This document shows positions 1 through 64,000 of a stretch of 64,000 nt of DNA, piece by piece. The notes below the pieces were generated by a model that saw nothing but the letters and a program-made list of their open reading frames with translations, was not told the origin of the DNA and did not search any database. The translations under genes were made by a program, and so were the position numbers. Where the stretch lies: assembly GCF_039536205.1 (NCBI RefSeq), contig NZ_BAAAYL010000003.1, positions 115,522 through 179,521 on the forward strand. The letters run 5' to 3'. Position 1 is the first letter of the stretch. The number at the start of each line of letters is the position of its first letter. The stretch comes from Streptomyces sannanensis. GTDB taxonomy: Bacteria > Actinomycetota > Actinomycetes > Streptomycetales > Streptomycetaceae.

Positions 1-1006
1 TGCTGGCCACGATGCCGGCGATGCGCCCCGGTCCCCACGACGTGGCGACGGCCTCGTTGACCGGCACGGCTGCGGTGACGAAGTTCAGGACGAAGGCGTC
101 GCGGAGCAGCAGGTAGGGCTGCAGGAGCCGGTCGAAGTCCGCTGGGAGGGGCCGGACGCGGGTGTAGCCGGTCAGGTACGCGTGGGCGAAGTGTTCGTAG
201 GCGCCTGGTTCCTTGCGGGCGATTCGGTGGACGGATCCGAGCACGGTGGCGATGTCGAGGAGGAAGTGGCCGGTGCCGCAGTCGTCGAAGTCGATGATGC
301 CGATGGTCGTGCTGTCGGGCATCGAGATCATGTTTTCGCGGTGGAGGTCGCCGTGGATGCGGCCGCGGTCAGCGGGTCCGCCTTCCTGGAGGGCCGGTGT
401 GATGCGTTCGGCGACCGTGCGCAGGGCCTCAAGGCCTGCGGGACCCAGCTGCTGGTGGGCGGTCGGGTCATTCATCGCGTGGCCTTTGAGCAAGATGGTC
501 TCGGCGTCCCAGACGGGCCGGTCGAAGTCGCTGAGTTCCACCGTGGCCACGTTCTGGTGAAGGTGGGCGGTCGCGGTGCCCATCTGCTCGGCCACGCCGG
601 GCTGGCGGTAGGGGGGCTCTGCCGTTCCTGGCACCCAGTGCAGCAGTGCCAGGGTGCAGGGCTCGTCGTGGCCGGGGACGTCGACCGGGACCACGTAGCA
701 GCCGTCAGTGGTCGTGACGGGGCCGGGGACCGGGACAGCGCGGGACTCGGCGAGGCTCTCCAGCCATCGCATTTCGCTGCGCTGCTGGTGGGCGGGGCGG
801 CCCTCGCGCACGGACACGCGGGCGACGAACGAGGCGCGGCCGGGCGGGGTGACACGCCAGACGGCGTTGTCCTCATACTGCTGCACCTGCATCTGCACAG
901 CCTGGCCGTCGAGCCCGTAGTGCTCCGACAAGGTGGTCCGCGTCAGTTGCTCAAGAAGTTCGAGCTGTGCGGTGTGGGAGAGGCTGGTGAACGACAAAGG
1001 GGTCAC
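1..1006 (-). CDS. APH-fold phosphotransferase, C-terminus cut by window edge
   Basis: Small-molecule kinase of the aminoglycoside phosphotransferase fold. Read on the minus strand it shows the Brenner motif HGDLHRENM near residue 217, followed by IGIIDFDDCG, the metal-binding Asp region. The likely start is GTG at 1006. The frame is open to the window edge, giving about 335 codons with the 3' end missing. The substrate cannot be read from sequence; homoserine/choline-kinase-like and antibiotic kinases all share these motifs. It is divergent from the broken gene at 1.1-2.0 kb. A second kinase of this fold lies at 3.2-4.1 kb, so the two may belong to one functional neighbourhood. Confidence 0.85.
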   Translation of the reverse strand, partial: MTPLSFTSLSHTAQLELLEQLTRTTLSEHYGLDGQAVQMQVQQYEDNAVWRVTPPGRASFVARVSVREGRPAHQQRSEMRWLESLAESRAVPVPGPVTTTDGCYVVPVDVPGHDEPCTLALLHWVPGTAEPPYRQPGVAEQMGTATAHLHQNVATVELSDFDRPVWDAETILLKGHAMNDPTAHQQLGPAGLEALRTVAERITPALQEGGPADRGRIHGDLHRENMISMPDSTTIGIIDFDDCGTGHFLLDIATVLGSVHRIARKEPGAYEHFAHAYLTGYTRVRPLPADFDRLLQPYLLLRDAFVLNFVTAAVPVNEAVATSWGPGRIAGIVAS

Positions 1007-1098
1007 CTCGCGGGTCGTAGTACGGATCGAGCGTAGTGCTGGCCGGCCAGGCGCCCACGGGATCCGCGCGGAGATGCACCGGATCCGGTGAGCGCCCA

Positions 1099-2037
1099 GT
1101 GCTTGCAGGTGCCCGTCGTCGCGCCGGCAACAAGCTGATCGCGGCGGGCAACAGCCGCCTGAAGAAGGCTGCGGACTCGTCAGTCGACCCCGCAGTCCCA
1201 GCTGAGCTGCAGAAGCGCGCAGCGACGGCCGCCGCGAAGCAGGGCTCGGTCGATGGCCAGGAGCCCAGCGTCTTCGCTCGTGGGCGGGTTCTCAGCGCCG
1301 ACGACATCACCGGCACTCCTGAGGAGCAGCTGGCCTACGTCACCGAGCGCCTGCACGAGATCGACCTCGCTGGTAAGCGTGCCAAGGACTTCATCATCCT
1401 GAACAAGGCGGTGCTGCTGGAGGTCGCCCAGGAGCGCGAGCTGCACCTGGTGGCCGGTCACACCATTTTCTCGGTGTGGGCAGCGGGCGTACTCGGCGTC
1501 GAGCCGAAGTACCTCTTCGAGCTGCTGCAAGACGCGGCACGCATCCGGGCAATCAGCGAGTTGGGGCCCGACCTCGCGCAGCATCTGACGCGGGCGTGCG
1601 CGCAAGGTGATGGCGGACGTGATCACCAGTCAGGGCCTGGAGGCCGCTCAGGTAGTCATGACCGAGGGCCTGGCTCAGGCCGTGGAGCAGGGCAAGAAGC
1701 GACCGACTGCCGCGCTGCTCGCCTCGATCGCAAGGGGCCTGACCGCGCCTTCGATCTCTGCTCAGGAACCGAGGTCAGAAATTTCTGCCCCCCGACCGTG
1801 CCATCCGTCCCCGCCGCGATCACGGTCCTTGAGCGGGCGACCACTTCACTCAAGGAACGTGTCTACTCGCCTTTGGCGCCGTCTGCGGTACAGGCCGCCC
1901 TGGAAGCTGATGCGGCCGCAACTCGCGAGTACCTGGAGCGCTTGGAGACCGAAATTCAGCGTGTCGTGAAGCGGTTGGCCGCCGCCAACCGTGCCGTTGC
2001 CGCAGCCTCGGAGCAGACCGGAGCCGCCGCCAGCTGA
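1099..2037 (+). pseudogene. frameshifted plasmid ParB/HTH-like protein
   Basis: The product is split over two frames. From about 1099 to 1600 one frame encodes a charged protein with the segment VAGHTIFSVWAAGVLGVEPK, which resembles the helical DNA-binding region of plasmid ParB-like proteins. Coherent sequence then continues in the next frame (MADVITSQGLEAAQVV, 1610-1720). A helical C-terminal tail rich in Glu/Arg resumes in the first frame after about 1793. Two single-base shifts, near 1600 and within or beside the C run at 1788-1793, are the simplest explanation. The GTG at 1099 is a guess at the start. The family assignment is an inference from the motif style only. Confidence 0.5.
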
Positions 2038-2063
2038 GAGTTAGCAGCAGAAATTTCTGACCT
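1772..2063. repeat. perfect 17-bp inverted repeat pair around a 258-bp segment
   Basis: AGGTCAGAAATTTCTGC at 1772-1788 and its exact reverse complement at 2047-2063. Each arm contains the 12-bp palindrome CAGAAATTTCTG. The pair brackets the last 80 or so codons of the broken gene, and the upper frame shift lies at or beside the left arm. It could be a protein-binding site pair or the ends of a small mobile or invertible segment. Confidence 0.8.
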
Positions 2064-2095
2064 TCCGCCGCGGTCGCGACGCCCCTGAAGCACAA

Positions 2096-2144
2096 AAGGC
2101 CCGCACCCCCTGCACGTCTTCCGTGCGCGGGGAGTGCGGGCCTT
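2096..2144. terminator. strong bidirectional hairpin terminator
   Basis: AAGGCCCGCAC at 2096-2106 pairs with GTGCGGGCCTT at 2134-2144, with further pairing inside the stem (CACG/CGTG). It sits between the convergent ends of the broken plus-strand gene and the minus-strand nucleotidyltransferase gene, so it can serve both. Confidence 0.85.
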
Positions 2145-2175
2145 CGCCGTGCTCGGTCGACGCCGTGCGCATGGC

Positions 2176-3282
2176 TCAGCGGGTCAGGTTCGCGAGGAAG
2201 GACTCGGCTGCCGACCAGGGGGTTAGCTCGATGCCGAAGCCGCTGTGTGCATTGGGTCCTTGGATGTGGACCAACCGGCCGGACAGGTAGACGACGTCGC
2301 CGGTGCGGAACGCCCCGGTGTACGCGCCGAGGTAGCTGCGAAGGTGGGTGATCCGGCGGGCGAACACGGACGGCTCGTCGACCGTGGACTCGGTGACGGT
2401 GTCCACCTCGATCCCGTAGAGCGCCGGCGTGACCAGGCCCTCGGAGTGATCCGTTATCCGGGCAAGGACGGAGATCGCCCCTACCTCTTTGGCGACCACC
2501 CCGGCGAACGTCTTGTCGCCGTCGGCCCTCAGCGGCTCACAGTTGATATGCGCCCCCGCACCGGCTGTGAGGCCCTGCAGTTTGCGGGCCTCCTGGCGCA
2601 TTAGCGCGTCGAAGCTTCCCCCCACCATGTACTTGGCGCGCCGCACGTACAGCCGGGTGAGGGTTTCGCCCTCGTAGGGGTGGATGAGGGCGCGTTCGGC
2701 GAACAGTGCTTGCGCCGCCTCGTAGCCGCGCAGCCCGTAGCAGACCAGATCGATGTCGGAGCGGGCATTGCAGGCACCGACCAGGAAGGACCCGGTCACG
2801 CCGATGACGTCCGCAGCGCCGGCCGCGACGATCCAGTTGATGATGGCGAGCAGGTCCTCGCTGACCGCCGTCTGGTCCAGGAGGCCGGGGGCCTGGTGCA
2901 GTGCGGCGAGGGTCTGGCGGCAGGAGTAGTGGGTGACGATGTCCTCGCGGGGCACGCCAGTGATGACGCACCCCACGGCGGGGGAGTAGAGGTAGCACTC
3001 GGGCCGGTCGGCGAGGATCCCGAACGCTTTGGACACGACGCTGTTCTGCCGGTACGTCCGGCCGAACAGCACCCGGTCGCCGCGGGCGTCCGGGTAGTAC
3101 TTGACGTACCCCAGGAAGTGCGTGCCGGGATGGACATCGCCGATGACTTTGAAGATCACCCCGGCGCGATCCAGGAGGTAGTCGCGGTCACGGATGGTCG
3201 CCAGCGCGGTGCCCAGCGGCGAACTCTTCGAGGCCGGGGAAGAGGGCGGTATCGACCGTCCCGGTGCGCTCATACTGCTCAA
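2176..3282 (-). CDS. nucleotidyltransferase-fold protein
   Basis: Predicted nucleotidyltransferase that would transfer NMP from NTP to an unknown acceptor. The polymerase-beta-type motif VTGSFLVGACNARSDIDLV lies at about residues 162-180, with the GS pair and two metal-binding Asp residues (D176, D178) present. The N-terminal part (RDRDYLLDRAGVIFKVIG, 31-48) resembles archaeal predicted nucleotidyltransferases of the COG1665 type, as I recall them. The longest frame overlaps the upstream kinase gene by 95 nt. Because the conserved RDRDYL segment begins inside that overlap, a real overlap is likely, but the exact start is uncertain. It is the last gene of a four-gene cassette and is followed by the 2.1-kb terminator. 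Confidence 0.8.
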   Translation of the reverse strand: MSSMSAPGRSIPPSSPASKSSPLGTALATIRDRDYLLDRAGVIFKVIGDVHPGTHFLGYVKYYPDARGDRVLFGRTYRQNSVVSKAFGILADRPECYLYSPAVGCVITGVPREDIVTHYSCRQTLAALHQAPGLLDQTAVSEDLLAIINWIVAAGAADVIGVTGSFLVGACNARSDIDLVCYGLRGYEAAQALFAERALIHPYEGETLTRLYVRRAKYMVGGSFDALMRQEARKLQGLTAGAGAHINCEPLRADGDKTFAGVVAKEVGAISVLARITDHSEGLVTPALYGIEVDTVTESTVDEPSVFARRITHLRSYLGAYTGAFRTGDVVYLSGRLVHIQGPNAHSGFGIELTPWSAAESFLANLTR

Positions 3283-4129
3283 GTCCCTTCGTGAAGAGAT
3301 GACGGCGGTACTGCCACTTCAGGTGCTTGTCCGTACGGGAGGGATCGGTGGGCCGCATCAGGGCCAGGAAGAACAGGGCCTTGACGAGCAGGTAGGCGCC
3401 CAGGTTCTGGCTGACCGGCTGTCCGGCTGCGTTCAGGCTCGCTTCGTCCAGCGCAGCGAGGTAGCGGCGCCGCTGGCCGGAGCTGGCGGTGTAACCCTTG
3501 CTGCCGCCCTTGAAGGCGATGATTTCCAGGGCCGGAAGGACGTCGTATCCCAGTGGCACCAAGCCGTGGTGCTGCCAGTCGATGACCCCGGCCGCCAGGA
3601 CGTTGGGCAGGCCGTAGTCGAGGTGGCCCGCCACCAGCGGAACCGCGCCAAGGCGGTCCAGCGCGTGATCAAGCGCAGCGTGCGTGCGGGTGTTGTCCAG
3701 GTCCGGGTTCTCCTGGAAGACGTTCTGAGTGAACCCGGCGCTGTCGAGCCATTGCCGCAGCGTGCCGGGCGTGGGCTGGACAAGGTGGCCGGCCTGGGCG
3801 CGCAGCAGCCGGGCGGCGACCTGCGCGGCGGTGTCGGCGACGTCGTCGGGCAGGTCGCGACCGCCGTCCAGTGACGCCACCGCCCGGTCGTGCAGGGTCT
3901 GGTCGCCCAGCGACTCCTCCACGACGTAGTAGCGGCCGTCGTCGCTGACGCCCTCCTCCAGGACGTGCGGGACCGGGTAGTTAAGGTCCGCGATCCGGCG
4001 CTGAAATTCGGTCTCCGCTTGAAGCTCGGCTCCGCCGGTGCGCCGGTAGCGCGTTCCGTCGGCGGAGACGTACACCGCGCCGTCGGCGGCGGTCCGCTTC
4101 TTGACGAACCGCCAGTTGTTCTCGTTCAT
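3188..4129 (-). CDS. APH-fold small-molecule kinase
   Basis: 313 residues, phosphotransferase of the protein-kinase/APH fold. The catalytic loop is HLDYGLPN (169-176) and the metal-binding segment is GVIDWQHH (181-188), followed by a conserved GYD. The N-terminal VYVSADGTRYRRTGG region looks like the nucleotide-binding hairpin. Its ATG overlaps the stop of the upstream tRNA-ligase-like gene at 4129, so the two are translationally coupled. The substrate is unknown. Because it is sandwiched between a nucleotidyltransferase and a tRNA-ligase-like protein, a role in a shared small-molecule or tRNA-linked pathway is inferred. Confidence 0.85.
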   Translation of the reverse strand: MNENNWRFVKKRTAADGAVYVSADGTRYRRTGGAELQAETEFQRRIADLNYPVPHVLEEGVSDDGRYYVVEESLGDQTLHDRAVASLDGGRDLPDDVADTAAQVAARLLRAQAGHLVQPTPGTLRQWLDSAGFTQNVFQENPDLDNTRTHAALDHALDRLGAVPLVAGHLDYGLPNVLAAGVIDWQHHGLVPLGYDVLPALEIIAFKGGSKGYTASSGQRRRYLAALDEASLNAAGQPVSQNLGAYLLVKALFFLALMRPTDPSRTDKHLKWQYRRHLFTKGLEQYERTGTVDTALFPGLEEFAAGHRAGDHP

Positions 4130-5280
4130 CAGCTCGCTCCTTCCGGCCCCTCTGCGAAGCCGTGGGTGACCCCGTAGTCGGGAATGGCCCGGGACAGGGT
4201 CCGGACGTCCATGACCCAGCGCATATCACCCGCCGCGACGCGACGCCGCAGTTCGGCGAGGACGTCACTCCCGGGTGTGTCCGGCCGCGCCAGGTGGGCG
4301 CGGCGCCAGAATTTCAGCAGGCCCGGGAGCTGTGCCGCAGTGATGCCCGCCCGGAGGTGCAGTGAGCACAGGGGCAGGAACCAGGCGAGGAACAGCTCTC
4401 GTAGCGCCGGGCTGACGCGGTGCACCTCGCACAGCCGCTGCAGCGCCGCGGTGTCGTCGTACGGGATGCGCCCGTGCAGCGCGTACCGCAGCCGCGTTCC
4501 GTTGTGCCGCCGGAACAGGGCCCCGTAGGCGGCGACGTTCGCCGCGGCGTTCTCGGTGACCGTCATCACCGGCTGCACAGCGCTGTACCGGGCGGCTGCA
4601 GCCAGCACGGTGACGTGCAGGCCGGCCCGGGGGTCCAGGACCAGGCCGTCGAGCCCGAGCGGCGCGAGGCTGATGCCGTGGTCGCGGGTGCGGGAGAGGA
4701 TCAGCCGCTCCGGGACGTTCTGGGCGATGGTCAGCAGATGTCCTGGTGGCCGGGCCCGGTGGGCGTGGAAGTCGTCACGTGCGAGCACTGGTGTGCCCGG
4801 TGGCCGGTCCCAGACCAGCAGTCGCCGGGTGTGTGGCCGGGAGCCCTGGTGTCCGCACGCCCGGCAGGCGTGGGGGACGGCGCCGGTCATGTGACCGCAG
4901 CGGGAGCAGAGGTGGACTGTGGTGGGAGTGACCGTCAGGGCGCCTTCTATCAGGAGGCGTTCGGTCATCTCCAGCGCGAGGGCGGCCACGACGGGCGTGG
5001 TGTCGGTGAGAACCCCGCCGACCGGGGCCGCGCCCGGCGCGTACTTGCCGGCGATCGCGCGTTCCTCCCGCTCCTGCCGGGCAACGGTTTCCTGGTCGGG
5101 GGCGTCACGGTGGCACAGGTCTCCGGCCAGCGTGACGGTGTTCCACAGATGCGGGGCTGGCCCGGTGCCAAGGAGGGTGTTGAGTGCTTCGGCCGCGCGG
5201 ATACCGGCCGCCTTGCCCGGCTTGTCAGCGATGGTGAAGGGGCCGTTCTGTACGGGCCCGTTGATGTACAGGATGTTCAT
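4129..5280 (-). CDS. degenerate class I tRNA-ligase-like (MetRS-like) protein
   Basis: 383 residues. A central zinc knuckle (C125/C128 and C139/C142: CSRCGHM, CRACGH) and the segment NVPERLILSRTRDHGISLAP (188-207) resemble the zinc domain and the 'TRDxxWGxPVP' region of methionyl-tRNA synthetases. I see no HIGH motif in the N-terminus (MNILYINGPVQNGPF) and no KMSKS. It is therefore unlikely to be a normal synthetase; aminoacyl transfer to another acceptor, or a regulatory role, is possible. ATG at 5280, 13 nt after the upstream phosphatase gene. The family call is by motif memory and needs a profile search. Confidence 0.65.
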   Translation of the reverse strand: MNILYINGPVQNGPFTIADKPGKAAGIRAAEALNTLLGTGPAPHLWNTVTLAGDLCHRDAPDQETVARQEREERAIAGKYAPGAAPVGGVLTDTTPVVAALALEMTERLLIEGALTVTPTTVHLCSRCGHMTGAVPHACRACGHQGSRPHTRRLLVWDRPPGTPVLARDDFHAHRARPPGHLLTIAQNVPERLILSRTRDHGISLAPLGLDGLVLDPRAGLHVTVLAAAARYSAVQPVMTVTENAAANVAAYGALFRRHNGTRLRYALHGRIPYDDTAALQRLCEVHRVSPALRELFLAWFLPLCSLHLRAGITAAQLPGLLKFWRRAHLARPDTPGSDVLAELRRRVAAGDMRWVMDVRTLSRAIPDYGVTHGFAEGPEGAS

Positions 5281-5293
5281 GGCCGCGGCCTCC

Positions 5294-5953
5294 TCAGCAG
5301 TCCGGTTGGACGGTGCCGCGGGCGTGGAACAGGCCGTCGGCCTGTTCGTAGACCAGGACGGCGGCGTTGGGTGTCTTGCGCATACGGGCCTCGTCGACCA
5401 GTTCGGTCACCGGTCGGCGCTCCAGGACCGCGCGCAGCGCGAGGATCGCGGTGTGGTGCGTGAACGCCACGACATCCGGCGCGGACGCGGTATGCAGTCC
5501 GTCGACGAACGCTGTGGCCCGCCGCAGGACGCCGCAGGCGAGGGACTCCCCGCCGACGCCGGGGGGCGTCCACAGGTGCTTGCGGGTCTGCCGGTCCTCC
5601 GTCCCCTCGGGGTAGGTGGCGTACAGCTCTTGTTTGGTCATGTAGGTGGCTGCGCCGTAGTGCTGCTCGTTGAGGAGCGCGGTCACCTCGTAGGGCAGGC
5701 CGGGCAGAGCAAGCGCGGCGGTGTCGAGGGCGCGGCGGTACTGCGAGGTGCGGATCGCCGGGTCGGGTCCGGTCAGGTCCCGCAGCGTCTGCCGCAGCCA
5801 CAGGCACTGGAGGAAGCCACGGGGCGTCAGGCCGACAACGTCCCGGGACAGGGCATGCGCGGCCGGCCCGGTCCACGGACGGGGGTTCTCGTAGAAGCCG
5901 GTGTATTTGGTGGCGTTCTCGATGGATTCGGCGTGGCGAACGAGGAAGAGCAT
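5294..5953 (-). CDS. histidine phosphatase (phosphoglycerate-mutase-like) family protein
   Basis: The N-terminal MLFLVRHAES is the RHG/RHE catalytic signature, whose His is transiently phosphorylated. A second conserved His lies in VVAFTHHTAI near the C-terminus. About 219 residues, a normal length for the family. Two in-frame ATGs lie at 5959 and 5953; AGGGG at 5960-5964 is spaced correctly only for the second, which is chosen. As the first gene of the cassette it could hydrolyse a phosphorylated intermediate made by the neighbouring kinase or nucleotidyltransferase (inference). Confidence 0.85.
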   Translation of the reverse strand: MLFLVRHAESIENATKYTGFYENPRPWTGPAAHALSRDVVGLTPRGFLQCLWLRQTLRDLTGPDPAIRTSQYRRALDTAALALPGLPYEVTALLNEQHYGAATYMTKQELYATYPEGTEDRQTRKHLWTPPGVGGESLACGVLRRATAFVDGLHTASAPDVVAFTHHTAILALRAVLERRPVTELVDEARMRKTPNAAVLVYEQADGLFHARGTVQPDC

Positions 5954-6032
5954 CTTCATCCCCTGTGAAGGTGTCGTGCCGGACAGCGCCGTACCCGCAC
6001 GGAAGGCGGGCACGGCGCATGGTGTTCGGGGG

Positions 6033-6215
6033 CTACTGGGGAGTGACGTTGGCAACCACGAGGAACTGGTCGCTGCCGAGGTCCATCACGACCTGAGCGT
6101 TGGTGCCCTGGGCGCGCTGGGCGGCGGCGAACTCTTCCGCTGGCCGGGAGCCGCGGGGGCCTCCGGCGGGGAACCGTTCCAGGACGGTGCGGGCCTGCGC
6201 GGTGGTGGCGGTCAT
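6033..6215 (-). CDS. small hypothetical protein, 60 aa
   Basis: The ATG overlaps the TGA of the upstream gene (ATGA at 6215), so it is translationally coupled. The product is Ala/Gln-rich in its first half and ends in a beta-like FLVVANVTPQ. I recognise no family. The coupling and high third-position GC support it as a real gene of the transfer operon. Confidence 0.6.
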   Translation of the reverse strand: MTATTAQARTVLERFPAGGPRGSRPAEEFAAAQRAQGTNAQVVMDLGSDQFLVVANVTPQ

Positions 6216-6682
6216 CAGGCGTCACCACCGTTCACACGCTCGTGGATGTCGATGAGGGTGGCGATGGCGTCGGGATTGTCCGCCAGGCCGACCCACTGCC
6301 CGAGCGCGGTGAAGACGGGCACGGCGTCCGTGTCGGCGTCGAACACCACGACGTAGTCGCCGTACCTGTCGAGGACCATCTCCCGCAGCGCCCTCGCCGG
6401 TGCGGTCGCCAGGACTTCCAGGGCGTCGACCGCGAGCCTGGGCTCCGTCAGGGTGCCGGGCGAGATGAGGAATCCCGTCACGTGCAGTAGGTCGCCGGGC
6501 TGTATCTCGGTGAGCAGCGCGTCCGCGATCCGGGGATCGTCGGTCGTGCAGGAGACCACCGTGTCGTCCGAGGGGTCGTCGGTGGGGGAGGAGATCAGCT
6601 CGAACCGGGCGGTTCCCGGGCTGGTGCCGGGGGCGGGGATGGCGGAGAGGAAGCCGTCGACCGTGAAGGGCTTGGCGTACAT
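6215..6682 (-). CDS. hypothetical protein, possible OB-fold
   Basis: 155 residues. The N-terminal half alternates beta-like segments (PFTVDGFLSAI, ARFELISS, TVVSCTT, GDLLHVTGFLI), with the spacing of an OB-fold such as those in single-strand DNA-binding or primosomal proteins. The C-terminal half is acidic and helical. The start is ATG 6682, which overlaps the stop of the Lsr2-like gene. A DNA-binding role in plasmid transfer is only an inference; no family signature is certain. Confidence 0.65.
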   Translation of the reverse strand: MYAKPFTVDGFLSAIPAPGTSPGTARFELISSPTDDPSDDTVVSCTTDDPRIADALLTEIQPGDLLHVTGFLISPGTLTEPRLAVDALEVLATAPARALREMVLDRYGDYVVVFDADTDAVPVFTALGQWVGLADNPDAIATLIDIHERVNGGDA

Positions 6683-7494
6683 CAGCTCGCCTCCGCCAGG
6701 GTGGTGGTGTGGGCGGTCTCGTAGGCGTCCAGGACGGCCTTGGCCGGGTTGCCCCGGTCGGCGACCTGGTAGCCGTTGGCGCGCCCCCACGTCCGGATCG
6801 CGTCCAGCTCCTCCTTGCTGCGCTGGATACCGGTCGGCGCGGGAGCTGCGGCGGCCCCGGTGGTACGGCTGCCAGCCTTCACCGCGCGCAGGTCCTCCTG
6901 CGCCTGCTCCAGCTCCGCCTTGAGCTTGGCGACGCGCTGTTCGGCCTCGTGCTGGGCGTCGTCGGCCTCGCGCCGTGCGGTCAGCTCGGACAGGTCGCCG
7001 CGGATGCGGGCGGCCCGGTTGCGGATGCTGGCGGCCGGGTGGTCCTTCGCCCAGGAGAGCAGGCCCTCGATCCCGTCACTGTCCACCGGACTGTCGGTCG
7101 CGGGACCAGCCGCCTGGAGGGCGCTGGCCTCGGAGTCCGGGGTGCGGGTGTGCTGGAGGGCTTCGGTCAGTTCGCCCTCCGACAGTCCGAGGGTCTTGCG
7201 GACGTGGTCGGGGCTGTCGCCGTTGGCGAGCATGGAGGCGGCGGTGGCGGTGAAGGCGTTGACGGGCATCGTGTCTCCGGGGTTCGGGGGGCCGGGGGTG
7301 GTGAGGTGGGGAAGCAGGGTGACGAGGTCGTCCTCGCCGCAGGGCAGTCCGAGGGCGTCAAGCAGGTCGGCGAGGTCGTCCTTGTCGCGGGCGTGGTGGG
7401 CGACCACCAGGGAGGCGGCGGTGTTCTGGTCGCTGCCGAGCGGGGTGAGTTCGAGGGCCTCGGCTTCGAGGGCCTCTTTCATGTCGGTGAACAC
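6682..7494 (-). CDS. Lsr2-like protein with coiled coil
   Basis: About 270 residues. The C-terminal segment IRTWGRANGYQVADRGNPAK matches the DNA-binding helix pair of Lsr2, a nucleoid-associated silencer of AT-rich DNA in actinobacteria. The usual RGR minor-groove hook reads RGN here, which may weaken or alter binding. A heptad-like stretch (VAKLKAELEQAQEDLRAVK) precedes it, and the N-terminal 100 residues are acidic and unlike the Lsr2 dimerisation domain. GTG at 7494 is preceded by GGAGAG. Likely a plasmid-borne architectural or silencing factor. Confidence 0.8.
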   Translation of the reverse strand: MFTDMKEALEAEALELTPLGSDQNTAASLVVAHHARDKDDLADLLDALGLPCGEDDLVTLLPHLTTPGPPNPGDTMPVNAFTATAASMLANGDSPDHVRKTLGLSEGELTEALQHTRTPDSEASALQAAGPATDSPVDSDGIEGLLSWAKDHPAASIRNRAARIRGDLSELTARREADDAQHEAEQRVAKLKAELEQAQEDLRAVKAGSRTTGAAAAPAPTGIQRSKEELDAIRTWGRANGYQVADRGNPAKAVLDAYETAHTTTLAEAS

Positions 7495-7505
7495 GACCGG
7501 CTCTC

Positions 7506-7691
7506 CTACGCGGCGGTGGTGCGGGATTTGCGCTGCGCGAGGTCCAACAGCTCGCGGTTGCGCTCCTGCTGGGCGGGCGTGAGCGGCCGGGCCTTCGCGC
7601 CGTGGCGGTGCCACAACGGATGAGCGGGCGGCTCGGGATAGGCGAGGGCGTGGTCGACGTCGCGGTTGGTGCTGCTCAAGGGGGCCTCCAT
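7506..7691 (-). CDS. small hypothetical protein, about 61 aa
   Basis: The frame beginning at ATG 7691 encodes a basic C-terminal helix (LTPAQQERNRELLDLAQRKS) and a Pro/His-rich middle. It ends 11 nt before the Lsr2-like gene. No good Shine-Dalgarno precedes the ATG, and the frame is open further upstream, so the start is uncertain. No family recognised. Confidence 0.5.
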   Translation of the reverse strand: MEAPLSSTNRDVDHALAYPEPPAHPLWHRHGAKARPLTPAQQERNRELLDLAQRKSRTTAA

Positions 7692-7701
7692 CTGGAGGGG
7701 T

Positions 7702-7974
7702 TCAGGCGTGGTCGTCGTCGCGCCGGCGTTTGGGCTGGATGTCGGAGGCGAACCGTCCGAGGCGGGCCTCGGTGGGGTTCGCGGCGATCCAGTCCTCAGG
7801 CCTTGTGCACGGGCTCGCCGTAGTGGGAGCGCATCGGCGTGGGCTGCTCGCACAGCACGCAGGGGCGGTCCTGCCAGCGGTCGAAGTGCTGGCCGTCCCG
7901 CCAGTCGAGGAGGGCGCCGGGAGCCGGGACCAGGCCCGGCTCGAACAGCGGCTTCTTGCCTCGCGTGCGGGTCA
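7702..7974 (-). pseudogene. frameshifted small Cys-pair protein
   Basis: GTG at 7974 overlaps the TGA of the ASCH gene. The frame runs to a stop at 7796 after CVLCEQPTPMRSHYGEPVHK. Coherent coding continues at once in another frame (EDWIAANPTEARLGRF, then a basic tail) to a stop at 7702. The most economical reading is one protein of about 90 residues with a CxxC knuckle, broken by a small deletion just after the His-Lys-Ala. An unbroken homologue would confirm it. Confidence 0.55.
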
Positions 7975-8412
7975 CGGCCGGGAGTCGGTCAGCTGCTGGA
8001 GCACCTGCGCCACCAGGTCCGGCGACGGTTTCCAGGACTCGACCTGCCCGCGTGCGGGGACGGGCAGGGGGAGCTCCTGGACGTCGGCGAGCACCAGGTG
8101 CCACGCGCCCGGCTGCGCCCATTCCGTACAGGGCCGGGAGCCTTCGGGGTCCTTGTGGCAGTCGGTGATCCGGGCGATGCCGACCACCGCGCCGCGCGTC
8201 AGCTCGCCGCCGCGGATCGTGCGGCCGATCAGCGGGATGCGCAGGGCGCGTTGGTCGATGGTCTTGCTCGCGTGCAGCAGCACCCAGCCCGGCCACCACC
8301 GGGTGGGCCGGTTCTCAACCGTCTTGGCACCGGCGAGGATGCAACCTGCGTACGGCTGCCTGATGCTGATGCCGCGGATCCAGTCGTCCTCGGGCAAGGT
8401 GGCAGGGCTCAT
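7972..8412 (-). CDS. ASCH-domain protein
   Basis: 146 residues. The segment GISIRQPYAGCILAGAKTVE (about 14-33), followed by ENRP and GWVLLHASK, is the hallmark of the ASCH fold. ASCH proteins belong to the PUA-like superfamily and bind RNA or modified bases. Start ATG 8412, which overlaps the stop of the upstream GGDEF gene. In a plasmid such a protein could act on tRNA/mRNA or recognise modified nucleic acid; which of these is not shown by sequence. Confidence 0.85.
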   Translation of the reverse strand: MSPATLPEDDWIRGISIRQPYAGCILAGAKTVENRPTRWWPGWVLLHASKTIDQRALRIPLIGRTIRGGELTRGAVVGIARITDCHKDPEGSRPCTEWAQPGAWHLVLADVQELPLPVPARGQVESWKPSPDLVAQVLQQLTDSRP

Positions 8413-9086
8413 GCGGCTCGCCCCCACACGGCGGTGCCCGGTCGGCCAGCGCGGCGGCCGTTGATGGACGGCACCGTGGCGTGCTTCCTGGTGGCGAGGT
8501 GCGCGCGGCTGAAGTGCTTGCCGTCGTATAGGGCGGCGTCGGCGGCCCGCTGCAACGCGGACAGGTCGCGGCTGCCGATCACGTCCGGGGTCGCAGCGCC
8601 GACCGAGGCGGCGACGTCGACAGTGCGGCCGTCGTCCAGGACGACCGACGTGTGCAGCATCCTCACCAGCGTCGCGAGGCGGACCTCGCGGCAGTCGCGG
8701 GACATCGGCAGCACGACAGCGAACTCGTCACCGCCCAACCGGCCGACGGACGCGTTACGGCCTGCCCAGGCGGTCAGCCGGGTGCCGTACGCGGCGAGGA
8801 CGGCGTCCCCAGCCGGGTGCCCGAGCGTGTCGTTGACGTCCTTGAAGTGGTCGGCGTCAACCAGGACCACGCACACGTCGTCGCCGTGGCGGGCCAGGAC
8901 CTGCCGGGCCCGGGCGGTGTAGGCGTCGCGGCGCAGCAGCCCGGTGAGCGGGTCCTTCTTCGCGGCGGCCAGGCGCCGGTGCAGGGCGATGGCGTGAACG
9001 GTCCAGCCGGTCAGCGGAACGGCGGCGGCGGTCAGTAAGAGTGCACGCTGCCCGAACCGGGCCTGTGTGTGCAGGACTGAGCCCAT
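8409..9086 (-). CDS. membrane-anchored diguanylate cyclase (GGDEF)
   Basis: 225 residues. One hydrophobic segment at about 15-33 is followed directly by a complete GGDEF domain: DPLTGLLRRDAY (45-56), DADHFKDVNDTLGHPAGD (77-94) and the catalytic RLGGDEF (116-122), ending with ADAALYDGK. It should make cyclic di-GMP from two GTP. No RxxD inhibitory site is seen just before GGDEF, so product inhibition may be absent. In Streptomyces c-di-GMP controls development through BldD, so a plasmid-borne cyclase could alter host differentiation (inference). Confidence 0.88.
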   Translation of the reverse strand: MGSVLHTQARFGQRALLLTAAAVPLTGWTVHAIALHRRLAAAKKDPLTGLLRRDAYTARARQVLARHGDDVCVVLVDADHFKDVNDTLGHPAGDAVLAAYGTRLTAWAGRNASVGRLGGDEFAVVLPMSRDCREVRLATLVRMLHTSVVLDDGRTVDVAASVGAATPDVIGSRDLSALQRAADAALYDGKHFSRAHLATRKHATVPSINGRRAGRPGTAVWGRAA

Positions 9087-9177
9087 AATGAGGATCTCCC
9101 TCTCGTCTCGTACGGGTTGGGATGGGCCCGGGGCAGCCGACGAAGCCGGCAAGCAGAGCGGCTGTCCCGGGGCGGAG

Positions 9178-9480
9178 CTACAGCGCGAAGTCGCTGCGGC
9201 TGGTCCAGCTGACGGGGTTGTGCCAGAGGCCGGCCTTCGCGGCGGGCCACTCCATCTGCCAGCCGGGCCGAAGCCCGCGCGCTCCCCAGCTGTCCGGCTG
9301 CTTGCCGGGGATCTCAAGTCCGGCCGTGTGCGCGGCGAGCGCGGCGTCGTACACCTCGTGTGCGCGCCGCAGGGCCGCGGTGGGGGAGTCGGCCTCGCCG
9401 GTGAAGACGTGCACGCCGCGCCGGTCGGGGTGGGCGGTGTCGTGTATGGGGACGTCGACCTCGTAGGTGCGCAGGTTCAT
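9178..9480 (-). CDS. hypothetical protein, 100 aa
   Basis: ATG at 9480. It begins with a beta strand (MNLRTYEVDVPIHDTAHP) and has a central helix AALRRAHEVYDAALAAH. The C-terminus is Trp-rich (WGARGLRPGWQMEWPAAK). It is a single gene between the GGDEF gene and a hairpin. I do not recognise the family. Confidence 0.65.
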   Translation of the reverse strand: MNLRTYEVDVPIHDTAHPDRRGVHVFTGEADSPTAALRRAHEVYDAALAAHTAGLEIPGKQPDSWGARGLRPGWQMEWPAAKAGLWHNPVSWTSRSDFAL

Positions 9481-9529
9481 GACGTCCAGCTCCTCTCGTG
9501 ATCGCGGCGGTTGAGGGACCACCGCGACC

Positions 9530-9563
9530 GCCCCGGCCCCGGGCGGTGAGCCGGGGCCGGGGC
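9530..9563. terminator. GC-rich intercistronic hairpin
   Basis: CCCCGGCCCCGG (9531-9542) pairs with CCGGGGCCGGGG (9551-9562) around an 8-nt loop, just after the stop of the ATPase gene read on the minus strand. It has no U tract, so it may be a transcript stabiliser or partial terminator. Confidence 0.7.
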
Positions 9564-9578
9564 AGCACGGAGAGTCCG

Positions 9579-10538
9579 TCAGCCGGAGATCGCTTCGAGG
9601 GCCTGCGCTTCGAGGTCGGCGCGGCCTTCGGGGTCGTCGTCCTGGTCGTCGCCGTTGTTCGGGCCGTGGACGGTGCGGACGATGTCCTCGTCGTCGTCCA
9701 GGTCGCCGTTGAGCGCGCGGAACAGGCAGGTGACGCTGTAGGCGGGCACCCACGCGTAGCCGTCGCATTCGTCGTCATGCGGGCACGGCACCAGCACGTC
9801 AAACCCGACGTCGCCCTCGCCGTCCACGTCGGTGCGCAGGGCGAGGGTGAGGTACTGCTGACCGAAGCGGATCTCCGCGACGCGGTCGCCGCCGGCGACG
9901 TCCGAGCCGGGCTTCCACCGCCACAGCGGCACGATCTCCTCGCCGAACATCCGGGCCACGAGGTTCAGGTCACCGAGACCGTCACCGCCGTCCAGCCCGA
10001 GGTCGGCCTGCCGGGCCCCGCTCAGGCGCTCCAGGAACGGCAGCAGCCGGTAGAGGCTGTCCGAGAAGACGATCTCGGGGAAGCCCTCCGCCTTGAGGGT
10101 CCGGTGCGAGTCGACCATGTCCTGGCGCTGCTTGATGACCGTGGCCTCGGGCACCGTGCGGTTGGCCGGCCGCGGGCCCTGCCGCTCGATGCAGACGCTG
10201 CCGGGGGTGGCGACCATGACCGCGATCGGCAGCATGTCGTGCCGCTTGGCGGCGGCGACCAGCGGCTCCCTGGCCGCCCTGGTGACGTTGGTTGCGTCGA
10301 CCACCGTGAACAGGCGCCGGCGCATCCTCGCCTCCAGGAGCAGGTGCAGGGCGGCGACCGCGTCGCCGGTGGCGTCCTGGTCGCCCGCGTCGTCGCTCAC
10401 GACCTCGCGCAGCGCGTCCAGGGACAGGACCTGCGAGGCGGGCCAGGTGCGCGCGATCGTGGACTTCCCGGCGCCGGACGGGCCGATGAGGACCACCAGG
10501 CTGCGCTCGGGCATCTCCGGGTAGATCAGCTCGGTCAT
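9579..10538 (-). CDS. P-loop kinase (polynucleotide-kinase-like) protein
   Basis: 319 residues. Walker A GPSGAGKST at 19-27 and FTVVDATNVT near 76-85 are the features of the Zeta-toxin/polynucleotide-kinase-like ATPases (AAA_33). RQGPRPANRTVP fits a lid arginine segment. The second half (from about 170) is acidic with many Asp residues and no domain I recognise. It could phosphorylate nucleic acid ends or a small molecule. It is flanked by hairpins on both sides and reads with the transfer operon. Confidence 0.8.
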   Translation of the reverse strand: MTELIYPEMPERSLVVLIGPSGAGKSTIARTWPASQVLSLDALREVVSDDAGDQDATGDAVAALHLLLEARMRRRLFTVVDATNVTRAAREPLVAAAKRHDMLPIAVMVATPGSVCIERQGPRPANRTVPEATVIKQRQDMVDSHRTLKAEGFPEIVFSDSLYRLLPFLERLSGARQADLGLDGGDGLGDLNLVARMFGEEIVPLWRWKPGSDVAGGDRVAEIRFGQQYLTLALRTDVDGEGDVGFDVLVPCPHDDECDGYAWVPAYSVTCLFRALNGDLDDDEDIVRTVHGPNNGDDQDDDPEGRADLEAQALEAISG

Positions 10539-10562
10539 GCGGGTTCTCCTTGAGAGTGAGGG

Positions 10563-10591
10563 GCCGGGCAGCGAATGAGGCGCTGCCCGGC
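10563..10591. terminator. intercistronic hairpin
   Basis: GCCGGGCAGCG (10563-10573) and CGCTGCCCGGC (10581-10591) form an 11-bp stem with a 7-nt loop, downstream of the small zinc-ribbon gene. The sequence around its right arm is repeated at 10,840-10,858 inside the next gene. Confidence 0.7.
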
Positions 10592-10631
10592 GGTGGTGGG
10601 GGAAGCAGGGCGGCGGCTTCGCGCAGCGCCG

Positions 10632-10799
10632 TCAGCGGACGATCATGTGGGCGGGGTGGCCGTTCTTCATGTGGTCCACGCACTGCGGGCAGTCCTGACG
10701 CGGACCGAGCCCGGCGTGCGCCTCACGACTGGCGTACGCGTGGAACCAGCACTGCGTGCACTGCCCCCGGGGCGGGTTCGTCGCCTTCGCGCTCGCCAT
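10632..10799 (-). CDS. small zinc-ribbon protein, 55 aa
   Basis: ATG 10799. The product carries two CxxC pairs (QCTQCWFHAY near residues 13-22, DCPQCVDHMK near 38-47) separated by about 22 residues, the pattern of a zinc ribbon, with His residues nearby. It lies 2 nt after the upstream gene's stop at 10801, so it belongs to the same operon. Function unknown; several comparable zinc-ribbon proteins occur in this transfer region. Confidence 0.75.
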   Translation of the reverse strand: MASAKATNPPRGQCTQCWFHAYASREAHAGLGPRQDCPQCVDHMKNGHPAHMIVR

Positions 10800-10800
10800 C

Positions 10801-11139
10801 TCAGCTGTCTCCTTGCGGGTGAAGGGCGCGGGCAGCCCAGATGAGGCGCTGCCCGGCGTTGTCGGTGATCAGGGCGGAGACTTCGTGCAGCGGGCAGGAG
10901 GCGTCACCGTCGCGGTCGGGCTCGATCTGCTCGGCACGGCGCGCGGCGACGGAGACCATCTGCGCCACGGCCGCGATGAAGCCGCCGGGCGGGTCGGTGT
11001 CCTCGATGAGCTCGCGCAGGATCGCGGCGAGCTCCTCCTGGTCGACGTCGTCGGCGCTGAGGTCGTCCTCGATCTGCTGGAGGGCCAGCGAGGCGATCCC
11101 GACCGCAGCGCGGACGCGTTCGAGGCGGGTGCGGCTCAC
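10801..11139 (-). CDS. helical hypothetical protein, 112 aa
   Basis: GTG at 11139 overlaps the TGA of the upstream membrane protein. The product is almost wholly helical (RLERVRAAVGIASLALQQIE, EELAAILRELIEDT) and ends with a short segment containing Cys and His (SCPLHEVSALI). No family recognised. Translational coupling on both sides places it firmly in the operon. Confidence 0.7.
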   Translation of the reverse strand: MSRTRLERVRAAVGIASLALQQIEDDLSADDVDQEELAAILRELIEDTDPPGGFIAAVAQMVSVAARRAEQIEPDRDGDASCPLHEVSALITDNAGQRLIWAARALHPQGDS

Positions 11140-11714
11140 CGGCGGGCGCCGGGGCGAGTGGTGAGCCAGGTGGTGACGGCGGCGGCCGCGATGCCGATGG
11201 AGCGGTACAGGGCCGCGTCCAGCTCCATCCACGCGCTGCCCGGCCCGGTGAGCTCCGCGGTGGCCTTGCCGTCGTCGTCGACGCGGGCGGCCTTGCAGTG
11301 CTCGATGTAGCCGGTCTTGCCGGTCTTCTTCGCCAGCCACAGCAGAACGGCTCCGCGGTCGATCGCGGCGTGCGTTCCGGCGTTGATGGCCGCGCCGGCG
11401 AGCAGCGCGGTCGGGGTGACGCGGTAGCCAAACGCGCGGGTGATCGCGACGGTCGCCCCGAGCTGCACGGCGGTGTACGAGGCGACGTGGCAGGCCACCG
11501 CGCGCCGCCCGAGGGCGCTGGTGGTCATGGTCGGGCGGGTGGAGTCCGGCGTGGCGGGGAAGCCGTCGGCGTGGACCAGGTCCTCGCCGTACAGGCGCTT
11601 GCGCATCGCCGTCTTCGACCCCTGCACCCAGTGGTCGCACAGGGGGTGCAGCTCGCCGAAGGTGGCCAGCAGGGTGCCGAAGAGGGCCAGACGCTCGGTG
11701 GTGAGACGGGGCAT
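11136..11714 (-). CDS. DUF3307-like membrane protein
   Basis: 192 residues. The N-terminal LLATFGELHPLCDHWVQGSK has the Asp-His-Trp-Gln-x-x-Lys pattern of DUF3307-type small membrane proteins, and a conserved His (VACHVASYTAVQ) follows. Hydrophobic stretches lie near residues 74-92 and 100-115. Plasmids and phages of Streptomyces often carry such proteins, but no biochemical role is known to me. ATG 11714 has GGAG a short distance upstream. Confidence 0.65.
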   Translation of the reverse strand: MPRLTTERLALFGTLLATFGELHPLCDHWVQGSKTAMRKRLYGEDLVHADGFPATPDSTRPTMTTSALGRRAVACHVASYTAVQLGATVAITRAFGYRVTPTALLAGAAINAGTHAAIDRGAVLLWLAKKTGKTGYIEHCKAARVDDDGKATAELTGPGSAWMELDAALYRSIGIAAAAVTTWLTTRPGARR

Positions 11715-11792
11715 GCTGGGGTTCTCCTGATCTTCAAGAGGGTGAGGGAGCGGGGTGGCCGGCCCTTTGCCGATGCGCGGCCACCCGGCGGT

Positions 11793-11820
11793 CCGACCCC
11801 GGCCAACCGGCCGGGGTCGG
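11793..11820. terminator. perfect 12-bp stem hairpin
   Basis: CCGACCCCGGCC (11793-11804) and GGCCGGGGTCGG (11809-11820) with a 4-nt loop, immediately downstream of the 95-aa membrane protein gene read on the minus strand. Confidence 0.8.
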
Positions 11821-11825
11821 GTCGT

Positions 11826-12113
11826 TCAGAACGGGGGCTCGTTGTCCGGCCAGGCCGGGACGGGCAGGAGCCGGACGCGCAGCTCGCGCCGGTCCGACCA
11901 GCAGCCGCACGCCTCCATCTGCGGGTGCGCGCCGCCGACCCGCCAGCCGCCCGCGCCCCGGCAGTCGGGGCAGGAGCGGCGGGGCCGGGGCGAGAGCGTG
12001 ATGCGGTGCCGGTCGGCGTACAGCCGCCAGTGGCCGGCCTTGAGCGCGACGGCGGCCGCGGCGACCACGGCCGGAACGGCGGCCGCCAGGAGCACGACGG
12101 TGCGGGTACGCAC
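11826..12113 (-). CDS. membrane-anchored zinc-ribbon protein, 95 aa
   Basis: The N-terminal hydrophobic segment (about 6-25, VVLLAAAVPAVVAAAAVAL) is followed by Cys residues in SCPDCRG and EACGCWS, a likely zinc site facing the cytoplasm. The C-terminus is proline-rich. It is typical of small proteins around Streptomyces transfer genes. Function unknown. It starts at ATG 12113, just downstream of the 183-aa gene. Confidence 0.7.
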   Translation of the reverse strand: MRTRTVVLLAAAVPAVVAAAAVALKAGHWRLYADRHRITLSPRPRRSCPDCRGAGGWRVGGAHPQMEACGCWSDRRELRVRLLPVPAWPDNEPPF

Positions 12114-12117
12114 CGGG

Positions 12118-12669
12118 TCACTTCCGGGGCGGGTGCGGCTGGACCAGGAACCGGGTGCCGGTGCCGCTGTACGCGGGCACGGCCTGGAGGAAGTGACCCT
12201 CGGTCCGCACGAGCTCGAACATCGCCTGCTTGATGAAGTCGTCGTCGCGCTGGAGGTCGACGCGGTCTTCGTGGAAGTCGATCAGGTGCACGTGGTGCGG
12301 CGACGTGCCGTAGCTGCGCTTGCTCCACAGGCGGCTGCGCACGATCTGCGCGGCGCTCGTGTCGTCGGGCATCGCCGGGACGCCTCGGTTGATCGCACGG
12401 CAGTTGGCGGCGTGCGCGTTGGCGAGGTCGGCGGCCTCCGTCTCCGTCAGCCGGGCGCGGCGGTCGTTGCTGGCCGCGCGGTAGGTGCAGCCGAGGCACG
12501 CGGCGGCGTAGTAAGAGCTGCGGTCGCTGGCGGCGGTGTAGACGAGGACGATCGCGCCCTCCAGCGGCCCGAGGGTGTTGCGGTAGCGCTGGACGACGGT
12601 CGTTCCCGGCGGCGTCCACAGGGCCGGGTCCTGCACGTCGGGACGGCGGGCGAAGAGGCTGCTGAGCAT
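12118..12669 (-). CDS. hypothetical protein, 183 aa
   Basis: ATG 12669 is preceded by GGAG. A mixed alpha/beta protein with one Cys-rich patch (AACLGCTYRAA, 57-67) and a His/Asp stretch (SPHHVHLIDFHEDRVDL). The Ala-rich helix LTETEAADLANAHAANC follows the Cys patch. I recognise no family. It belongs to the minus-strand transfer operon. Confidence 0.65.
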   Translation of the reverse strand: MLSSLFARRPDVQDPALWTPPGTTVVQRYRNTLGPLEGAIVLVYTAASDRSSYYAAACLGCTYRAASNDRRARLTETEAADLANAHAANCRAINRGVPAMPDDTSAAQIVRSRLWSKRSYGTSPHHVHLIDFHEDRVDLQRDDDFIKQAMFELVRTEGHFLQAVPAYSGTGTRFLVQPHPPRK

Positions 12670-12699
12670 CGGTGACTTCTCCTTCGGGAGGATCGTTGA

Positions 12700-13161
12700 T
12701 CAGGCGGCCAGCCGGTGGGTCACCGAGGCCGTGGAGGCGAAGTAGGTGTCGGGGCTGGGCTCGTAGCCCCGGGCGCAGGGGTCGCAGCAGCCCTGGGTGC
12801 GCAGCGGGAGGCAGAAGTAGTACCTCCGGCGGCACTGCGGGCAGGTGGACCTCGCGGCCATCGCCCGGTCCAGCGCCCATTCCTGCGCGAGCGTCGGCGT
12901 CCGCTTCGGCCGGGCGAGTTCCACGCTGTAGAGCCAGGCCCGGGTCGGGTGGTTGCACGACTGGTCGGGCCGGTAGGAGCACCCCTTGCAGCGCAGGACC
13001 GCGACCGGGCCGTGCCCGCCGGGGCTCAGGCCGCGCTCGCGTAACTGCCTGCGGGTGACCAGGCCCTCGGGACAGGTGCGCCGGTCGAACTCTTCCAAGG
13101 TCGCGGTGCTGCGCGGCACCCGCTTGACCTCGCGGCGGCGCCTCTTCCGGGGGCGGGGCAT
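12700..13161 (-). CDS. RRQRL-type zinc-binding protein
   Basis: 153 residues, strongly basic N-terminus (MPRPRKRRRREVKR). The segment LVTRRQLRERGLSPGGHGP followed by LRCKGC is the mark of the actinobacterial 'RRQRL motif-containing zinc-binding protein' family, though the motif here reads RRQLRERGL. A second Cys cluster (CPQCRRRYYFC, GCCDPC) completes the zinc sites. Probably nucleic-acid binding. Two stable hairpins lie upstream of it. Confidence 0.75.
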   Translation of the reverse strand: MPRPRKRRRREVKRVPRSTATLEEFDRRTCPEGLVTRRQLRERGLSPGGHGPVAVLRCKGCSYRPDQSCNHPTRAWLYSVELARPKRTPTLAQEWALDRAMAARSTCPQCRRRYYFCLPLRTQGCCDPCARGYEPSPDTYFASTASVTHRLAA

Positions 13162-13304
13162 CACCTGCTCCAGGTACCGGGGAGCCGGGCGGGACGCTGC
13201 GGGTAGCGGGGGCCGGGGCGCTGCGGGCGGGGCCGGCCGATCCGGCGGCGCGGGCGGGGGATGAGCACGAGCGGTTCCTCCTGGTGTCGGTGGACAGCAA
13301 GCGC

Positions 13305-13342
13305 CGCGCCCCGCCGACGTCGTGCTGTGTCGGCGGGGCGCG
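13305..13342. terminator. intercistronic hairpin
   Basis: CGCGCCCCGCCGAC (13305-13318) pairs exactly with GTCGGCGGGGCGCG (13329-13342), a 14-bp stem with a 10-nt loop. Confidence 0.8.
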
Positions 13343-13366
13343 AGGTGGCCGGTCGGCCTGTCCGGC

Positions 13367-13397
13367 CCTCGCCCACCCGCGATCGGGGTGGGCGAGG
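13367..13397. terminator. intercistronic hairpin next to the preceding one
   Basis: CCTCGCCCACCC (13367-13378) pairs with GGGTGGGCGAGG (13386-13397), a 12-bp stem with a 7-nt loop. With the hairpin at 13305-13342 it fills the gap below the frameshifted membrane gene. Confidence 0.8.
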
Positions 13398-13418
13398 ACC
13401 AGGCGGAGCGACCGGAGG

Positions 13419-14227
13419 TCAGTCCCGGAACGGGCAGCCGCTGTGCGGGTGCTGTTCGGCGGCCGGGGCCGGGGGCTGCACGGGGACGTAGATCTCGGGC
13501 TTGACGGTGACCTTGGCCGGGCGCCCGGCCACGACGCGGCGGCGCAGGGTCAGGCCGCGCATCGCGAACGCGGACAGGAACGTCCAGGCGAGGACGGCGA
13601 GCCCGGCCGCGACGGATCGGCTGGCCTCGGGGGTGGTCGTCCAGACCATGAACACGGTGACCGCGCCCCACCCGGTCCACATCGCGCGTACGCCGTTGTT
13701 CCGGGAGAGGTAGCCGAGGACCAGGCCGGTGATGCCGGTGAGCAGCCACTGTAGACGGTGGAGGCCGCGACCGGGAGGCCGGCGGAGTGCTGCGCGATGT
13801 ACGTGCGCACCGGCTGGTCGACGACGGCGGCGACCCCGCTGGAGGTGTCGACGCCGACCTGCACCTTGGGCACGGCGGTGAGGATCTGGTGGAGCGCCTG
13901 GAGGACGACGTCGCCGGCGGCCTTGGCCATCAGCACGACGAAGGCGACCCCGGCCGTCATCAGCACGGCGCGCAGCCAGGGCGCCATGTGGCGCAGGCCG
14001 TCCTCGGGGGCGCTGAGGACGTCGTCCCACATCTCGTACAGGACGCCGTCGACGTCCCAGGCCCGGTTCCACCCGTCGCGCACCGCCTTGCGCAGCGCGG
14101 CGAACCGCGGCGGCTTCGCCGGTGCCTTCGGGAACGGGACGGGGAGGTAAGCGAGCTCCTGGTGGCGGCCGGGGGTGTTGTCGTTGGTCGGCACGGGGCA
14201 ACTCCAAGGTGTCGATGTGGTGTTCAC
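13419..14227 (-). pseudogene. frameshifted membrane protein of the transfer operon
   Basis: The first frame (14227 to about 13753) encodes a soluble head, a hydrophobic segment (AVLMTAGVAFVVLMAKAAGD) and then TYIAQHSAGLPVAASTVYS. At that point coding moves to another frame, which continues with WLLTGITGLVLGYL, further membrane helices and a C-terminus ending SGCPFRD at 13419. One missing base near 13751 joins both halves into a protein of about 265 residues with several membrane spans. Either a sequencing error or a recent mutation. The start may be the ATG at 14227 or an internal GTG near 14194. Confidence 0.75.
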
Positions 14228-14287
14228 GGAGCGTGCGAGTGGGCCAAGCTGTGTGCGACGGGCCCGGAGAGAGGGGAGACGGCTGCG

Positions 14288-14506
14288 ATGGGGTGGTTCA
14301 CCCGCGATGAGCCGGAGGAAGTCGTCTTCAAAAACGTCGTGGACACGGACGGGACGATCTGGCCCGCGTTCACCGACGACGACGGTGTGCTGTGGATCGA
14401 CGTGGACTACGACGTCGAGGTGACGATCAACGGCGCGATCGTCGACGGTCAGATCCGGGGTGCCGAGGTCGACGGCGACGGCCGGATCTGGATCGACTAC
14501 GACTGA
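14288..14506 (+). CDS. small acidic repeat-like protein, 72 aa
   Basis: The only plus-strand gene within the long minus-strand operon. ATG 14288 follows GAGAGGGGAGA. The product is very acidic and built of short beta hairpins (GTIWPAFTDDDGVLWIDVDY, DGQIRGAEVDGDGRIWIDYD) in which an Asp-Gly turn plus Trp-Ile-Asp recurs. This suggests an internally duplicated beta unit. It is divergent from the frameshifted membrane gene, so a bidirectional promoter probably lies at 14,228-14,287. Function unknown; a DNA mimic is a possibility only. Confidence 0.7.
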   Translation: MGWFTRDEPEEVVFKNVVDTDGTIWPAFTDDDGVLWIDVDYDVEVTINGAIVDGQIRGAEVDGDGRIWIDYD

Positions 14507-14587
14507 TCCGTTAGGCCGGACGGCCTGTCCCGCACCCGAAGCCCCGGCCCGCGGGCGAGGTGTCGGATACGAGGCAGGGCGCCCGGG

Positions 14588-15085
14588 TCAGCGGACGTCG
14601 TTGCGGGTGCGGGAGAACATCCCGCGCTGGTTGCTGGTGTTGTTGATCTGCGTGTTCTGGGTGACCGGGCCCTCGTAGACCGTCTTGGAGACCGACCGGC
14701 GGGCCTTGCTGAACGCGCCGCCGATCGCGGTGGCGACCATCGCGACGCCCGCGAACGGCAGGGTGACCATGAGGACGCCGTAGAGCGTGACGGAGGCCAG
14801 GCCCTGGAGGACCAGCCAGGCCCCGCAGCCGATGCCGGTGATGCCGGCGCCGACGCCGATGGAGGCGACCGCGATCCCGGCCGCCCACGCGGGCACGATC
14901 CGCTTGTCGTCCTGATGGACGGGCGGGGTGTCGCCGTACGCCGGCAGCGGGGTGTCGTCGCGGAACGACGTCGGGATGTGCCGCACGGGCGGCAGCGACT
15001 GCTGGAAGGACCGGGCGATGATCCGCTCGGCTTCGGCCTTGGCTTCGTCGTCGGTGAGCGGGCGGGTGATGTGGTTGAAGTCCAC
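14588..15085 (-). CDS. Spd-like membrane protein of plasmid transfer
   Basis: 165 residues. The soluble N-terminus (helical, residues 10-30) is followed by two or three hydrophobic spans from about residue 68 to 123 (WAAGIAVASIGVGAGITGIG, LYGVLMVTLPFAGVAMVATA) and a polar Asn/Gln-rich tail. This layout resembles the plasmid spread (Spd) proteins that help intramycelial transfer in Streptomyces. The assignment is by topology and context, not by a motif. Confidence 0.6.
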   Translation of the reverse strand: MDFNHITRPLTDDEAKAEAERIIARSFQQSLPPVRHIPTSFRDDTPLPAYGDTPPVHQDDKRIVPAWAAGIAVASIGVGAGITGIGCGAWLVLQGLASVTLYGVLMVTLPFAGVAMVATAIGGAFSKARRSVSKTVYEGPVTQNTQINNTSNQRGMFSRTRNDVR

Positions 15086-15114
15086 GGTGATCTCCGTTTC
15101 AGGGCAGACGCGGG

Positions 15115-15147
15115 GCGCCCTCCCCGCCGGTTGGGCGGGGAGGGCGC
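15115..15147. terminator. intercistronic hairpin
   Basis: GCGCCCTCCCCGCC (15115-15128) pairs with GGCGGGGAGGGCGC (15134-15147), a perfect 14-bp stem with a 5-nt loop downstream of the 64-aa gene on the opposite side of the 165-aa gene start. Confidence 0.8.
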
Positions 15148-15170
15148 AGGGGGCGGGGGAGCGGGCGGGG

Positions 15171-15365
15171 CTACTGCCGGGCGGCGGCGTCCTCGAGCGC
15201 GCTCAGCGTCGGGTACTGCCACAGCGGCCAGCGGTCCTCGGTACGGACCACCAGGCCGTTGCGGCGGCCGGTGCGCAGCAGCTCGGTGACGAGCGCGCGG
15301 GCCTCGGGGCTGGCCGCCAAGACGTCGGCGGCGTCGTCGACCACCAGGACCAGGGGGCGCTTCAT
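15171..15365 (-). CDS. 64-aa protein resembling an FtsK/TraB Walker-B fragment
   Basis: ATG 15365. The stretch RPLVLVVDDAADVLAASPEA with LVTELLRTGRRNGLVV resembles the Walker B strand and following helix of FtsK/SpoIIIE ATPases (hydrophobic strand, Asp, helix, then 'GRxxGl.v'). No Walker A is present. It could be a stand-alone modulator derived from a translocase, sitting two genes from the full-length translocase. The similarity is by eye. Confidence 0.55.
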   Translation of the reverse strand: MKRPLVLVVDDAADVLAASPEARALVTELLRTGRRNGLVVRTEDRWPLWQYPTLSALEDAAARQ

Positions 15366-15409
15366 CGTCGTGCTCTCCTTCACGTTCGGGCGGGGTGGGA
15401 TCGGGCGGG

Positions 15410-15598
15410 TCAGAAGCTGCTGATCCATCCGGCGACGGAGGAGACGGCGCTGGTGATCGTGGGGGCGATGCCGGTGTTGGCGAGGAAGAAGCCGAACAAG
15501 CAGACGGCGACGCCCGGCATGATCCGCTGGTAGCCGGTGCGCACCAGGACGAAGACGATGATGCCGAGCAGGACGACCAGGGAAATCGACAGGACCAC
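15410..15598 (-). CDS. small two-span membrane protein, 62 aa
   Basis: Two hydrophobic segments: MVLSISLVVLLGIIVFVLV (1-19) and MPGVAVCLFGFFLANTGIA (27-45), with a short positive loop (RTGYQR) between them. It lies between the Walker-B-like gene and the translocase gene. Probably an accessory membrane protein of transfer. The frame is fully open and well biased. Confidence 0.65.
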   Translation of the reverse strand: MVLSISLVVLLGIIVFVLVRTGYQRIMPGVAVCLFGFFLANTGIAPTITSAVSSVAGWISSF

Positions 15599-15637
15599 GG
15601 GGATCGGTTCCTTCTGTGAGTGGGTGGTGGGTGCAGG

Positions 15638-17926
15638 TCAGCTGTCGGTGAGCTGCCAGTGGCCGCGCTTGCGCGTGGTGGCCAGGCCCTTCGCCTTGAG
15701 CTGGGTGCAGGCGTTGCTGACGCTGGAGGGCTGGAAGCCCGGCAGCGCGTCGCGCAGCTCCTTGAGCTGCTTGGGGCCGTCGGCGAGCAGGTCGAGGATC
15801 TGGTCCTGGAGGCCGGGCTCCTCCCCGATGTCGGGGCCGCTGTCGCCGAACGGGATGCCGAACGGCGTCTCGAACGGGGCGGGTGCCTCGCCGCTGTCGC
15901 CGTCGACGTCGTCCGGTGCCGGGGTGCCGGCCTTCGACTCACTGCCGGGTGCGTCGGCGAACGCCTGGGCGATGGTGTCGCAGTCGGCGTACGGGTTGGT
16001 GTGCCGCACGCCGTAGATCGCGGCCCCGGCCTGCGCGGCCTTGGCCTCGCCCTCGGTCAGCCCGGTGGGCGGGTCCTCGCCGTACAGGGCGATCAGGTCG
16101 GGGTAGACGCCGTCGACCTTCTCCGCGAAGAACGTGCGCATGAACTTCGCCCGGCCGTCGAGGAACATGTACGCCATGCCCGCGGTGGACTCGCCGTCCT
16201 CGTCGCCTTTGCCGGAGAACAGCGCCTCGATCTGCCCGTTCTCGTAGATCCGGGCGGGGATGTTCTCCATCTGGAAACCGGCCGGGGCGATGCCGTCCAG
16301 GCCCATCTCCTTGGTGGAGGAGGAGGCGGTGCGCATGAGGAACAGCGCGCCGACCTTGCCCTGCTGGCGGATCGCGTCGTCGTCACCGAGGTCCTTGAGG
16401 TGCAGGGACTGCACGGCGAGCCGGATGCCGATGCCGACCTTGCGGCCGGTCTTCTGGATGTCGGCGATGAGGTAGGCGGTGGCCTTGCGCATCGCTTCGT
16501 CCGGGTGGGACAGCAGCCGGTTGATCTCGTCCAGCGTGATGTTGATGAGCGGCCACGGCCGCCCGAGCGCGAAGTCGCCGCGCCCCATCTCGTTGGAGAG
16601 CCGCTCGCGGTACTTCATGACCGCGTGCGCGGCCGTGAGCATCAGCAGCGTCTCCACCGGGCCCTTGGCGAACCAGTCGACCCTGCCCTCCGCCTCCGGG
16701 AGGCTCATGCCGCCCTGGACGTCGCCGACCCAGGAGACGACGCCGGAGCGCTTCTCCGCGGCGAGGATCAGGTTCTGCAGGACGGACTTGCCCGCGCCGG
16801 TGACTCCGGCGGTGATGCCGCGCAGCGCACCCTGGCTCGGGTCCCACAGCCGCATCCGGGCGGGCTTGCCGTCGTGGCAGACGCCGATGGTGACGCGGCC
16901 CTTGGCGTCCATCGTCAGGTCTTCGACGGTGGCCTTGCGGACCTTCATCAGCGGGTTCGTCTTGTAGATGGAGACGACGCCCTGGCGGATGCCGTCGGTC
17001 TCGATGACCAGCCGGGAGGGGTCGTCGATGCCGAAGGCGGAGCAGATCGCCGTGTGCGGCAGGTGGATCTCCTTGCCCGGCGGGGAGGCGACCAGCAGCA
17101 CGATGCGGTGCGGTTCGGCCCGGTAGTCGAGCAGTTCGACGCCGGGGGCGGCCTTGCCCGGGGCGGCGACCGCGCTCTCCCACAGCCCCCGGATGCCTTC
17201 GGCGACGGCCTCAACGTCCTCGGAGGTGGGGCGGGCGACCAGCCGCATCCGGCCGGGCCCGGAGCCCTGGACCGGGCGCAGCTTCACGGTGCCGACCGGG
17301 AAGTCGAACGCGGCGGCGAGCTGCACCTCGGTGAAGGTGGGCACCGCCTTCCCGGCCTGGGCGACGACGACGGCCTCGAAGTCGGGCCGGTCGGCGCGGA
17401 ACGGGGTGATGGACACCAGGCGGGTGCCGTCGCCGGTGGCCTGCTGCCACTTCGCGGCGAGGAACTCGGTGTAGGTCAGCTCCCTGGTGGGGTCGGCCTG
17501 CGCCTGGTGCTCGCTGAGCTCCAGGACCAGGCCGGCGCTGCGGGTGAGCGGCGCCATCCAGCCCATCAGGGACGCCCACGCGGCCGGGGCGACGACCTCC
17601 CACCAGTTGAAGCCGGGGGTGATCAGGTTCGCCAGGTAGGTGCCGGTGGCCGTCAGGAACGGGATCGCCCGCTGCGCCCGGGTCAGGGCGCTCAGGCCCT
17701 GCTCGGGGTCCTTCGTCTTCGCGTACAGCCAGGCGAGGGTGCCCACTCCGATGCCGCCGGAGGCGATGTAGGACCAGGCGCTGTCGTCCAGCTGCGGGCC
17801 GACGGCCATCCCGGCCGCCGCGAGGGCGTAGGAGGTGCGTTCGGCCAGGACGCGCCGGTAGATGACGTGGCCCGGGACGCGCTTGGTGGTGTCGGCGGCC
17901 AGCGCCGCCTGGTCGATGGTGCTCAT
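15638..17926 (-). CDS. traB: FtsK/SpoIIIE-type DNA translocase of conjugative transfer
   Basis: About 762 residues. The N-terminal part has hydrophobic segments near 32-46, 50-70 and 85-125. The motor domain has Walker A GVTGAGKSVLQ (375-385), Walker B LINITLDEIN (about 455-464) and conserved strands such as IGIRLAVQSLHLKDLG. The C-terminal 65 residues (DQILDLLADGPKQLKELRDA to KRGHWQLTDS) form a winged helix, as in Streptomyces TraB, where it recognises the clt locus. Double-stranded DNA transfer is the expected role. ATG 17926 is chosen because GGAGG is best spaced for it; a GTG lies directly before. The symbol is by function rather than close identity. Confidence 0.88.
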   Translation of the reverse strand: MSTIDQAALAADTTKRVPGHVIYRRVLAERTSYALAAAGMAVGPQLDDSAWSYIASGGIGVGTLAWLYAKTKDPEQGLSALTRAQRAIPFLTATGTYLANLITPGFNWWEVVAPAAWASLMGWMAPLTRSAGLVLELSEHQAQADPTRELTYTEFLAAKWQQATGDGTRLVSITPFRADRPDFEAVVVAQAGKAVPTFTEVQLAAAFDFPVGTVKLRPVQGSGPGRMRLVARPTSEDVEAVAEGIRGLWESAVAAPGKAAPGVELLDYRAEPHRIVLLVASPPGKEIHLPHTAICSAFGIDDPSRLVIETDGIRQGVVSIYKTNPLMKVRKATVEDLTMDAKGRVTIGVCHDGKPARMRLWDPSQGALRGITAGVTGAGKSVLQNLILAAEKRSGVVSWVGDVQGGMSLPEAEGRVDWFAKGPVETLLMLTAAHAVMKYRERLSNEMGRGDFALGRPWPLINITLDEINRLLSHPDEAMRKATAYLIADIQKTGRKVGIGIRLAVQSLHLKDLGDDDAIRQQGKVGALFLMRTASSSTKEMGLDGIAPAGFQMENIPARIYENGQIEALFSGKGDEDGESTAGMAYMFLDGRAKFMRTFFAEKVDGVYPDLIALYGEDPPTGLTEGEAKAAQAGAAIYGVRHTNPYADCDTIAQAFADAPGSESKAGTPAPDDVDGDSGEAPAPFETPFGIPFGDSGPDIGEEPGLQDQILDLLADGPKQLKELRDALPGFQPSSVSNACTQLKAKGLATTRKRGHWQLTDS

Positions 17927-17948
17927 CACTGCCTCCGTTCAGGCACAG

Positions 17949-17998
17949 GCAGCAGCAGGGGCCGCGCCCGGTGGTCCGGGTGCGGCCCCTGCTGCTGC
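17949..17998. terminator. long intercistronic hairpin upstream of the translocase gene
   Basis: GCAGCAGCAGGGGCCGC (17949-17965) pairs with GCGGCCCCTGCTGCTGC (17982-17998), with additional CCCGG/CCGGG pairing inside. It lies between the 149-aa gene and the translocase gene and could attenuate or protect the message. Confidence 0.85.
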
Positions 17999-18011
17999 GG
18001 GGTGGGGTTGT

Positions 18012-18461
18012 TCAGCGGCGGCGGCCGGTGCGCCGGTAGAAGCCGGGCTTGGCCTGGCGGACTCCGGAGCCGTTGGAGGCTTCGTAGCCGGGGCGGTACT
18101 CCCGGTCGTGCGCGCCGTTGAAGCCGCGGGCGTCGGTGTCGACGGCGTCGGCAGCGTTGACCATCTCGCCGGACGCCTCCGCGACCCCGGTGAGGGCGGC
18201 GGAGGTGTCCTCGATCATCGAGGTGAACTTGGGCTCGACTTCGGCCTGGCCGCACATCTCCGACAGGCGCAGGGCCGCGTTGGCGTTGGCCTGCATGTGG
18301 GAGCGGAGCAGGTGCATGCCCTCCTTGAGGAAGAGGGCGGAGGCCGCGAGCTTGGCGGTCCGGCCGGCCAGGGCGAGGAAGCCGTTGCCCGTGCTGGCGC
18401 TGCCGGTGCTGCTGGCCACGCCCTTGTTCATGCCCGGGATGGCGGGGAGGTTGTCGCTCAC
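18012..18461 (-). CDS. conjugal transfer accessory protein (TraB-associated type)
   Basis: 149 residues. GTG 18461 is well placed behind GAGGAGATC. Amphipathic helices (FLKEGMHLLRSHMQANANAA, then SEMCGQAEVEPKFTSMIEDT) and a tail with AHDREYRPGYEA and PGFYRRTGRRR match my memory of the short proteins annotated beside Streptomyces translocases. It is predicted to be cytoplasmic and helical. Its place directly upstream of the motor gene suggests a partner of the transfer complex. Confidence 0.65.
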   Translation of the reverse strand: MSDNLPAIPGMNKGVASSTGSASTGNGFLALAGRTAKLAASALFLKEGMHLLRSHMQANANAALRLSEMCGQAEVEPKFTSMIEDTSAALTGVAEASGEMVNAADAVDTDARGFNGAHDREYRPGYEASNGSGVRQAKPGFYRRTGRRR

Positions 18462-18476
18462 GTGCTGATCTCCTCA

Positions 18477-21086
18477 TCAGTTCTCGTTGTGGACGCGGGC
18501 GGCGGGCACTTCCAGGCCCATGTCCTCGGTGGCCTGCTGAAGGGGCCGGTAGGCCTCGAACATCTCGTTCTCGGTCGTCTCGGAGAGCTCCGCGGCCGTC
18601 AGCGACTTCGTGGCCATCTCGTCGGCCTTGCGGGCCAGCAGCTCCATGGACTCCGCCAGCTTGGCCATCGCGGCGCCGGTCATACGGCCGATGACGTTGT
18701 GCGTGGAACGCAGGTCGGCGGCGAGTTCGTCCAGCTCGTGCCGGATCTCCCGCGCCTTCGCGGAGAGCTTGCGGCAGGTCTCGTGCGTCTTGAAGGACTG
18801 CTCGGTGAGCTCCTCCAGGAGGTCGAGGCTGTCGTCGAGGGTGACCTCGGTCTCGTGCTGGGCGTCCATGTCCGCGACGCTGCCGCTGCCCCACTTCGTC
18901 AGCCAGGCGTCACTCACGCTGTTCTCCTTCGTGCTCGAGGTCGAGGTGCCGGCCGGGAGGCCCGCGCCGGACGTCGCCGGGCCGGATGCCGGGGAGTCGG
19001 CCCGCTCCACCGTGATCGGACCGGCCGGAGCGGAGGCGGCCGTCGCCATGCCCATCGCCTCGAACGGCGACAGGCGCGGGGTGCCGGTGCCCGGCACCGT
19101 GCCGCCGCCCGGCGGAGCCGGAGCCGGGGCGGTCCCGGCAACCGCGGCGGCCGGGGCCGGTGCAGCTGCGGGAGGACCGGCCGGAGTCGGCGTCGGGGGC
19201 GGTGTGGCCGGGCCGGGCGTCGGTGCCGGGCGCGGGCCCGGGACCGTGGTGGTGCGCATCCGGGCGCGGTTGCGGGCCCTCGCCTTGGCCGTGGACCAGG
19301 GCGTGCGGCGGGTCGGTGCCGCCGCGGCCGGGCCGACCGGCGCCTTCGCGGCGGGACCGGCGGGCTTGGTGGTCTTGGTCTTCGGGCCGGTCTTCTTCTT
19401 CGGCTTCTTGACCTTGACCTTGGTGACGATGGGCGGCCGCATCTTCTTGCGGCGGCGCTTGAGCCGCTTCTCAGCGGTCTCGTGCACGGCCTCGCCGAAG
19501 GTGGTCCGGCCCCGGGCGGCGGACTTCATCGCCCCCAGGACCTTGCGGCTGTACTCCTTCTGGAAGCGCCGGCACTTGCGGCAGCGGCAGCCGTACTTGT
19601 CGGTCGCCGCGAACGTGCCGTGTGCGATGCCCGGCGTGAGCGTGATCTTCTTGCCCTTGCGGGACTTGCCGCCCGGCGCCTTGGGCACCGAGGCCGGGCC
19701 GGTGCCGCCCTTGCCGGAGCGGGTCTTGCCCTTCTTCCCGCCGCGCTTGCTGCCGGGCGCCGTGGTGCCCGCGCCGCTGCTGCCCTTCCCCTTCGGCTTC
19801 GTCTTCGGTCCGGTGCCGGAGGTGGTGGTGCCGGGCTTCTTGCGCAGGATCCCGGACGGGCCGGTCGTACCGCGCGGCGACTTCTTCGTCCCGCTCTTGG
19901 GGCCGGTCGTCGTGCCCTTGCCGGTGCCGGGGCCCTTCGAGCTGGTGGTGCCGGGCGTGGTCTTCCCGCCCGACCCCGTGCCCTTGCCGGGGCTCTTGGT
20001 ACCGGGGCCGGTCGTCTTGCCGGTGCCCGTCCCGGAGCCCAGTCCGCGCTTCTTGCCCGGACCGCCGGACGAACCGCCAGCCCCGGACCTGGTGCCGCCG
20101 GGGCCGCGCTTGCGGTTCGTGGTGGAGCCCCCGCCGGAGGAGCCGGAGCCGCCACCGCCGTTGGGGGAGCGCTTGCGCCCGCCACCGCCGCCGCTGCCCG
20201 GTCCCCTGCCTCCGCCGCCCGAACCTCCGGAGCCGCCGGACCCGGAGGAGCCGGGGCCGCGGTTCTTCTTGAGGTTCACGCCGCCGCCCTGCAAGGTGCG
20301 GCGCAGCGGGGTGACTCCCGAGCCGCCCTTGCCGCCGCCGGAGCCGAAGTTGGAGCGGCCGGGCCCGGAGCCCGAACCGCCGCCGCGCCCGCCCCGGGAG
20401 CCGCCGCCGGAGCCGCTGGGTGAGCGGGTCGTCGACCCGCCGCGCCCCCGGCCGCCCGAGCCGCTGTACGACCCGCTGCCGCCCCGCCCGGACCTGCCCG
20501 GACCGAAGCCGCCGGAGCGGCCTCCCGAGCCGCCAGGACCGCGCTGGAGCGTCTTGCGGCCGTACTCGTGGCTGGGCTGCACCTGCTTCTTCGAACCGCC
20601 CCCGGAGGAGCTGTCCTTGGCGGTGCTGGCGGTCTTCGCGACCGCTTCGCGCTGTTCCCGGTTAGCCCGGCCCGTCGCGACGGCGGAGTGGATGCCGCGC
20701 ATGGCAGCCAGGGACACCGCGAGGATCGCCGCCAGGGACAGCGATCCCAGACGCGGCGCGGCGGGCTGCGCACCCTCCGAACGGAACGTCGCGGGGACCA
20801 TCGCGCCGCCCGTCGCGGGCGTCGCGACGGGGGCCGCGGCGGGGTCCGTGTCGGCGGTGAACGGGGTGCCGAGACCGGGCTCGGGCAGGGCCTCGATGAC
20901 GCCCATCGGGTCGGTTCGCGTCGCGGGTGCAAACGCTTCGGGCGTGGCCGGGGAGGCGTCTGCGGGGGCGGCGAACGGCACATCGGCCGGGGCCGAAGCG
21001 GGGGGTTCCGCGGGGGGGTCTGCCGGGGCGGTGTAGCCCACGCGGGGGAAGTGGATCAAGTTGTTGGGGCCGTCGTCGTCGGCCAT
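18477..21086 (-). CDS. giant low-complexity Gly/Ser/Lys/Arg-rich transfer-operon protein
   Basis: About 869 residues from ATG 21086 (GAGGGAG upstream). Layout: an Ala/Pro-rich acidic head with one hydrophobic stretch (LGSLSLAAILAVSLAAMRGI); residues about 155-480, a disordered Gly/Ser/Arg/Lys region with many GSGGGG-like and KKxxG units; a central basic segment with a possible zinc site (YGCRCRKCRRF); a Lys-rich stretch; a Pro/Ala linker; and a C-terminal helical domain of about 150 residues (LLEELTEQSFKTHETCRKLS). The Arg/Lys-Gly composition suggests nucleic-acid or polymer binding. No known family. Confidence 0.75.
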   Translation of the reverse strand: MADDDGPNNLIHFPRVGYTAPADPPAEPPASAPADVPFAAPADASPATPEAFAPATRTDPMGVIEALPEPGLGTPFTADTDPAAAPVATPATGGAMVPATFRSEGAQPAAPRLGSLSLAAILAVSLAAMRGIHSAVATGRANREQREAVAKTASTAKDSSSGGGSKKQVQPSHEYGRKTLQRGPGGSGGRSGGFGPGRSGRGGSGSYSGSGGRGRGGSTTRSPSGSGGGSRGGRGGGSGSGPGRSNFGSGGGKGGSGVTPLRRTLQGGGVNLKKNRGPGSSGSGGSGGSGGGGRGPGSGGGGGRKRSPNGGGGSGSSGGGSTTNRKRGPGGTRSGAGGSSGGPGKKRGLGSGTGTGKTTGPGTKSPGKGTGSGGKTTPGTTSSKGPGTGKGTTTGPKSGTKKSPRGTTGPSGILRKKPGTTTSGTGPKTKPKGKGSSGAGTTAPGSKRGGKKGKTRSGKGGTGPASVPKAPGGKSRKGKKITLTPGIAHGTFAATDKYGCRCRKCRRFQKEYSRKVLGAMKSAARGRTTFGEAVHETAEKRLKRRRKKMRPPIVTKVKVKKPKKKTGPKTKTTKPAGPAAKAPVGPAAAAPTRRTPWSTAKARARNRARMRTTTVPGPRPAPTPGPATPPPTPTPAGPPAAAPAPAAAVAGTAPAPAPPGGGTVPGTGTPRLSPFEAMGMATAASAPAGPITVERADSPASGPATSGAGLPAGTSTSSTKENSVSDAWLTKWGSGSVADMDAQHETEVTLDDSLDLLEELTEQSFKTHETCRKLSAKAREIRHELDELAADLRSTHNVIGRMTGAAMAKLAESMELLARKADEMATKSLTAAELSETTENEMFEAYRPLQQATEDMGLEVPAARVHNEN

Positions 21087-21209
21087 GACGTCTCCCTCTC
21101 GGAGTTGACAGACGGTCACCGCCTGGGGCATCCTCGCGCGCGCACGACACGCGCGCGCCTTGGGGTGCTCCAGGCGGCGAGGAGGAGGCGGTGATGAAGA
21201 AGAACTTCG

Positions 21210-21413
21210 TCACCCTCCGTTGTTCTTGTAGAAGTCGTGCAGCGCCTTGGTGAGCGCGGGCCACAGGTTCGGCTTGCCGTCCCGTTCGACCTGGCGGGCC
21301 AGGGTCCGGCACGCGTCGTACCAGACCCCGGCCCGCTCCTGGTCGGTCGTGGCTTCCGCGATCCGCGCGTTCCAGTGCTTCGCGCGGTTTTGCGTCTGCC
21401 GAGGCGTCGTCAA
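21210..21413 (-). CDS. small hypothetical protein, 67 aa
   Basis: Starts at TTG 21413, which overlaps the stop of the upstream gene (TTGA), so translation is probably coupled. The product is helical and charged (KHWNARIAEATTDQERAGVW, ACRTLARQVERDGKPN) and contains four Trp/Tyr-flanked helices. No family recognised. Confidence 0.65.
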   Translation of the reverse strand: MTTPRQTQNRAKHWNARIAEATTDQERAGVWYDACRTLARQVERDGKPNLWPALTKALHDFYKNNGG

Positions 21414-21958
21414 CGCTGCTCTCCCTTCGGGAAGTAGTCGTTGATCGAGGTGGTCGGCCGCTCACCGCCGGCCGCCATCGGCCACTGCTGCCAGGGGTTG
21501 TCGGCGGCCACGAACTCCGCCGGCCTCGCCTGCGGGACGGCGCCCGGCGCCTGGTCGGCCGGGGCGCCCAGCGAGGTCACCGTCTTGTCCAGGGACTTGG
21601 CGACGGCGGCGCCCAGGGCGGCCTGGCGGCCGGTCTTGCGCTCCAGCTTCCGGGCCTCCGCCGCGGCCCTGCGCTGGGGGAGCTCCAGGACCTGGTTGAC
21701 GTAGGTCGCGTACAGGGCCTCCGCCTTGCTCGCGGCCTCGCCGGACGCCTTCTGCATGGCCCTGAGCTGCCGCGACACCTTCCAGGCGCGGATCTTCTTG
21801 GCCATCCAGCGGTCGCCCTCGATCGGCGTCTGCTCCAGGCGCCGACGCACGATGTCGGCGATCTGCCCGTACTGCTGGGCATCGCGAACGTGCTGGTCGC
21901 GGACGGTCGCGGTGAAAGCCCGAAGGCCCTCATCCGTGAACAGTGCGTTGATATCCAT
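21410..21958 (-). CDS. coiled-coil hypothetical protein, 182 aa
   Basis: ATG 21958 with AAGGAG upstream. The first 125 residues are helical and charged (RDQHVRDAQQYGQIADIVRR, RRAAAEARKLERKTGRQAAL), followed by a Pro/Ala linker and a short aromatic C-terminal tail (NPWQQWPMAAGGE...INDYFPKGEQR). The conserved-looking tail could be a docking peptide. Context: directly upstream of the TTG-start gene and the giant low-complexity gene. Confidence 0.65.
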   Translation of the reverse strand: MDINALFTDEGLRAFTATVRDQHVRDAQQYGQIADIVRRRLEQTPIEGDRWMAKKIRAWKVSRQLRAMQKASGEAASKAEALYATYVNQVLELPQRRAAAEARKLERKTGRQAALGAAVAKSLDKTVTSLGAPADQAPGAVPQARPAEFVAADNPWQQWPMAAGGERPTTSINDYFPKGEQR

Positions 21959-22095
21959 GAGGTGGGGTTCTCCTTCTCGGGGCGGGGGCGATCTGGGAGG
22001 CTTTGTCGTGGCGTTTCGGCGCCTTCACCACGTCCCCGAGGTGTTGACGGCATCTCGGGGGCCGGTGGAACCGTCGAAACTGCGGTTCGTGCAGG

Positions 22096-22257
22096 TCAGC
22101 GCCGCTTGCGCGGCAGCAGGCGAGGGTGGCACCACCAGCAGCCGGGGCCGTGGTCGTGCTCGGTGCGGGAGTGGACCAGCAGGAACGGCGTGGCCAGCAC
22201 GGTGGCGAGAGCCACCAGGGCAAGGACCACGCCGACCACGTACGTCGGGGTACTCAT
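22096..22257 (-). CDS. small single-span membrane protein with Cys/His tail, 53 aa
   Basis: ATG 22257. The membrane helix YVVGVVLALVALATVLATPF (6-25) is followed by HSRTEHDHGPGCWWCHPRLL, with CxxC and four His residues, and a basic end (RKRR). This may be a metal site on the cytoplasmic face. It repeats the plan of the 95-aa membrane zinc protein at 11.8 kb. Confidence 0.7.
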   Translation of the reverse strand: MSTPTYVVGVVLALVALATVLATPFLLVHSRTEHDHGPGCWWCHPRLLPRKRR

Positions 22258-22288
22258 GTCGAACTCCTCACTTCGGTGAATGCGCAGG

Positions 22289-24010
22289 TCACTGCTGGGG
22301 TCGGTAGCCGTCGGCGATGAGCGCGACGGCCTCCTGGCGGTACTTGGAGGCGGTGTCGGTGGACGACACGTCGAACTCGCGCTGGACGTCAGCGATCGAG
22401 ACGACCCGGCACAGCTCCCGGTGCATCCCGTCGGCGTCCAGGCCGACGAACACCGCGCCGGCCGCGAGCGCCATGCGCGCGACCTTGCGGACCGCCCGCT
22501 CGCGCGGCGTCAGCTTCGCGGCGTCCTCGATTTCGACCGCGCGCCGCTCGACTTCGGCAGCGGCGAGCCGGGTTTCGGCGGCGGCGTACTCGGTTTCGGC
22601 TTCACGCTTGCGGGCCGCCTGCGTGTTCGCGTCGGCGGTCGCCTTGCGCTCGTTCTCCTCCGCCGTGAGCCGATCGGCTTCGGCGGCGCGGCGGCGGGTT
22701 TCGGCAGCGGCCTTCTCCGTTTCGGCGGCGACCCGATCGGCTTCGGCAGCACGCTGCCGGGCCTCCGCGATCTCCGCCGTCTCGATGGCCTGAGCCTCCG
22801 CCGCGGCGACCCGGTCGGCCTCCGCAGCTTCCTTCCGCTTCTCCGCCGCCTGGCGCTCCAGCTCCGCCGCGCGGACGTCCGCGGCGGCCTTGGCCTCACG
22901 CTCCTGGGCCGCCTTGCGCTCCGCCTCCGCCTCACGGGCGCGGGCTTCGGCGATGACGGCCGTCTCCAGCGCGGCCTCCTCCAGCTCAGCGGCCCGCTCA
23001 GCGGCGCTGACCTGGGCTCGGGCGTGCGCACGGGCCTGGCCGGTCTCGCCCTCCACCCGGGCGCGGACGGCCTCGAGCTTGCCCTCCGCCTCCAGCCGGT
23101 CGGCTTCGGCCTGCTTGCGCGCGAGCTCCTGGCGCGTCTCCGCGTCCAGGCGCCGACGCTCCGCCTCCTCCGCGCGGGCCTCCGCAGCACGTTCCTGCTG
23201 CTCAGGCATCGCAAGGGCCTCGGAGACGGTGTAGCCATGGGCGGCCATCTTCATCGGCAGCAGTTCGTCCTCGGTGGCCTTGCTCAGGTCGCCGTCGTGC
23301 TTGCGCTTGAGCCACTGCTCGTAGCCGATGAGCTCCTGCTGGCGCCGGATCATCTCCGGGTAGGAGGTGACGTTGTGCAGCCGCATCCGGCGGTAGAAGA
23401 CCGGCGTGGCGACGGGGGAGAGGATCCAGCGGTGCAGCGGGATGCGGTCGGTGACCGTTCCCGCCTCCAGCCTGGCCTTCTGGATGATCAGGCGGCGGGC
23501 GGCCTCCACGCCGATCACGAACAGGATCGGCATGACGCCGTGGCTGGCGGCCTGCACCGGGTCGCCGCCGATGTGGCCCTGTGAGCTGGCGTTGAACCAG
23601 ATCGTCGCGCCCGTCATGGCGTGCGCGGCCATCCGCAGGAGCGGCCACGGGGTGCCCTTGCGGATCAGGTACAGGTCCAGGGCGAGGAACGCGATGATGC
23701 TGGCGTCGACGCCGACCGGGAACCAGGGGGCCAGTTCCTTACTGAATCCCCAGTTCAGGGCGACCTTGGCCAGGGTGCTGTAGGACATCGCGAAGCCGAT
23801 GACGCCGACCAGCGTTCCGCCGATCGCGGCGACGAGCGACAGGGCGGTCATCAGCCGGTCGCGGTCGGCCTTGATCGTCTTCCGCTTGTCCGGCCTCGAA
23901 ACGCTCCGGGCCGTACCCGAAACCTTCTCGGGTGCACCCGAAGCGCGGCCCGGCGGGTGCGAAGCGGGGGTGTCGGGAGCCGCGGTCTGCGGCATGTCGG
24001 TGATCGTCAT
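22289..24010 (-). CDS. DUF2637 membrane protein with long coiled coil
   Basis: About 573 residues. After a Pro/Thr-rich head, the DUF2637-like region has several hydrophobic spans (LMTALSLVAAIGGTLVGVIG, the VGVDASIIAFLALDLYLI region, HGVMPILFVIGVEAARRL). From about 250 to 500 it is an uninterrupted Glu/Ala/Arg coiled coil, and the last 60 residues are helix-turn-helix-like (REFDVSSTDTASKYRQEAVA). DUF2637 proteins are common on actinobacterial plasmids and phages. ATG 24010 is preceded by GGAGGCCCCC; the frame is open further up to 24118. Confidence 0.8.
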   Translation of the reverse strand: MTITDMPQTAAPDTPASHPPGRASGAPEKVSGTARSVSRPDKRKTIKADRDRLMTALSLVAAIGGTLVGVIGFAMSYSTLAKVALNWGFSKELAPWFPVGVDASIIAFLALDLYLIRKGTPWPLLRMAAHAMTGATIWFNASSQGHIGGDPVQAASHGVMPILFVIGVEAARRLIIQKARLEAGTVTDRIPLHRWILSPVATPVFYRRMRLHNVTSYPEMIRRQQELIGYEQWLKRKHDGDLSKATEDELLPMKMAAHGYTVSEALAMPEQQERAAEARAEEAERRRLDAETRQELARKQAEADRLEAEGKLEAVRARVEGETGQARAHARAQVSAAERAAELEEAALETAVIAEARAREAEAERKAAQEREAKAAADVRAAELERQAAEKRKEAAEADRVAAAEAQAIETAEIAEARQRAAEADRVAAETEKAAAETRRRAAEADRLTAEENERKATADANTQAARKREAETEYAAAETRLAAAEVERRAVEIEDAAKLTPRERAVRKVARMALAAGAVFVGLDADGMHRELCRVVSIADVQREFDVSSTDTASKYRQEAVALIADGYRPQQ

Positions 24011-24044
24011 GGGGGCCTCCGGAAGGGGTCGTTCAGGGCGGGGT

Positions 24045-24190
24045 CGAAACGGCGGCCGGTGCTCCCGAACGCGAGGGGTGCGTTCCCGAAACGGCGGCCG
24101 GTGCGGGCGGTTGATCACGAAACTGGCACCGGCTCTACCCGCTCCGGGCGCACGGAAAGGCCGGCCTCCCGAGGTGCGGGCGGCCGGTGC
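24045..24190. repeat. direct repeats upstream of the DUF2637 gene
   Basis: CGAAACGGCGGCCGGTGC occurs at 24045-24062 and 24087-24104 (42-bp period), and its core GGCGGCCGGTGC again at 24179-24190. They could be binding sites ahead of the gene. Alternatively, since 42 bp is 14 codons and the frame is open, they could encode a repeated N-terminal peptide if translation starts at 24118. Confidence 0.65.
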
Positions 24191-24250
24191 GGGGGAGCGC
24201 TGCGGGGCGGGCCCGAAACTGTCTGCCGCTCCCGCCGGGCGGGAGCGAAA

Positions 24251-24610
24251 TCAGCTCTCGGGGAACCGGGCACCGTGCCGGCGGAGGTCGGCGGTGGTGA
24301 TGCCGAAGTGGCGGCAGCGGTCGATCAGCGGCTGGAGCGCGCTGCCGCCGGCGAGCGCCTCGGGCGAGCCGACGCCGTACCGCTGCTGCGTGGCGAACAG
24401 CTCGTTGAGCGCGGTCGCCGTGCGGGCGGCGTGCCGCTCGAAGCGGCCCTCGCCCACCCACTCCTCCGCGATGACGTGGAGGGTGGTGCGCCAGCTGCCG
24501 CTGTAGTCCTCCGGGTCGATCGGCGGGATGTCGCTGCCGAAGATCGCGAACGCGGCGGCCTGGGCGGCGGCTTCCGTGCCGGGCTGGAGCGGGGTCATCG
24601 TCGTGGCCAT
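24251..24610 (-). CDS. hypothetical protein, 119 aa
   Basis: ATG 24610 with GAGGGAGG upstream. Helical, with PIDPEDYSGSWRTTLHVIAE and ARTATALNELFATQQRYGVG as the most conserved-looking parts. The C-terminus (LIDRCRHFGITTADLRRHGA) may be a small helix-turn-helix. No family recognised. Confidence 0.65.
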   Translation of the reverse strand: MATTMTPLQPGTEAAAQAAAFAIFGSDIPPIDPEDYSGSWRTTLHVIAEEWVGEGRFERHAARTATALNELFATQQRYGVGSPEALAGGSALQPLIDRCRHFGITTADLRRHGARFPES

Positions 24611-24719
24611 GTGGCCTCCCTCGACTGTGGTCCGGGCTGTCCGGCTCCCCTTCACCGCCCGTCCCGGCCGCCGTGGTGCAGCGGCCGGTGCGGGCGGATC
24701 AGGCAGCCGCCAGAACGGA

Positions 24720-25028
24720 TCAGGAGGCGTTGCCGGCCCGCTGGCGGGCGGCGCGGCGCTTCATGGAGCGGCGCTCGTCCTCGCTGAGGCCGCCCCAGAC
24801 GCCGGTGTCCTCGCCGTGCTCCAGCGCCCACTGGAGGCAGGTCTCCATCACGGGGCAGCGGCGGCAGACGGCCTTGGCCTCCTCGATCTGGAGCAGCGCC
24901 GGGCCGGTGTTGCCGATGGGGAAGAACAGCTCGGGGTCCGCGTCGGCGCAGGCCGGGCGGGGCCGGACGGGCGCAGCGGTGGAGATGGCGCCGTAGCCGT
25001 AGGGGGCGGTGCGTACGATGGTCTGCAT
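24720..25028 (-). CDS. WhiB-family iron-sulphur transcription regulator
   Basis: 102 residues. The four cluster ligands are C27, C55, C58 and C64 (PACADADPELFF; AVCRRCPVMETC), followed by the beta-turn signature TGVWGGLSEDERR (75-87) and a basic DNA-contacting tail (MKRRAARQR). WhiB proteins bind a 4Fe-4S cluster and usually act together with the principal sigma factor. ATG 25028 has GGAGG just upstream. A plasmid-borne WhiB in the transfer operon could tie transfer to redox state or host development. Confidence 0.92.
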   Translation of the reverse strand: MQTIVRTAPYGYGAISTAAPVRPRPACADADPELFFPIGNTGPALLQIEEAKAVCRRCPVMETCLQWALEHGEDTGVWGGLSEDERRSMKRRAARQRAGNAS

Positions 25029-25062
25029 AAGGGCCTCCCAGAAGGTCCGGTAGTACGAAGCG

Positions 25063-25086
25063 GCCCCGGGGGTGCGACCCCGGGGC
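25063..25086. terminator. intercistronic hairpin
   Basis: GCCCCGGGG (25063-25071) and CCCCGGGGC (25078-25086) form a short, very stable stem between the 62-aa gene and the WhiB gene. Confidence 0.65.
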
Positions 25087-25186
25087 TGTTCTGTGTCGAC
25101 GGCCGGAAGGGCCGGAGCGGGGTGACATCCCGACGCTCTCCGCCGACCCCGCCGGTGAGGGCAGGGACGACGGGCGATGCCGGGGG

Positions 25187-25375
25187 TCAGCGGCGCTGCT
25201 GCTTGGACTGGCGTGCGCGGTAGGCGTCCTGGAGCCGGGCGAAGCGCTGGTGGATCGGCGCTCCCTCCGGGCAGTCCTGGCCGGCCTGGCAGGCCGCGCA
25301 GTCGTTGGTGTGGTTGGTGGAGTCCTGGAACGCCTTCATGTAGCGGCGGTACAGGTCGTCCGAAGGCTTAGCCAT
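25187..25375 (-). CDS. small Cys-containing protein, 62 aa
   Basis: ATG 25375, overlapping the stop of the upstream zinc-ribbon gene (TGATG). Contains HTNDCAACQAGQDCPEGAPI, three Cys residues with a His, a possible zinc or iron-sulphur site, and a basic helical C-terminus (RLQDAYRARQSKQQRR). No family recognised. Confidence 0.65.
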   Translation of the reverse strand: MAKPSDDLYRRYMKAFQDSTNHTNDCAACQAGQDCPEGAPIHQRFARLQDAYRARQSKQQRR

Positions 25376-25650
25376 CAGCGGACCTTCCGTGCAGCTGCGA
25401 TCAGCTGGCCCAGGGCCTGGCAGGCGTTGCAGGTCCAGTAGGTGACACCGAACCAGCCGCCACAGCGGTCGCACTGCCACTGACCGCCGTTGCCGTGCGG
25501 CTGGAGAGCGGGCAGGGTGGTCGCGCCCCGCACCGTGAACAGAATGAGGAGCCGCGGGTAGCGCCCCTCGGTCTCGTCCGGCTCGTAGCCCTTCTCGTTG
25601 TCCTCACGTTCGAGGTCTTCGATCAGTCCGCCGGTTACGGATGCCATCAT
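25375..25650 (-). CDS. zinc-ribbon protein, about 91 aa
   Basis: The C-terminal half has two CxxC knuckles, QCDRCGGWFG and TCNACQALGQ, about 15 residues apart, an intact zinc ribbon. The N-terminus is acidic. Two adjacent ATG codons (25650, 25647) are possible starts; an upstream in-frame start at 25671 is less likely. Translationally coupled to the 62-aa Cys protein. Confidence 0.7.
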   Translation of the reverse strand: MMASVTGGLIEDLEREDNEKGYEPDETEGRYPRLLILFTVRGATTLPALQPHGNGGQWQCDRCGGWFGVTYWTCNACQALGQLIAAARKVR

Positions 25651-25680
25651 GGTGATCACAGGGCCTCCCAACAGGTCCTT

Positions 25681-25713
25681 GACGGCCCCAGGGATTGCGC
25701 CCCTGGGGCCGTC
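25681..25713. terminator. intercistronic hairpin
   Basis: GACGGCCCCAGGG (25681-25693) pairs with CCCTGGGGCCGTC (25701-25713), a perfect 13-bp stem with a 7-nt loop. It is upstream of the zinc-ribbon gene start. Confidence 0.8.
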
Positions 25714-25737
25714 GTCTCTCGGCTGTCGTACGAGCAG

Positions 25738-25783
25738 CCACGGCCGCCCCCATCCCGACGCTTCGGGGTGGGGGCGGCCGTGG
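25738..25783. terminator. intercistronic hairpin
   Basis: CCACGGCCGCCCCCA (25738-25752) pairs with TGGGGGCGGCCGTGG (25769-25783), with CCC/GGG pairs continuing inward, just downstream of the 193-aa zinc protein gene. Confidence 0.85.
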
Positions 25784-25795
25784 TTGTTCGTCGTG

Positions 25796-26377
25796 TTATC
25801 GCTGAGTGGCCAGCTGCCGCTGGCGGGCCTGCGTCGCGATACGGCGTACTTTTTGGCGCAGCATCAGTCCGTAGTCGCAAGGACGGTTGGTGCGGCACTT
25901 GCGGCAGCCGGCCTGGTGAGCGAGGAACCCGTTGACAACGCTGGGCTCGGGGACGCCCATCCGGCTCACGGGCTGCGAGACGGCGGGCTGTGGCTTACGC
26001 ACGACGTTCGTAGCGCGGCGGAACTTCGCGGTGGCCTCTGCGGCCAGGAGTCGCTCACCCCATTCCTCGATCGGGATGTCGAACTCGATGCGGCGCGCGC
26101 TGCCAGGGCAGCGGGGCGCCTTGCCGCCTCGATCGGTGCGGTCCAGGTGATGGGTCTTGATCATGCGGCGCTGGATCGGGTGCCAGCGGTTGCAGTCCGG
26201 GCAGACGACAGAACGGCGTTCGCCCTCTCGAAGGTTGATGTCCTCAGGCCGGAGCTGGCTGAGCAGGAGCGGGGTACGGGTGCTGGGACGCAAGGGAACT
26301 CCCTGGTAACGCGAGAAGGAAACTGCGATGCGTTCTCCGTCTGCCGCGACCGAAGCCGCGACAGGTGGGCAGCGCAT
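25796..26377 (-). CDS. hypothetical zinc protein, up to 193 aa
   Basis: The core resembles a protein common on Streptomyces mobile elements: SRYQGVPLRPSTRTPLLLS, REGERRSVVCPDCNRWHPIQ, then HHLDRTDRGGKAPRCPGSAR. The first CxxC with RWH and a later Cys form a probable zinc site. The C-terminal part has a second set (GCRKCRTNRPCDYGL). The ATG at 26377 has no clear ribosome site and the conserved part starts some 20 residues in, so the start is uncertain. Possibly nucleic-acid binding. Confidence 0.65.
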   Translation of the reverse strand: MRCPPVAASVAADGERIAVSFSRYQGVPLRPSTRTPLLLSQLRPEDINLREGERRSVVCPDCNRWHPIQRRMIKTHHLDRTDRGGKAPRCPGSARRIEFDIPIEEWGERLLAAEATAKFRRATNVVRKPQPAVSQPVSRMGVPEPSVVNGFLAHQAGCRKCRTNRPCDYGLMLRQKVRRIATQARQRQLATQR

Positions 26378-26556
26378 CGCTGCTCTGCATGGGGTGGAGC
26401 CGTGCCGGGCGACCTCGTGACCTATCGGTCCGTCAACTCGGCTGATTCAACTGTTGTGCTGGTAGGGACCCAAGGTCCGGCTCCCACATCCGGTGCCGCC
26501 CGAGGGCGGTTCCGGGTGAGGGAGCCGAGTCCGAAGACCCGGCGGGGTGCGGGGCG

Positions 26557-26967
26557 TCAGGCCGCGATCGGGAGGGGCGTGGCGGCCGGCGGCGCGATGC
26601 GCAGCTGCGCGGCGTAGGGGAGGAACACGTCGACCAGGCGCTCACGGACCAGCTCGGCGATCGACGGGTCCGTCGCGACGATGTCCCGGGCCGCGTCCAT
26701 GCGGGCGGCGATCTCTGCGCCGGCCTCGTCACGCAGGCGGGAGTACGAGGTCTTCGGCCCGGCCACGATCGCGGCGGCGTACCGGCGCATCTCCCTCGGC
26801 GTGCCCGCCGGCTCGTACATCTCCAGCGGCGTCCCGAACGCCACGTCCAGGTCCACGTCGTCCCCAAACTCGGGGAGCGGCACCTCAACGGCGTCCAGGA
26901 GGGCGAGGGTCTCGGCGTCGAAAACCTCGGCGAGGCCGGCGGCGGGGGCGGAGACGAAGGCGTTCAT
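26557..26967 (-). CDS. first gene of the transfer operon, 136-aa hypothetical protein
   Basis: ATG 26967 preceded by GGGAG. The product is acidic in its first half (ALLDAVEVPLPEFGDDVDLD) and helical after (EMRRYAAAIVAGPKTSYSRL, VATDPSIAELVRERLVDVFL). No family recognised. It is the promoter-proximal gene facing the AGCT operators and the divergent GntR gene, so it is probably the first gene repressed by GntR. Confidence 0.65.
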   Translation of the reverse strand: MNAFVSAPAAGLAEVFDAETLALLDAVEVPLPEFGDDVDLDVAFGTPLEMYEPAGTPREMRRYAAAIVAGPKTSYSRLRDEAGAEIAARMDAARDIVATDPSIAELVRERLVDVFLPYAAQLRIAPPAATPLPIAA

Positions 26968-27044
26968 GGGGTGGTGCTCCCTTCGTGGAGCGGGGCCGGT
27001 TGGTCCCGACGTGGCGCTTTGCCGACCGATCAACCTTATCGACA

Positions 27045-27118
27045 TAGCTAACTTAGCTGATACAGTCTGGGGCGTGTCAAGCGGTTCGTTGATGGAGCTA
27101 GCTTCCCTAGCTAAGTTG
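27045..27118. promoter_or_regulatory. AGCT-palindrome operators between divergent transcripts
   Basis: AGCTAA-C-TTAGCT (27046-27058) is a perfect palindrome. A second site has AGCTAG (27096-27101) and CTAGCT (27107-27112) separated by 5 nt and followed by AAGTTG. The region is much more AT-rich than its surroundings. Placement between the GntR gene and the transfer operon suggests autoregulation and repression of transfer, as known for pSAM2 KorSA-type repressors. Which bases GntR contacts is inferred. Confidence 0.75.
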
Positions 27119-27134
27119 AGGGGGTCGTCCTACG

Positions 27135-27476
27135 ATGTCGCTCATGAGTAACGAGGCCGTTCAGCCGTACCAACGGATCGCCCAGGACTACGGCGAGAAG
27201 ATCCGCCAGGGGCGACTCGCAGCCGGTACGAAGCTTCCTGGCATCCGGGAGCTTTCGGAGGAGTACGGCGTCGCGGCGGGCACAGTGCAGCGAGCCCTTA
27301 CCGAGCTGCGAAACGCTGGACTGATCTACTCCCATCAGGGTCGCGGTTCCTTCGTCAGCAATTCCTCGGGCAACGCCGGCCAGGATCCAACTACGCTCGC
27401 CATAAAGGCGCTTGAATCCCAGGTCGCCGAACTTTCTGCACGTCTGGACAAGCTCGAGCAGGGGCGGGATGACTGA
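27135..27476 (+). CDS. GntR-family repressor (Kor-type)
   Basis: 113 residues: a winged helix (PYQRIAQDYGEKIRQGRLAA, GVAAGTVQRALTELRNAGLI, HQGRGSFV) at about 10-75 and a short coiled-coil tail (LESQVAELSARLDKLEQGR) that would dimerise it. There is no metabolite-binding domain, the usual plan for the small plasmid Kor repressors that control transfer genes in Streptomyces. GAGGGGG lies 11 nt before ATG 27135; ATG 27144 is an alternative. Confidence 0.88.
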   Translation: MSLMSNEAVQPYQRIAQDYGEKIRQGRLAAGTKLPGIRELSEEYGVAAGTVQRALTELRNAGLIYSHQGRGSFVSNSSGNAGQDPTTLAIKALESQVAELSARLDKLEQGRDD

Positions 27477-27581
27477 CATCGACTCCCTCGTCCTGCCTCG
27501 CATGTCCATCACTCCCCGGTCGCTCTCGGCTTCGCTACGAAAGTTGTAGGACCGGACGCGGAGTGCGTTCTAGGTCTGACA

Positions 27582-27602
27582 TGTGTCCAGCGGCTGGACA
27601 CA
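27582..27602. promoter_or_regulatory. 21-bp perfect palindrome before the XRE/TPR gene
   Basis: TGTGTCCAGC-G-GCTGGACACA, 29 nt upstream of the GTG at 27631. The half-site ATGTGTCC recurs twice within the gene near 27,904 and 27,925. Its position fits an operator or promoter-overlapping site, possibly for the XRE protein itself. Confidence 0.75.
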
Positions 27603-27630
27603 ACGAATGGAGACATGGAGGGGGATCAGC

Positions 27631-29028
27631 GTGGGGCAGAAGCCGAACGTCCTGACCCCAGAGGCGTCGCCCCTGGATCGCTTCGGCTATACGGTGCGGG
27701 AGCTCCGAGAGAGGAGCGGCCACACTCTACGCAGCCTCTCGGAGGCGGCCTTCATCTCGTACTCCAAGCTTTGGAAATGGGAGAACGGGAAGCGAGCACC
27801 GAAGCACCGCTCCGAGGTCCAAGAGCTCGACCGCCTGCTGAATGGCCGCGGGTTACTGGTCGAGTTATGGGAGCGCATCGACACCGGTGATTCCCCCCAG
27901 GGGCATGTGTCCGTTTCCAGGCTCCATGTGTCCGAATCATTGACGGACCTGGTCACGGCTACCTCCGGACAGGCAGGCTTGAACGATGACGACACGGACA
28001 CGGTCGTCGCCCCCTGCCGCATCCACGGAAGGATCCTGTTCGTGCCCGTGCCCCGCCGCGTCGTCCTTGCCTCCGGTCTCGCCGGACTCGCCGCGACCGC
28101 GCTCCCGGCCCCAACGGCCACCGCCGAAACCGTGACCGCCGACATGGCGTCCCCCGTTGAGCACTTCGCGCAGCTCCGCCGGGTGATGATCCAGACCGAC
28201 AACCTGATCGGCCCCCGTCACGTCCTGCCAGCGCTCCAGCAGCACCTCGCTCGGCTCGCCGCTCGCCGCCGCGCTTCCCGCGGCACCGACGCCGCAGCGC
28301 TCCTCGCGCTGGAGACCCGCTACGAGGAGCTGGCCGGCTGGCTCGCCCAAGACATCGGCGACGAGCGCACCGCCCAAGGCCATACCGCGAAGGCTCTGGA
28401 CGCGTCTCACATCACGGGCGACACCGACCTCACCGCGTACATCCTCGGGCGCAAGGCCCAGCTGGCTGGCGACACTGGACATCCCGCCGACGCCCTCGGC
28501 CTCGCTGCCGCTGCCCGCCGCACCGCGCGGCCGGGCAGTCGTCTCGAGGTCATCGCTGTCATGCACCAAGCCCACGCGCACGCCGTCCTCGGCGACGGCA
28601 CCGAGGCGCTCAACACGTACGACACCGCGCTAACGCTCCTCGGCCGCGCGGAATCCGACGGCATCTGGGGCTCCTGGCTCGACGAGGCGTACATCAGCAC
28701 CGCCCGCGCCCGCTCCCTCGCCGCGCTCGGCGAGTACGGGCAGGCCGCCGCCGGCTTCGACACCGCCATCGCCGCGCTCCCGCCCACCTACCGGCGCGAC
28801 CGCGGCGTCTACCTCGCCCGCGCCGCCCGCGCACACGCCGGCACCGGCAACATCCCGCTCGCCGCCCAGATCGGGCTGCAGGCTGTCGGCATCGCCGCCG
28901 AGACCGGATCCGCCCGGATCATCGGGCAGCTCGACCGTCTCGACCAGGCACTTGCCCCTGCCGCCCGGGAGGACGGCGTTGTCGAGTTCCGCGCCGCGCT
29001 CGACCGAATCGTCCTGCACCCCGCCTGA
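27631..29028 (+). CDS. XRE-family regulator with TPR-like sensor domain
   Basis: About 465 residues. The N-terminal helix-turn-helix (FGYTVRELRERSGHTLRSLS, FISYSKLWKWENGKR) is followed by a hydrophobic segment (VVLASGLAGLAATALPA) near 145-165 and then about 280 residues of TPR-like helical repeats (ALLALETRYEELAGWLAQD, YDTALTLLGRAE, YGQAAAGFDTAIAALPP). This plan is common in Streptomyces regulators that sense a ligand or peptide. GTG 27631 is chosen for GGAGGGGGATC. It lies in one direction with the reductase and deaminase genes and probably controls them. Confidence 0.85.
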   Translation: MGQKPNVLTPEASPLDRFGYTVRELRERSGHTLRSLSEAAFISYSKLWKWENGKRAPKHRSEVQELDRLLNGRGLLVELWERIDTGDSPQGHVSVSRLHVSESLTDLVTATSGQAGLNDDDTDTVVAPCRIHGRILFVPVPRRVVLASGLAGLAATALPAPTATAETVTADMASPVEHFAQLRRVMIQTDNLIGPRHVLPALQQHLARLAARRRASRGTDAAALLALETRYEELAGWLAQDIGDERTAQGHTAKALDASHITGDTDLTAYILGRKAQLAGDTGHPADALGLAAAARRTARPGSRLEVIAVMHQAHAHAVLGDGTEALNTYDTALTLLGRAESDGIWGSWLDEAYISTARARSLAALGEYGQAAAGFDTAIAALPPTYRRDRGVYLARAARAHAGTGNIPLAAQIGLQAVGIAAETGSARIIGQLDRLDQALAPAAREDGVVEFRAALDRIVLHPA

Positions 29029-29054
29029 CCCAGCCCACCACCTTGGAGCTCTCC

Positions 29055-29753
29055 GTGCCTCGCCCGTACGTCCTGCTGTCCGCCGCCGTCTCACTCGATG
29101 GCTACCTCGACACCCGCCCGGGCGAGGACCGACTCCTGCTCTCCAACTCCGCCGACTTCGACCGCGTCGACTCCGTACGCGCGAGCGTCGACGCGATCCT
29201 CGTCGGCGCTGGCACCCTCCGGGCCGACAATCCCCGCCTCCTAGTCAACTCGGAGGAGCGTCGGGCGGCCCGGGTCGCTGCTGGTCAGCCGGAGTACCCC
29301 CTGAAGGTCACCATCACCGGCACCGGCGACCTCGACCCCAACTGGAAGTTTTGGCACCACGGAGGCGAGAAGCTCGTCCTGGCCGTCGGCAACAAGGCCG
29401 CAGAGAGGGCACACGCCAACCTCGGCAACCTCGTCACCATCCAGGGCATCCCCACCGAGGCCACCTGGCAGACCGCCCTCGACGTACTCGGCGACATACA
29501 CGGCGTCCAGCGACTCATGGTCGAGGGCGGCGGCGCCATCCACACCCAGCTACTCGCCGAATCGCTCGCCGACGAGCTCCAGCTCGTCATCGCCCCGCTC
29601 CTCGTCGGCCAGCCCGACGCCGTCCGCATGCTCGGCCCTGCCCACTACCTCGGCGGCCCCACCGCGCGCCTCCGCCTCCTGGAGACCCGCCAGATCGGCG
29701 ACGTGGTACTCCTGCGGTACGCCCCCAAGGACATCTCCACGGAGCCCCGATGA
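29055..29753 (+). CDS. RibD C-terminal-type reductase (dihydrofolate reductase fold)
   Basis: 232 residues. VLLSAAVSLDGYLDT (6-20), SVDAILVGAGTLRADNPRLL and LMVEGGGAIHTQLL are signatures of the RibD/RibG reductase domain, which reduces the ribosyl group of the aminopyrimidine intermediate of riboflavin with NADPH. GTG 29055 follows GGAG at 7 nt. It overlaps the deaminase gene by ATGA, so the pair rebuilds both halves of RibD in split form. With only these two genes, a dedicated pyrimidine-modifying step or resistance function is more likely than a complete riboflavin pathway. Confidence 0.88.
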   Translation: MPRPYVLLSAAVSLDGYLDTRPGEDRLLLSNSADFDRVDSVRASVDAILVGAGTLRADNPRLLVNSEERRAARVAAGQPEYPLKVTITGTGDLDPNWKFWHHGGEKLVLAVGNKAAERAHANLGNLVTIQGIPTEATWQTALDVLGDIHGVQRLMVEGGGAIHTQLLAESLADELQLVIAPLLVGQPDAVRMLGPAHYLGGPTARLRLLETRQIGDVVLLRYAPKDISTEPR

Positions 29754-30256
29754 GCACCACCCCCGCCAGCGCGAGCGCCCCCGGCATCGGCCGTAAACCC
29801 AACTCTGCGGACCGAGCCTGGCTCGCGCTCGCCTGCGAGCTCGCCACCCTCTGCCCGCCCTCGACGACCGCGTTCTCCGTGGGCGCGGTCATCGTCGCCG
29901 CCGATGGAACCGAGCTCGCCCGCGGCTACTCCCGCGAAGACGACCCGCTCGACCACGCCGAGGAAGCCGCGCTCGCTAAGCTCCCGGCCGGCGACCCCCG
30001 GCTCGGCAACGCCACGATCTACAGCTCCCTCGAACCCTGCGCCAGGCGTGCCTCCCGGCCCGTCCCTTGTGCCCAGCTAATCCGAGACTCCGGAATCCGC
30101 CGCGTCGTCACCGCCTGGCGCGAGCCGGACACCTTCGTGCTCGGAGCCGACGGCACAGAACTCCTCCAAGTCGCTGGCGTCACAGTCGTCGAACTTCCAG
30201 AACTCGCAGACGCCGCACAAACGCCGAACCGCCACCTCGTCGGCGGTGATCGGTGA
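29750..30256 (+). CDS. cytidine/deoxycytidylate-type deaminase
   Basis: 168 residues. Zinc site HAEEAAL (69-75, with catalytic Glu71) and SLEPCARRASRPVPCAQLI (93-111). FSVGAVIVAADGTELARG upstream is the substrate-side strand. The pattern fits the RibD N-terminal deaminase branch, which hydrolyses the amino group of a pyrimidine. The Cys-to-Cys gap (C97-C107) is the longer RibD-like spacing. Translationally coupled to the reductase gene. Confidence 0.88.
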   Translation: MSTTPASASAPGIGRKPNSADRAWLALACELATLCPPSTTAFSVGAVIVAADGTELARGYSREDDPLDHAEEAALAKLPAGDPRLGNATIYSSLEPCARRASRPVPCAQLIRDSGIRRVVTAWREPDTFVLGADGTELLQVAGVTVVELPELADAAQTPNRHLVGGDR

Positions 30257-30353
30257 TGCAGCACATATTGGTGCGCAAGGCGAGGTAACGCACGCGAGCC
30301 CCAGAAGATGATCAGGCCCGGTTCGCCCCCGACGCGTCCGAGGAGGCAATGAA

Positions 30354-31631
30354 GTGTCCCGCTCCGCACCGGATCCCGGTCCAACTGCTATACACCGTCT
30401 CTGGGACGCGCACGGAACTTTGCTCTATGTAGGTCTGTCTAGTTCTCCTCGGGCTCGGTTCGTGCAACACGAAGGAGACAAACGTTGGTGGCCGGCCGTA
30501 CAGCGTCGTGCTGAGACGTGGTACGAGACACACAGGGAGGCCGAAGCCGCCGAGAGAGCCACAATCGGGTGGGAGGCCCCTCTCTACAACCGCACAGACG
30601 AGAACGGCGCCAATCAGGCGCCGCGCGACTGCCCGGCCTCCGACACCCACAGCGAAGCGGCGCAAACCATCCAGTCCCTCCTCAAAGCAGGCCTCCGCGC
30701 GGGGCGCTACCACCGGTTTCGGTTCCTCCCAACACCCGTCGAGCTGGGACGGCACTACGGCCGGGCCGCCCGCGACGTATATGCGGCACTCGACGAACTG
30801 CAGAGCGTGGGTTTGGTCAATCGTGTGGGTTCCAACAGATACGTGCCCACCAATCTGGGCCAACCCCACGAGGAGACCGCCCGCGGCCTCATGCTCCAGG
30901 AGGTCATTGCGGGCCTCGGCAAGGAGCCGTTCACTAGGCAGGAAATTCGGTCGCTGACCGGCCGCTCGGCATTCGTCGTCGACCAATACGTCACTCTCCT
31001 AGTGGACGAGGGGCGACTGCAAGTCGTTGAGCAACTTGTGCCCGAATCGAGAGGACGGGCTGCCGTGCAATACGTCGTCGCCGCTGCCGAATTGGCGGCA
31101 GTCGGTGATGTACCCAAAGAGCGTCGACGGCCAGCAGAGCCGCCGTCGGCGGGCAAGGCCACCAGGGCCGTGGCGATCGCCGAGCTTAACGGCCGCGCCA
31201 AAGGAGCGACTCCGGCAGAGCGTGGTGCTGAAGTCGCCGCGCCTGCCGGACTGCAGTTCACGGTGACGGCTTCTCCCGGATGGAGATCGCATCGTGTATC
31301 TTTCAGGAAATCATCGATCTTGAAAGGCTGCACCGTGACCGACCCGGACCGCTTGAAGCGGGTCGATGCCCTACTGGACGACGTCCTGCCGCCGCCGCCC
31401 GTGCGCGCGAAGCTGCGCCTCGCGGCTGGCCTCACGCAGCAGGAAGTCGCGGAGGCCGTAGGCGTGAAGCGCCTTGCCGTAGCCCGTTGGGAGCTGGGGC
31501 AGACCCACCCCCGGCGCCCGCACCGTGCGGCCTACATGCACCTGCTCAACCGGCTCGCGGAGCGGTATCCCGATGCCGCGAAGCCGGATGAGGGCATGCC
31601 GACGCCGGCCTCCGAAGGGGGATCGGGATGA
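30354..31631 (+). CDS. GIY-YIG-like nuclease / winged-helix protein with C-terminal XRE domain
   Basis: 425 residues from GTG 30354 (AGGAGG, 7 nt spacing). The N-terminus is GIY-YIG-like: HRLWDAHGTLLYVGLSSSPR with later DKRWWPAV, a conserved Glu region and EAPLYN. It is followed by GntR-like winged-helix sequence (LGRHYGRAARDVYAALDELQ). The last 99 residues are a separate XRE domain (GLTQQEVAEAVGVKRLAVAR) closely like the N-terminus of the tap product at 49.7 kb. An internal GTG at 31335 has AAAGG in front and AT-rich DNA with a CTTTCA/TGAAAG repeat just upstream, so this could be two genes joined by loss of a stop. Confidence 0.7.
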   Translation: MSRSAPDPGPTAIHRLWDAHGTLLYVGLSSSPRARFVQHEGDKRWWPAVQRRAETWYETHREAEAAERATIGWEAPLYNRTDENGANQAPRDCPASDTHSEAAQTIQSLLKAGLRAGRYHRFRFLPTPVELGRHYGRAARDVYAALDELQSVGLVNRVGSNRYVPTNLGQPHEETARGLMLQEVIAGLGKEPFTRQEIRSLTGRSAFVVDQYVTLLVDEGRLQVVEQLVPESRGRAAVQYVVAAAELAAVGDVPKERRRPAEPPSAGKATRAVAIAELNGRAKGATPAERGAEVAAPAGLQFTVTASPGWRSHRVSFRKSSILKGCTVTDPDRLKRVDALLDDVLPPPPVRAKLRLAAGLTQQEVAEAVGVKRLAVARWELGQTHPRRPHRAAYMHLLNRLAERYPDAAKPDEGMPTPASEGGSG

Positions 31632-32374
31632 CCTAATGGCCATCGGCCGCGCGCGCCGAGAAGCGGACTTACCACCCGCTGGCCTCGTGCGGCCCGTCTA
31701 CCGACCGGATTAACCACCCGCGTCGGCCGCTCAGATCCCAGTTCTCGCTGGTCCTGAGCTGCGGCTCACCGAGCCGCTCATTTCAACCCGGCCCCTAACC
31801 AGGGCCACAAACGCACCACCGGCCACTAACCGCGGCCACCACAGCCACAGCAGCACCGGCTGTGCACCGAGCAATACCCCGGCCTGACGGCCGGCGCACT
31901 ACCCGCACACCGCCCGGTGTCTCGCGGGCCCCCACCACAGGGGCTTCGCGATTCACCGCCACCGAGAAGAGAGGAGAAATCTCCCCCCGCCCGATCGGTG
32001 TCCGCCCGCTTCTCACGAAGGGGGCGCTCACCCTTCACATCCACTCGCCGACCACCCCGCTCCGCGGACTGTGTCAGCTTGCTTATGGAAGTTGGTGTCC
32101 CCGCCATAGTGCACGACCTGGTGTCCCCTTGTCAGCTTGGTCTTGTCCGTTTCACCCCGGTTCGGACTCGGCGAGCTTCCCGTATGACGGGATGGGTGCG
32201 GCTTTCGCGTCGCTTTGTGCAACTCGAACCGGAAATTGGATTTCCGGTAGGAACCTACGAGAACGGGGCTTCCGGCGGGCGTGACGCGCGGGCTCTGTCC
32301 ACAGGCCCGGCCTCGCAGCATCGCGGGATGCTCGACTACTGTCCGTCGCCCATCGCTGCCCTCCGGGGTGCTCT
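31632..32374. other. gene-free leader of the rep gene; possible replication origin
   Basis: 743 nt without a convincing gene. It holds a 12-nt palindrome GGAGAAATCTCC (31973-31984); nested direct repeats TGTCAGCTTG (32072-32081, 32130-32139) around GGTGTCCCC (32094-32102, 32120-32128); and a perfect 21-nt palindrome (32228-32248). Repeats directly before a rep-like gene suggest an origin or autoregulatory region; this is inference. Confidence 0.5.
32228..32248. promoter_or_regulatory. perfect palindrome upstream of rep
   Basis: ACCGGAAAT-TGG-ATTTCCGGT, 9-bp arms with a 3-nt centre, about 126 nt before the rep-like start. A likely operator or origin binding site. Confidence 0.75.
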
Positions 32375-33814
32375 GTGAGCGCCGTGGCGGCGTCGGCCGC
32401 TGTGATGGTTCCCACTCCGCGTGCGTCGGTCGACGACGCCGCGGCCGCCATGCTGCCGATGTTGTTCGTACCGGAGGCGTCGCAGTGGCTGTCGACGTCG
32501 ACGGGGCGGGTCGCGCTGGACGGCTACTCGTGGATGCAGGCGGTCCACTGGGTGGCCGGGTCCGGGCTGTACGACCCGCGTCGGTACCGCTCGCACGGGC
32601 CGCGCTCGTTCGGCGTGACGACCGTGCGCGTCGCCCAGGAGCTCGCGCAGCTGTCGCCGTGCCGTCCGGGCATCGATTACCTGGTGCGCCGCACCGGCTT
32701 GTCGGAGCGGTCGGTGGAGTACCACCTGGGGATGCTGCGGGAGGCCGGACTGCTCGCGTACGTCGTGCGTGGCACCCGGGTGCGGGGCGCGGCAGCGCAG
32801 GCGTCAGAGTTCGCCCGGATGATCCCGCTGGAGTTCGACGTGGCGCTGGGCGTCCGTACGGCCGGGGAGGGCATCGGGCGGCGGATGACCGGCATCGCGG
32901 CCGGCCGGGAGCTGATGGCGAAGCTGGCGAAGAAGGCGTCGCGGAAGGTGCGTAAGCCACGCTCGAAGACGGCGGCGAAGAGTGCCCGCAAGGGTGCTGA
33001 CCAGGGTGTGACGGCTGTTTCCGGTGAGGTCCGTTGCACCCCAATAGAGGGTGGTTCCTCAACTGCCTCTACTGCGGGTACTACTTCCTTCCCCCCTGAG
33101 AGCAAGCTCGCAAGCGGGCAGAGCAAGTCCCCCACCCCGAAGAAGGTCAAGCGCGGCCGCCGGAAGCTCAACAGCGTCGGGCGCCGTTTCCAGCTGGCCG
33201 GTGAGCTGGTCCGCCGGGTGCCGTGGATGGGCCGGGCCTCGGTGCCCCGGATCGCCTGGATCCTGCGCGAGGTTGCGGACGCAGGCTGGACCACCGATGA
33301 GGTGATTGCGTTCCTGGACTGCGGGGATGCCCCGGAGCGGGTGCACCGGCCGTCAGGGTTCCTCGCCGGGCGGCTGAAGGGGGCGGTGGCCCTGTGGCCG
33401 AACGCTGAGGGCCGGGCGCGCGCCGTCCAGGCGTACCGGGACTCCCGCCGCGCGGAGCAGGCCCGCCATCAGCAGTGGGAGGGTGACTGGCAGGCGCCGC
33501 GCAGCAAGTCGGTCCGCCGCCTGGTCGCCGAAGCCTTCGCCCCCCGCCCGCAGCAGCAGTACGAGGACGGCGGCGACGTCGTGGCCGCCGATGCCGTGAC
33601 CGGCGTCGACGACCTCAGCGAGGACGAGCGGGCTGACCTGAAGGCGACAGCCTGGGGCGAGTTCATGCGCGGCGAGACCACGCTCGTCACCTCCACGGTC
33701 GACGTGTATGGGCGTCCTGCCGCTGAGCGGATCTACGGCGCTGACCTGGTGCAGCGCGCACTTCGCCTCGCGAGCGGCAGCCGCAGCTCGCTGATGGCCC
33801 TGGGACGCCGGTAG
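32375..33814 (+). CDS. putative plasmid replication-initiation protein
   Basis: 479 residues. A winged-helix region near 85-140 (TTVRVAQELAQLSPC; GIDYLVRRTGLSERSVEYHL; MLREAGLLAYVV) recognises DNA. A Lys/Arg-rich linker (175-215) and a second helical domain (WMGRASVPRIAWILREVADA) follow, and the C-terminus is acidic. I recall similar proteins on Streptomyces linear plasmids annotated as rep or HTH proteins, but no catalytic motif is present. The repeat-bearing leader and the following DciA gene support a replication role. The GTG at 32375 has only a weak GGGG ribosome site. Confidence 0.65.
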   Translation: MSAVAASAAVMVPTPRASVDDAAAAMLPMLFVPEASQWLSTSTGRVALDGYSWMQAVHWVAGSGLYDPRRYRSHGPRSFGVTTVRVAQELAQLSPCRPGIDYLVRRTGLSERSVEYHLGMLREAGLLAYVVRGTRVRGAAAQASEFARMIPLEFDVALGVRTAGEGIGRRMTGIAAGRELMAKLAKKASRKVRKPRSKTAAKSARKGADQGVTAVSGEVRCTPIEGGSSTASTAGTTSFPPESKLASGQSKSPTPKKVKRGRRKLNSVGRRFQLAGELVRRVPWMGRASVPRIAWILREVADAGWTTDEVIAFLDCGDAPERVHRPSGFLAGRLKGAVALWPNAEGRARAVQAYRDSRRAEQARHQQWEGDWQAPRSKSVRRLVAEAFAPRPQQQYEDGGDVVAADAVTGVDDLSEDERADLKATAWGEFMRGETTLVTSTVDVYGRPAAERIYGADLVQRALRLASGSRSSLMALGRR

Positions 33815-33823
33815 GAGGCCACG

Positions 33824-34681
33824 ATGACCGAGACGACCACCAGCCAGCAGGAGCAGCCGGGCCCGGCCGCCGGGGAGCCGTGCGGCGTCGACCTCGCCCG
33901 GGTCGCGCTGCACCAGGCCCGCGAGGCCGCCAAGACCCGCGGCGAGGGCGGCACCCGCAAGACGAAGCGGCGCACCCGCACCGCGGCCGCGCGCCGCGAC
34001 GGCCGCGAGCCGACCGGGTTCGCCACCGTGCTCCAGGGCCTGCTGGCCGACCGCGCCTGGGACATCCCGGCCGTCGGCGGCAGCGTCCTGGACCGTTGGC
34101 CGGACATCGCGGCCGCCGTCTCCCCGCAGCTGCCGAGCCATGTCACGGCCGCCGCGTTCCACCCAGAGACCAAGCAGCTGGACCTGCGCCCGGACTCGCC
34201 CGCCTACGCCACCCAGCTCCGGCTGATCAGCTCGCGGATCGTCGCCACGGTGAACAGCGCGGTCGGCACCGGCGCGGTGCGCACCGTGAGGGTTCTGCCG
34301 GTCGGCGCTGCGCCCGCGCCTCGTACGCCGCAGCCTGTCCCGGCGGCAGCAGCGATGCCCGGTGCGCCGGTGAAGACGAGGGAGACGGCGTCCTCGGGCT
34401 ATAAGGAGGCCCTTGCCGTACACCGGGCAGTCACCCTTCCGAGTCGCATCGACGCCTCGATCACGGAAGCGGTGGAGCGGCAGACCGCCGCGATGCGCGC
34501 GCTGAGCCGTCAGGCGTTTCCTGAGCCGGACGATGCCCCTGCCCCGATTGAGACGGCCCTGGCTCAGCGCCGCCGTCAGGCCAGTGCTTCCCACGCTGCC
34601 GCGCTGCGCCGGGCCCGGGCGGAGCGGGCAGGTGCGTCAGCGGCTGGCCCGGAAGCCGGACCGGTCGCGCAGACAGCATGA
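33824..34681 (+). CDS. DciA (DUF721) family helicase-recruitment protein
   Basis: 285 residues. The central part GFATVLQGLLADRAWDIPAV, LDRWPDIAAAVSPQLPSHVT and KQLDLRPDSPAYATQLRL is the DciA/DUF721 domain, which recruits or loads the replicative helicase DnaB at origins in bacteria lacking DnaC. Flanking regions are disordered: a basic N-terminus (KTKRRTRTAAARR) and an Ala/Arg-rich helical C-terminus. It starts 10 nt after the rep-like gene and is probably co-transcribed, giving a compact replication module. Confidence 0.85.
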   Translation: MTETTTSQQEQPGPAAGEPCGVDLARVALHQAREAAKTRGEGGTRKTKRRTRTAAARRDGREPTGFATVLQGLLADRAWDIPAVGGSVLDRWPDIAAAVSPQLPSHVTAAAFHPETKQLDLRPDSPAYATQLRLISSRIVATVNSAVGTGAVRTVRVLPVGAAPAPRTPQPVPAAAAMPGAPVKTRETASSGYKEALAVHRAVTLPSRIDASITEAVERQTAAMRALSRQAFPEPDDAPAPIETALAQRRRQASASHAAALRRARAERAGASAAGPEAGPVAQTA

Positions 34682-34874
34682 GCGGCGATGGAAGTCACCA
34701 CCCCACCCCTATTTCAAACGAAAGTTCGAATATGAAAGTGTGGAAAGGGATCGGATGCGGTCGGATAGCGGCGTACGCATCCCAGCACTCCGGCCGGGAC
34801 GGCATCGTTAGGCAGCGCACCGTGAGGGTGGGCCACTGCAGTGGCGTCGTAGGCACGAGCGTGGGAGGGGACCG

Positions 34875-35642
34875 GTGAGCGACCGCAGCTCTATCGAGTG
34901 GACTGAGGCGACCTGGAACCCGACGACGGGTTGCGACCGGGTGTCGGCCGGCTGTGATCATTGCTATGCCCTCACCTTGGCCAGGCGGCTGAAGGCGATG
35001 GGGTCGGCGAAGTACCAGAACGACGGGGATCCGCGCACCTCGGGCCCGGGGTTCGGGCTGGCGCTGCACCCGGATGCCCTGCGCGTGCCGTACGGCTGGA
35101 AGAGCCCGCGCACCGTGTTTGTGAACTCCATGAGCGACTTGTTCCATGCGCGGGTGCCGCTCGACTACGTGCGCCAAGTCTTCGAAGTGATCGCGGATAC
35201 GCCGCAGCACACCTACCAGGTCCTGACCAAGCGGGCGCGGCGCCTGCGGACGGTCGCGGACCGCCTTCGGTGGCCGGCCAACCTGTGGATGGGTGTGTCG
35301 GTGGAGACCGTGAAGGAATTGCCGCGGGTAGACGAACTGCGACATGTTCCGGCGGCCGTGCGGTTCCTGTCGTGCGAGCCGCTCCTCGGTCCGCTCACCG
35401 GCCTGGACCTGTCCGGCATCGACTGGGCGATCGTCGGCGGTGAATCCGGTCCCGGTGCCCGGCCGATGCAGCCCGAGTGGGCCACTGACATCGTCAACCG
35501 GTGCCGGCGCTCCGGGACGGCGCCGTTCGTCAAACAGCTCGGCTCTTGCTGGGACAGGACGCACCACAAGGACATCACATGGTTCCCCGCCGGCCTGCAG
35601 GTGCGCGAGTACCCGCAGGTCAGGGACAGCGCTCCCGTCTGA
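34875..35642 (+). CDS. three-Cys-motif protein (phage Gp37/Gp68, DUF5131 family)
   Basis: 255 residues from GTG 34875. The N-terminal IEWTEATWNPTTGCDRVSAG and DHCYA hold C20, C27 and C30 (C-x6-C-x2-C), the family's namesake motif, similar to a radical-SAM cluster site. Further family landmarks are FVNSMSDLFHARVP, QVLTKRARRL, NLWMGVSVE, RFLSCEPLLGPL and IVGGESGPGARPM. The biochemical activity is unknown. Its usual partner, a TcmP protein, lies convergently 13 nt away. Confidence 0.9.
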   Translation: MSDRSSIEWTEATWNPTTGCDRVSAGCDHCYALTLARRLKAMGSAKYQNDGDPRTSGPGFGLALHPDALRVPYGWKSPRTVFVNSMSDLFHARVPLDYVRQVFEVIADTPQHTYQVLTKRARRLRTVADRLRWPANLWMGVSVETVKELPRVDELRHVPAAVRFLSCEPLLGPLTGLDLSGIDWAIVGGESGPGARPMQPEWATDIVNRCRRSGTAPFVKQLGSCWDRTHHKDITWFPAGLQVREYPQVRDSAPV

Positions 35643-35655
35643 CCGGCGCGCCATT

Positions 35656-36771
35656 TCAGGCAGCGGCGGGCAGGCTGACCAAACTCTTGCTGGTCAGTCT
35701 GCCCGTCGACTGGACCACGGCGGAGCCGTCCTGCCGCATCTGCCGCACTGCTTTCAGAGCGTGGGTGGGCATCCAGCGGGACGTCTCGGTCAGCAGCCAC
35801 TGCCCGATGGTCTCCACGGTGGCGTTGCCGAGCGCGAGGCGCTGGGTGACCAGCTCCAGCAGTTCCGGGTCGCAGGCCCCGGCGGCCTGGAAGATGTCGA
35901 GCTGCCCGACCGCTTCGGCTCCGCGGGTGCGGGGGTCCTGGAAGCTCTCGCCGTCGCGGTCGTCGACCTTCCACATCGCTTCCTTCATTGCCCTCAGTCC
36001 CGCGTCGCTGCCGGTGCCGAAGACGAGGTATAGGTGCTGCCCGGTGCGGGGCACGAGCCGGAACTGCAACTGGTAGCCGAAGCCGGCCCGGCGCAGCGCG
36101 CTGCGGTAGGTACCCAGCCACGCACGCCACCGTTCATCGGGCCGGGCTTCGTCGGCGGCCGGCGTCCAGTACCCGCGGCCGCCGAAGACCGCATCGAGGA
36201 TGTCCGCGTTCAGTTCCTCGCGGCGGCTGAACCAGTTGGGACCGAAGGTGGTGATGACCTCGCTGGAGCGGTTGCGGGCGATCCGCCGTGTCACCTCCAG
36301 CGGCACGTTCACGCTGCCCCAGCTGTCGAAGATGCCGAGGATCGGGTGGCCCCAGGCTCCCAGCTCGGTAAGCACGGGCAGGCTGTCCCGGCCGGCTTCC
36401 CCGCGCCGGACCTCCACGCGCACCGGCAGGTCGGACAGCTTCCCGAACCGGTCCGTCAGCTCGGACAGGAGATGTTCGTGGCGGGCCCGGTCCTTCTCAA
36501 TGAAGACCAGGTGCACCCTGCGAGGACTGAGATGCATCCGGTCGACGGCGGTGTGGTGCAGGAGCCGGTCCAGGATGAACACCGGGGAGCCGGGTTCGCC
36601 GCCCTCGTACCGGCCGGGGCCGGCAAACGCGTCCAGCAGCGTCACTCGGGGCCGGGCGTATCCGGTGCGCTGGGAGGTCTGCAGCAGGATCGGCCACCAG
36701 GCGTCGAGATACCGCTGGTACAACCGATGCTTCGCTGCCGTAGCTGGCTCCAACGGCCACAGAACACCCAT
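35656..36771 (-). CDS. tcmP: three-Cys-motif partner protein TcmP
   Basis: 371 residues from ATG 36771 (GAGGGGGG upstream). The N-terminal KHRLYQRYLDAWWPILLQ, VTLLDAFAGPGRYEGGEPGS and VHLVFIEKDRARHEHL resemble a Rossmann methyltransferase-like fold and match TcmP as I know it (DAFAGPG plus a later 'E' strand). LGIFDSWGSVNVPLEV follows. TcmP genes pair with three-Cys-motif genes on mobile elements; the joint function is undescribed to my knowledge. Here the two genes converge with almost no gap. Confidence 0.88.
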   Translation of the reverse strand: MGVLWPLEPATAAKHRLYQRYLDAWWPILLQTSQRTGYARPRVTLLDAFAGPGRYEGGEPGSPVFILDRLLHHTAVDRMHLSPRRVHLVFIEKDRARHEHLLSELTDRFGKLSDLPVRVEVRRGEAGRDSLPVLTELGAWGHPILGIFDSWGSVNVPLEVTRRIARNRSSEVITTFGPNWFSRREELNADILDAVFGGRGYWTPAADEARPDERWRAWLGTYRSALRRAGFGYQLQFRLVPRTGQHLYLVFGTGSDAGLRAMKEAMWKVDDRDGESFQDPRTRGAEAVGQLDIFQAAGACDPELLELVTQRLALGNATVETIGQWLLTETSRWMPTHALKAVRQMRQDGSAVVQSTGRLTSKSLVSLPAAA

Positions 36772-37104
36772 GCCGGCCCCCCCTCGGACAACAGAATGTG
36801 GCACAGATTGTCCGCTGAGTACCTGTCAGACGCCAGAGCGCATTCGCGCCCGCCTGGACATGCCGCGCCCGGCCCTTCGACAGTCCCGTGCCGCGCGAGC
36901 CCAGCGGAACAGAGCGGCAGCGACGTTCCGGCACAGCAAAACGGTTGGAACGAAGCGAGCCGATCCCTCTGAGACGGCGTGGCGCGAAACGCCTCGCCTG
37001 CGCTGACCCACCCCGTCCGTAGGAGAACAGGCGCGCCTCAGCCGGCTCACGTTCCGGTCCGGCCCCCGGACCGTCTCTATCGAAGCTGCCTTTCTGGAAG
37101 CCCG
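36772..37104. other. intergenic stretch, no gene seen
   Basis: 333 nt between the TcmP start and the integrase remnant. Base composition shifts and no open frame on either strand has convincing codon use or a ribosome site. The TcmP promoter must lie here. Confidence 0.5.
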
Positions 37105-37449
37105 TCACCTGACCTCGGCAACACCGAGAACGATGGCCCCGCCGCATGCAGCCCCAGCGTCGGACCGGATCAGCAGCACCTGCGCCAAGTCCGCGGCGTC
37201 GGCCACGCCACGGGTGCCGGTCCGCTCGGCGAGCCAGACGTGGAACTCCTCCCAGACCTCCCAGTCCCGGGCGTAGCCGTCCCGGGTCTACTTCGGCCGG
37301 ATGCGGTTCAGGTGCCCTGTATCCGACTCCAGCGCCTTGAGGACGGCGGCCGCCGCCGGGTTGTACGCCCCGACCGCGCCTTCGGCGGGCACGCCATCGT
37401 CGACCAGCTCGGCGTCGACGACCTCGACGTGCTCAAGGTCGGTGGTCAT
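37105..37449 (-). pseudogene. N-terminal remnant of a site-specific integrase
   Basis: From ATG 37449 the frame encodes an acidic head and NPAAAAVLKALESDTGHLNR, then stops at 37288. In the same frame beyond the TAG comes TRDGYARDWEVWEEFHVWLA, the start of the SAM-like core-binding domain of tyrosine recombinases, after which homology fades by about 37,190. The catalytic domain is absent. The stop and the loss of the rest show a dead integrase, next to the IS21 element that may have removed the remainder. Confidence 0.7.
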
Positions 37450-37678
37450 CGGGGGGGCCTTTCGTCTCGGCAGGGGTGAGGAATAGGGCTGGCGTGTTTC
37501 TATCGGGGTCTTTGAGAGCAGGTAGGGCAGGTTGTTCGGGAGCCGGGGGTACATCGGCGAGTTTGGGAGCCACCTGGGGGTTGAGCGGATGACATGCCGC
37601 TGATGGAGTAATCAAAGGCATGGGCTGTTTGGCCCTTCACGCTTTGCCTGTTGATCACGGTCGTGTCAGGAGATCCGT

Positions 37679-39361
37679 GTGTACAGGTCGCGTGAGTGGA
37701 TCTTTGAGCGGATCCGCCGGGACAAGCGTGTGGACCCGTCGGTGTCGGGGCGGATGCTGGCCCAGCGGTACAGGGTGTCGCGGAACACGGTGGCGAAGGC
37801 GTTGACCCAGCCGGTGCCGCCGAAGCGGAAGAAGCCGCCGCCCCGGGCGAGTGTGCTGGAGCCGGTGAAGGGCTTCATCGACGCGATGCTGCGGGAGGAC
37901 CTGGCGGCGCCGCGCAAGCAGAAGCACACGATCAGCCGGGTGATGGAGCGGCTGGCGGCTGAGCACGACTTCGAGCTCGCCTCCTACACGACGGTGCGTG
38001 ACTACATGGCCAGACGGCGTCCGGAGCTGGTCTTGGAGGCCAGGGAGGGGCGCCGGCATCTGGAGGGTGTTGTTCCGCAGACGAAGCAGCCGGGCGAGGA
38101 GGCCGAGGTCGACTTTGCGGACGTCTGGCTGGACCTGGCCGGGCAGCGGCGCAAGTGCGTGCTGTTCACGCTGCGGATGTCGTATTCGGGCAAGGCGGTG
38201 CACCGCGTCTATGCGACGGCATCGCAGGAGGCTTTCCTGGAAGGGCACGTCGAGGCGTTCGAGGCGCTGGGCGGCTGCCCGACGGTCCACATTCGCTATG
38301 ACAATCTCAAGCCAGCGGTCAAGCAGGTGCTGTTTGGCCGTTCGCGCACGGAGACGGCCCGGTGGGCGGCGTTCAGGTCGTGGTACTCGTTCTCGGCGTT
38401 CTACTGCACCCCTGGTGAGGAAGGCGCCCACGAGAAGGGCGGGGTCGAGCACGAGGGCGGGCGGTTCCGCCGCAAGCACCTGGTCCCGCCGCCCGAGGTC
38501 GAGACGCTGGCCGAGCTGAACGAGCGTCTGGCCGCGATCGATCTGGCCGAGGATGCCCGGCACGTCCATGGCCGTCCGACCTCGATCGGGTTCGACTTCG
38601 AAGCCGAGCGCGAGCTGCTGCGGCCCCTGCCTGCGGACGGATACGACTGCGGGATCGACCTGACACCGGTGGTCCAGCGCAACGGTCGCATCACGGTCCG
38701 TCAGAGCTACTACTCGGTGCCGGCGAAGTTTATCGGCGCCAAGGTCCGGGTGAAACTGCGGGCCAACGAGCTTCTGGTCTTCGACGGCCGCAAGATCGTC
38801 GCTCGGCACCCGCGGCTGACGCGCCGATACACCGCCCACGACATCCTCGACCACTACCTGGAAATCCTGCTGGTGCGCCCCGGCGCGTTCGCCGGGGCTT
38901 CGGCCCTCGCACAAGCCAGGGCCGAAGGCACCTTCACCAAGACCCACGAAGCGTTCTGGGCCGCGGCCAAGGCCAAGTGCGGTGACAGGGACGGCACCCG
39001 GCTGCTGATCGAAGTGCTGCTACTGCACCGTCAGCTGCCCGCCGAAGCCGTCGTCGCAGGGATGGCCACGGTCGTCAAGGTCGGCTCGGTCAATCCCGAC
39101 CTGGTGGCCATCGAGGCCCGCAAGGCGATCGAGGACAGCGACCTCGACGAGGCCGACGGCACCGAGGCCGATGCCTGTGACGACCAGGACGGCGACGCGG
39201 AGGCCGGCGGCACGGCGGACGAGGGCGCGAAGGTGATCTCCCTGCACGCCCGGCGCCTGCCGCCCGATCCACGCACCCAGCTGCCGGACATGTCCAAGTA
39301 CGACCGGCTGCTTGCGCCGCCGGCACCGCCGAGGAAACAGCAGAAAGGCACGAGCGCATGA
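37679..39361 (+). CDS. istA: IS21-family transposase IstA
   Basis: 560 residues from GTG 37679. An N-terminal helix-turn-helix (LAQRYRVSRNTVAKAL, 28-42) binds the end repeats. The integrase-type core has the first Asp in EAEVDFADVWLDL (141-153), the second in TVHIRYDNLKPAV (202-214, D208) and a Glu in HEKGGVEHEGG (251-261). A C-terminal SVPAKFIGAKVRVKL beta-barrel segment and an acidic tail follow. It looks intact and overlaps istB by ATGA. Confidence 0.95.
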   Translation: MYRSREWIFERIRRDKRVDPSVSGRMLAQRYRVSRNTVAKALTQPVPPKRKKPPPRASVLEPVKGFIDAMLREDLAAPRKQKHTISRVMERLAAEHDFELASYTTVRDYMARRRPELVLEAREGRRHLEGVVPQTKQPGEEAEVDFADVWLDLAGQRRKCVLFTLRMSYSGKAVHRVYATASQEAFLEGHVEAFEALGGCPTVHIRYDNLKPAVKQVLFGRSRTETARWAAFRSWYSFSAFYCTPGEEGAHEKGGVEHEGGRFRRKHLVPPPEVETLAELNERLAAIDLAEDARHVHGRPTSIGFDFEAERELLRPLPADGYDCGIDLTPVVQRNGRITVRQSYYSVPAKFIGAKVRVKLRANELLVFDGRKIVARHPRLTRRYTAHDILDHYLEILLVRPGAFAGASALAQARAEGTFTKTHEAFWAAAKAKCGDRDGTRLLIEVLLLHRQLPAEAVVAGMATVVKVGSVNPDLVAIEARKAIEDSDLDEADGTEADACDDQDGDAEAGGTADEGAKVISLHARRLPPDPRTQLPDMSKYDRLLAPPAPPRKQQKGTSA

Positions 39362-40179
39362 GCCCCACCAAGACGGCCGAGGCCCCTGCGGCCGAGCAGG
39401 TCCCGCCCACCAGGATGCCGCTGCCCGGCGATCCCGAGGACGCGGCGATCGACGAAGCTTGCCGGGACCTGCGGCTTCCCGCGTTCCGTGAACGGTTCGT
39501 GGAGCTGGCCGCCGACGCCCGGCGCAAGCAGTCGACCTACAAGCAGTTCCTCCTGGACCTGCTGCGGACCGAGGTCGCCGACCGCGACGTCCGCCGTCAG
39601 CAAAGGCTCGTCCGCGCGGCGAAATTCCCCCGGCCCAAGCGGCTGGAGGACTTCGACTTCGACAAGAACCCCAACGTCTCCCCGGAAGTCGTCGCCGATC
39701 TGAAGTCCACGTCCTGGGTCCGTGAGGGCCGTCCGCTGGTGCTGATCGGTGACTCCGGAACTGGCAAGTCCCACCTACTGATCGGCGTCGGTACCGCGAT
39801 CGCGGAGGCCGGACTGTCCGTCCGCTACATCACCACCCAGGCCCTGGTGAACGAGCTCGCCGAAGCCGAGGCGGCCAGACGGCTGTCCTCGCTCATGGCC
39901 CGCTACACCAAGGTCGACCTGCTCTGCCTGGACGAGTTCGGCTACGCGAACCTGGACAAGAAGGGCGCCAAGCTGCTGTTCCAGATCTTCACCGAACGCG
40001 AGGAACGCAAGGCCACCGCGGTCGCCACGAACTCCCCGTTCGCCGAGTGGGACAAGACCTTCGGCGACCGCCGGCTCTGCGCGGCCATCGCCGACCGCAT
40101 CACGTTCCGCTGCAGCCTGATCCAGACCGGCACCGAGTCCTACCGGCTCCAGGCCACCTGCGACGAACGCTCGATCTGA
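39358..40179 (+). CDS. istB: IS21-family ATP-binding helper IstB
   Basis: 273 residues, AAA+ ATPase related to DnaA/DnaC. Walker A LIGDSGTGKSHL (129-140), Walker B VDLLCLDEFGYA (186-197), sensor region AVATNSPFAEWDKTF and a C-terminal DRITFRCSLIQTGTESYR. IstB organises target DNA and activates IstA. All motifs are intact, so the element may be active. Confidence 0.95.
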   Translation: MSPTKTAEAPAAEQVPPTRMPLPGDPEDAAIDEACRDLRLPAFRERFVELAADARRKQSTYKQFLLDLLRTEVADRDVRRQQRLVRAAKFPRPKRLEDFDFDKNPNVSPEVVADLKSTSWVREGRPLVLIGDSGTGKSHLLIGVGTAIAEAGLSVRYITTQALVNELAEAEAARRLSSLMARYTKVDLLCLDEFGYANLDKKGAKLLFQIFTEREERKATAVATNSPFAEWDKTFGDRRLCAAIADRITFRCSLIQTGTESYRLQATCDERSI

Positions 40180-40654
40180 CATCGTGCCGCCCCGGCCGCA
40201 CACTCGCCGGAAAACGGAGCCGGGCCCTTTCGCACCGTGCCTGTCAGGGACACGGACCGACAGGGCCCGGTGACACACAAGCTATCGCCATCCACCGCCG
40301 AATCACGGCGGACACTCCACGCCCCCGAGCGTGACGTCACCCATTAGAGGTGGCTACCGATGCCATGGCTCCCGATCCCGCCGATGCGGTGGCCTGCTCG
40401 ACTGCCACCACGGCGCAACAATCCGCACCATCCTGGCCCTTCCAGGCCGCCAAGCATTCGAGACCGCGGGAGCCTACCGGGGTGCAGACGAATTCTGGGT
40501 CTTCCCTGACTGATCGCGCACCGCTCCACCGGGCCGTGCCCGGCAACGATCGGGCCGCACGACTGCCTCCAGGCACAGCCCCACCGGACTGCGGTCCCAA
40601 GCATCACTTCTCCCACTCCCGACAAAGTCGCGTCACTGCAGTCCGGCAAAACCA
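40180..40654. other. gene-free spacer after istB containing the inner right-end block
   Basis: 475 nt with no supported gene. The block at 40337-40393 carries GGTGGCTACCGAT and TGGCTCCCGATCCC-type repeats matching those at 42,053-42,155, but it diverges after GCGGTGGCC, so the outer tip is lost. A palindrome-rich stretch at 40,228-40,275 may end istB transcription. Confidence 0.6.
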
Positions 40655-41983
40655 CTACGTGGATGGACTATCCGTGGCCGGGGACGGAACCGCTTCCATC
40701 GTGGGCGCTGGAACATGCCCGGTGGAGATGCGTGCTTTTCGCCATGGCAGGAGCAGCGCGCTCGCCATGCACAGCAGGCCGGCGATGAGCAGGGCGCCGC
40801 GGACCCCGGCTGCGGCGCCGATGAGGCCACCAATGATCATGAAGGCTGCCTGGCATGTCTTCGAGCCGACAGACCAGGAGGTGCTGACGCGGGACATGAA
40901 GGCGTCCGGTGTGGCCGCCATCCGATACGTGGTGAAAGACGGATTGAAAACCCCGGCGGAGAGAAGCAGGCCGAAGTCGGCTGCCACGATGACGAACACG
41001 CCGAGGGCACCGGACGGCGTCAGAGGCATGAGGATCGTCCAGAGCGTGCGCGCAACACCGGACAGCAGCAGAATGCGACGCTGTCCGAAGTGCCGGGTGA
41101 GCAGCGGGGCCAGACGTGAGCCCAGCACGCCGCCCAGGCACGGCAGCCCCAGAGCAAGTCCGTATTGCCACGGTGCCAGTTCGAGGTCTTCCAGCATGAG
41201 GACGGCCATCAGCGGTGAGGCCATCATGATGGATCCGCCGAAGAGCAGGGCGTTGAAGAACAGCGGCCGCAGTCCTGGGTGGCGCAGGAGGTATTGCCAG
41301 CCGGCCGCGATGTCGCGGCCCAGGTGAGCGGTGGCGGCGCGGGCCGGTGGCACTGGTTCTGGCTGCCGGATGCGACGGATCCCCAGGGCTGATCCGAGGA
41401 AGGACAGTGCGTCGACCACCAGGGTGGCGGCCGCGCCCAGTGCTCCGATCAGGAGCCCGCCGATGGGCGGGCCGGCGCTGACGCTGATCCAGTTGGTTGT
41501 CTCGAAGTGGCTGTTGGCACGAAGGCGGTGCTCGGGCAGGACAAGTGCCTTCAGGTGTGCCCCGCTCGCCGCGTCGAAGGCGACAGACGCCGCCGTCTGA
41601 AGAACGCCGACGACACACAACTGGGCGAAGGTGAGCTTGTCGAAAGCCATGGCGACCGGAATGCTCGCCAGCAGCACACAGCGTGCCAGGTCGGCGGTGA
41701 TCATAACCGGCCGCTTGTACTGATGCTCGATACGCGCACCGAGCGGTAGAGCGATCACCGCACTGGCCACCGCGGACAACGCAGCGAGCACAGAAACCTG
41801 GAACGCCGAGGAACCCAGCACCAGAAGGGCGATCAGCGGCAACACCCCCATGCCGACGGCGCTGCCCGCTGCGCTGACCGCGTAGGCGCCCCACAGCCGC
41901 CGGAAGTCCTGCCCGAGCGTGCTCCGCCGTACCAACCGAACCTCCTGAGGTGCGAAAGCGCTCAGCGTAGTGAATCGGATCAC
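40655..41983 (-). CDS. MFS transporter, probable drug or metabolite exporter
   Basis: 442 residues with about 12 hydrophobic spans and a clear two-half layout. After TLGQDFRRLWGAYAVSAAGS the first spans follow. The A-motif-like loop between spans 2 and 3 reads PLGARIEHQYKRPVMI. The central loop is at about 195-225, and the second half starts with PLFFNALLFGGSIMMASPLM. It resembles the enterobactin/macrolide-exporter-like MFS group. It lies between two IS21 right-end blocks and reads opposite to istAB, so it may be a captured passenger. The substrate is unknown. Confidence 0.88.
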   Translation of the reverse strand: MIRFTTLSAFAPQEVRLVRRSTLGQDFRRLWGAYAVSAAGSAVGMGVLPLIALLVLGSSAFQVSVLAALSAVASAVIALPLGARIEHQYKRPVMITADLARCVLLASIPVAMAFDKLTFAQLCVVGVLQTAASVAFDAASGAHLKALVLPEHRLRANSHFETTNWISVSAGPPIGGLLIGALGAAATLVVDALSFLGSALGIRRIRQPEPVPPARAATAHLGRDIAAGWQYLLRHPGLRPLFFNALLFGGSIMMASPLMAVLMLEDLELAPWQYGLALGLPCLGGVLGSRLAPLLTRHFGQRRILLLSGVARTLWTILMPLTPSGALGVFVIVAADFGLLLSAGVFNPSFTTYRMAATPDAFMSRVSTSWSVGSKTCQAAFMIIGGLIGAAAGVRGALLIAGLLCMASALLLPWRKARISTGHVPAPTMEAVPSPATDSPST

Positions 41984-42052
41984 CCTCCACCCCGTAATCA
42001 GGCCGCCACCGGACGCACTTCAAAGCTGAGATCAGAAACAGGTACTGGCATC

Positions 42053-42168
42053 ACCCGATAGGGGTGGCTCCCGATCTCATTGACGATCATGAACCTGTGA
42101 CGGATCCATCCTCGTCACGGACGGAGCAAAGTGGCTCCCAATCCCACCGATGCAGTGGCTCCCGTTCA
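42053..42168. repeat. outer right-end repeats of the IS21 element
   Basis: ATAGGGGTGGCTCCCGAT (about 42,059-42,077), GTGGCTCCCAATCCC (42131-42145) and GTGGCTCCCGTTCA (42155-42168) are the same transposase-site repeats found at the left end in opposite orientation. The last copy ends in CA, the expected terminus. Compared with the inner block at 40.34 kb it contains about 50 extra bp between the repeats. Confidence 0.75.
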
Positions 42169-42662
42169 CCCCGCCAAAATCAGCTGGCGTCTCGACGAGC
42201 TCGACCTCCCGGGCAAAACGATGGTGTCGTCCGAGCGGTACATCGAGCCCAACGAGGGCCGTTGCTACTGGATCACCGAGCAGCAGATCCACGAGACGTC
42301 GCTCGAGCACGCGCCCGCCGCTGACGATGGCGCCGCCGAGGACGTACGGCCGCACCCCGAGCCCGACCCCGACCCGGAGCCGCCGACGCCTCCGTCCGGC
42401 GGTGGCGGTCCGCACGGCAGCCGGCCAGTCCTCACTGTGGTCCCCACGTTCCCGGACGGCTCCCGAATCCCGGAGAACAAGCTGCCCTCACACATCCATC
42501 GGCCCGTGGCTGTCGCAGTGGGTCGCCGACGGGTGGGTGGAGGAGGCCCCTGACAAGCGCGACCGCGCCGTCGTTTTCGTCCTCACCGCCGCCCAGCACA
42601 CCCCTGCCCCCGACACCCCCGCCACGAACGAGGAGAACCCCGCATGCCCCGCAAGCCTGTGA
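42169..42662 (+). pseudogene. truncated, frameshifted winged-helix-like protein
   Basis: Coding begins directly at the IS end (ISWRLDELDLPGKTMVSSER, then YWITEQQIHETSLEHA), passes through a Pro/Asp-rich linker to IPENKLPSHIHR, then shifts frame near 42,505. The other frame continues WLSQWVADGWVEEAPDKRDR and ends at 42662. The end resembles a winged-helix recognition region. The 5' end was cut off by the IS, so it is doubly broken. Confidence 0.6.
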
Positions 42663-42958
42663 TCCCGTCGAACGTCTACCGGCCGATGGCACAGCACTAC
42701 CCCGTGGACCGGTACCAGGCTGGGGCGTGCCAGTACGGCCACGGGCACGGCCAGGCCCCGGTGCAGCAGATCGTCATCAAGCAGGCCGACCCGTGGGTCC
42801 GGTACGTGGCGATCGGCTTCGCCGGCGCGGGCATCGGGTTGATGCTGCTCGCGGGCCTGGTCGTCACGCTCGTCGCGGCGGGAGCGTGCGCCATATGCGT
42901 CGCGGTCCTGGTCCGCTCGGCCAGGTGGATGTTCGCCAAGCAGTCGGGCCCGAAGTAG
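42644..42958 (+). CDS. small membrane protein of plasmid type, 104 aa
   Basis: ATG 42644 preceded by GAGGAGAACCCC. A soluble head with Tyr/His/Gly residues (YQAGACQYGHGHGQAPVQQI) is followed by two closely spaced hydrophobic segments (YVAIGFAGAGIGLMLLAGLV, then VVTLVAAGACAICVAVLV) and a basic end. The head-plus-hairpin plan resembles plasmid spread/transfer accessory proteins. Confidence 0.7.
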   Translation: MPRKPVIPSNVYRPMAQHYPVDRYQAGACQYGHGHGQAPVQQIVIKQADPWVRYVAIGFAGAGIGLMLLAGLVVTLVAAGACAICVAVLVRSARWMFAKQSGPK

Positions 42959-43231
42959 GCCACAGAGATTTTACTTGCCCTTGACCTAGGTGTTCTGGTG
43001 GCTCGACTGATTGGGCAAGGGACGGGCCCCAGGCCGATGTTGCGGCTCAACTCCTGAATTCCCGTGGTATTGCTGAGCAGTTCAGGCCTCGGATGTCCCT
43101 TCATCCGGAGGTTCGTGCGCTCTAAGCTGGAGCCCTCTTCGATCGAACGGACAGGCTGAGCGGGTGCCCCCGGCGCACGCCCCGGGTCACCCTCCAGGCT
43201 TGTCCGGGCGTGCGCAACACGAGGAGACGCA

Positions 43232-43453
43232 ATGTCGACGACCAACGCCACCGGCACCGAGCCGGAGCCGCACGAACCGGAAGACTCTGGGGAGAGCGGC
43301 GAGGCTGGGGAGGAGACAGAGCGTCACAGCAGGGCCGACCGCTTCAAGCGGTTGGGAAGTGAGGCAGCCACTGTGGTGGCCATGGGATTCGTTGCGGCGA
43401 TCGGAGACGAAGTCGTCCGGCAGATCCTCGAATGGCTGTCCAGCCGGTTCTGA
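43232..43453 (+). CDS. small acidic protein with C-terminal hydrophobic helix, 73 aa
   Basis: ATG 43232 with CGAGGAGA upstream. The first 35 residues are very acidic (EPEPHEPEDSGESGEAGEET), followed by an amphipathic or membrane-associated end (SEAATVVAMGFVAAIGDEVV). A strong terminator follows 8 nt downstream, so it is a single-gene transcript. A second small gene with similar plan is at 47.5 kb. Function unknown; a toxin or membrane-active peptide role is speculation. Confidence 0.65.
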   Translation: MSTTNATGTEPEPHEPEDSGESGEAGEETERHSRADRFKRLGSEAATVVAMGFVAAIGDEVVRQILEWLSSRF

Positions 43454-43460
43454 AACGCAG

Positions 43461-43486
43461 AACGGCCCGGTAGGCGCCGGGCCGTT
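43461..43486. terminator. terminator of the 73-aa gene
   Basis: AACGGCCCGG (43461-43470) and CCGGGCCGTT (43477-43486) form a 10-bp stem with a 6-nt loop just past the TGA. Confidence 0.85.
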
Positions 43487-43638
43487 GCCACTCTGCGGTG
43501 ACGTGGATGAAGGGTCGCCGACTCCTTAGGTTGCAGCCGGAGGGGGTCGGTCGACCTTCTTTTTGGCTGCGACGGCCGGACACTACGCACGCGCGGACCT
43601 GGCCGATGCTTCCTGTTTCTCTTCCTGACTTCCTGATC

Positions 43639-43676
43639 TCGGGAGCAATGTTGCTCGTGAGAAACGTTGCTCCCGA
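43639..43676. promoter_or_regulatory. operator-like inverted repeats upstream of the lipoprotein gene
   Basis: TCGGGAGCAA (43639-43648) and TTGCTCCCGA (43667-43676) are exact inverted copies, and a third half-site TTGCTC lies at 43651-43656, itself palindromic with the first. Three half-sites about 100 nt before the start suggest a repressor-binding region. The cognate regulator is not identified. Confidence 0.7.
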
Positions 43677-43781
43677 CACGTTCAGACTAGCAAGTCAGCG
43701 AACTCCGCAGTGCGCTGCGGCGGTCCCCACTTCCCCTGTAGCCGGCGTCACCGGCTGCCGGCCGTGGCATGATCCCCGGTC

Positions 43782-44234
43782 ATGGGGAGATTCAGGTGGG
43801 GGAAGACAGTTGGTGCGCTGGTCACGGTCGTGACCGTGGCGGCCGTGGGCGGCTGCAGCAGCCCGGACGGCACGAGCACCGCGAAGCCGGCGGCGGTGAA
43901 GACGGTGAGCGTGGTGGACGCCACGAGCACGTTCAAGGCCGCGGTGGAGGAGTTCGACGCGACCGGCGGCTGCACCGACGCGGAGCCAGGGACGTGCTGG
44001 GAGCAGATGCAAGCGCTCATGGAGCCCGCGCGCACCCTGCGGAAGGCGATGAACGCGGAGAAGTCCGTGGGCCCGGAGTTCTGGACGGATGCGTACGCGC
44101 TGATCGACAAGATGGAGAAGGGCATCGCTGTAGGGGAGGACAAGGGGGCCACGGCCGTCGGCACGAACCGGCCCGACGTCTTCGGCTCCGCCCACGAGTT
44201 GTCGGACTGGCTCGATCAGAACCCCGTCTCGTAG
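43782..44234 (+). CDS. secreted lipoprotein, 150 aa
   Basis: The signal peptide (positively charged GRFRWGK, then ALVTVVTVAAVGGC) ends in a lipobox with Cys25, so the mature protein is membrane-anchored outside. The mature part is helical with one Cys pair (GGCTDAEPGTCWEQM), probably a disulphide. No known domain. ATG 43782. Confidence 0.8.
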   Translation: MGRFRWGKTVGALVTVVTVAAVGGCSSPDGTSTAKPAAVKTVSVVDATSTFKAAVEEFDATGGCTDAEPGTCWEQMQALMEPARTLRKAMNAEKSVGPEFWTDAYALIDKMEKGIAVGEDKGATAVGTNRPDVFGSAHELSDWLDQNPVS

Positions 44235-44319
44235 GGGACCCGCTCGTATAGCTGCTGCCAACGCTCCGTAGCCGGGACCAGGTCACCGATCCAGCCTGGG
44301 GCTGATCGCCGCGGGCGAC

Positions 44320-44688
44320 TCAGCCGCGTACCGTGCGGCGGCGCGTATGCCCGCTGTACCAGGGCAGCGCCAGGCCGTCGTTCTCTCGCCGGGGTACCAG
44401 GTGCAGATGAAGGTGGAACACCGACTGCGTGGCCTCCCGGCCCCGCGAAGTGATGATGTTCATCGGAGCGTCGCCGGCAGCAAGTTCGGCCGCGCGTCGC
44501 ATCGTCACGGCCGACACCTCCGGGTCCTCACCGAAGTCGGCCACGTGCTGCTTGGGAATGACCAGCGTGTGCCCCTCCACGACCGGACCGAGCGGAACGA
44601 TCGCGAGCGCGTCGCCCCACTCCCGTACCACGGTGGCCGGCGCCCGCCCGGAAACGATCTCGCAGAACACACAGCCGGAGTCAGTCAC
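44320..44688 (-). CDS. HIT-family nucleotide hydrolase/transferase
   Basis: 122 residues. The N-terminal CVFCEIVSGRAPATVV has the usual CxxC, GHTLVIPKQHVADF (39-52) is the central strand, and the histidine triad is FHLHLHLVP (92-100). HIT proteins hydrolyse nucleoside phosphoramidates or dinucleotides. The C-terminus is slightly short. ATG 44688. Confidence 0.9.
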   Translation of the reverse strand: MTDSGCVFCEIVSGRAPATVVREWGDALAIVPLGPVVEGHTLVIPKQHVADFGEDPEVSAVTMRRAAELAAGDAPMNIITSRGREATQSVFHLHLHLVPRRENDGLALPWYSGHTRRRTVRG

Positions 44689-44780
44689 GTCACGATCCTG
44701 TTCGAGCTCGATGCTTCCTCAGGAGCGATCCTAAGCACGAACTCGCGCCCACCGCCGTACGGCTTCGGTAACCGACACGC

Positions 44781-45110
44781 TTACTGGACAGCGAGAACCC
44801 GGCGACCCTCGGCCAATCTCCACGAGCCGCCGGTCAGTGCGCAGTTCGCGCCCTGTCCGGGGGCGGTGACGGCTTCCTCGATCAGCACCTCCGCACGGGT
44901 GTTGCAGCCGTCGCGGTCGGCGTCAATCCAGTGGCGGAACTTGGTGCGCTCGTAGCCGGTGCGGTCCTCGTCCTGGACGGCGAGTCTGGTGAGGGCGTCG
45001 CGGACGGGCAGAGCGATCGTGTCGTCGGCGTGCGCGGCGCCCGGGGTGAGCAGAACGGTGAGCGTGGAGACGACGGCGGCCGCGGTGCCGACGGCGCGGG
45101 GGAGACGCAC
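44781..45110 (-). pseudogene. secreted HNH-nuclease remnant lacking its catalytic half
   Basis: Signal peptide (VVSTLTVLLTPGAAHA) then VRDALTRLAVQDEDRTGYER, KFRHWIDADRDGCNTRAEVL and ANCALTGGSWRLAEG. This is the N-terminal portion of the secreted nuclease family common in Streptomyces, which normally continues into a DIDHVVPL-type HNH motif. Here the frame ends at 44781 without that part. Probably inactive, although a stable exported fragment is conceivable. Confidence 0.7.
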
Positions 45111-45672
45111 GGGCAGGGTTCCTCTCGAAGATCATCAACAGGTTCGCGGTCTTTGTAGCGGCCACGGTCGCCTCCAGTGCAGGATTCGGCCGTCGGCTCA
45201 CCCGCCCGGGCGGTAGGTCACATCATCGCCCGGCACCTTCCGGCGAGGGCTCGCAGGCACTGGGGGCAGCAGCGGCACACCCCACTCGGACGGGTGACGG
45301 CGGATCGGTTGTGCGCACAGACGGCCACCTGTGGTGGCTTGTGCTTCACGAGATGTCCACGCAGTGACGAGCACAGTGTGAGCTATGCCACGAGTCCGAC
45401 GATTCTTGAAATGGAAACTTTCAGCCCGCCTGCATCGCCGCAGCCCACACCCCATATTCGAACGCGCGACCCAGCGCCGTAATCACGTTCCGTTTATGAA
45501 GAAGATCGCAAAGTCACAATTCTCGGGGGGCGCATGAGTTTCAGGACCGGAAAAACGACAGGGTGGGGCGTGAGAGCCCGACCCAACGGGGCGCTCACGC
45601 GGACCAGTTGGCCCGCGTCCGAACCCGCCGGCCTCAATGGAGGGGACCGGTGCTCACCGCCTGGAGGACTGC
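45111..45672. other. intergenic region before the sigma-like gene
   Basis: 562 nt without a convincing gene. Open frames here lack codon bias and ribosome sites. The stretch at 45,360-45,540 is relatively AT-rich and may hold the promoter of the sigma-like gene. Confidence 0.5.
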
Positions 45673-46275
45673 ATGGGCAACGGCGACGTCACCACTGACG
45701 TATCGCCCCAGGACGGCGGCCACGGCCAGCCCGTCCAGGCCCCGCCCCCCGATCTGCCCCTCGACTTCGAGGGCTTCTATCTCGGGCACCAGGAGTTCTT
45801 CCACGACTTCGCGGAGATCCACCTCGGCAGCCGACGCACCGCCGAACAGGTGGTCCACCAGGTGTTCCTGGAGATCCTCGGAGGCTGGGACGAGCTGCTG
45901 CAGCAGGGCGACCTGGAGCAGCAGACACTCGCCGTGCTGCACCGCGGCGTCACCCGCCGCCTCGAAGAGGACGGACGACCGCCAGCCTTCCTCATCAACG
46001 GTCCGATAGCAAAGAACCTCGAGGCGGTCCGAAGCCAGCTGGAACTCAACAGCAGTGCCAGCGGCCTGTACGAGGCGATCCTGGAGCTGCCCACCCGCCA
46101 GTTCACCGTGATCGTCCTGCGCCACCTGCTCGGCTACCCCACCAGGCGGATCGCCCGCTACATGGGCCTGGACACCCGCACCGTCGACTACCACGGCCGC
46201 AAAGGCAAGGAACGCCTCCGCATCCGGCTCGGCCTGCCCGCGGCGCCCGGCAAGAACAAGAAGGCAGGACAATGA
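45673..46275 (+). CDS. sigma-70-like (ECF-type) regulator
   Basis: 200 residues from ATG 45673 (GGAGG 7 nt before). The C-terminal half is a region-4 helix-turn-helix: LPTRQFTVIVLRHLLGYPTR, IARYMGLDTRTVDYHGRKGK, RLRIRL. The N-terminal half is region-2-like (FEGFYLGHQEFFHDFAEIHL, AEQVVHQVFLEILGGWDELL). No anti-sigma gene is evident; the coupled downstream gene may regulate it. Confidence 0.8.
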   Translation: MGNGDVTTDVSPQDGGHGQPVQAPPPDLPLDFEGFYLGHQEFFHDFAEIHLGSRRTAEQVVHQVFLEILGGWDELLQQGDLEQQTLAVLHRGVTRRLEEDGRPPAFLINGPIAKNLEAVRSQLELNSSASGLYEAILELPTRQFTVIVLRHLLGYPTRRIARYMGLDTRTVDYHGRKGKERLRIRLGLPAAPGKNKKAGQ

Positions 46276-46943
46276 CCGTCATCGATGAACTTCTGGCCAA
46301 CGCCCGTATCCCCACCGGTCCGCGTGACGGCTTCGACGTCGGCGCCGCGCTGCGCCGCCTCGCGGCCGACGCGGCCGCCGTCGCGGCCAAGCCGCACCCG
46401 GACACCGTCCGCGCTGCCCAGGCCGGCCAGCGGCTGTCCGTGGTGTGCCGCTGGATCCTCAACAAGCCCGACGCCGCCAACCATGTCGACCGCCTCGCCC
46501 AGGAATCCGAAACCCCCGAGGACGACGGCCGCCTGGACGTCGACGGCGTCCTCGTCTTCGCCTGCCTCCTCTACCTGACCGACCATCGCGAGAGCGCCCA
46601 GTTCTGGTGGCAGCTCGCCGCCGGGGCCGGCCATCGCGCCGCCGCCTACTGCCTGCACCTGCACCACCTCGCCCTCGGCGAGACGAGGGAGGCACGGCAC
46701 TGGCTGCATGTGGTCACCGACGACGTCCTCGACTCCGAAGCCCCCGACGGCACTTTCCTCGCCACCCTGGAGGCCGTCGCAACGTACGTCCGCAGGACCG
46801 GCTTCAGCCTCGCCAGCGCCCCCACCGGAGGGCTCGAGATGGAGGTCGACCGCCTGGCCACCGCGAAGACCGGGTCCTGCATCATCGTCCAGCGCCCCGA
46901 CCGGCGCCTCGCCGACCGGCTCCACGAGGTCACCCGCCGCTGA
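46272..46943 (+). CDS. partner of the sigma-like protein, helical repeat protein
   Basis: 223 residues. ATG overlaps the sigma gene stop (ATGA). The middle resembles SEL1/TPR-like helices: LVFACLLYLTDHRESAQFWW, LAAGAGHRAAAYCLHLHHLA, LGETREARHWLHVVTD. Strict coupling to a sigma-like gene suggests a dedicated modulator. No transmembrane segment is visible, so it is not a classical membrane anti-sigma factor. Confidence 0.75.
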   Translation: MTVIDELLANARIPTGPRDGFDVGAALRRLAADAAAVAAKPHPDTVRAAQAGQRLSVVCRWILNKPDAANHVDRLAQESETPEDDGRLDVDGVLVFACLLYLTDHRESAQFWWQLAAGAGHRAAAYCLHLHHLALGETREARHWLHVVTDDVLDSEAPDGTFLATLEAVATYVRRTGFSLASAPTGGLEMEVDRLATAKTGSCIIVQRPDRRLADRLHEVTRR

Positions 46944-47467
46944 CGGCCCCGGCGCTGAGGGACTCCCCCAAGGCACCCGCCAACTCGGTTTGTGAAACGG
47001 CGGAGCCGGACGTACATTCCACCGCCCCGGACCGAAAGGAGTTCTATGGGCAGCCGTGCCAGGGACGCTTGTATCGCGCGGCCGGCCTTCCCGTGGTGGG
47101 GCGGTGCAGGACGAACCACCATGGCTCTGATCTCAGTTCGGAGCGCCGGGTCACGAGCCGTCGTACCCGTTGCACCACGTATGTGCCGAAGGTCACAAGG
47201 CACCGGGCTGTGGGGGCGAAGCGCGACCTGAAAGGACGTGAAAGGACGGGAAAAGACGTGGCGATACGAAGCGGTACGAAAACGACGATGACCGTTGTGT
47301 CCGCACGGGACCTCAACAGGTGTTGGCCTGCCCTGACAGTCGGTCAGCCTCACTACACTCATCCAAAGCGAAAGGAGCCCATCCCCGACGCGGTTTCCAA
47401 GGCCAACCGTCGGGAGGGGCTCCCTGCGCGACACCAACCCACGTATCTCTCGTAAGAAGGGTGCCAA
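46944..47467. other. leader region with a candidate small ORF and a long hairpin
   Basis: A possible 61-codon ORF at 47046-47231 has an excellent AAAGGAG site, but its product (Arg/Pro/Trp-rich) shows no family and it may be spurious. GGAGCCCATCCCCGACG (47374-47390) pairs almost perfectly with CGTCGGGAGGGGCTCC (47408-47423), a hairpin between a promoter-like TACACT near 47,353 and the small gene at 47,468. Confidence 0.45.
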
Positions 47468-47638
47468 GTGCAGCGTAGCAAGATGAAGACTTCACTTTCC
47501 CGTATGGCCAGCTACCTGCGGGAATGGCCGCGAAAGTACGGCCGGACGGTTCACCGGCAGGTAATCCAAGGGGCGTCGTACAGCCTCGGCAGCGGCGCCG
47601 TCAGCCTGGTGATCATCTGGTTCCAGAATCGCCACTGA
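47468..47638 (+). CDS. basic peptide with hydrophobic C-terminus, 56 aa
   Basis: GTG 47468 (or ATG 47483). A positively charged amphipathic N-terminus (SRMASYLREWPRKYGRTVHR) is followed by a hydrophobic end (YSLGSGAVSLVIIWFQ). It has its own terminator just downstream and a long leader hairpin upstream. Such autonomous small genes are sometimes membrane-active toxins or phage peptides; nothing here proves that. Confidence 0.6.
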   Translation: MQRSKMKTSLSRMASYLREWPRKYGRTVHRQVIQGASYSLGSGAVSLVIIWFQNRH

Positions 47639-47654
47639 CTGCGAACAGATCGAT

Positions 47655-47681
47655 GATGGCCCCCGTCCCGGCGGGGGCCAT
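47655..47681. terminator. terminator of the 56-aa gene
   Basis: ATGGCCCCC and GGGGGCCAT arms with CG extensions around TCCCG, 17 nt after the stop codon. Confidence 0.85.
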
Positions 47682-48323
47682 CGCCTTGTTCCAGTGGGGA
47701 GCGCAGCCGGTTCGAGCACAACTCGATCCCCTTCTTCATCGCCAACAGGAAGCCGGCGGCAGTCCCTGGGCAAGTCCACAGAGCCTGGCGTGGTGAGCGG
47801 CTCGTGTCGGCGTCGTGGTCGAAGCCGTGCAACAGCGGCTCCAGCTCCTGGGCGGCACCGCACAGCCGCGCAGAACCAGGAACACGGTTGCGCGGCCGCG
47901 TCAGGTGACCGGTCGGTCCCAGTCAGGGTACGTCGCGGGTGAGGACTGGCTGCGCCACTTTCACCGGGAGTCATTTCGAGGTGACGTTGCCGCACCGCAG
48001 CTCCCAGCGTACGACCGGCCGCCGGCCTCGGACGTCACCATCGTGCGCCGCGACGGAACCCACGAGACCCGGCCGGCCCTGGCCCCGCGGCTGTCGCGGG
48101 GCTCGTAGGACCCCGCCTGAGTCAGGCCCCGGCGGTCGGAGGAGAACTGCGGCAGCTGCGACGGGGAGTTCAAGGAGGGGCAGAGGAAGCAGAGCCTGAA
48201 CGGCCGTCTCCGGCCATCTGCCCGGCGAGTGCGGGCCGGCGGCGCGAAGGCTGGCCAGGACTGCACCAACCCGGGGGAGCTGGGCGGCGAAGCGGTCCAG
48301 CGGGAGCACGACCACGACAGATC
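47682..48323. other. intergenic stretch, possibly gene debris
   Basis: 642 nt. A plus-strand frame near 47,930-48,108 reads YVAGEDWLRHFHRESFRGDV and looks slightly protein-like, but it lacks a ribosome site and a plausible N-terminus. I see nothing firmly supported; it may be a remnant. Confidence 0.4.
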
Positions 48324-48563
48324 ATGCCGATCGTGAAGGAACGCAAGGCGGCTGCGAAAGCCAAGAAGGCACGGCGGGAAGAGGATCGCCGGACGGGCCG
48401 GGGAGCCGCGAGCCTGGTGCCTGCCTACAAGCTGATGAAGATCTCCTGCCTGGTATGCCACGCCAAGCCGGGTGCCGAGTGCGCGCTGCCCGCCGGATCC
48501 CACCAGGCGAGGCGGGACATCCTCTCCCGCCACCTCAGTGGCGGCGGCCGCCAACGCCGGTAG
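48324..48563 (+). CDS. small zinc-finger protein, 79 aa
   Basis: A very basic N-terminus (VKERKAAAKAKKARREEDRR) is followed by a compact zinc motif SCLVCHAKPGAECALPAGSH with QARRD, a C-x2-C-x6-C...H pattern seen in many small actinobacterial proteins. Probably nucleic-acid binding. It converges with the SLATT-like gene. Confidence 0.7.
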   Translation: MPIVKERKAAAKAKKARREEDRRTGRGAASLVPAYKLMKISCLVCHAKPGAECALPAGSHQARRDILSRHLSGGGRQRR

Positions 48564-48573
48564 AAATTCGCCG

Positions 48574-49416
48574 TCAGGCTGCCGGCGGTTGACCGGAGGG
48601 CGCGGCCTGGTCGGCGGGCTGGTCCAGCTGCTGCTGACGGCGACGCTGTTCATTGCGCAGGTCCTCGACGCGCTGGGTGAACAGCTTGAGGGCCTCCTGT
48701 TGCTGGTCGGTGCCGAACTCGCTGTAGGGGCCGACACCGAGTGCGACGGCATTGGCCTCTTCCTCGATGGCGTCGGCGGTCTGCTGGAGGAAGTAACTCC
48801 GCTCGCGGTACTTGTAGTAGCCGGTGAAGGCCGCGGCCAGGGTAATGGCGAAGCTGATCCCGGTAAGGGCGATGCTCTGCCAGGTCAGCTCCTTGCCTGT
48901 TTCCAGGGCAGCGATGGTTGTGGTGGCGGCTGATCCGATCATGATGAGGGACTGCAGGCTGTTGTGGACGCGGCGGTATTTCCGGCTGTCGGCCTGGTAC
49001 TGCTCGATGATGCCGGCAGTGTCCTCCCGGTACAGCAGACGCCGCTCGGACAGCGGCGGGTGTTCGTGCGCGCTGAGCCGGCGCAACGATTCCCGGCTCT
49101 CCTCAAGATCCGCTTTGAGTTCCCCCCGACTCTTGAGCGCTCCATCGGTGATGAACACGATGGTGGCGACGCACAGCGCTGCCACGGTGCCGCAGATGAT
49201 GTCGCCCTTGATAAACCGTGAAGACTCCCAGGTCAGGACGGTTCCGCAGACACCAGTCAGGAGCACGGTGATTCCGACCGTCACAGCGATGCGCACAGCC
49301 CGGTCGATGCCCAGACGCCGGGTGAGCTGAGCCTCCGCGGTCCTTACCTCGTTACGGGTATCGAAGAGCAAGCGCCGGCTTGCTCTGTCCAGGCGGCTGC
49401 GGGCATCGTCGTCCAT
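48574..49416 (-). CDS. SLATT/DUF4231 membrane protein
   Basis: 280 residues from ATG 49416. Two hydrophobic hairpins: near 42-66 and 70-90 (VRIAVTVGITVLLTGVCGTV; IICGTVAALCVATIVFITDG), and within the DUF4231-like domain near 162-205 (SLIMIGSAATTTIAALETGK; IALTGISFAITLAAAFTGYY). RSYFLQQTADAIEEEANAVA is the typical post-membrane helix, with a Gln/Arg-rich cytoplasmic tail. SLATT proteins are predicted pore-forming effectors often linked to nucleotide-signalling defence genes; no cyclase is adjacent here. Confidence 0.8.
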   Translation of the reverse strand: MDDDARSRLDRASRRLLFDTRNEVRTAEAQLTRRLGIDRAVRIAVTVGITVLLTGVCGTVLTWESSRFIKGDIICGTVAALCVATIVFITDGALKSRGELKADLEESRESLRRLSAHEHPPLSERRLLYREDTAGIIEQYQADSRKYRRVHNSLQSLIMIGSAATTTIAALETGKELTWQSIALTGISFAITLAAAFTGYYKYRERSYFLQQTADAIEEEANAVALGVGPYSEFGTDQQQEALKLFTQRVEDLRNEQRRRQQQLDQPADQAAPSGQPPAA

Positions 49417-49599
49417 ACTGCGCTCCACTGCGCGGCATCCTCCCCAGTCAGCGGGCGAACGCTTCGTCGGGAACGGAGCCTCCCGCATCCGCGCCGCCAC
49501 GAACTCCCCCTCGCCCGAAGTCAGTTCACGATCCCCGCTGACCTTGCCATGAGGGCTCCGGCGCTGTCAGCGAATCCGGCCTTGCGCGCATCGGTCAGG

Positions 49600-49694
49600 C
49601 ATGGCCAACACCTCAATTTCACGGGTAATTTCAAGGCTAAGGCTATTGCAAATCTGAGGGTAAAGACTGGTAGTGTTCAGGGTGGAGGTGAAGC
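49600..49694 (+). promoter_or_regulatory. AT-rich leader and promoter region of tap
   Basis: The 95 nt before tap are markedly AT-rich, with ATTTCA/TTTCAAGG half-repeats and GGTGGAGGTGAAGC as ribosome site. A similar TTTCAGG/TTGAAAGG arrangement precedes the tap-like XRE domain at 31,335, hinting at shared regulation. Confidence 0.55.
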
Positions 49695-51974
49695 ATGCCG
49701 ACCGAGGAAGAGCTGTTCGCGGCAGTGGACGCGCTGCTGGAAGGTGAGCCCGACCTGCCGTCGCCTGCCGAGCGGGCCCGGCTGCGTGAGGCCGCCGGCA
49801 TCCCGCAATCCCGACTCGCCCAAGCCCTGCAGACGACGACGCAGACGGTGAAGAACTGGGAGAACGGCCGCTCCGAGCCCCGACCGCCGCGCCGACAGGC
49901 ATACCTGCGGCTGCTGGAGGGCTGGGCAGCGAAGTACCCGGCCGAGCCCGACGCCCAGGACGAGGCGGTGCTCGAGACGTTCACCGGTCCGACCGAGCCG
50001 CTCGCCCCTACGCCTGTGGTGCTCCCGGTTCCCATGACCGCACCGAAGCCTGAGCCCGCGCAGCGTGCGTCGTCCCGGCGCCCGGTGCGCAAGGCCGCCC
50101 CGGCGAAGCGGCCAACCACGGACCCGCAGTTCCCCCACGGACCGCTCGCGGTACTGGACGGCGACGGCAGCGCGTACTGCGTGGGCGGGCTGGTCCTGGA
50201 GTGCCCAGCGAAGACGATCCCGCAGCTGGTCGACTGGACGCTGGCCGAGTCCGGGATCGGCGCCCCCCGGTTGCACCGGCACGGGCAGGATGCCGACCCG
50301 CTCATCGTGCTCACCGCATCGGCGGCCGAGAAGTTCGGCCTCCCCGCCCGCCTGGAGGACCGGCGCGGCCTGCGACTGTCGGAGGACCATCCGGTCGTCA
50401 AGCAGATCTCGAAGGCCAAGTGGGAACTCACCCAGCGCGGTTTCGGCCCCTGGGCGCGGATCTACCGCAAGGCCAAGGGCTCGCAGCGTCAGTGCGTGCA
50501 GCTGGCGATCCTGCCGTGGGACGCGCTCGACAACCGCTTCTGGGGCGACGCCGCCGACCTCGCGCCGGCGGACCTCGCCCGCGTCCTGAGCGTCTACGCC
50601 CAGCGCGTCATCACACCGCGCGGCTCCACGGCCGTCAACGGGCTGGAGCTCATGACGAGCCTGCGGCCGCCGACCCGCGCGGTGAAGGACGAGACCACCG
50701 GCGAGTACAAGCCCGGCCACAACCCCGGCTCCCTCGGCACCGACCCGATCGACCCGGCGCCGCCGGAGGCCCCGCCCGAGCACCCGGTCGCCCAGGGCTG
50801 GACCGAAGGGTTCATCGACGAGGAGGCGTACCAGTGGGTCCGCGACCCGAAGCTGCTCTCCGATGAGGAGTGCCTGCTGCCCTGGGCGGTGGGCCTCGAC
50901 CTGAACACCGCGTTCCTCGCCGCCGCGGCCCGCCTGCCCGTGGGCCTGAGCGGGCCGGAGGAGGTCCACCGGCCAGTGTTCGACAAGAAGATCCCTGGCA
51001 CCTGGCTGGTCGACCTCTCCCACATCGACCTGGACCCGCGCCTGCCCAGCCCGTTCACGCCGACCGGCCAGCGCCCAGAAGGCCCGGCCTGGTACGCCAC
51101 GCCGACCGTTGCGTACGCCGTCGAGCTCGGCTACGACGTCGCTCCGATCAAGGCGTTCATCCGGCGCGAGACCGGCGCGTTCCTGGACCCGTGGCACGAC
51201 CGACTCAAGGACGCCTACGTCACCACCCTCGCCGACATCGGCATTACCGCCGACCTCGGCGAGCCCGGCTTCCTCGCGGCCATGGCCCGCCACCAGCTGC
51301 TGAAGGGTGCCAACCCCGCAGATCTAGACGCCGTCCGGCACCTGGCCGCCGCCCGGGTCCAGCTGACCGGCCCGGACGAGCTGCGCGCCGCGATCCGCGA
51401 GTCCCAGCCCCGCGCAATGGGTCTGCTCCTCGCCGACCCCGCCGACCTTCACACCCTGGCCAGCATGGACAACGACGCCCTTGCGCGTACGCTCGCCCGG
51501 CACCAGATGGTCGAGATGGTCCTCAAGGCCATCAAGGCGACCGTCAAGGGCGGCGTCGGCAAGCTCCGCGAGCGCCCCCAGGGCCGCCACTACAAGGACG
51601 GCGAGCGCTGGCCCGCCCTGAACCGCCCGGCCTGGCGCCCGGACATCCGCGCCGCGGTCATCTCCAAGGCCCGGGTCAACATGCACCGCAAGATTGCCAA
51701 CATGGCCCGGGCGACCGGCCTCTACCCGATCGGAGTCCTCTCGGACTGCGTCGTCTACCCGTCGGCGAGCCCCAGTCCGCTCGACCTGCTTCCGCGCGGC
51801 GCCGACGGCACCACCATCCCCGGCGTCTTCCGCCCCGGCCCGACCCCGGGCCTGGTCAAGCTGGAAGGCACGCAGGAGATGTCCTGGGCCGTGGACCTGC
51901 TGGAACAGGGCTACAACCCCGCCCGCCACATCAAGGGCGACGACCACGACGCTGTCCTGGACGAAGGAGAGTAA
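49695..51974 (+). CDS. tap: telomere-associated protein Tap
   Basis: 759 residues, the usual Tap length. An N-terminal XRE helix-turn-helix (about 30-75: REAAGIPQSRLAQALQTTTQ, VKNWENGRSEPRPP) is followed by a Pro/Ala linker and a large domain with GLDLNTAFLAAAARLPVGLS and VSFx-like conserved stretches up to the C-terminus. Tap binds the 3' overhang at Streptomyces telomeres and recruits the terminal protein for end patching. It directly precedes tpg, the canonical arrangement in linear replicons. Confidence 0.9.
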   Translation: MPTEEELFAAVDALLEGEPDLPSPAERARLREAAGIPQSRLAQALQTTTQTVKNWENGRSEPRPPRRQAYLRLLEGWAAKYPAEPDAQDEAVLETFTGPTEPLAPTPVVLPVPMTAPKPEPAQRASSRRPVRKAAPAKRPTTDPQFPHGPLAVLDGDGSAYCVGGLVLECPAKTIPQLVDWTLAESGIGAPRLHRHGQDADPLIVLTASAAEKFGLPARLEDRRGLRLSEDHPVVKQISKAKWELTQRGFGPWARIYRKAKGSQRQCVQLAILPWDALDNRFWGDAADLAPADLARVLSVYAQRVITPRGSTAVNGLELMTSLRPPTRAVKDETTGEYKPGHNPGSLGTDPIDPAPPEAPPEHPVAQGWTEGFIDEEAYQWVRDPKLLSDEECLLPWAVGLDLNTAFLAAAARLPVGLSGPEEVHRPVFDKKIPGTWLVDLSHIDLDPRLPSPFTPTGQRPEGPAWYATPTVAYAVELGYDVAPIKAFIRRETGAFLDPWHDRLKDAYVTTLADIGITADLGEPGFLAAMARHQLLKGANPADLDAVRHLAAARVQLTGPDELRAAIRESQPRAMGLLLADPADLHTLASMDNDALARTLARHQMVEMVLKAIKATVKGGVGKLRERPQGRHYKDGERWPALNRPAWRPDIRAAVISKARVNMHRKIANMARATGLYPIGVLSDCVVYPSASPSPLDLLPRGADGTTIPGVFRPGPTPGLVKLEGTQEMSWAVDLLEQGYNPARHIKGDDHDAVLDEGE

Positions 51975-51977
51975 GCG

Positions 51978-52532
51978 GTGACGGACATTCACGAGGCCCT
52001 GCAGCGCGCCGACCAAGAGGTCTTCACACGCGAGCCACCCAAGTCGGTCCAGGCCCGCATCAACTTCCTGCTCAAACAGCTCAAGACAACCAAGGCTGTC
52101 GCCCAGGAACTTGGGGTGACCCAACGGTCGGTGGAGCGCTACCGCAAGGGCGAGCGGAAGAAGCCACCGAAGGAGATCGCGGACCGCATCGACGCCGCCG
52201 TCCGTTCCCGCTGGCAGCCCCAGATCCGCAAGCGCCGCCAGCGCCAAGCCGCAACCGCGACCGGCATCACTGTGGAGACCCGCGCCCGGTTCGGCTACAC
52301 CGCACCGATCGGCACCACCGACGACGGCCGGATGCGCCGGCTGACCGTGCACCTGCCCCCCGAGTACGCGCAGCGCCTCTTCGACGCCCGCGAGCAGGGC
52401 GCCAGCGACCAGCAGATGCGCGGAATCGTTGCCGAGGGCTTGCAGGAGATCTATTTCAAGGACGACGGACGCCGCGCCCAGGGCCTGGAAGTCGAATTCA
52501 CCGACATCGACTATTTCGACGTCTCATTCTGA
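51978..52532 (+). CDS. tpg: telomere terminal protein Tpg
   Basis: 184 residues from GTG 51978, 3 nt after tap. The family's N-terminal helix-turn-helix (VAQELGVTQRSVERYRKGER, about 40-59), a basic region (QPQIRKRRQRQAATATGITV), FGYTAPIGTTDDGRMRRLTV and the C-terminal DIDYFDVSF are all present. Tpg is covalently attached to the 5' ends of linear Streptomyces DNA and primes end patching with Tap. Intact. Confidence 0.92.
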   Translation: MTDIHEALQRADQEVFTREPPKSVQARINFLLKQLKTTKAVAQELGVTQRSVERYRKGERKKPPKEIADRIDAAVRSRWQPQIRKRRQRQAATATGITVETRARFGYTAPIGTTDDGRMRRLTVHLPPEYAQRLFDAREQGASDQQMRGIVAEGLQEIYFKDDGRRAQGLEVEFTDIDYFDVSF

Positions 52533-52575
52533 AAAGAGGAAGGCGCGACTTCCTCGACTGGGAGGAGGAGCTGGG

Positions 52576-52761
52576 ATGGCGCTGACCGACCACGCCGAAG
52601 CGGCGTCGGCCGACGAGGACCCCGGCTTCCGCAACATCGGCTGCCAGATCGTGTGCAGCCCCGAGGTCGCTGACGAGATCGCCCAGCGGCTGCGCGAGGC
52701 CGTCGGCGAGATCCTCAACGACTACACCGACGACGACGTCTTCGACTACGGCGTCGACTGA
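52576..52761 (+). CDS. small acidic protein, 61 aa
   Basis: ATG 52576 with GGAGGAGGAG upstream, 43 nt after tpg. Acidic, with CQIVCSPEVADEIAQRLREA, and ends DYTDDDVFDYGVD. No family recognised; probably read from the tap-tpg transcript. Confidence 0.65.
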   Translation: MALTDHAEAASADEDPGFRNIGCQIVCSPEVADEIAQRLREAVGEILNDYTDDDVFDYGVD

Positions 52762-52850
52762 CGCCCACCAGCACGGGAAGGGATCACCGCATGTCCGTCC
52801 CCACCACCCCGCACCGCGCGTACGGTGGCGATACGACCCAGGAGGTGCCG

Positions 52851-53147
52851 ATGAGCGCGCAGCCCGAGGAAGCCCCCGCCCCGCCGGCCCCGGCCGCCGC
52901 CGCCCAGCTGCTTGCCCAGCTGCGCGACGACCGCCGCGCCGACACCTGGGTGCCGGCCTTCGAGCGGGACTGGGCCAAGGCCCTGGAGGACTCCCGCCAC
53001 ACCTACAGCCTCACCCCCCTGCACGACGTCGTCCGAACCTGGCAGGTACGCCTCGCCGCGGCCCCGGCCGTCGACGCGTACATTGACTCCGGCCGTGACG
53101 AGACCGGCTTCGTAGACCTGGCCGACGTCCTCGGTGCCCGCCGGTGA
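52851..53147 (+). CDS. antitoxin-like protein (DUF6247-like)
   Basis: 98 residues. ATG 52851 is chosen over 52791 because AGGAGG lies 6 nt before it. After a Pro/Ala head, VPAFERDWAKALEDSRHTYS, LTPLHDVVRTWQVRLAA resembles the DUF6247-type partners of RelE/ParE toxins. GTGA overlap with the toxin gene supports a toxin-antitoxin pair. Confidence 0.7.
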   Translation: MSAQPEEAPAPPAPAAAAQLLAQLRDDRRADTWVPAFERDWAKALEDSRHTYSLTPLHDVVRTWQVRLAAAPAVDAYIDSGRDETGFVDLADVLGARR

Positions 53148-53404
53148 CCGATCAGCCGTGGGCGGTGCGCCTGTCCCCGCAGGCTGCGAAGACGCTCACC
53201 GAGCTCCCGGAGCACGCGAAGGGGATGGTCCGCGACGTCCTGGACATCGCGGTGCGCTCCCCGTGGGGCTGGCCCCAATGGAACGCCGGCGACCCGGAAG
53301 GCGAGGATGTCCGCGCCGCGTCCGTCGGACAGCTGTCCGTCGTCTACGTGATCAACCGCCTCACCCGGCGCCTGTCCGTCCTGGACATTTTCTGGATCGG
53401 GTAG
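53144..53404 (+). CDS. RelE/ParE-type toxin
   Basis: 86 residues from GTG 53144. The RelE/ParE fold is seen in WAVRLSPQAAKTLTELPEHA, then VRAASVGQLSVVYVINRLTR and LSVLDIFWIG, the final strands with a typical hydrophobic-Arg pattern. It probably cleaves mRNA on the ribosome or inhibits gyrase. Coupled to the antitoxin-like gene and followed by a strong terminator; likely stabilises the plasmid. Confidence 0.8.
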   Translation: MTDQPWAVRLSPQAAKTLTELPEHAKGMVRDVLDIAVRSPWGWPQWNAGDPEGEDVRAASVGQLSVVYVINRLTRRLSVLDIFWIG

Positions 53405-53411
53405 CCACCCG

Positions 53412-53464
53412 TGCAGAACGCTCCGACCCCGGCATTGCAGCTGCCGGGATCGGAGCGTTCTGCA
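53412..53464. terminator. terminator of the toxin-antitoxin operon
   Basis: TGCAGAACGCTCCGA (53412-53426) pairs perfectly with TCGGAGCGTTCTGCA (53450-53464), and CCCGGCA/TGCCGGG pair inside, giving a very long stem. It can work in both directions, also for the convergent gene below. Confidence 0.9.
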
Positions 53465-53549
53465 TGCTAGCCGCGCCCCGATCGCTGCGGTAACCGGGCG
53501 GCGCTTCGGAGCCATGGTCGCAGCTGCGCGGCGTGGCAGTGTCCGGGCA

Positions 53550-54071
53550 TCAACCGGGTTCGGCGGCCATGGAGTTGAAGGTCTCCCGCATGAGCAGGTC
53601 GGTGGCGCCGGGCTGTTCGACCAGGCTGTCGAAGAGGTCAGCGAGCAGCCAGAGCACGAAGTTGTGTACCAGGGCTTCCTTCGGTGGGATCGTCCCGAAC
53701 TGGTCGCGCCAGGCCACGGTGTCCATGCCCATGGCCGCGGCCATGAGGACGCCGGTGACCATCGGTACCTGGGCGGGGTCGGCCAGTTCGAAGCCGGGCA
53801 GCTTGCGGATCACGGCCGGGATCAGATCACTGAGTGGATCGAGGCGGTCCTCCTCTCCGCAGTCCTGCTGGCCGATGATGTGCGCGGTCAGCACGCCCAC
53901 CAGGAAGACCGAGCCCCGGGACACTTCGTCCCGGCCGTGGGTGTCCATCGCGGCCTGGACACGCTGCTGCGCCTGTCGACGTTCCTTCTCTGACGTGCGC
54001 TTCTCTAAGATCCGGTACGAGTCCCATGCCGCGTGGACTGCCTCGTCCACGACTACACCGTCACTGGTCAT
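53550..54071 (-). CDS. hypothetical protein, 173 aa
   Basis: ATG 54071. Helical throughout: YRILEKRTSEKERRQAQQRV (charged), then GSVFLVGVLTAHIIGQQDCG and VPMVTGVLMAAAMGMDTVAW as more apolar helices, and NFVLWLLADLFDSLVEQPGA near the end. No membrane topology is certain and no family is recognised. Confidence 0.65.
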   Translation of the reverse strand: MTSDGVVVDEAVHAAWDSYRILEKRTSEKERRQAQQRVQAAMDTHGRDEVSRGSVFLVGVLTAHIIGQQDCGEEDRLDPLSDLIPAVIRKLPGFELADPAQVPMVTGVLMAAAMGMDTVAWRDQFGTIPPKEALVHNFVLWLLADLFDSLVEQPGATDLLMRETFNSMAAEPG

Positions 54072-54177
54072 ACGCTGACCGTAGTGAGTCGGCGGACTGC
54101 GGCGGCAGTCCTCGCACGAACCGCTGGCCCGGATCCGGTGCGGCCCGCCATGTTTGGGCGTTTCCAGTGCCGCAGGT

Positions 54178-54732
54178 TCAGTGGGAGCAGTGCGTGCACA
54201 CGGTGCCGGCGAACGCATGGTCCGCTGCAGTGACGTCGCGGCCGGTGAGATGGGCGGCCGCGTCCAGCGAGGCGGACAAGGGCCGACGCGTGGCAGTGCT
54301 GAACTGGTAGGGCGTGTCCGTGGCGATGTACTTGTCAGCCGAGGCGGCAGAGCTCCCAGGATCCTTTCGGTAAAGGCTGGTTGCTCGCGTCTCCCGACGC
54401 CACCGCTCTACCGCATCACCCCACCGCGCTTCAGCATCCGGCGCGTTCATACGGAGGGCCTCTGCGATCGTCTCCCAGCTGGCCCCACGGACCCGCTCGG
54501 CGATCACAGCTTGCCTCAACACCGAATCGAGCGGGTGGAGGGTTTTCGCTCGACGTGCATAGTCGCCGGCCTGCGCCAGGTCCTCGCCTACCGTCTGCGC
54601 GTACTGGCCGAGGGCGGTCGCGGCGGATTCGATCGCGGACACCAGCTCGATCCTGGCGATGTCGGATTCGGTGAAGCTGTCGGCTGGCAACTCACGCGGG
54701 TCCACTCGGATCGTAACCGTCTCACTACTCAT
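54178..54732 (-). CDS. hypothetical protein with HTH-like segment, 184 aa
   Basis: ATG 54732. The segment AVIAERVRGASWETIAEALR (about 92-111) looks like a helix-turn-helix with the SWxxIAxxL core seen in many actinobacterial proteins. The N-terminus has a beta strand (TVTIRVDPRELPADSF), and the end carries CTHC. Not a known family to me. Confidence 0.65.
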   Translation of the reverse strand: MSSETVTIRVDPRELPADSFTESDIARIELVSAIESAATALGQYAQTVGEDLAQAGDYARRAKTLHPLDSVLRQAVIAERVRGASWETIAEALRMNAPDAEARWGDAVERWRRETRATSLYRKDPGSSAASADKYIATDTPYQFSTATRRPLSASLDAAAHLTGRDVTAADHAFAGTVCTHCSH

Positions 54733-54813
54733 GGTGAGGATCGTAGGGGCGTGCTTGAGCACGCCCAGCCACCTGTCACCCGTGAGGCTCACAGGCTATA
54801 TCGCCTTGGGCCT

Positions 54814-55776
54814 CTAGTCCGCCGACCCGTCTGCCTGGAGGGTTACCGCGCTGGCGGACTGCCTCTCGCGACGCTTGGCGCGGGTGCCGTTTCCGGTCCT
54901 GTCCTGGGCCTCCCAGTCGGGTTCCGGCCCGGGATCCTTCGCTGGAACCTTCGTCACCTGCAGACTAGCCGCCTTTCCTCGGGTGTGCTGACTGGTGTCG
55001 CAGGTCAACAGCCGCACAGGGCGCCCCGCGAGCGACTGGATCGCCACCGCCCGGTCAATGATCTCGTCATCGGCGAGGGGCAGCCGCACGTGCCCGGGCG
55101 GGTCCAGGACGATCTCCAGGCTGATCTGGCCGCGGACTTCGTCCTGGGTGAGGCGGGGCCGACGCAGAATCCCGGACAGGGATCCGTTCAGCGTGCCGTC
55201 CAGAAGTCCCAGTGTGTGGCCCGCTCGCCACCGCGGCTGGTGCTTGCCCGCCTCCTTCAAGCCGTCCAGCTCGTCCACCACGGCGATCGGGAACAGCAAC
55301 CGGATGTGCTCGCCGGTCGGCAGACCCAGCACCTGGTGCAGGTCGACGTCTTCCAGCTTGTCGGGGTTCTGGATGTAGAAGCTGGAGTCGGCGACCACGA
55401 ACCACTCCGGTCCGTCCCAGCGGGTCATCAGCGACCGCAGCAGGCCTATCGCCGCTTCGAGGGTCTCGACGCGCTCAGCCAGTTCCTGGTCCACCAGCAG
55501 GTTCACAAGACGCTGCTGCTCCGAGCCCGCTAGGTGCCCGACGCCGTCCAGGAGCGTGTCGTGGCGCTTCGTCAGGATCAGGGCGGCGAGGTCTTCGGCG
55601 CTGACCTGGTTCCGCAGCTGCTGGGCTGAGCGCAGGGCCCACTCCAGATAGCTGAGCAGCCGGTGGTAGGCGCTGGAATGACCGACGCCGCGTTCGTTGG
55701 ATGCTGCTGTGTGTACGGTCCGCAGCGCATCGAGGAGGTTCTGCCGGTCGGTTCCCGGGCGGGGCGTGATGAGCAT
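54814..55776 (-). CDS. PIN-domain protein
   Basis: About 320 residues. The C-terminal half has the PIN acidic set: D130 (FVVADSSFYIQNP), E169 (PIAVVDELDGLKE), D241 (ADDEIIDRAVAI) and D260 (RLLTCDTSQHTRG). This suggests a Mg-dependent ribonuclease. The N-terminal 120 residues are helical (SAYHRLLSYLEWALRSAQQL). The length and lack of an adjacent antitoxin differ from VapC; it resembles the larger PINc-type proteins. ATG 55776 or 55803. Confidence 0.8.
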   Translation of the reverse strand: MLITPRPGTDRQNLLDALRTVHTAASNERGVGHSSAYHRLLSYLEWALRSAQQLRNQVSAEDLAALILTKRHDTLLDGVGHLAGSEQQRLVNLLVDQELAERVETLEAAIGLLRSLMTRWDGPEWFVVADSSFYIQNPDKLEDVDLHQVLGLPTGEHIRLLFPIAVVDELDGLKEAGKHQPRWRAGHTLGLLDGTLNGSLSGILRRPRLTQDEVRGQISLEIVLDPPGHVRLPLADDEIIDRAVAIQSLAGRPVRLLTCDTSQHTRGKAASLQVTKVPAKDPGPEPDWEAQDRTGNGTRAKRRERQSASAVTLQADGSAD

Positions 55777-55872
55777 GAGTGGATCCTGCCAGGGGCGGGC
55801 CACACAGGACCGCTGGTTTCCAGCAGCGGGTGGCTGGCGCCCGCTCCGCCCGCGCCCCGGTGTCCTCTGACA

Positions 55873-56094
55873 TCGAAGTTGGATTGTTTGTCAACGAAGT
55901 TGGACTGGTTACTGAGCTTGAACTCGTGATGTCGCCTTCCGGGGGTAAAAGTTGAGGTCGGGTGGGTAAGGCGGCAGGTAGTAGATGGTCCGCCAGTCAC
56001 GGTTCGCGGCGAACTCTCGCTCCCACTGTGCGCATTGCCGGCGATCGACGGTCAGCCCGTTACGACGTCACAAGTTCAAGATCAGTAGGCGGGC
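55873..56094 (-). pseudogene. transposase C-terminal remnant with inverted repeats
   Basis: On the minus strand the frame reads FAANRDWRTIYYLPPYPPDL, like the IYYLPPYAPDLN signature of IS630-family transposases, then decays. The 25-bp arms at 55910-55934 (TACTGAGCTTGAACTCG...) and 56063-56087 are inverted copies with about 21 of 25 matches. CGAAGTTGGA is directly repeated at 55874 and 55895. Together these are relics of insertion elements. Confidence 0.65.
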
Positions 56095-56146
56095 CGCCGG
56101 ATGGTGGCGACCCGCCCCTCTTCTCTGCCAGGACACGCTCAGTGGG

Positions 56147-56308
56147 TTACCAGCCGAAGGTGTATCCGTCGCCGTTGCACGAGCTGCAGACGCCGTCGCC
56201 TCCGCACTTGTCGCAGTCTCGCGGGAAGGGGAAGCCGTCGACCTTGCCGGTGCCCTTGCACTTTCGGCACTCGCCCTTCTTGTCGGGGCATGACTTGCAT
56301 CGGGCCAT
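56147..56308 (-). CDS. DnaJ-type zinc-finger peptide, 53 aa
   Basis: ATG 56308 with AGGAG 7 nt before. Repeated CxxC units: RCKSCPDKKGECRKCKGTGK, then DCDKCGGDGVCSSCNGDGYT. The CxxCxGxG spacing is that of the DnaJ central domain, without J domain or substrate part. It probably binds two zinc ions. Stand-alone fingers like this occur widely in Streptomyces; the partner is unknown. Confidence 0.75.
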   Translation of the reverse strand: MARCKSCPDKKGECRKCKGTGKVDGFPFPRDCDKCGGDGVCSSCNGDGYTFGW

Positions 56309-56402
56309 GAGAGTTCTCCTTTTCATCTTGAATGTGACAGCCGTAGCCGCCGCGGGTTGTGCACTTGTCGTCGCCCGGGTCCAGCCGTGCAACGGAGAGG
56401 AC

Positions 56403-58199
56403 CTACAGCGGTTCGTCTGCCGGCTCGAAGTAGGGAAGGGAGGGGCTGGCTACAACAGTGCTCCCTCCCCAGAGGACGCGATGCGTCTCGGTTCCTCCTG
56501 AGGGGCAACAGGTGGGATCGGTGTCCTTGAAGACCGGTCGGGTGAGTGTGGCTTCCGTACCGTTCTGCGACACGAGGCGGAGCTGCCCGGATCCGGACGC
56601 CTGGCCCACGTACCTGTTGCCGTAGAAGAAGAACACGCTGACACAGTTGCCGTTGGCGCTACCGACGCATGAGGCTTGAACGGCGCGTAGCGGGCCGGTC
56701 ATGCGGTTGATCTCCTCTGCGGTGGCAGTGGTGCTGTAGTTGTGCCGCTGGATGAGCCGCAGGGCTGCGGCGCCGTCGACGGCGGTGGTCGGCTGTTGGG
56801 CGGTGGCCGGGCAGCCGGTGAACTCGAGCAGCCGGGCGGGGGGTTTCAAGCCGCCGAGTCGGCTGCAGTCACGGACCCAGTCCGGGTCGTGGTCGTCCTC
56901 CATGACCGGCACAAGGTGGGTGGCCAGTTTGAGTCGGCCGGCCGTGCGGGTGAAGACCGTGATGATCACGGAGTCCGTGGCGGGAGTGTCGCCCCAGATG
57001 ACGGCTGACCAGCCGGAGTAGCACCGGCTGTCTCCGAGGTGGACTTCGGAAGGGGCCTGCAGGGAGCGGGTGACCGCCGTCTTCAGTTCCGCGCGGGTGG
57101 GGCACGGGTTCGTGTCGGCGGGTTTGACGGGTTGTGTGCCCCGGATGCGTTCAATCTGCTTGATCACCGTCGCCATGACGGTGGGGTGGGTCTTGATGTT
57201 GACGTGGTTGCAGCCGCTCAGGAGCACCTTCCAGCCGCTTGAGCGGCAGGTGAGGACGTGCGGCTTGCCGGTCCGGTTCGTGTAGGCGGTAGCGGAGTCG
57301 AGGGTGACGGCGAGGTCCCCGAGTTCCGCTTCGGGCGGAGAGTCGACTTCGAAGGGCCCTTCAGGGAGGAAGAACCTGATGCTGCCGGCGATCGCGAGGA
57401 CGGGAAGTTCCTTGGGCCAGGGTGGCAGTTTCCTGATCTCGTCCGACCCGTACCTCAGCGCACGGCCCTGGGGAGATTTGAGCGCGGTGAGTACCGAGCA
57501 GATGTCGTCTTCGTGTGTGAGGTCGTATCCCGCACAGAAGCTGAGGACGGCTTCGAGCGTCATGAGTGCGGGGTGGCGGGAGATGCTGAGCAGGTCCGTG
57601 GCCGTTTGGAGGACGGTGATGAGTTTGGAGCCGACCGTCGGCGTGCCGATGGTGATGACCTCGGCGATGTTCTGCCACGTCTTGCTGTTGGGCCGGCCGT
57701 CGGAGCGTGAGGCTGCGTACTGGGTGGCGAGGCCGCCCATGGAGTGGCCGACGACGACGACCTTGTGTCCGGTGGTGCGGGCCAGGCAGTTGATGGCGTT
57801 GGCGAGCCCCGGGCCGATGCGGTTGTCGGTCACCCATTCCGGCTGGGCCGCGGAGTAGTCGTAAGTCCACGCCGTGACGCGGGGCAGTTTGGCGACTCTC
57901 ACGGGAAAGGATCCCTTGCCCGGCCGGTACGTCTCACCTGCCTTCTGTGCCTTGTCAGCCAGGTACACCCCCTCCGGTTCGTTCCAGGTGTCGGCTCCGG
58001 AGGCGATGCCGTGGACGAAGAGGACCGGCGTGCTGTTCGCCACCGGCCCACGTGGTTCGACCTCCACGGCCTTGCCGCCCGCGGAACAGGGGCCAGGGGC
58101 CGCGGCCGCGGTCGCGGGCAGCACCGTACCGAGGCCGAGGAGGGTCAGCAGGGTGACGCACAGGGCGAGGATGCGCGCCTGGATCGAATGTCCTGTCAC
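56403..58199 (-). CDS. secreted alpha/beta hydrolase (lipase/esterase-like)
   Basis: About 598 residues. Sec signal peptide (ARILALCVTLLTLLGLGTVL to ATAAAA). The oxyanion strand is TPVLFVHGIASGADTW (58-73) and the nucleophile elbow VVVVGHSMGGLATQ (147-160). A late His (GCNHVNIKTHP) fits the triad. The last 200 residues form an additional Cys-containing domain (GSANGNCVSVFFFYGNRYVG), resembling the LppP/LprE-type domain. GTG 58199 overlaps the stop of the upstream gene. Confidence 0.85.
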   Translation of the reverse strand: MTGHSIQARILALCVTLLTLLGLGTVLPATAAAAPGPCSAGGKAVEVEPRGPVANSTPVLFVHGIASGADTWNEPEGVYLADKAQKAGETYRPGKGSFPVRVAKLPRVTAWTYDYSAAQPEWVTDNRIGPGLANAINCLARTTGHKVVVVGHSMGGLATQYAASRSDGRPNSKTWQNIAEVITIGTPTVGSKLITVLQTATDLLSISRHPALMTLEAVLSFCAGYDLTHEDDICSVLTALKSPQGRALRYGSDEIRKLPPWPKELPVLAIAGSIRFFLPEGPFEVDSPPEAELGDLAVTLDSATAYTNRTGKPHVLTCRSSGWKVLLSGCNHVNIKTHPTVMATVIKQIERIRGTQPVKPADTNPCPTRAELKTAVTRSLQAPSEVHLGDSRCYSGWSAVIWGDTPATDSVIITVFTRTAGRLKLATHLVPVMEDDHDPDWVRDCSRLGGLKPPARLLEFTGCPATAQQPTTAVDGAAALRLIQRHNYSTTATAEEINRMTGPLRAVQASCVGSANGNCVSVFFFYGNRYVGQASGSGQLRLVSQNGTEATLTRPVFKDTDPTCCPSGGTETHRVLWGGSTVVASPSLPYFEPADEPL

Positions 58200-58630
58200 T
58201 TGACGACCTCCACCACTGTGATGCGCCATCCGGTGCTCCGCTTGGCGAACCCGATGAGGATGTGCTGTGCGGGTTTCCCAGGTTTCGTCAGGGTGGCCTG
58301 TGCGTTGGCGTAGCCGTTGTCCTCGTGCCAGCTGTTCTTTCTCAGGTCGATGCGGGTGCCTTCGGGGAGAAGGCGGCCAGTGGCCAGGGCCTGATCCAGT
58401 TCGGGGGTGAGTGCCGCCCGCTGGGTGGCGGCATCGCTCGAGGCCAGGTCCTGGGCGATGTCAGCTGCTTGGGCGGGCAGGGGTCCACCCGGCTTGTACG
58501 GCAGCGCGGGGGCGCCTGGAGGCTTGCCGCTGTCCGGTGGACGTGGTGGCTGGTCGTCGCGGAGGGCCAGGTAGCCGATTCCAAAGGCGGCCACCAGGGC
58601 CAGACCGAGGATCACGAGTGTTTTTCGCAT
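58196..58630 (-). CDS. membrane-anchored or secreted protein, 144 aa
   Basis: An N-terminal hydrophobic helix (TLVILGLALVAAFGIGYLAL) with no clear cleavage site, a Pro-rich linker (DDQPPRPPDSGKPPGAP), and a small extracytoplasmic domain ending HILIGFAKRSTGWRITVVEV. It is coupled to the secreted hydrolase and may be its partner or chaperone (inference). Confidence 0.7.
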   Translation of the reverse strand: MRKTLVILGLALVAAFGIGYLALRDDQPPRPPDSGKPPGAPALPYKPGGPLPAQAADIAQDLASSDAATQRAALTPELDQALATGRLLPEGTRIDLRKNSWHEDNGYANAQATLTKPGKPAQHILIGFAKRSTGWRITVVEVVK

Positions 58631-58711
58631 GGCTTCATGCCTCCGTGGAGAGTCAGGTGTACGAGGGACACATCGGCGGGAAGCGGAGTGTCTCGGTGGG
58701 GTGCGCTGTGG

Positions 58712-59329
58712 TCAGTACCGGTTGACCGGGCCCCAGCCGCTGGCATGTGAGGTGAGGCGGGTCTTGATGTAGTACGTCGGGCTCAGCCCGCCTCCGTTGG
58801 GGCGGCCTCCCAGGCCATCAGGAAGGTGCCGTGTGCTCATGGCGGGGCTGTAGGCCCGGAAGATCTCGCCGGCCCCCGTCAGGCAGTTGTTCGTGAGGAG
58901 GTCGTAGCTCGTGCGGGCCAGGGCTCGGTAGGTGCGCTGCGCGTGTGCGATGCTGCCGCTCGCCGTTGTCTGGCATCGGTAGAACTCGTACCTCGAGGGT
59001 GCGAAAATGCTGCTCTTTGCAGTCAGGTCTCGCCAGGTGCCCCCGGCGATGCGAGTGCCCATGGCGAGGGGCTGCTTCATGGTCGGCCCTTGCAAGGTTC
59101 CCCAGATGTAGTGGTCGGCGCGGGCGGTGTCCTTGACGGCCCAGCCGGCGTGTCCGGCCCCGCCCGCGCTGTCGGTGTCCAGGAAGAAGCACACCTGTCC
59201 TCGCCCGGCGGCGTGGGCTTGCGGGGTTGCCAGGGTGGTGGGGAGCAGGGCGAGTGAGAGGGATACCAGGGCTGCGCCGAGGCGGGATGCAGATGTCCTC
59301 GCGGGCCTTACGGGCATGCGTGCAGGCAT
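58712..59329 (-). CDS. secreted hypothetical protein with possible Cys protease-like fold
   Basis: 205 residues. Signal peptide (LVSLSLALLPTTLATPQAHA). The mature region begins with VCFFLDTDSAGGAGHAGWAV, with a conserved-looking His, and later has SYDLLTNNCLTGAGEIFRAY. A His early and NNC in the second half resemble the permuted NlpC/P60 or DUF4105-type cysteine hydrolases. Catalysis is unproven. It lies upstream of the hydrolase operon in the same direction. Confidence 0.65.
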   Translation of the reverse strand: MPARMPVRPARTSASRLGAALVSLSLALLPTTLATPQAHAAGRGQVCFFLDTDSAGGAGHAGWAVKDTARADHYIWGTLQGPTMKQPLAMGTRIAGGTWRDLTAKSSIFAPSRYEFYRCQTTASGSIAHAQRTYRALARTSYDLLTNNCLTGAGEIFRAYSPAMSTRHLPDGLGGRPNGGGLSPTYYIKTRLTSHASGWGPVNRY

Positions 59330-59537
59330 GAGCGACCTTTCGGTGGTGGGATGACCGCGGTACGGGGCGTCGCTGCGCGTTCAAGCGCTGCGGCCTGCGG
59401 TCTGTCACCACCGTAGGACGCCTTGTGGGTGTGTCTGCGCAGGTTGGCGTGGTGAGCTCTGGCGTGAGCACAGGTGACCAAGATCGTTAAGGTGGGAGCA
59501 GGGCGTCGGATTCATCCGCCCTGCCCCACAGCCCGGA

Positions 59538-60527
59538 TCAGTCGAGCAGGCCCATCCGGCATGCCCTGACCACCAGTTGAGTGCGGGTGCTCACCTCGAA
59601 CTCGCGGCAGAGGTCCTTGATGCGGCGTCGCGCGGTCGACGGCGATAGGCCGAGGCGCCGCGCGATGGCCTCGTCCTTTACCTCGTCGGCGAGCAGTGCG
59701 ATGAGCTCGCGATGCTTCTGCATCAGGTCGCGGGGGGTCTGGTGATCAGGAGCGGCAAGCGGCGCGGCTCCGCGCCAGTGACGGATGAAGAGATCGGCAG
59801 CGGCCGCGACCGCCCCCGGTGTTCGGACGACCATGATCCCTGCCTGGTTGTCGGCGGGGTCCAGAGCGGTAGCGACGTACTCGTCGTCGACGATGAACAC
59901 CCAGACGGCGAGAGTGGGCACGGTGCGGATCTCGACACCGGCTGCTGCCATTGTGTGGGCGCCGTCCACCAGGCTGGGCAGGATGTCGATGCTCTCCAGG
60001 AGTAGGAGCTGCACGTGTGTGCCCCGCCGGGCGGTGAAGGCCGCGAGCTCGCTGATCGCTGTGTAGTCGGAGGTCTCCCCCACTCCCGGGGCGGCGCCAG
60101 CGGCGGCCATGCACTGTACCGACGTCGACGCCGTGGCCGCGATTCGCTCCAGAAACGACCAGGCCGCGGCGGCTCCACGGTGCACCTCCGCCTCGGCAGG
60201 GGAGGAGACCCTCTCCGCGCCGATCTCGGCGGCCAGCTCATCGACCGCCGCACGGCCCAGCTCGAGCTCCTTCTGCTGACGCGCCAGACGCAGTTCGGCG
60301 CGTTCCAACAAGGGATGACAGGCCAGGACCGGATGGACGGCACGCAGTTCTCCCTCTGCGGTCCCGGCGAGCAAGCCCAGCGACAAGAGCCGCTCTGCGA
60401 CAAGGCAAGCCTCCTGCGCGGAGAGGCCCACCGAGTCACCGACACACTCGGCGGTCGACGTCGGCCGCGTCAGAAAGCGGCGGTAGAACTCCGACTCAAC
60501 AGCTCCCAGGCCCAACCCCGCCAACAT
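59538..60527 (-). CDS. LuxR-type HTH regulator
   Basis: 329 residues from ATG 60527 (GGGAAG before it). The C-terminal helix-turn-helix is LIALLADEVKDEAIARRLGL, SPSTARRRIKDLCREFEVST, RTQLVVRACRMGLLD. The N-terminal part begins with a TrmB-like winged helix (FYRRFLTRPTSTAECVGDSV, LVAERLLSLGLLAG), followed by a PLD-like sensor region (SIDILPSLVDGAHTMAAAGV, EIRTVPTLAVWVFIVDDEYV). This plan is common in Streptomyces regulators near secondary genes. Confidence 0.85.
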   Translation of the reverse strand: MLAGLGLGAVESEFYRRFLTRPTSTAECVGDSVGLSAQEACLVAERLLSLGLLAGTAEGELRAVHPVLACHPLLERAELRLARQQKELELGRAAVDELAAEIGAERVSSPAEAEVHRGAAAAWSFLERIAATASTSVQCMAAAGAAPGVGETSDYTAISELAAFTARRGTHVQLLLLESIDILPSLVDGAHTMAAAGVEIRTVPTLAVWVFIVDDEYVATALDPADNQAGIMVVRTPGAVAAAADLFIRHWRGAAPLAAPDHQTPRDLMQKHRELIALLADEVKDEAIARRLGLSPSTARRRIKDLCREFEVSTRTQLVVRACRMGLLD

Positions 60528-60677
60528 GGTCTTCCCTTTTTCCTCGGTCGCCGGACGAGCCGGCGGCCGCACCACGTGGCGGCTTGCACGGCCTGTTCCG
60601 GCATTGGTGTGAAGCTCACCGATTCTGCCCGATCTCTGCGGTACTGAAGTCACAGAAATCAGCCATGTGACGCGGCA

Positions 60678-60752
60678 TCACACGCATGGTTCGGGACGCC
60701 TGAAGCCGAAACCCTTTTCGGCGTTGAACCACTTCACGGTTCCCTGTGCCAT
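60678..60752 (-). pseudogene. truncated cold-shock protein gene
   Basis: Strong ribosome site (AGAAGGAG) then ATG 60752 and MAQGTVKWFNAEKGFGF, the exact start of CspA-type proteins including the first RNA-binding motif. After 17 residues the frame runs into unrelated codons and stops at 60678. The other two thirds of the usual 67 residues are missing. A decay product in the subterminal region. Confidence 0.85.
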
Positions 60753-60842
60753 GACCTTCTCCTTCTAGGCCCCATCCGGAGATGCCGGAAAACAAATAAT
60801 GCGCCTGAAGGAGAAACATTCCCGTCAGGCGCACATAGGTTC

Positions 60843-61232
60843 ATGGGTACCACAACTCCCGCGAAGCTCTTGACCGGCGAGCACGACCAGGGCCAGGACG
60901 ACGTCGCCGAACCCGCGCGGCCGCCGCTCAGCGCGGAGCAGGCCCGGGAGGTCACCGACGGGCTGCGCGAGGCGATGGACGACGTCCGGCGTTCCGTGGC
61001 GGTGCTCGCCGCTCGAGTCCGCGACGCGCATGCCGCCCGAGTCTGGCTCCCGCTCGGTCACAACAGCTGGGCGTCGTACTGCGAGGCGGAATTCGGCATC
61101 TCCCGCGCGCAGGCGTACCGGCTCCTGGACGTCGCCTGCGCCCTGGCCGCGATCCACGGCGCCGTCGCCGCCGGCACCGAGACGTCTCGCACACGAGACA
61201 CCGGCCCGGCCGCCGCCGCCGCGCTCGACTAA
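60843..61232 (+). CDS. ParB/HTH-like plasmid protein, 3' end corrupted
   Basis: 129 residues as read. VAVLAARVRDAHAARVWLPL and NSWASYCEAEFGISRAQAYR with LLDVACAL are typical of actinobacterial plasmid HTH proteins that usually exceed 200 residues. The stop after AAAALD looks like a sequence error: the following bases resemble a continuation (TATTCCCAGCGCGTGCGGCG) out of frame, and the artefactual tract starts 35 nt later. Real length unknown. Confidence 0.6.
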   Translation: MGTTTPAKLLTGEHDQGQDDVAEPARPPLSAEQAREVTDGLREAMDDVRRSVAVLAARVRDAHAARVWLPLGHNSWASYCEAEFGISRAQAYRLLDVACALAAIHGAVAAGTETSRTRDTGPAAAAALD

Positions 61233-61266
61233 ACGGCCTATTCCCAGCGCGTGCGGCGCAGAGGCG

Positions 61267-64000
<2,734 letters not shown>

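Follow-up and report, generated by a model that had tools for sequence, protein, structure and literature searches.

A linked four-gene cassette in Streptomyces that includes a MetRS-fold protein lacking HIGH and KMSKS

In PMC12945691, AcmF from the ascamycin pathway is described as a truncated AlaRS-like protein without most of the ATP-binding residues, which uses Ala-tRNA to give an acylated nucleoside sulfamate, and SbzA from the SB-203208 pathway as an IleRS-like protein in which HYGH and AMSKA are retained; a MetRS-like case is absent from that text, where “MetRS” and “methionyl” occur 0 times. Cyclodipeptide synthases, according to PMC7566563, resemble TyrRS/TrpRS and are aminoacyl-tRNA-dependent transferases. 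The hydrazine synthetases (PyrN and relatives) carry out ATP-dependent amino-acid adenylation, with a cupin and an N-hydroxylase as partners, as described in PMC11705231. No description of the four-gene cassette that we report here was found among the literature matches listed.

The cassette lies in a window of 64,000 nucleotides from Streptomyces sannanensis, on contig C3 (179.5 kb) of a 7.8-Mb genome, and consists of four minus-strand genes transcribed in the order D, C, B, A, the whole unit measuring ~3.8 kb. Gene D (5294..5953) encodes a histidine phosphatase of branch 1 (219 aa) and gene B (3188..4129) an APH-type kinase (313 aa), both assigned from Pfam and invariant residues; gene C (4129..5280) encodes a basic MetRS-fold protein (383 aa), and gene A (2176..3282) a nucleotidyltransferase (368 aa as called). 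Our check of the open reading frames bore out the genes and spacings of the original prediction: 13 nt between D and C, a stop/start overlap of C and B at 4129, and a 95-nt overlap of B and A. Upstream of the cassette, a GGDEF (diguanylate cyclase) gene is found at 8409-9317, and related plasmids (L010, L030, L031) likewise have GGDEF genes annotated upstream; the protein encoded at 6682-7614 ends in an Lsr2 DNA-binding domain (Pfam E 6.2e-9).

The predicted model of C (pLDDT 88.5) matches MetRS structures along residues 1-371, C-terminal helices included (Foldseek, VIA), at 8-12% identity to the matched chains; the fold is thus that of MetRS and not an unrelated one. The zinc knuckle is formed by the invariant C125/C128/C139/C142, and R197-T198-R199-x-x-G202 is present in 55/55 sequences; in a low-probability profile alignment, the knuckle and the SRTRDHG stretch align to the knuckle and the TRDLDWG stretch of MetRS. 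Where MetRS has its NGDLHLGH-like stretch, C reads NGPVQNGxF (placed by motif reading), with Q11 in all 55 sequences, and VLDPR seems, by eye, to stand where MetRS has the VWxDA stretch of its methionine pocket (hhalign 23%). No KMSKS-like stretch is found among the conserved positions of C, in which helices come after the strand 265-269. The view that C is MetRS-like, keeping the knuckle and the TRDxG region and lacking HIGH and KMSKS, is therefore upheld by both the fold and the conservation over 55 sequences. At E ≤ 1, 25 C homologues match 19 Pfam families in all, none of them a synthetase family, and tRNA-synt_1g (PF09334) is accordingly absent, in a scan whose HMMER filters remove most matches above 0.1.

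What has taken the place of these motifs is a residue set of its own: positions conserved in at least 96% of sequences include N7, Q11, K23, R28, H44, W46, N47, T48, D54, R56 and H57, as well as R68, E72, K79, Y80, D93, R197, T198, R199, D216, R218, H222, H269, K323 and W355. The median pI is 9.67 for 144 C homologues vs 5.16 for 26 MetRS and MetRS-like sequences, with 12 MetRS-like paralogue frames left unused, whose values derive from uncut open frames. C is thus a MetRS-fold protein in which the ATP-activation motifs are replaced by another set of residues, invariant and strongly basic. In comparisons with the eight nearest loci, C has a dN/dS of 0.31-0.46 and A one of 0.08-0.14. On the strength of the conserved set, the high pI and the dN/dS values, we read the pattern, from sequence, as the mark of an enzyme whose reaction has changed and not of gene decay. 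A likeness of C to aIF2-gamma in a PDB sequence search (approximately residues 115-236, E 0.003-0.008) was gone even at E ≤ 10 with the 55-row alignment, and ribosomal-protein matches span the zinc part. Among the matches listed, the JGI annotation calls the C homologues P0002, P0008 and P0083 “ribosomal protein L40E”, a label that apparently stems from the zinc knuckle alone.

A is composed of an N-terminal beta-rich part (residues about 28-135), a nucleotidyltransferase core (about 137-255) and a C-terminal OB fold (about 267-368), of which the first and last are additional in comparison with minimal nucleotidyltransferases such as ANT(2'')-Ia. G164 S165, D176, D178 and D254 of the core are invariant in 43/43 sequences, the first four forming the GS...DxD motif of the Pol-beta nucleotidyltransferase superfamily. 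Alone, A matches Pfam NTP_transf_2 only at E 0.095, but of 28 A homologues, 26 do so at E ≤ 0.1 (best 1.2e-5), and motif and family together support the predicted nucleotidyltransferase; the protein may be COG1665-like. Structure matches in the fold search are mostly driven by the OB domain. Residues 1-27, which fall within the B/A overlap, have a pLDDT <50, and the region upstream of the RDRDYL stretch shows no conservation among wider homologues; the true start of A may therefore be further in, and the overlap with B under 95 nt.

The two remaining enzymes are more readily placed. B exceeds the Pfam APH cut-off (E 7e-8) and carries both catalytic signatures of the family, HxD...N and IDW, as H169-x-D171-Y-G-L-P-N176 and I183-D184-W185, invariant in 21/21 loci, and D exceeds the His_Phos_1 cut-off (E 6.4e-22), with R6-H7-x-E9 and H166, hence both the RH motif and the second histidine, likewise invariant in 21/21. 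The kinase and phosphatase assignments of the original prediction are accordingly sound, and A, B and D each retain their family's catalytic motifs.

Linkage of the four genes is maintained. Among 392 Streptomyces genomes, full-length C occurs in 8 and A in 9; every genome with C also has A, and the one further genome with A (G224) carries a split C at that locus. The overlap exceeds chance, with a hypergeometric p of 7e-16 with genomes treated as independent and kinship ignored, the C and A counts coming from two draws of 392 genomes each, the same genomes as far as listed. A second, incomplete A is found elsewhere in G090, without C. In the class-level set of 394 genomes, A is matched in 11: four have a (near) full-length A, each with an adjoining C, and the remaining seven matches are partial or weak. 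Dropped before counting were a C-like match in G219 (L069), antisense to an unrelated gene, C fragments in G348, G778, G794, G902 and G951, A fragments in G157, G175, G289 and G370, and partial or low A matches in G459, G475, G486, G503, G575, G605 and G657; the homologue lists comprise the best 120 of 272, best 120 of 231 and best 120 of 278.

Locus by locus, a near full-length C is adjoined by A in 26/27 cases, the exception being L030, where A is lost and an insertion sequence follows a truncated B. B stands beside C in 26/27 (split in L011, truncated in L030; L062 starts at a contig end), and D in 25/27 (partial in L005, none seen in L061 and L062); L006 and L064 are counted as one contig in this tally. 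The order is D-C-B-A in some lineages, B-A-D-C in L057 and L060 and C-B-A in L061, while D-C and B-A are divergent in L012, L026 and L058. Linkage that persists through such reshuffling is strong evidence of joint function. The proposed four-gene unit is thereby supported, and full-length homologues, in the 392 genomes and in the cassette loci, are not scattered singly.

In PLSDB, C is found in 22 plasmid records and A in 24, all from Streptomyces, and the ten records opened are all linear. Remnants of the cassette (fragments, frameshifts, insertions) are frequent among the loci, which fits a dispensable trait. For all four genes dN/dS is <0.67 (80/80 comparisons), in a set of 21 loci with four genes each, at least 78% coverage and no stop; L054, L064 and L014 are excluded from it, A of L027 is out for a stop, and L013 and L056 are near-identical.

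Accessory genes accompany the cassette in part of its range. A GntR regulator with a UTRA ligand domain is present in 8/33 cassette loci (L009, L012, L013, L026, L056, L058, L065, L066), and SAM methyltransferases in 9/33 (L008, L012, L013 (broken), L026, L029, L056 (partial), L058, L065, L068); in L009, L013, L056, L065 and L066 the regulator gene is divergent from D. Both are absent from the locus in the window, and no further family recurs in more than 7/30 cassette loci. The second APH gene of the window (2-1006; Pfam APH E 6.7e-27, homoserine-kinase-like in NCBIfam, below cut-offs) had been put forward as a possible fifth member, which was not borne out: by tblastn (E ≤ 1e-5), none of the other cassette loci contains it. 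The gene is flanked on one side by the cassette and on the other, just left of the window, by a broken A-like fragment (G000:C3:114915-115256; 42% identical to the A C-terminus, containing a stop), followed by parA and parB, and gene and fragment are perhaps the remains of another, more distant kinase-nucleotidyltransferase pair.

Synthesis or modification of a small conjugate appears to be the best reading of the cassette. We give close to an even chance to the view that the cassette encodes a mobile, co-inherited pathway whose product is a specialised small molecule (an antibiotic-like metabolite or a signal), most likely nucleotide- or phosphosugar-like. In such a pathway, B would phosphorylate and A nucleotidylate a small acceptor, C would transfer an acyl group to this acceptor without ATP, the donor most likely being an amino acid from aminoacyl-tRNA, as with AcmF, SbzA and the cyclodipeptide synthases, and D would remove a phosphate that serves for protection or activation; some lineages would add tailoring of the product by one or two SAM methyltransferases and sensing of a small ligand by the GntR/UTRA regulator. 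Small nucleotide-like substrates are favoured for this type of nucleotidyltransferase by the neighbours of its distant relatives. One, in another actinomycete (L071, 31% over 160 residues), stands among adenosine-deaminase-like, cytidylate-kinase-like and Ham1 NTP pyrophosphatase genes (L071:6940-12746), and another A-like gene is beside deaminase-like and Ham1 genes (L039:139-2996); the two loci have the look of a further nucleotide pathway, as yet undescribed. The L071 locus also contains flavoprotein genes and a regulator of the XRE type. Since the pathway would be small, portable and without an obvious backbone enzyme, ordinary cluster-finding may miss the cassette, and a unit of this size could be brought to the bench by expressing the four genes.

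The same kind of small-molecule pathway could also run without any tRNA chemistry, the Rossmann pocket of C condensing or isomerising a nucleotidylated substrate supplied by A. The loss of HIGH and KMSKS fits this, as does a conserved set rich in Lys/Arg/His, in which K23, R28, R56, R68, K79, R197, R199, R218 and K323 would suit a phosphate-rich ligand, and so do the membership of A in the gene set and the nucleotide enzymes around its distant relatives. However, the MetRS architecture is kept over residues 1-371 together with the C-terminal helices, beyond what a nucleotide pocket would be expected to need, and the high pI of C is, in our judgement, easier to explain by nucleic acid; we hold this version to be unlikely.

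The cassette might instead modify, repair or sense tRNA, acting for instance in stress or in phage defence, in which case C would be the tRNA binder, B and D would put on and take off phosphate, and A would add a nucleotide. A basic, MetRS-like C and a sporadic, often plasmid-borne distribution are in keeping with this, as is the C-terminal OB fold of A, a fold common among nucleic-acid-binding proteins; one accessory methyltransferase, moreover, passes the FtsJ cut-off (27.2 vs 24.1 bits) along with that of UbiE, which makes an RNA substrate possible. Yet the top scores of the methyltransferases are to general families (Methyltransf_25) and the regulators belong to the UTRA type, which responds to small ligands; the lack of further families recurring beyond 7/30 loci also speaks against it. 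A defence island or phage origin was rejected, as A-D have no PADLOC-DB match at E ≤ 0.1, C is absent from phage records, and C and A are absent from viral contigs (pattern scan); the tRNA-directed device is in our view improbable. Least probable of all would be antibiotic detoxification or self-resistance, with B and A acting like APH and ANT resistance enzymes and C serving as a MetRS decoy for an inhibitor of MetRS.

A bolder form of the small-conjugate reading would make C the first aminoacyl-tRNA-dependent transferase that derives from MetRS and works without ATP, at the core of an undescribed mobile actinomycete pathway in which a nucleotidyltransferase, a kinase and a phosphatase lead to an aminoacylated nucleotide-like metabolite or signal. 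This we put forward tentatively, as a possibility on the doubtful side; if true, MetRS would join the few synthetases that have been turned into biosynthetic enzymes working with aminoacyl-tRNA.

With class I MetRS itself, C shares the fold and the zinc knuckle, but MetRS has HIGH and KMSKS, the matched MetRS chains comprise 464-606 residues vs 383, and C is strongly basic. Among the MetRS-like paralogue frames taken from the same order, 8/12 (L099, L102-L107, L109), several of them in long open frames, read NGDLH(L/V)GH and carry KFSTS, L110 and L111 have HIGH and no KMSKS-like match, and L108 and L112 have no usable motif. The eight, going by sequence, may be hydrazine-synthetase-like. Hydrazine synthetases are MetRS-like enzymes of actinomycete specialised metabolism, as C would be, and the C-terminal domain of PyrN is found at rank 12 among the fold matches of C. 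Unlike them, C is without the ATP motifs and is linked to a kinase, a nucleotidyltransferase and a phosphatase; no cupin domain or gene and no N-hydroxylase was found among the window and accessory proteins scanned. With AcmF and the cyclodipeptide synthases, C has in common a synthetase-like catalytic fold that has lost the ATP-activation motifs, while SbzA keeps its motifs. None of these is MetRS-like, and the use of tRNA by C is putative; by analogy of behaviour, AcmF, SbzA and the cyclodipeptide synthases would be its nearest precedents.
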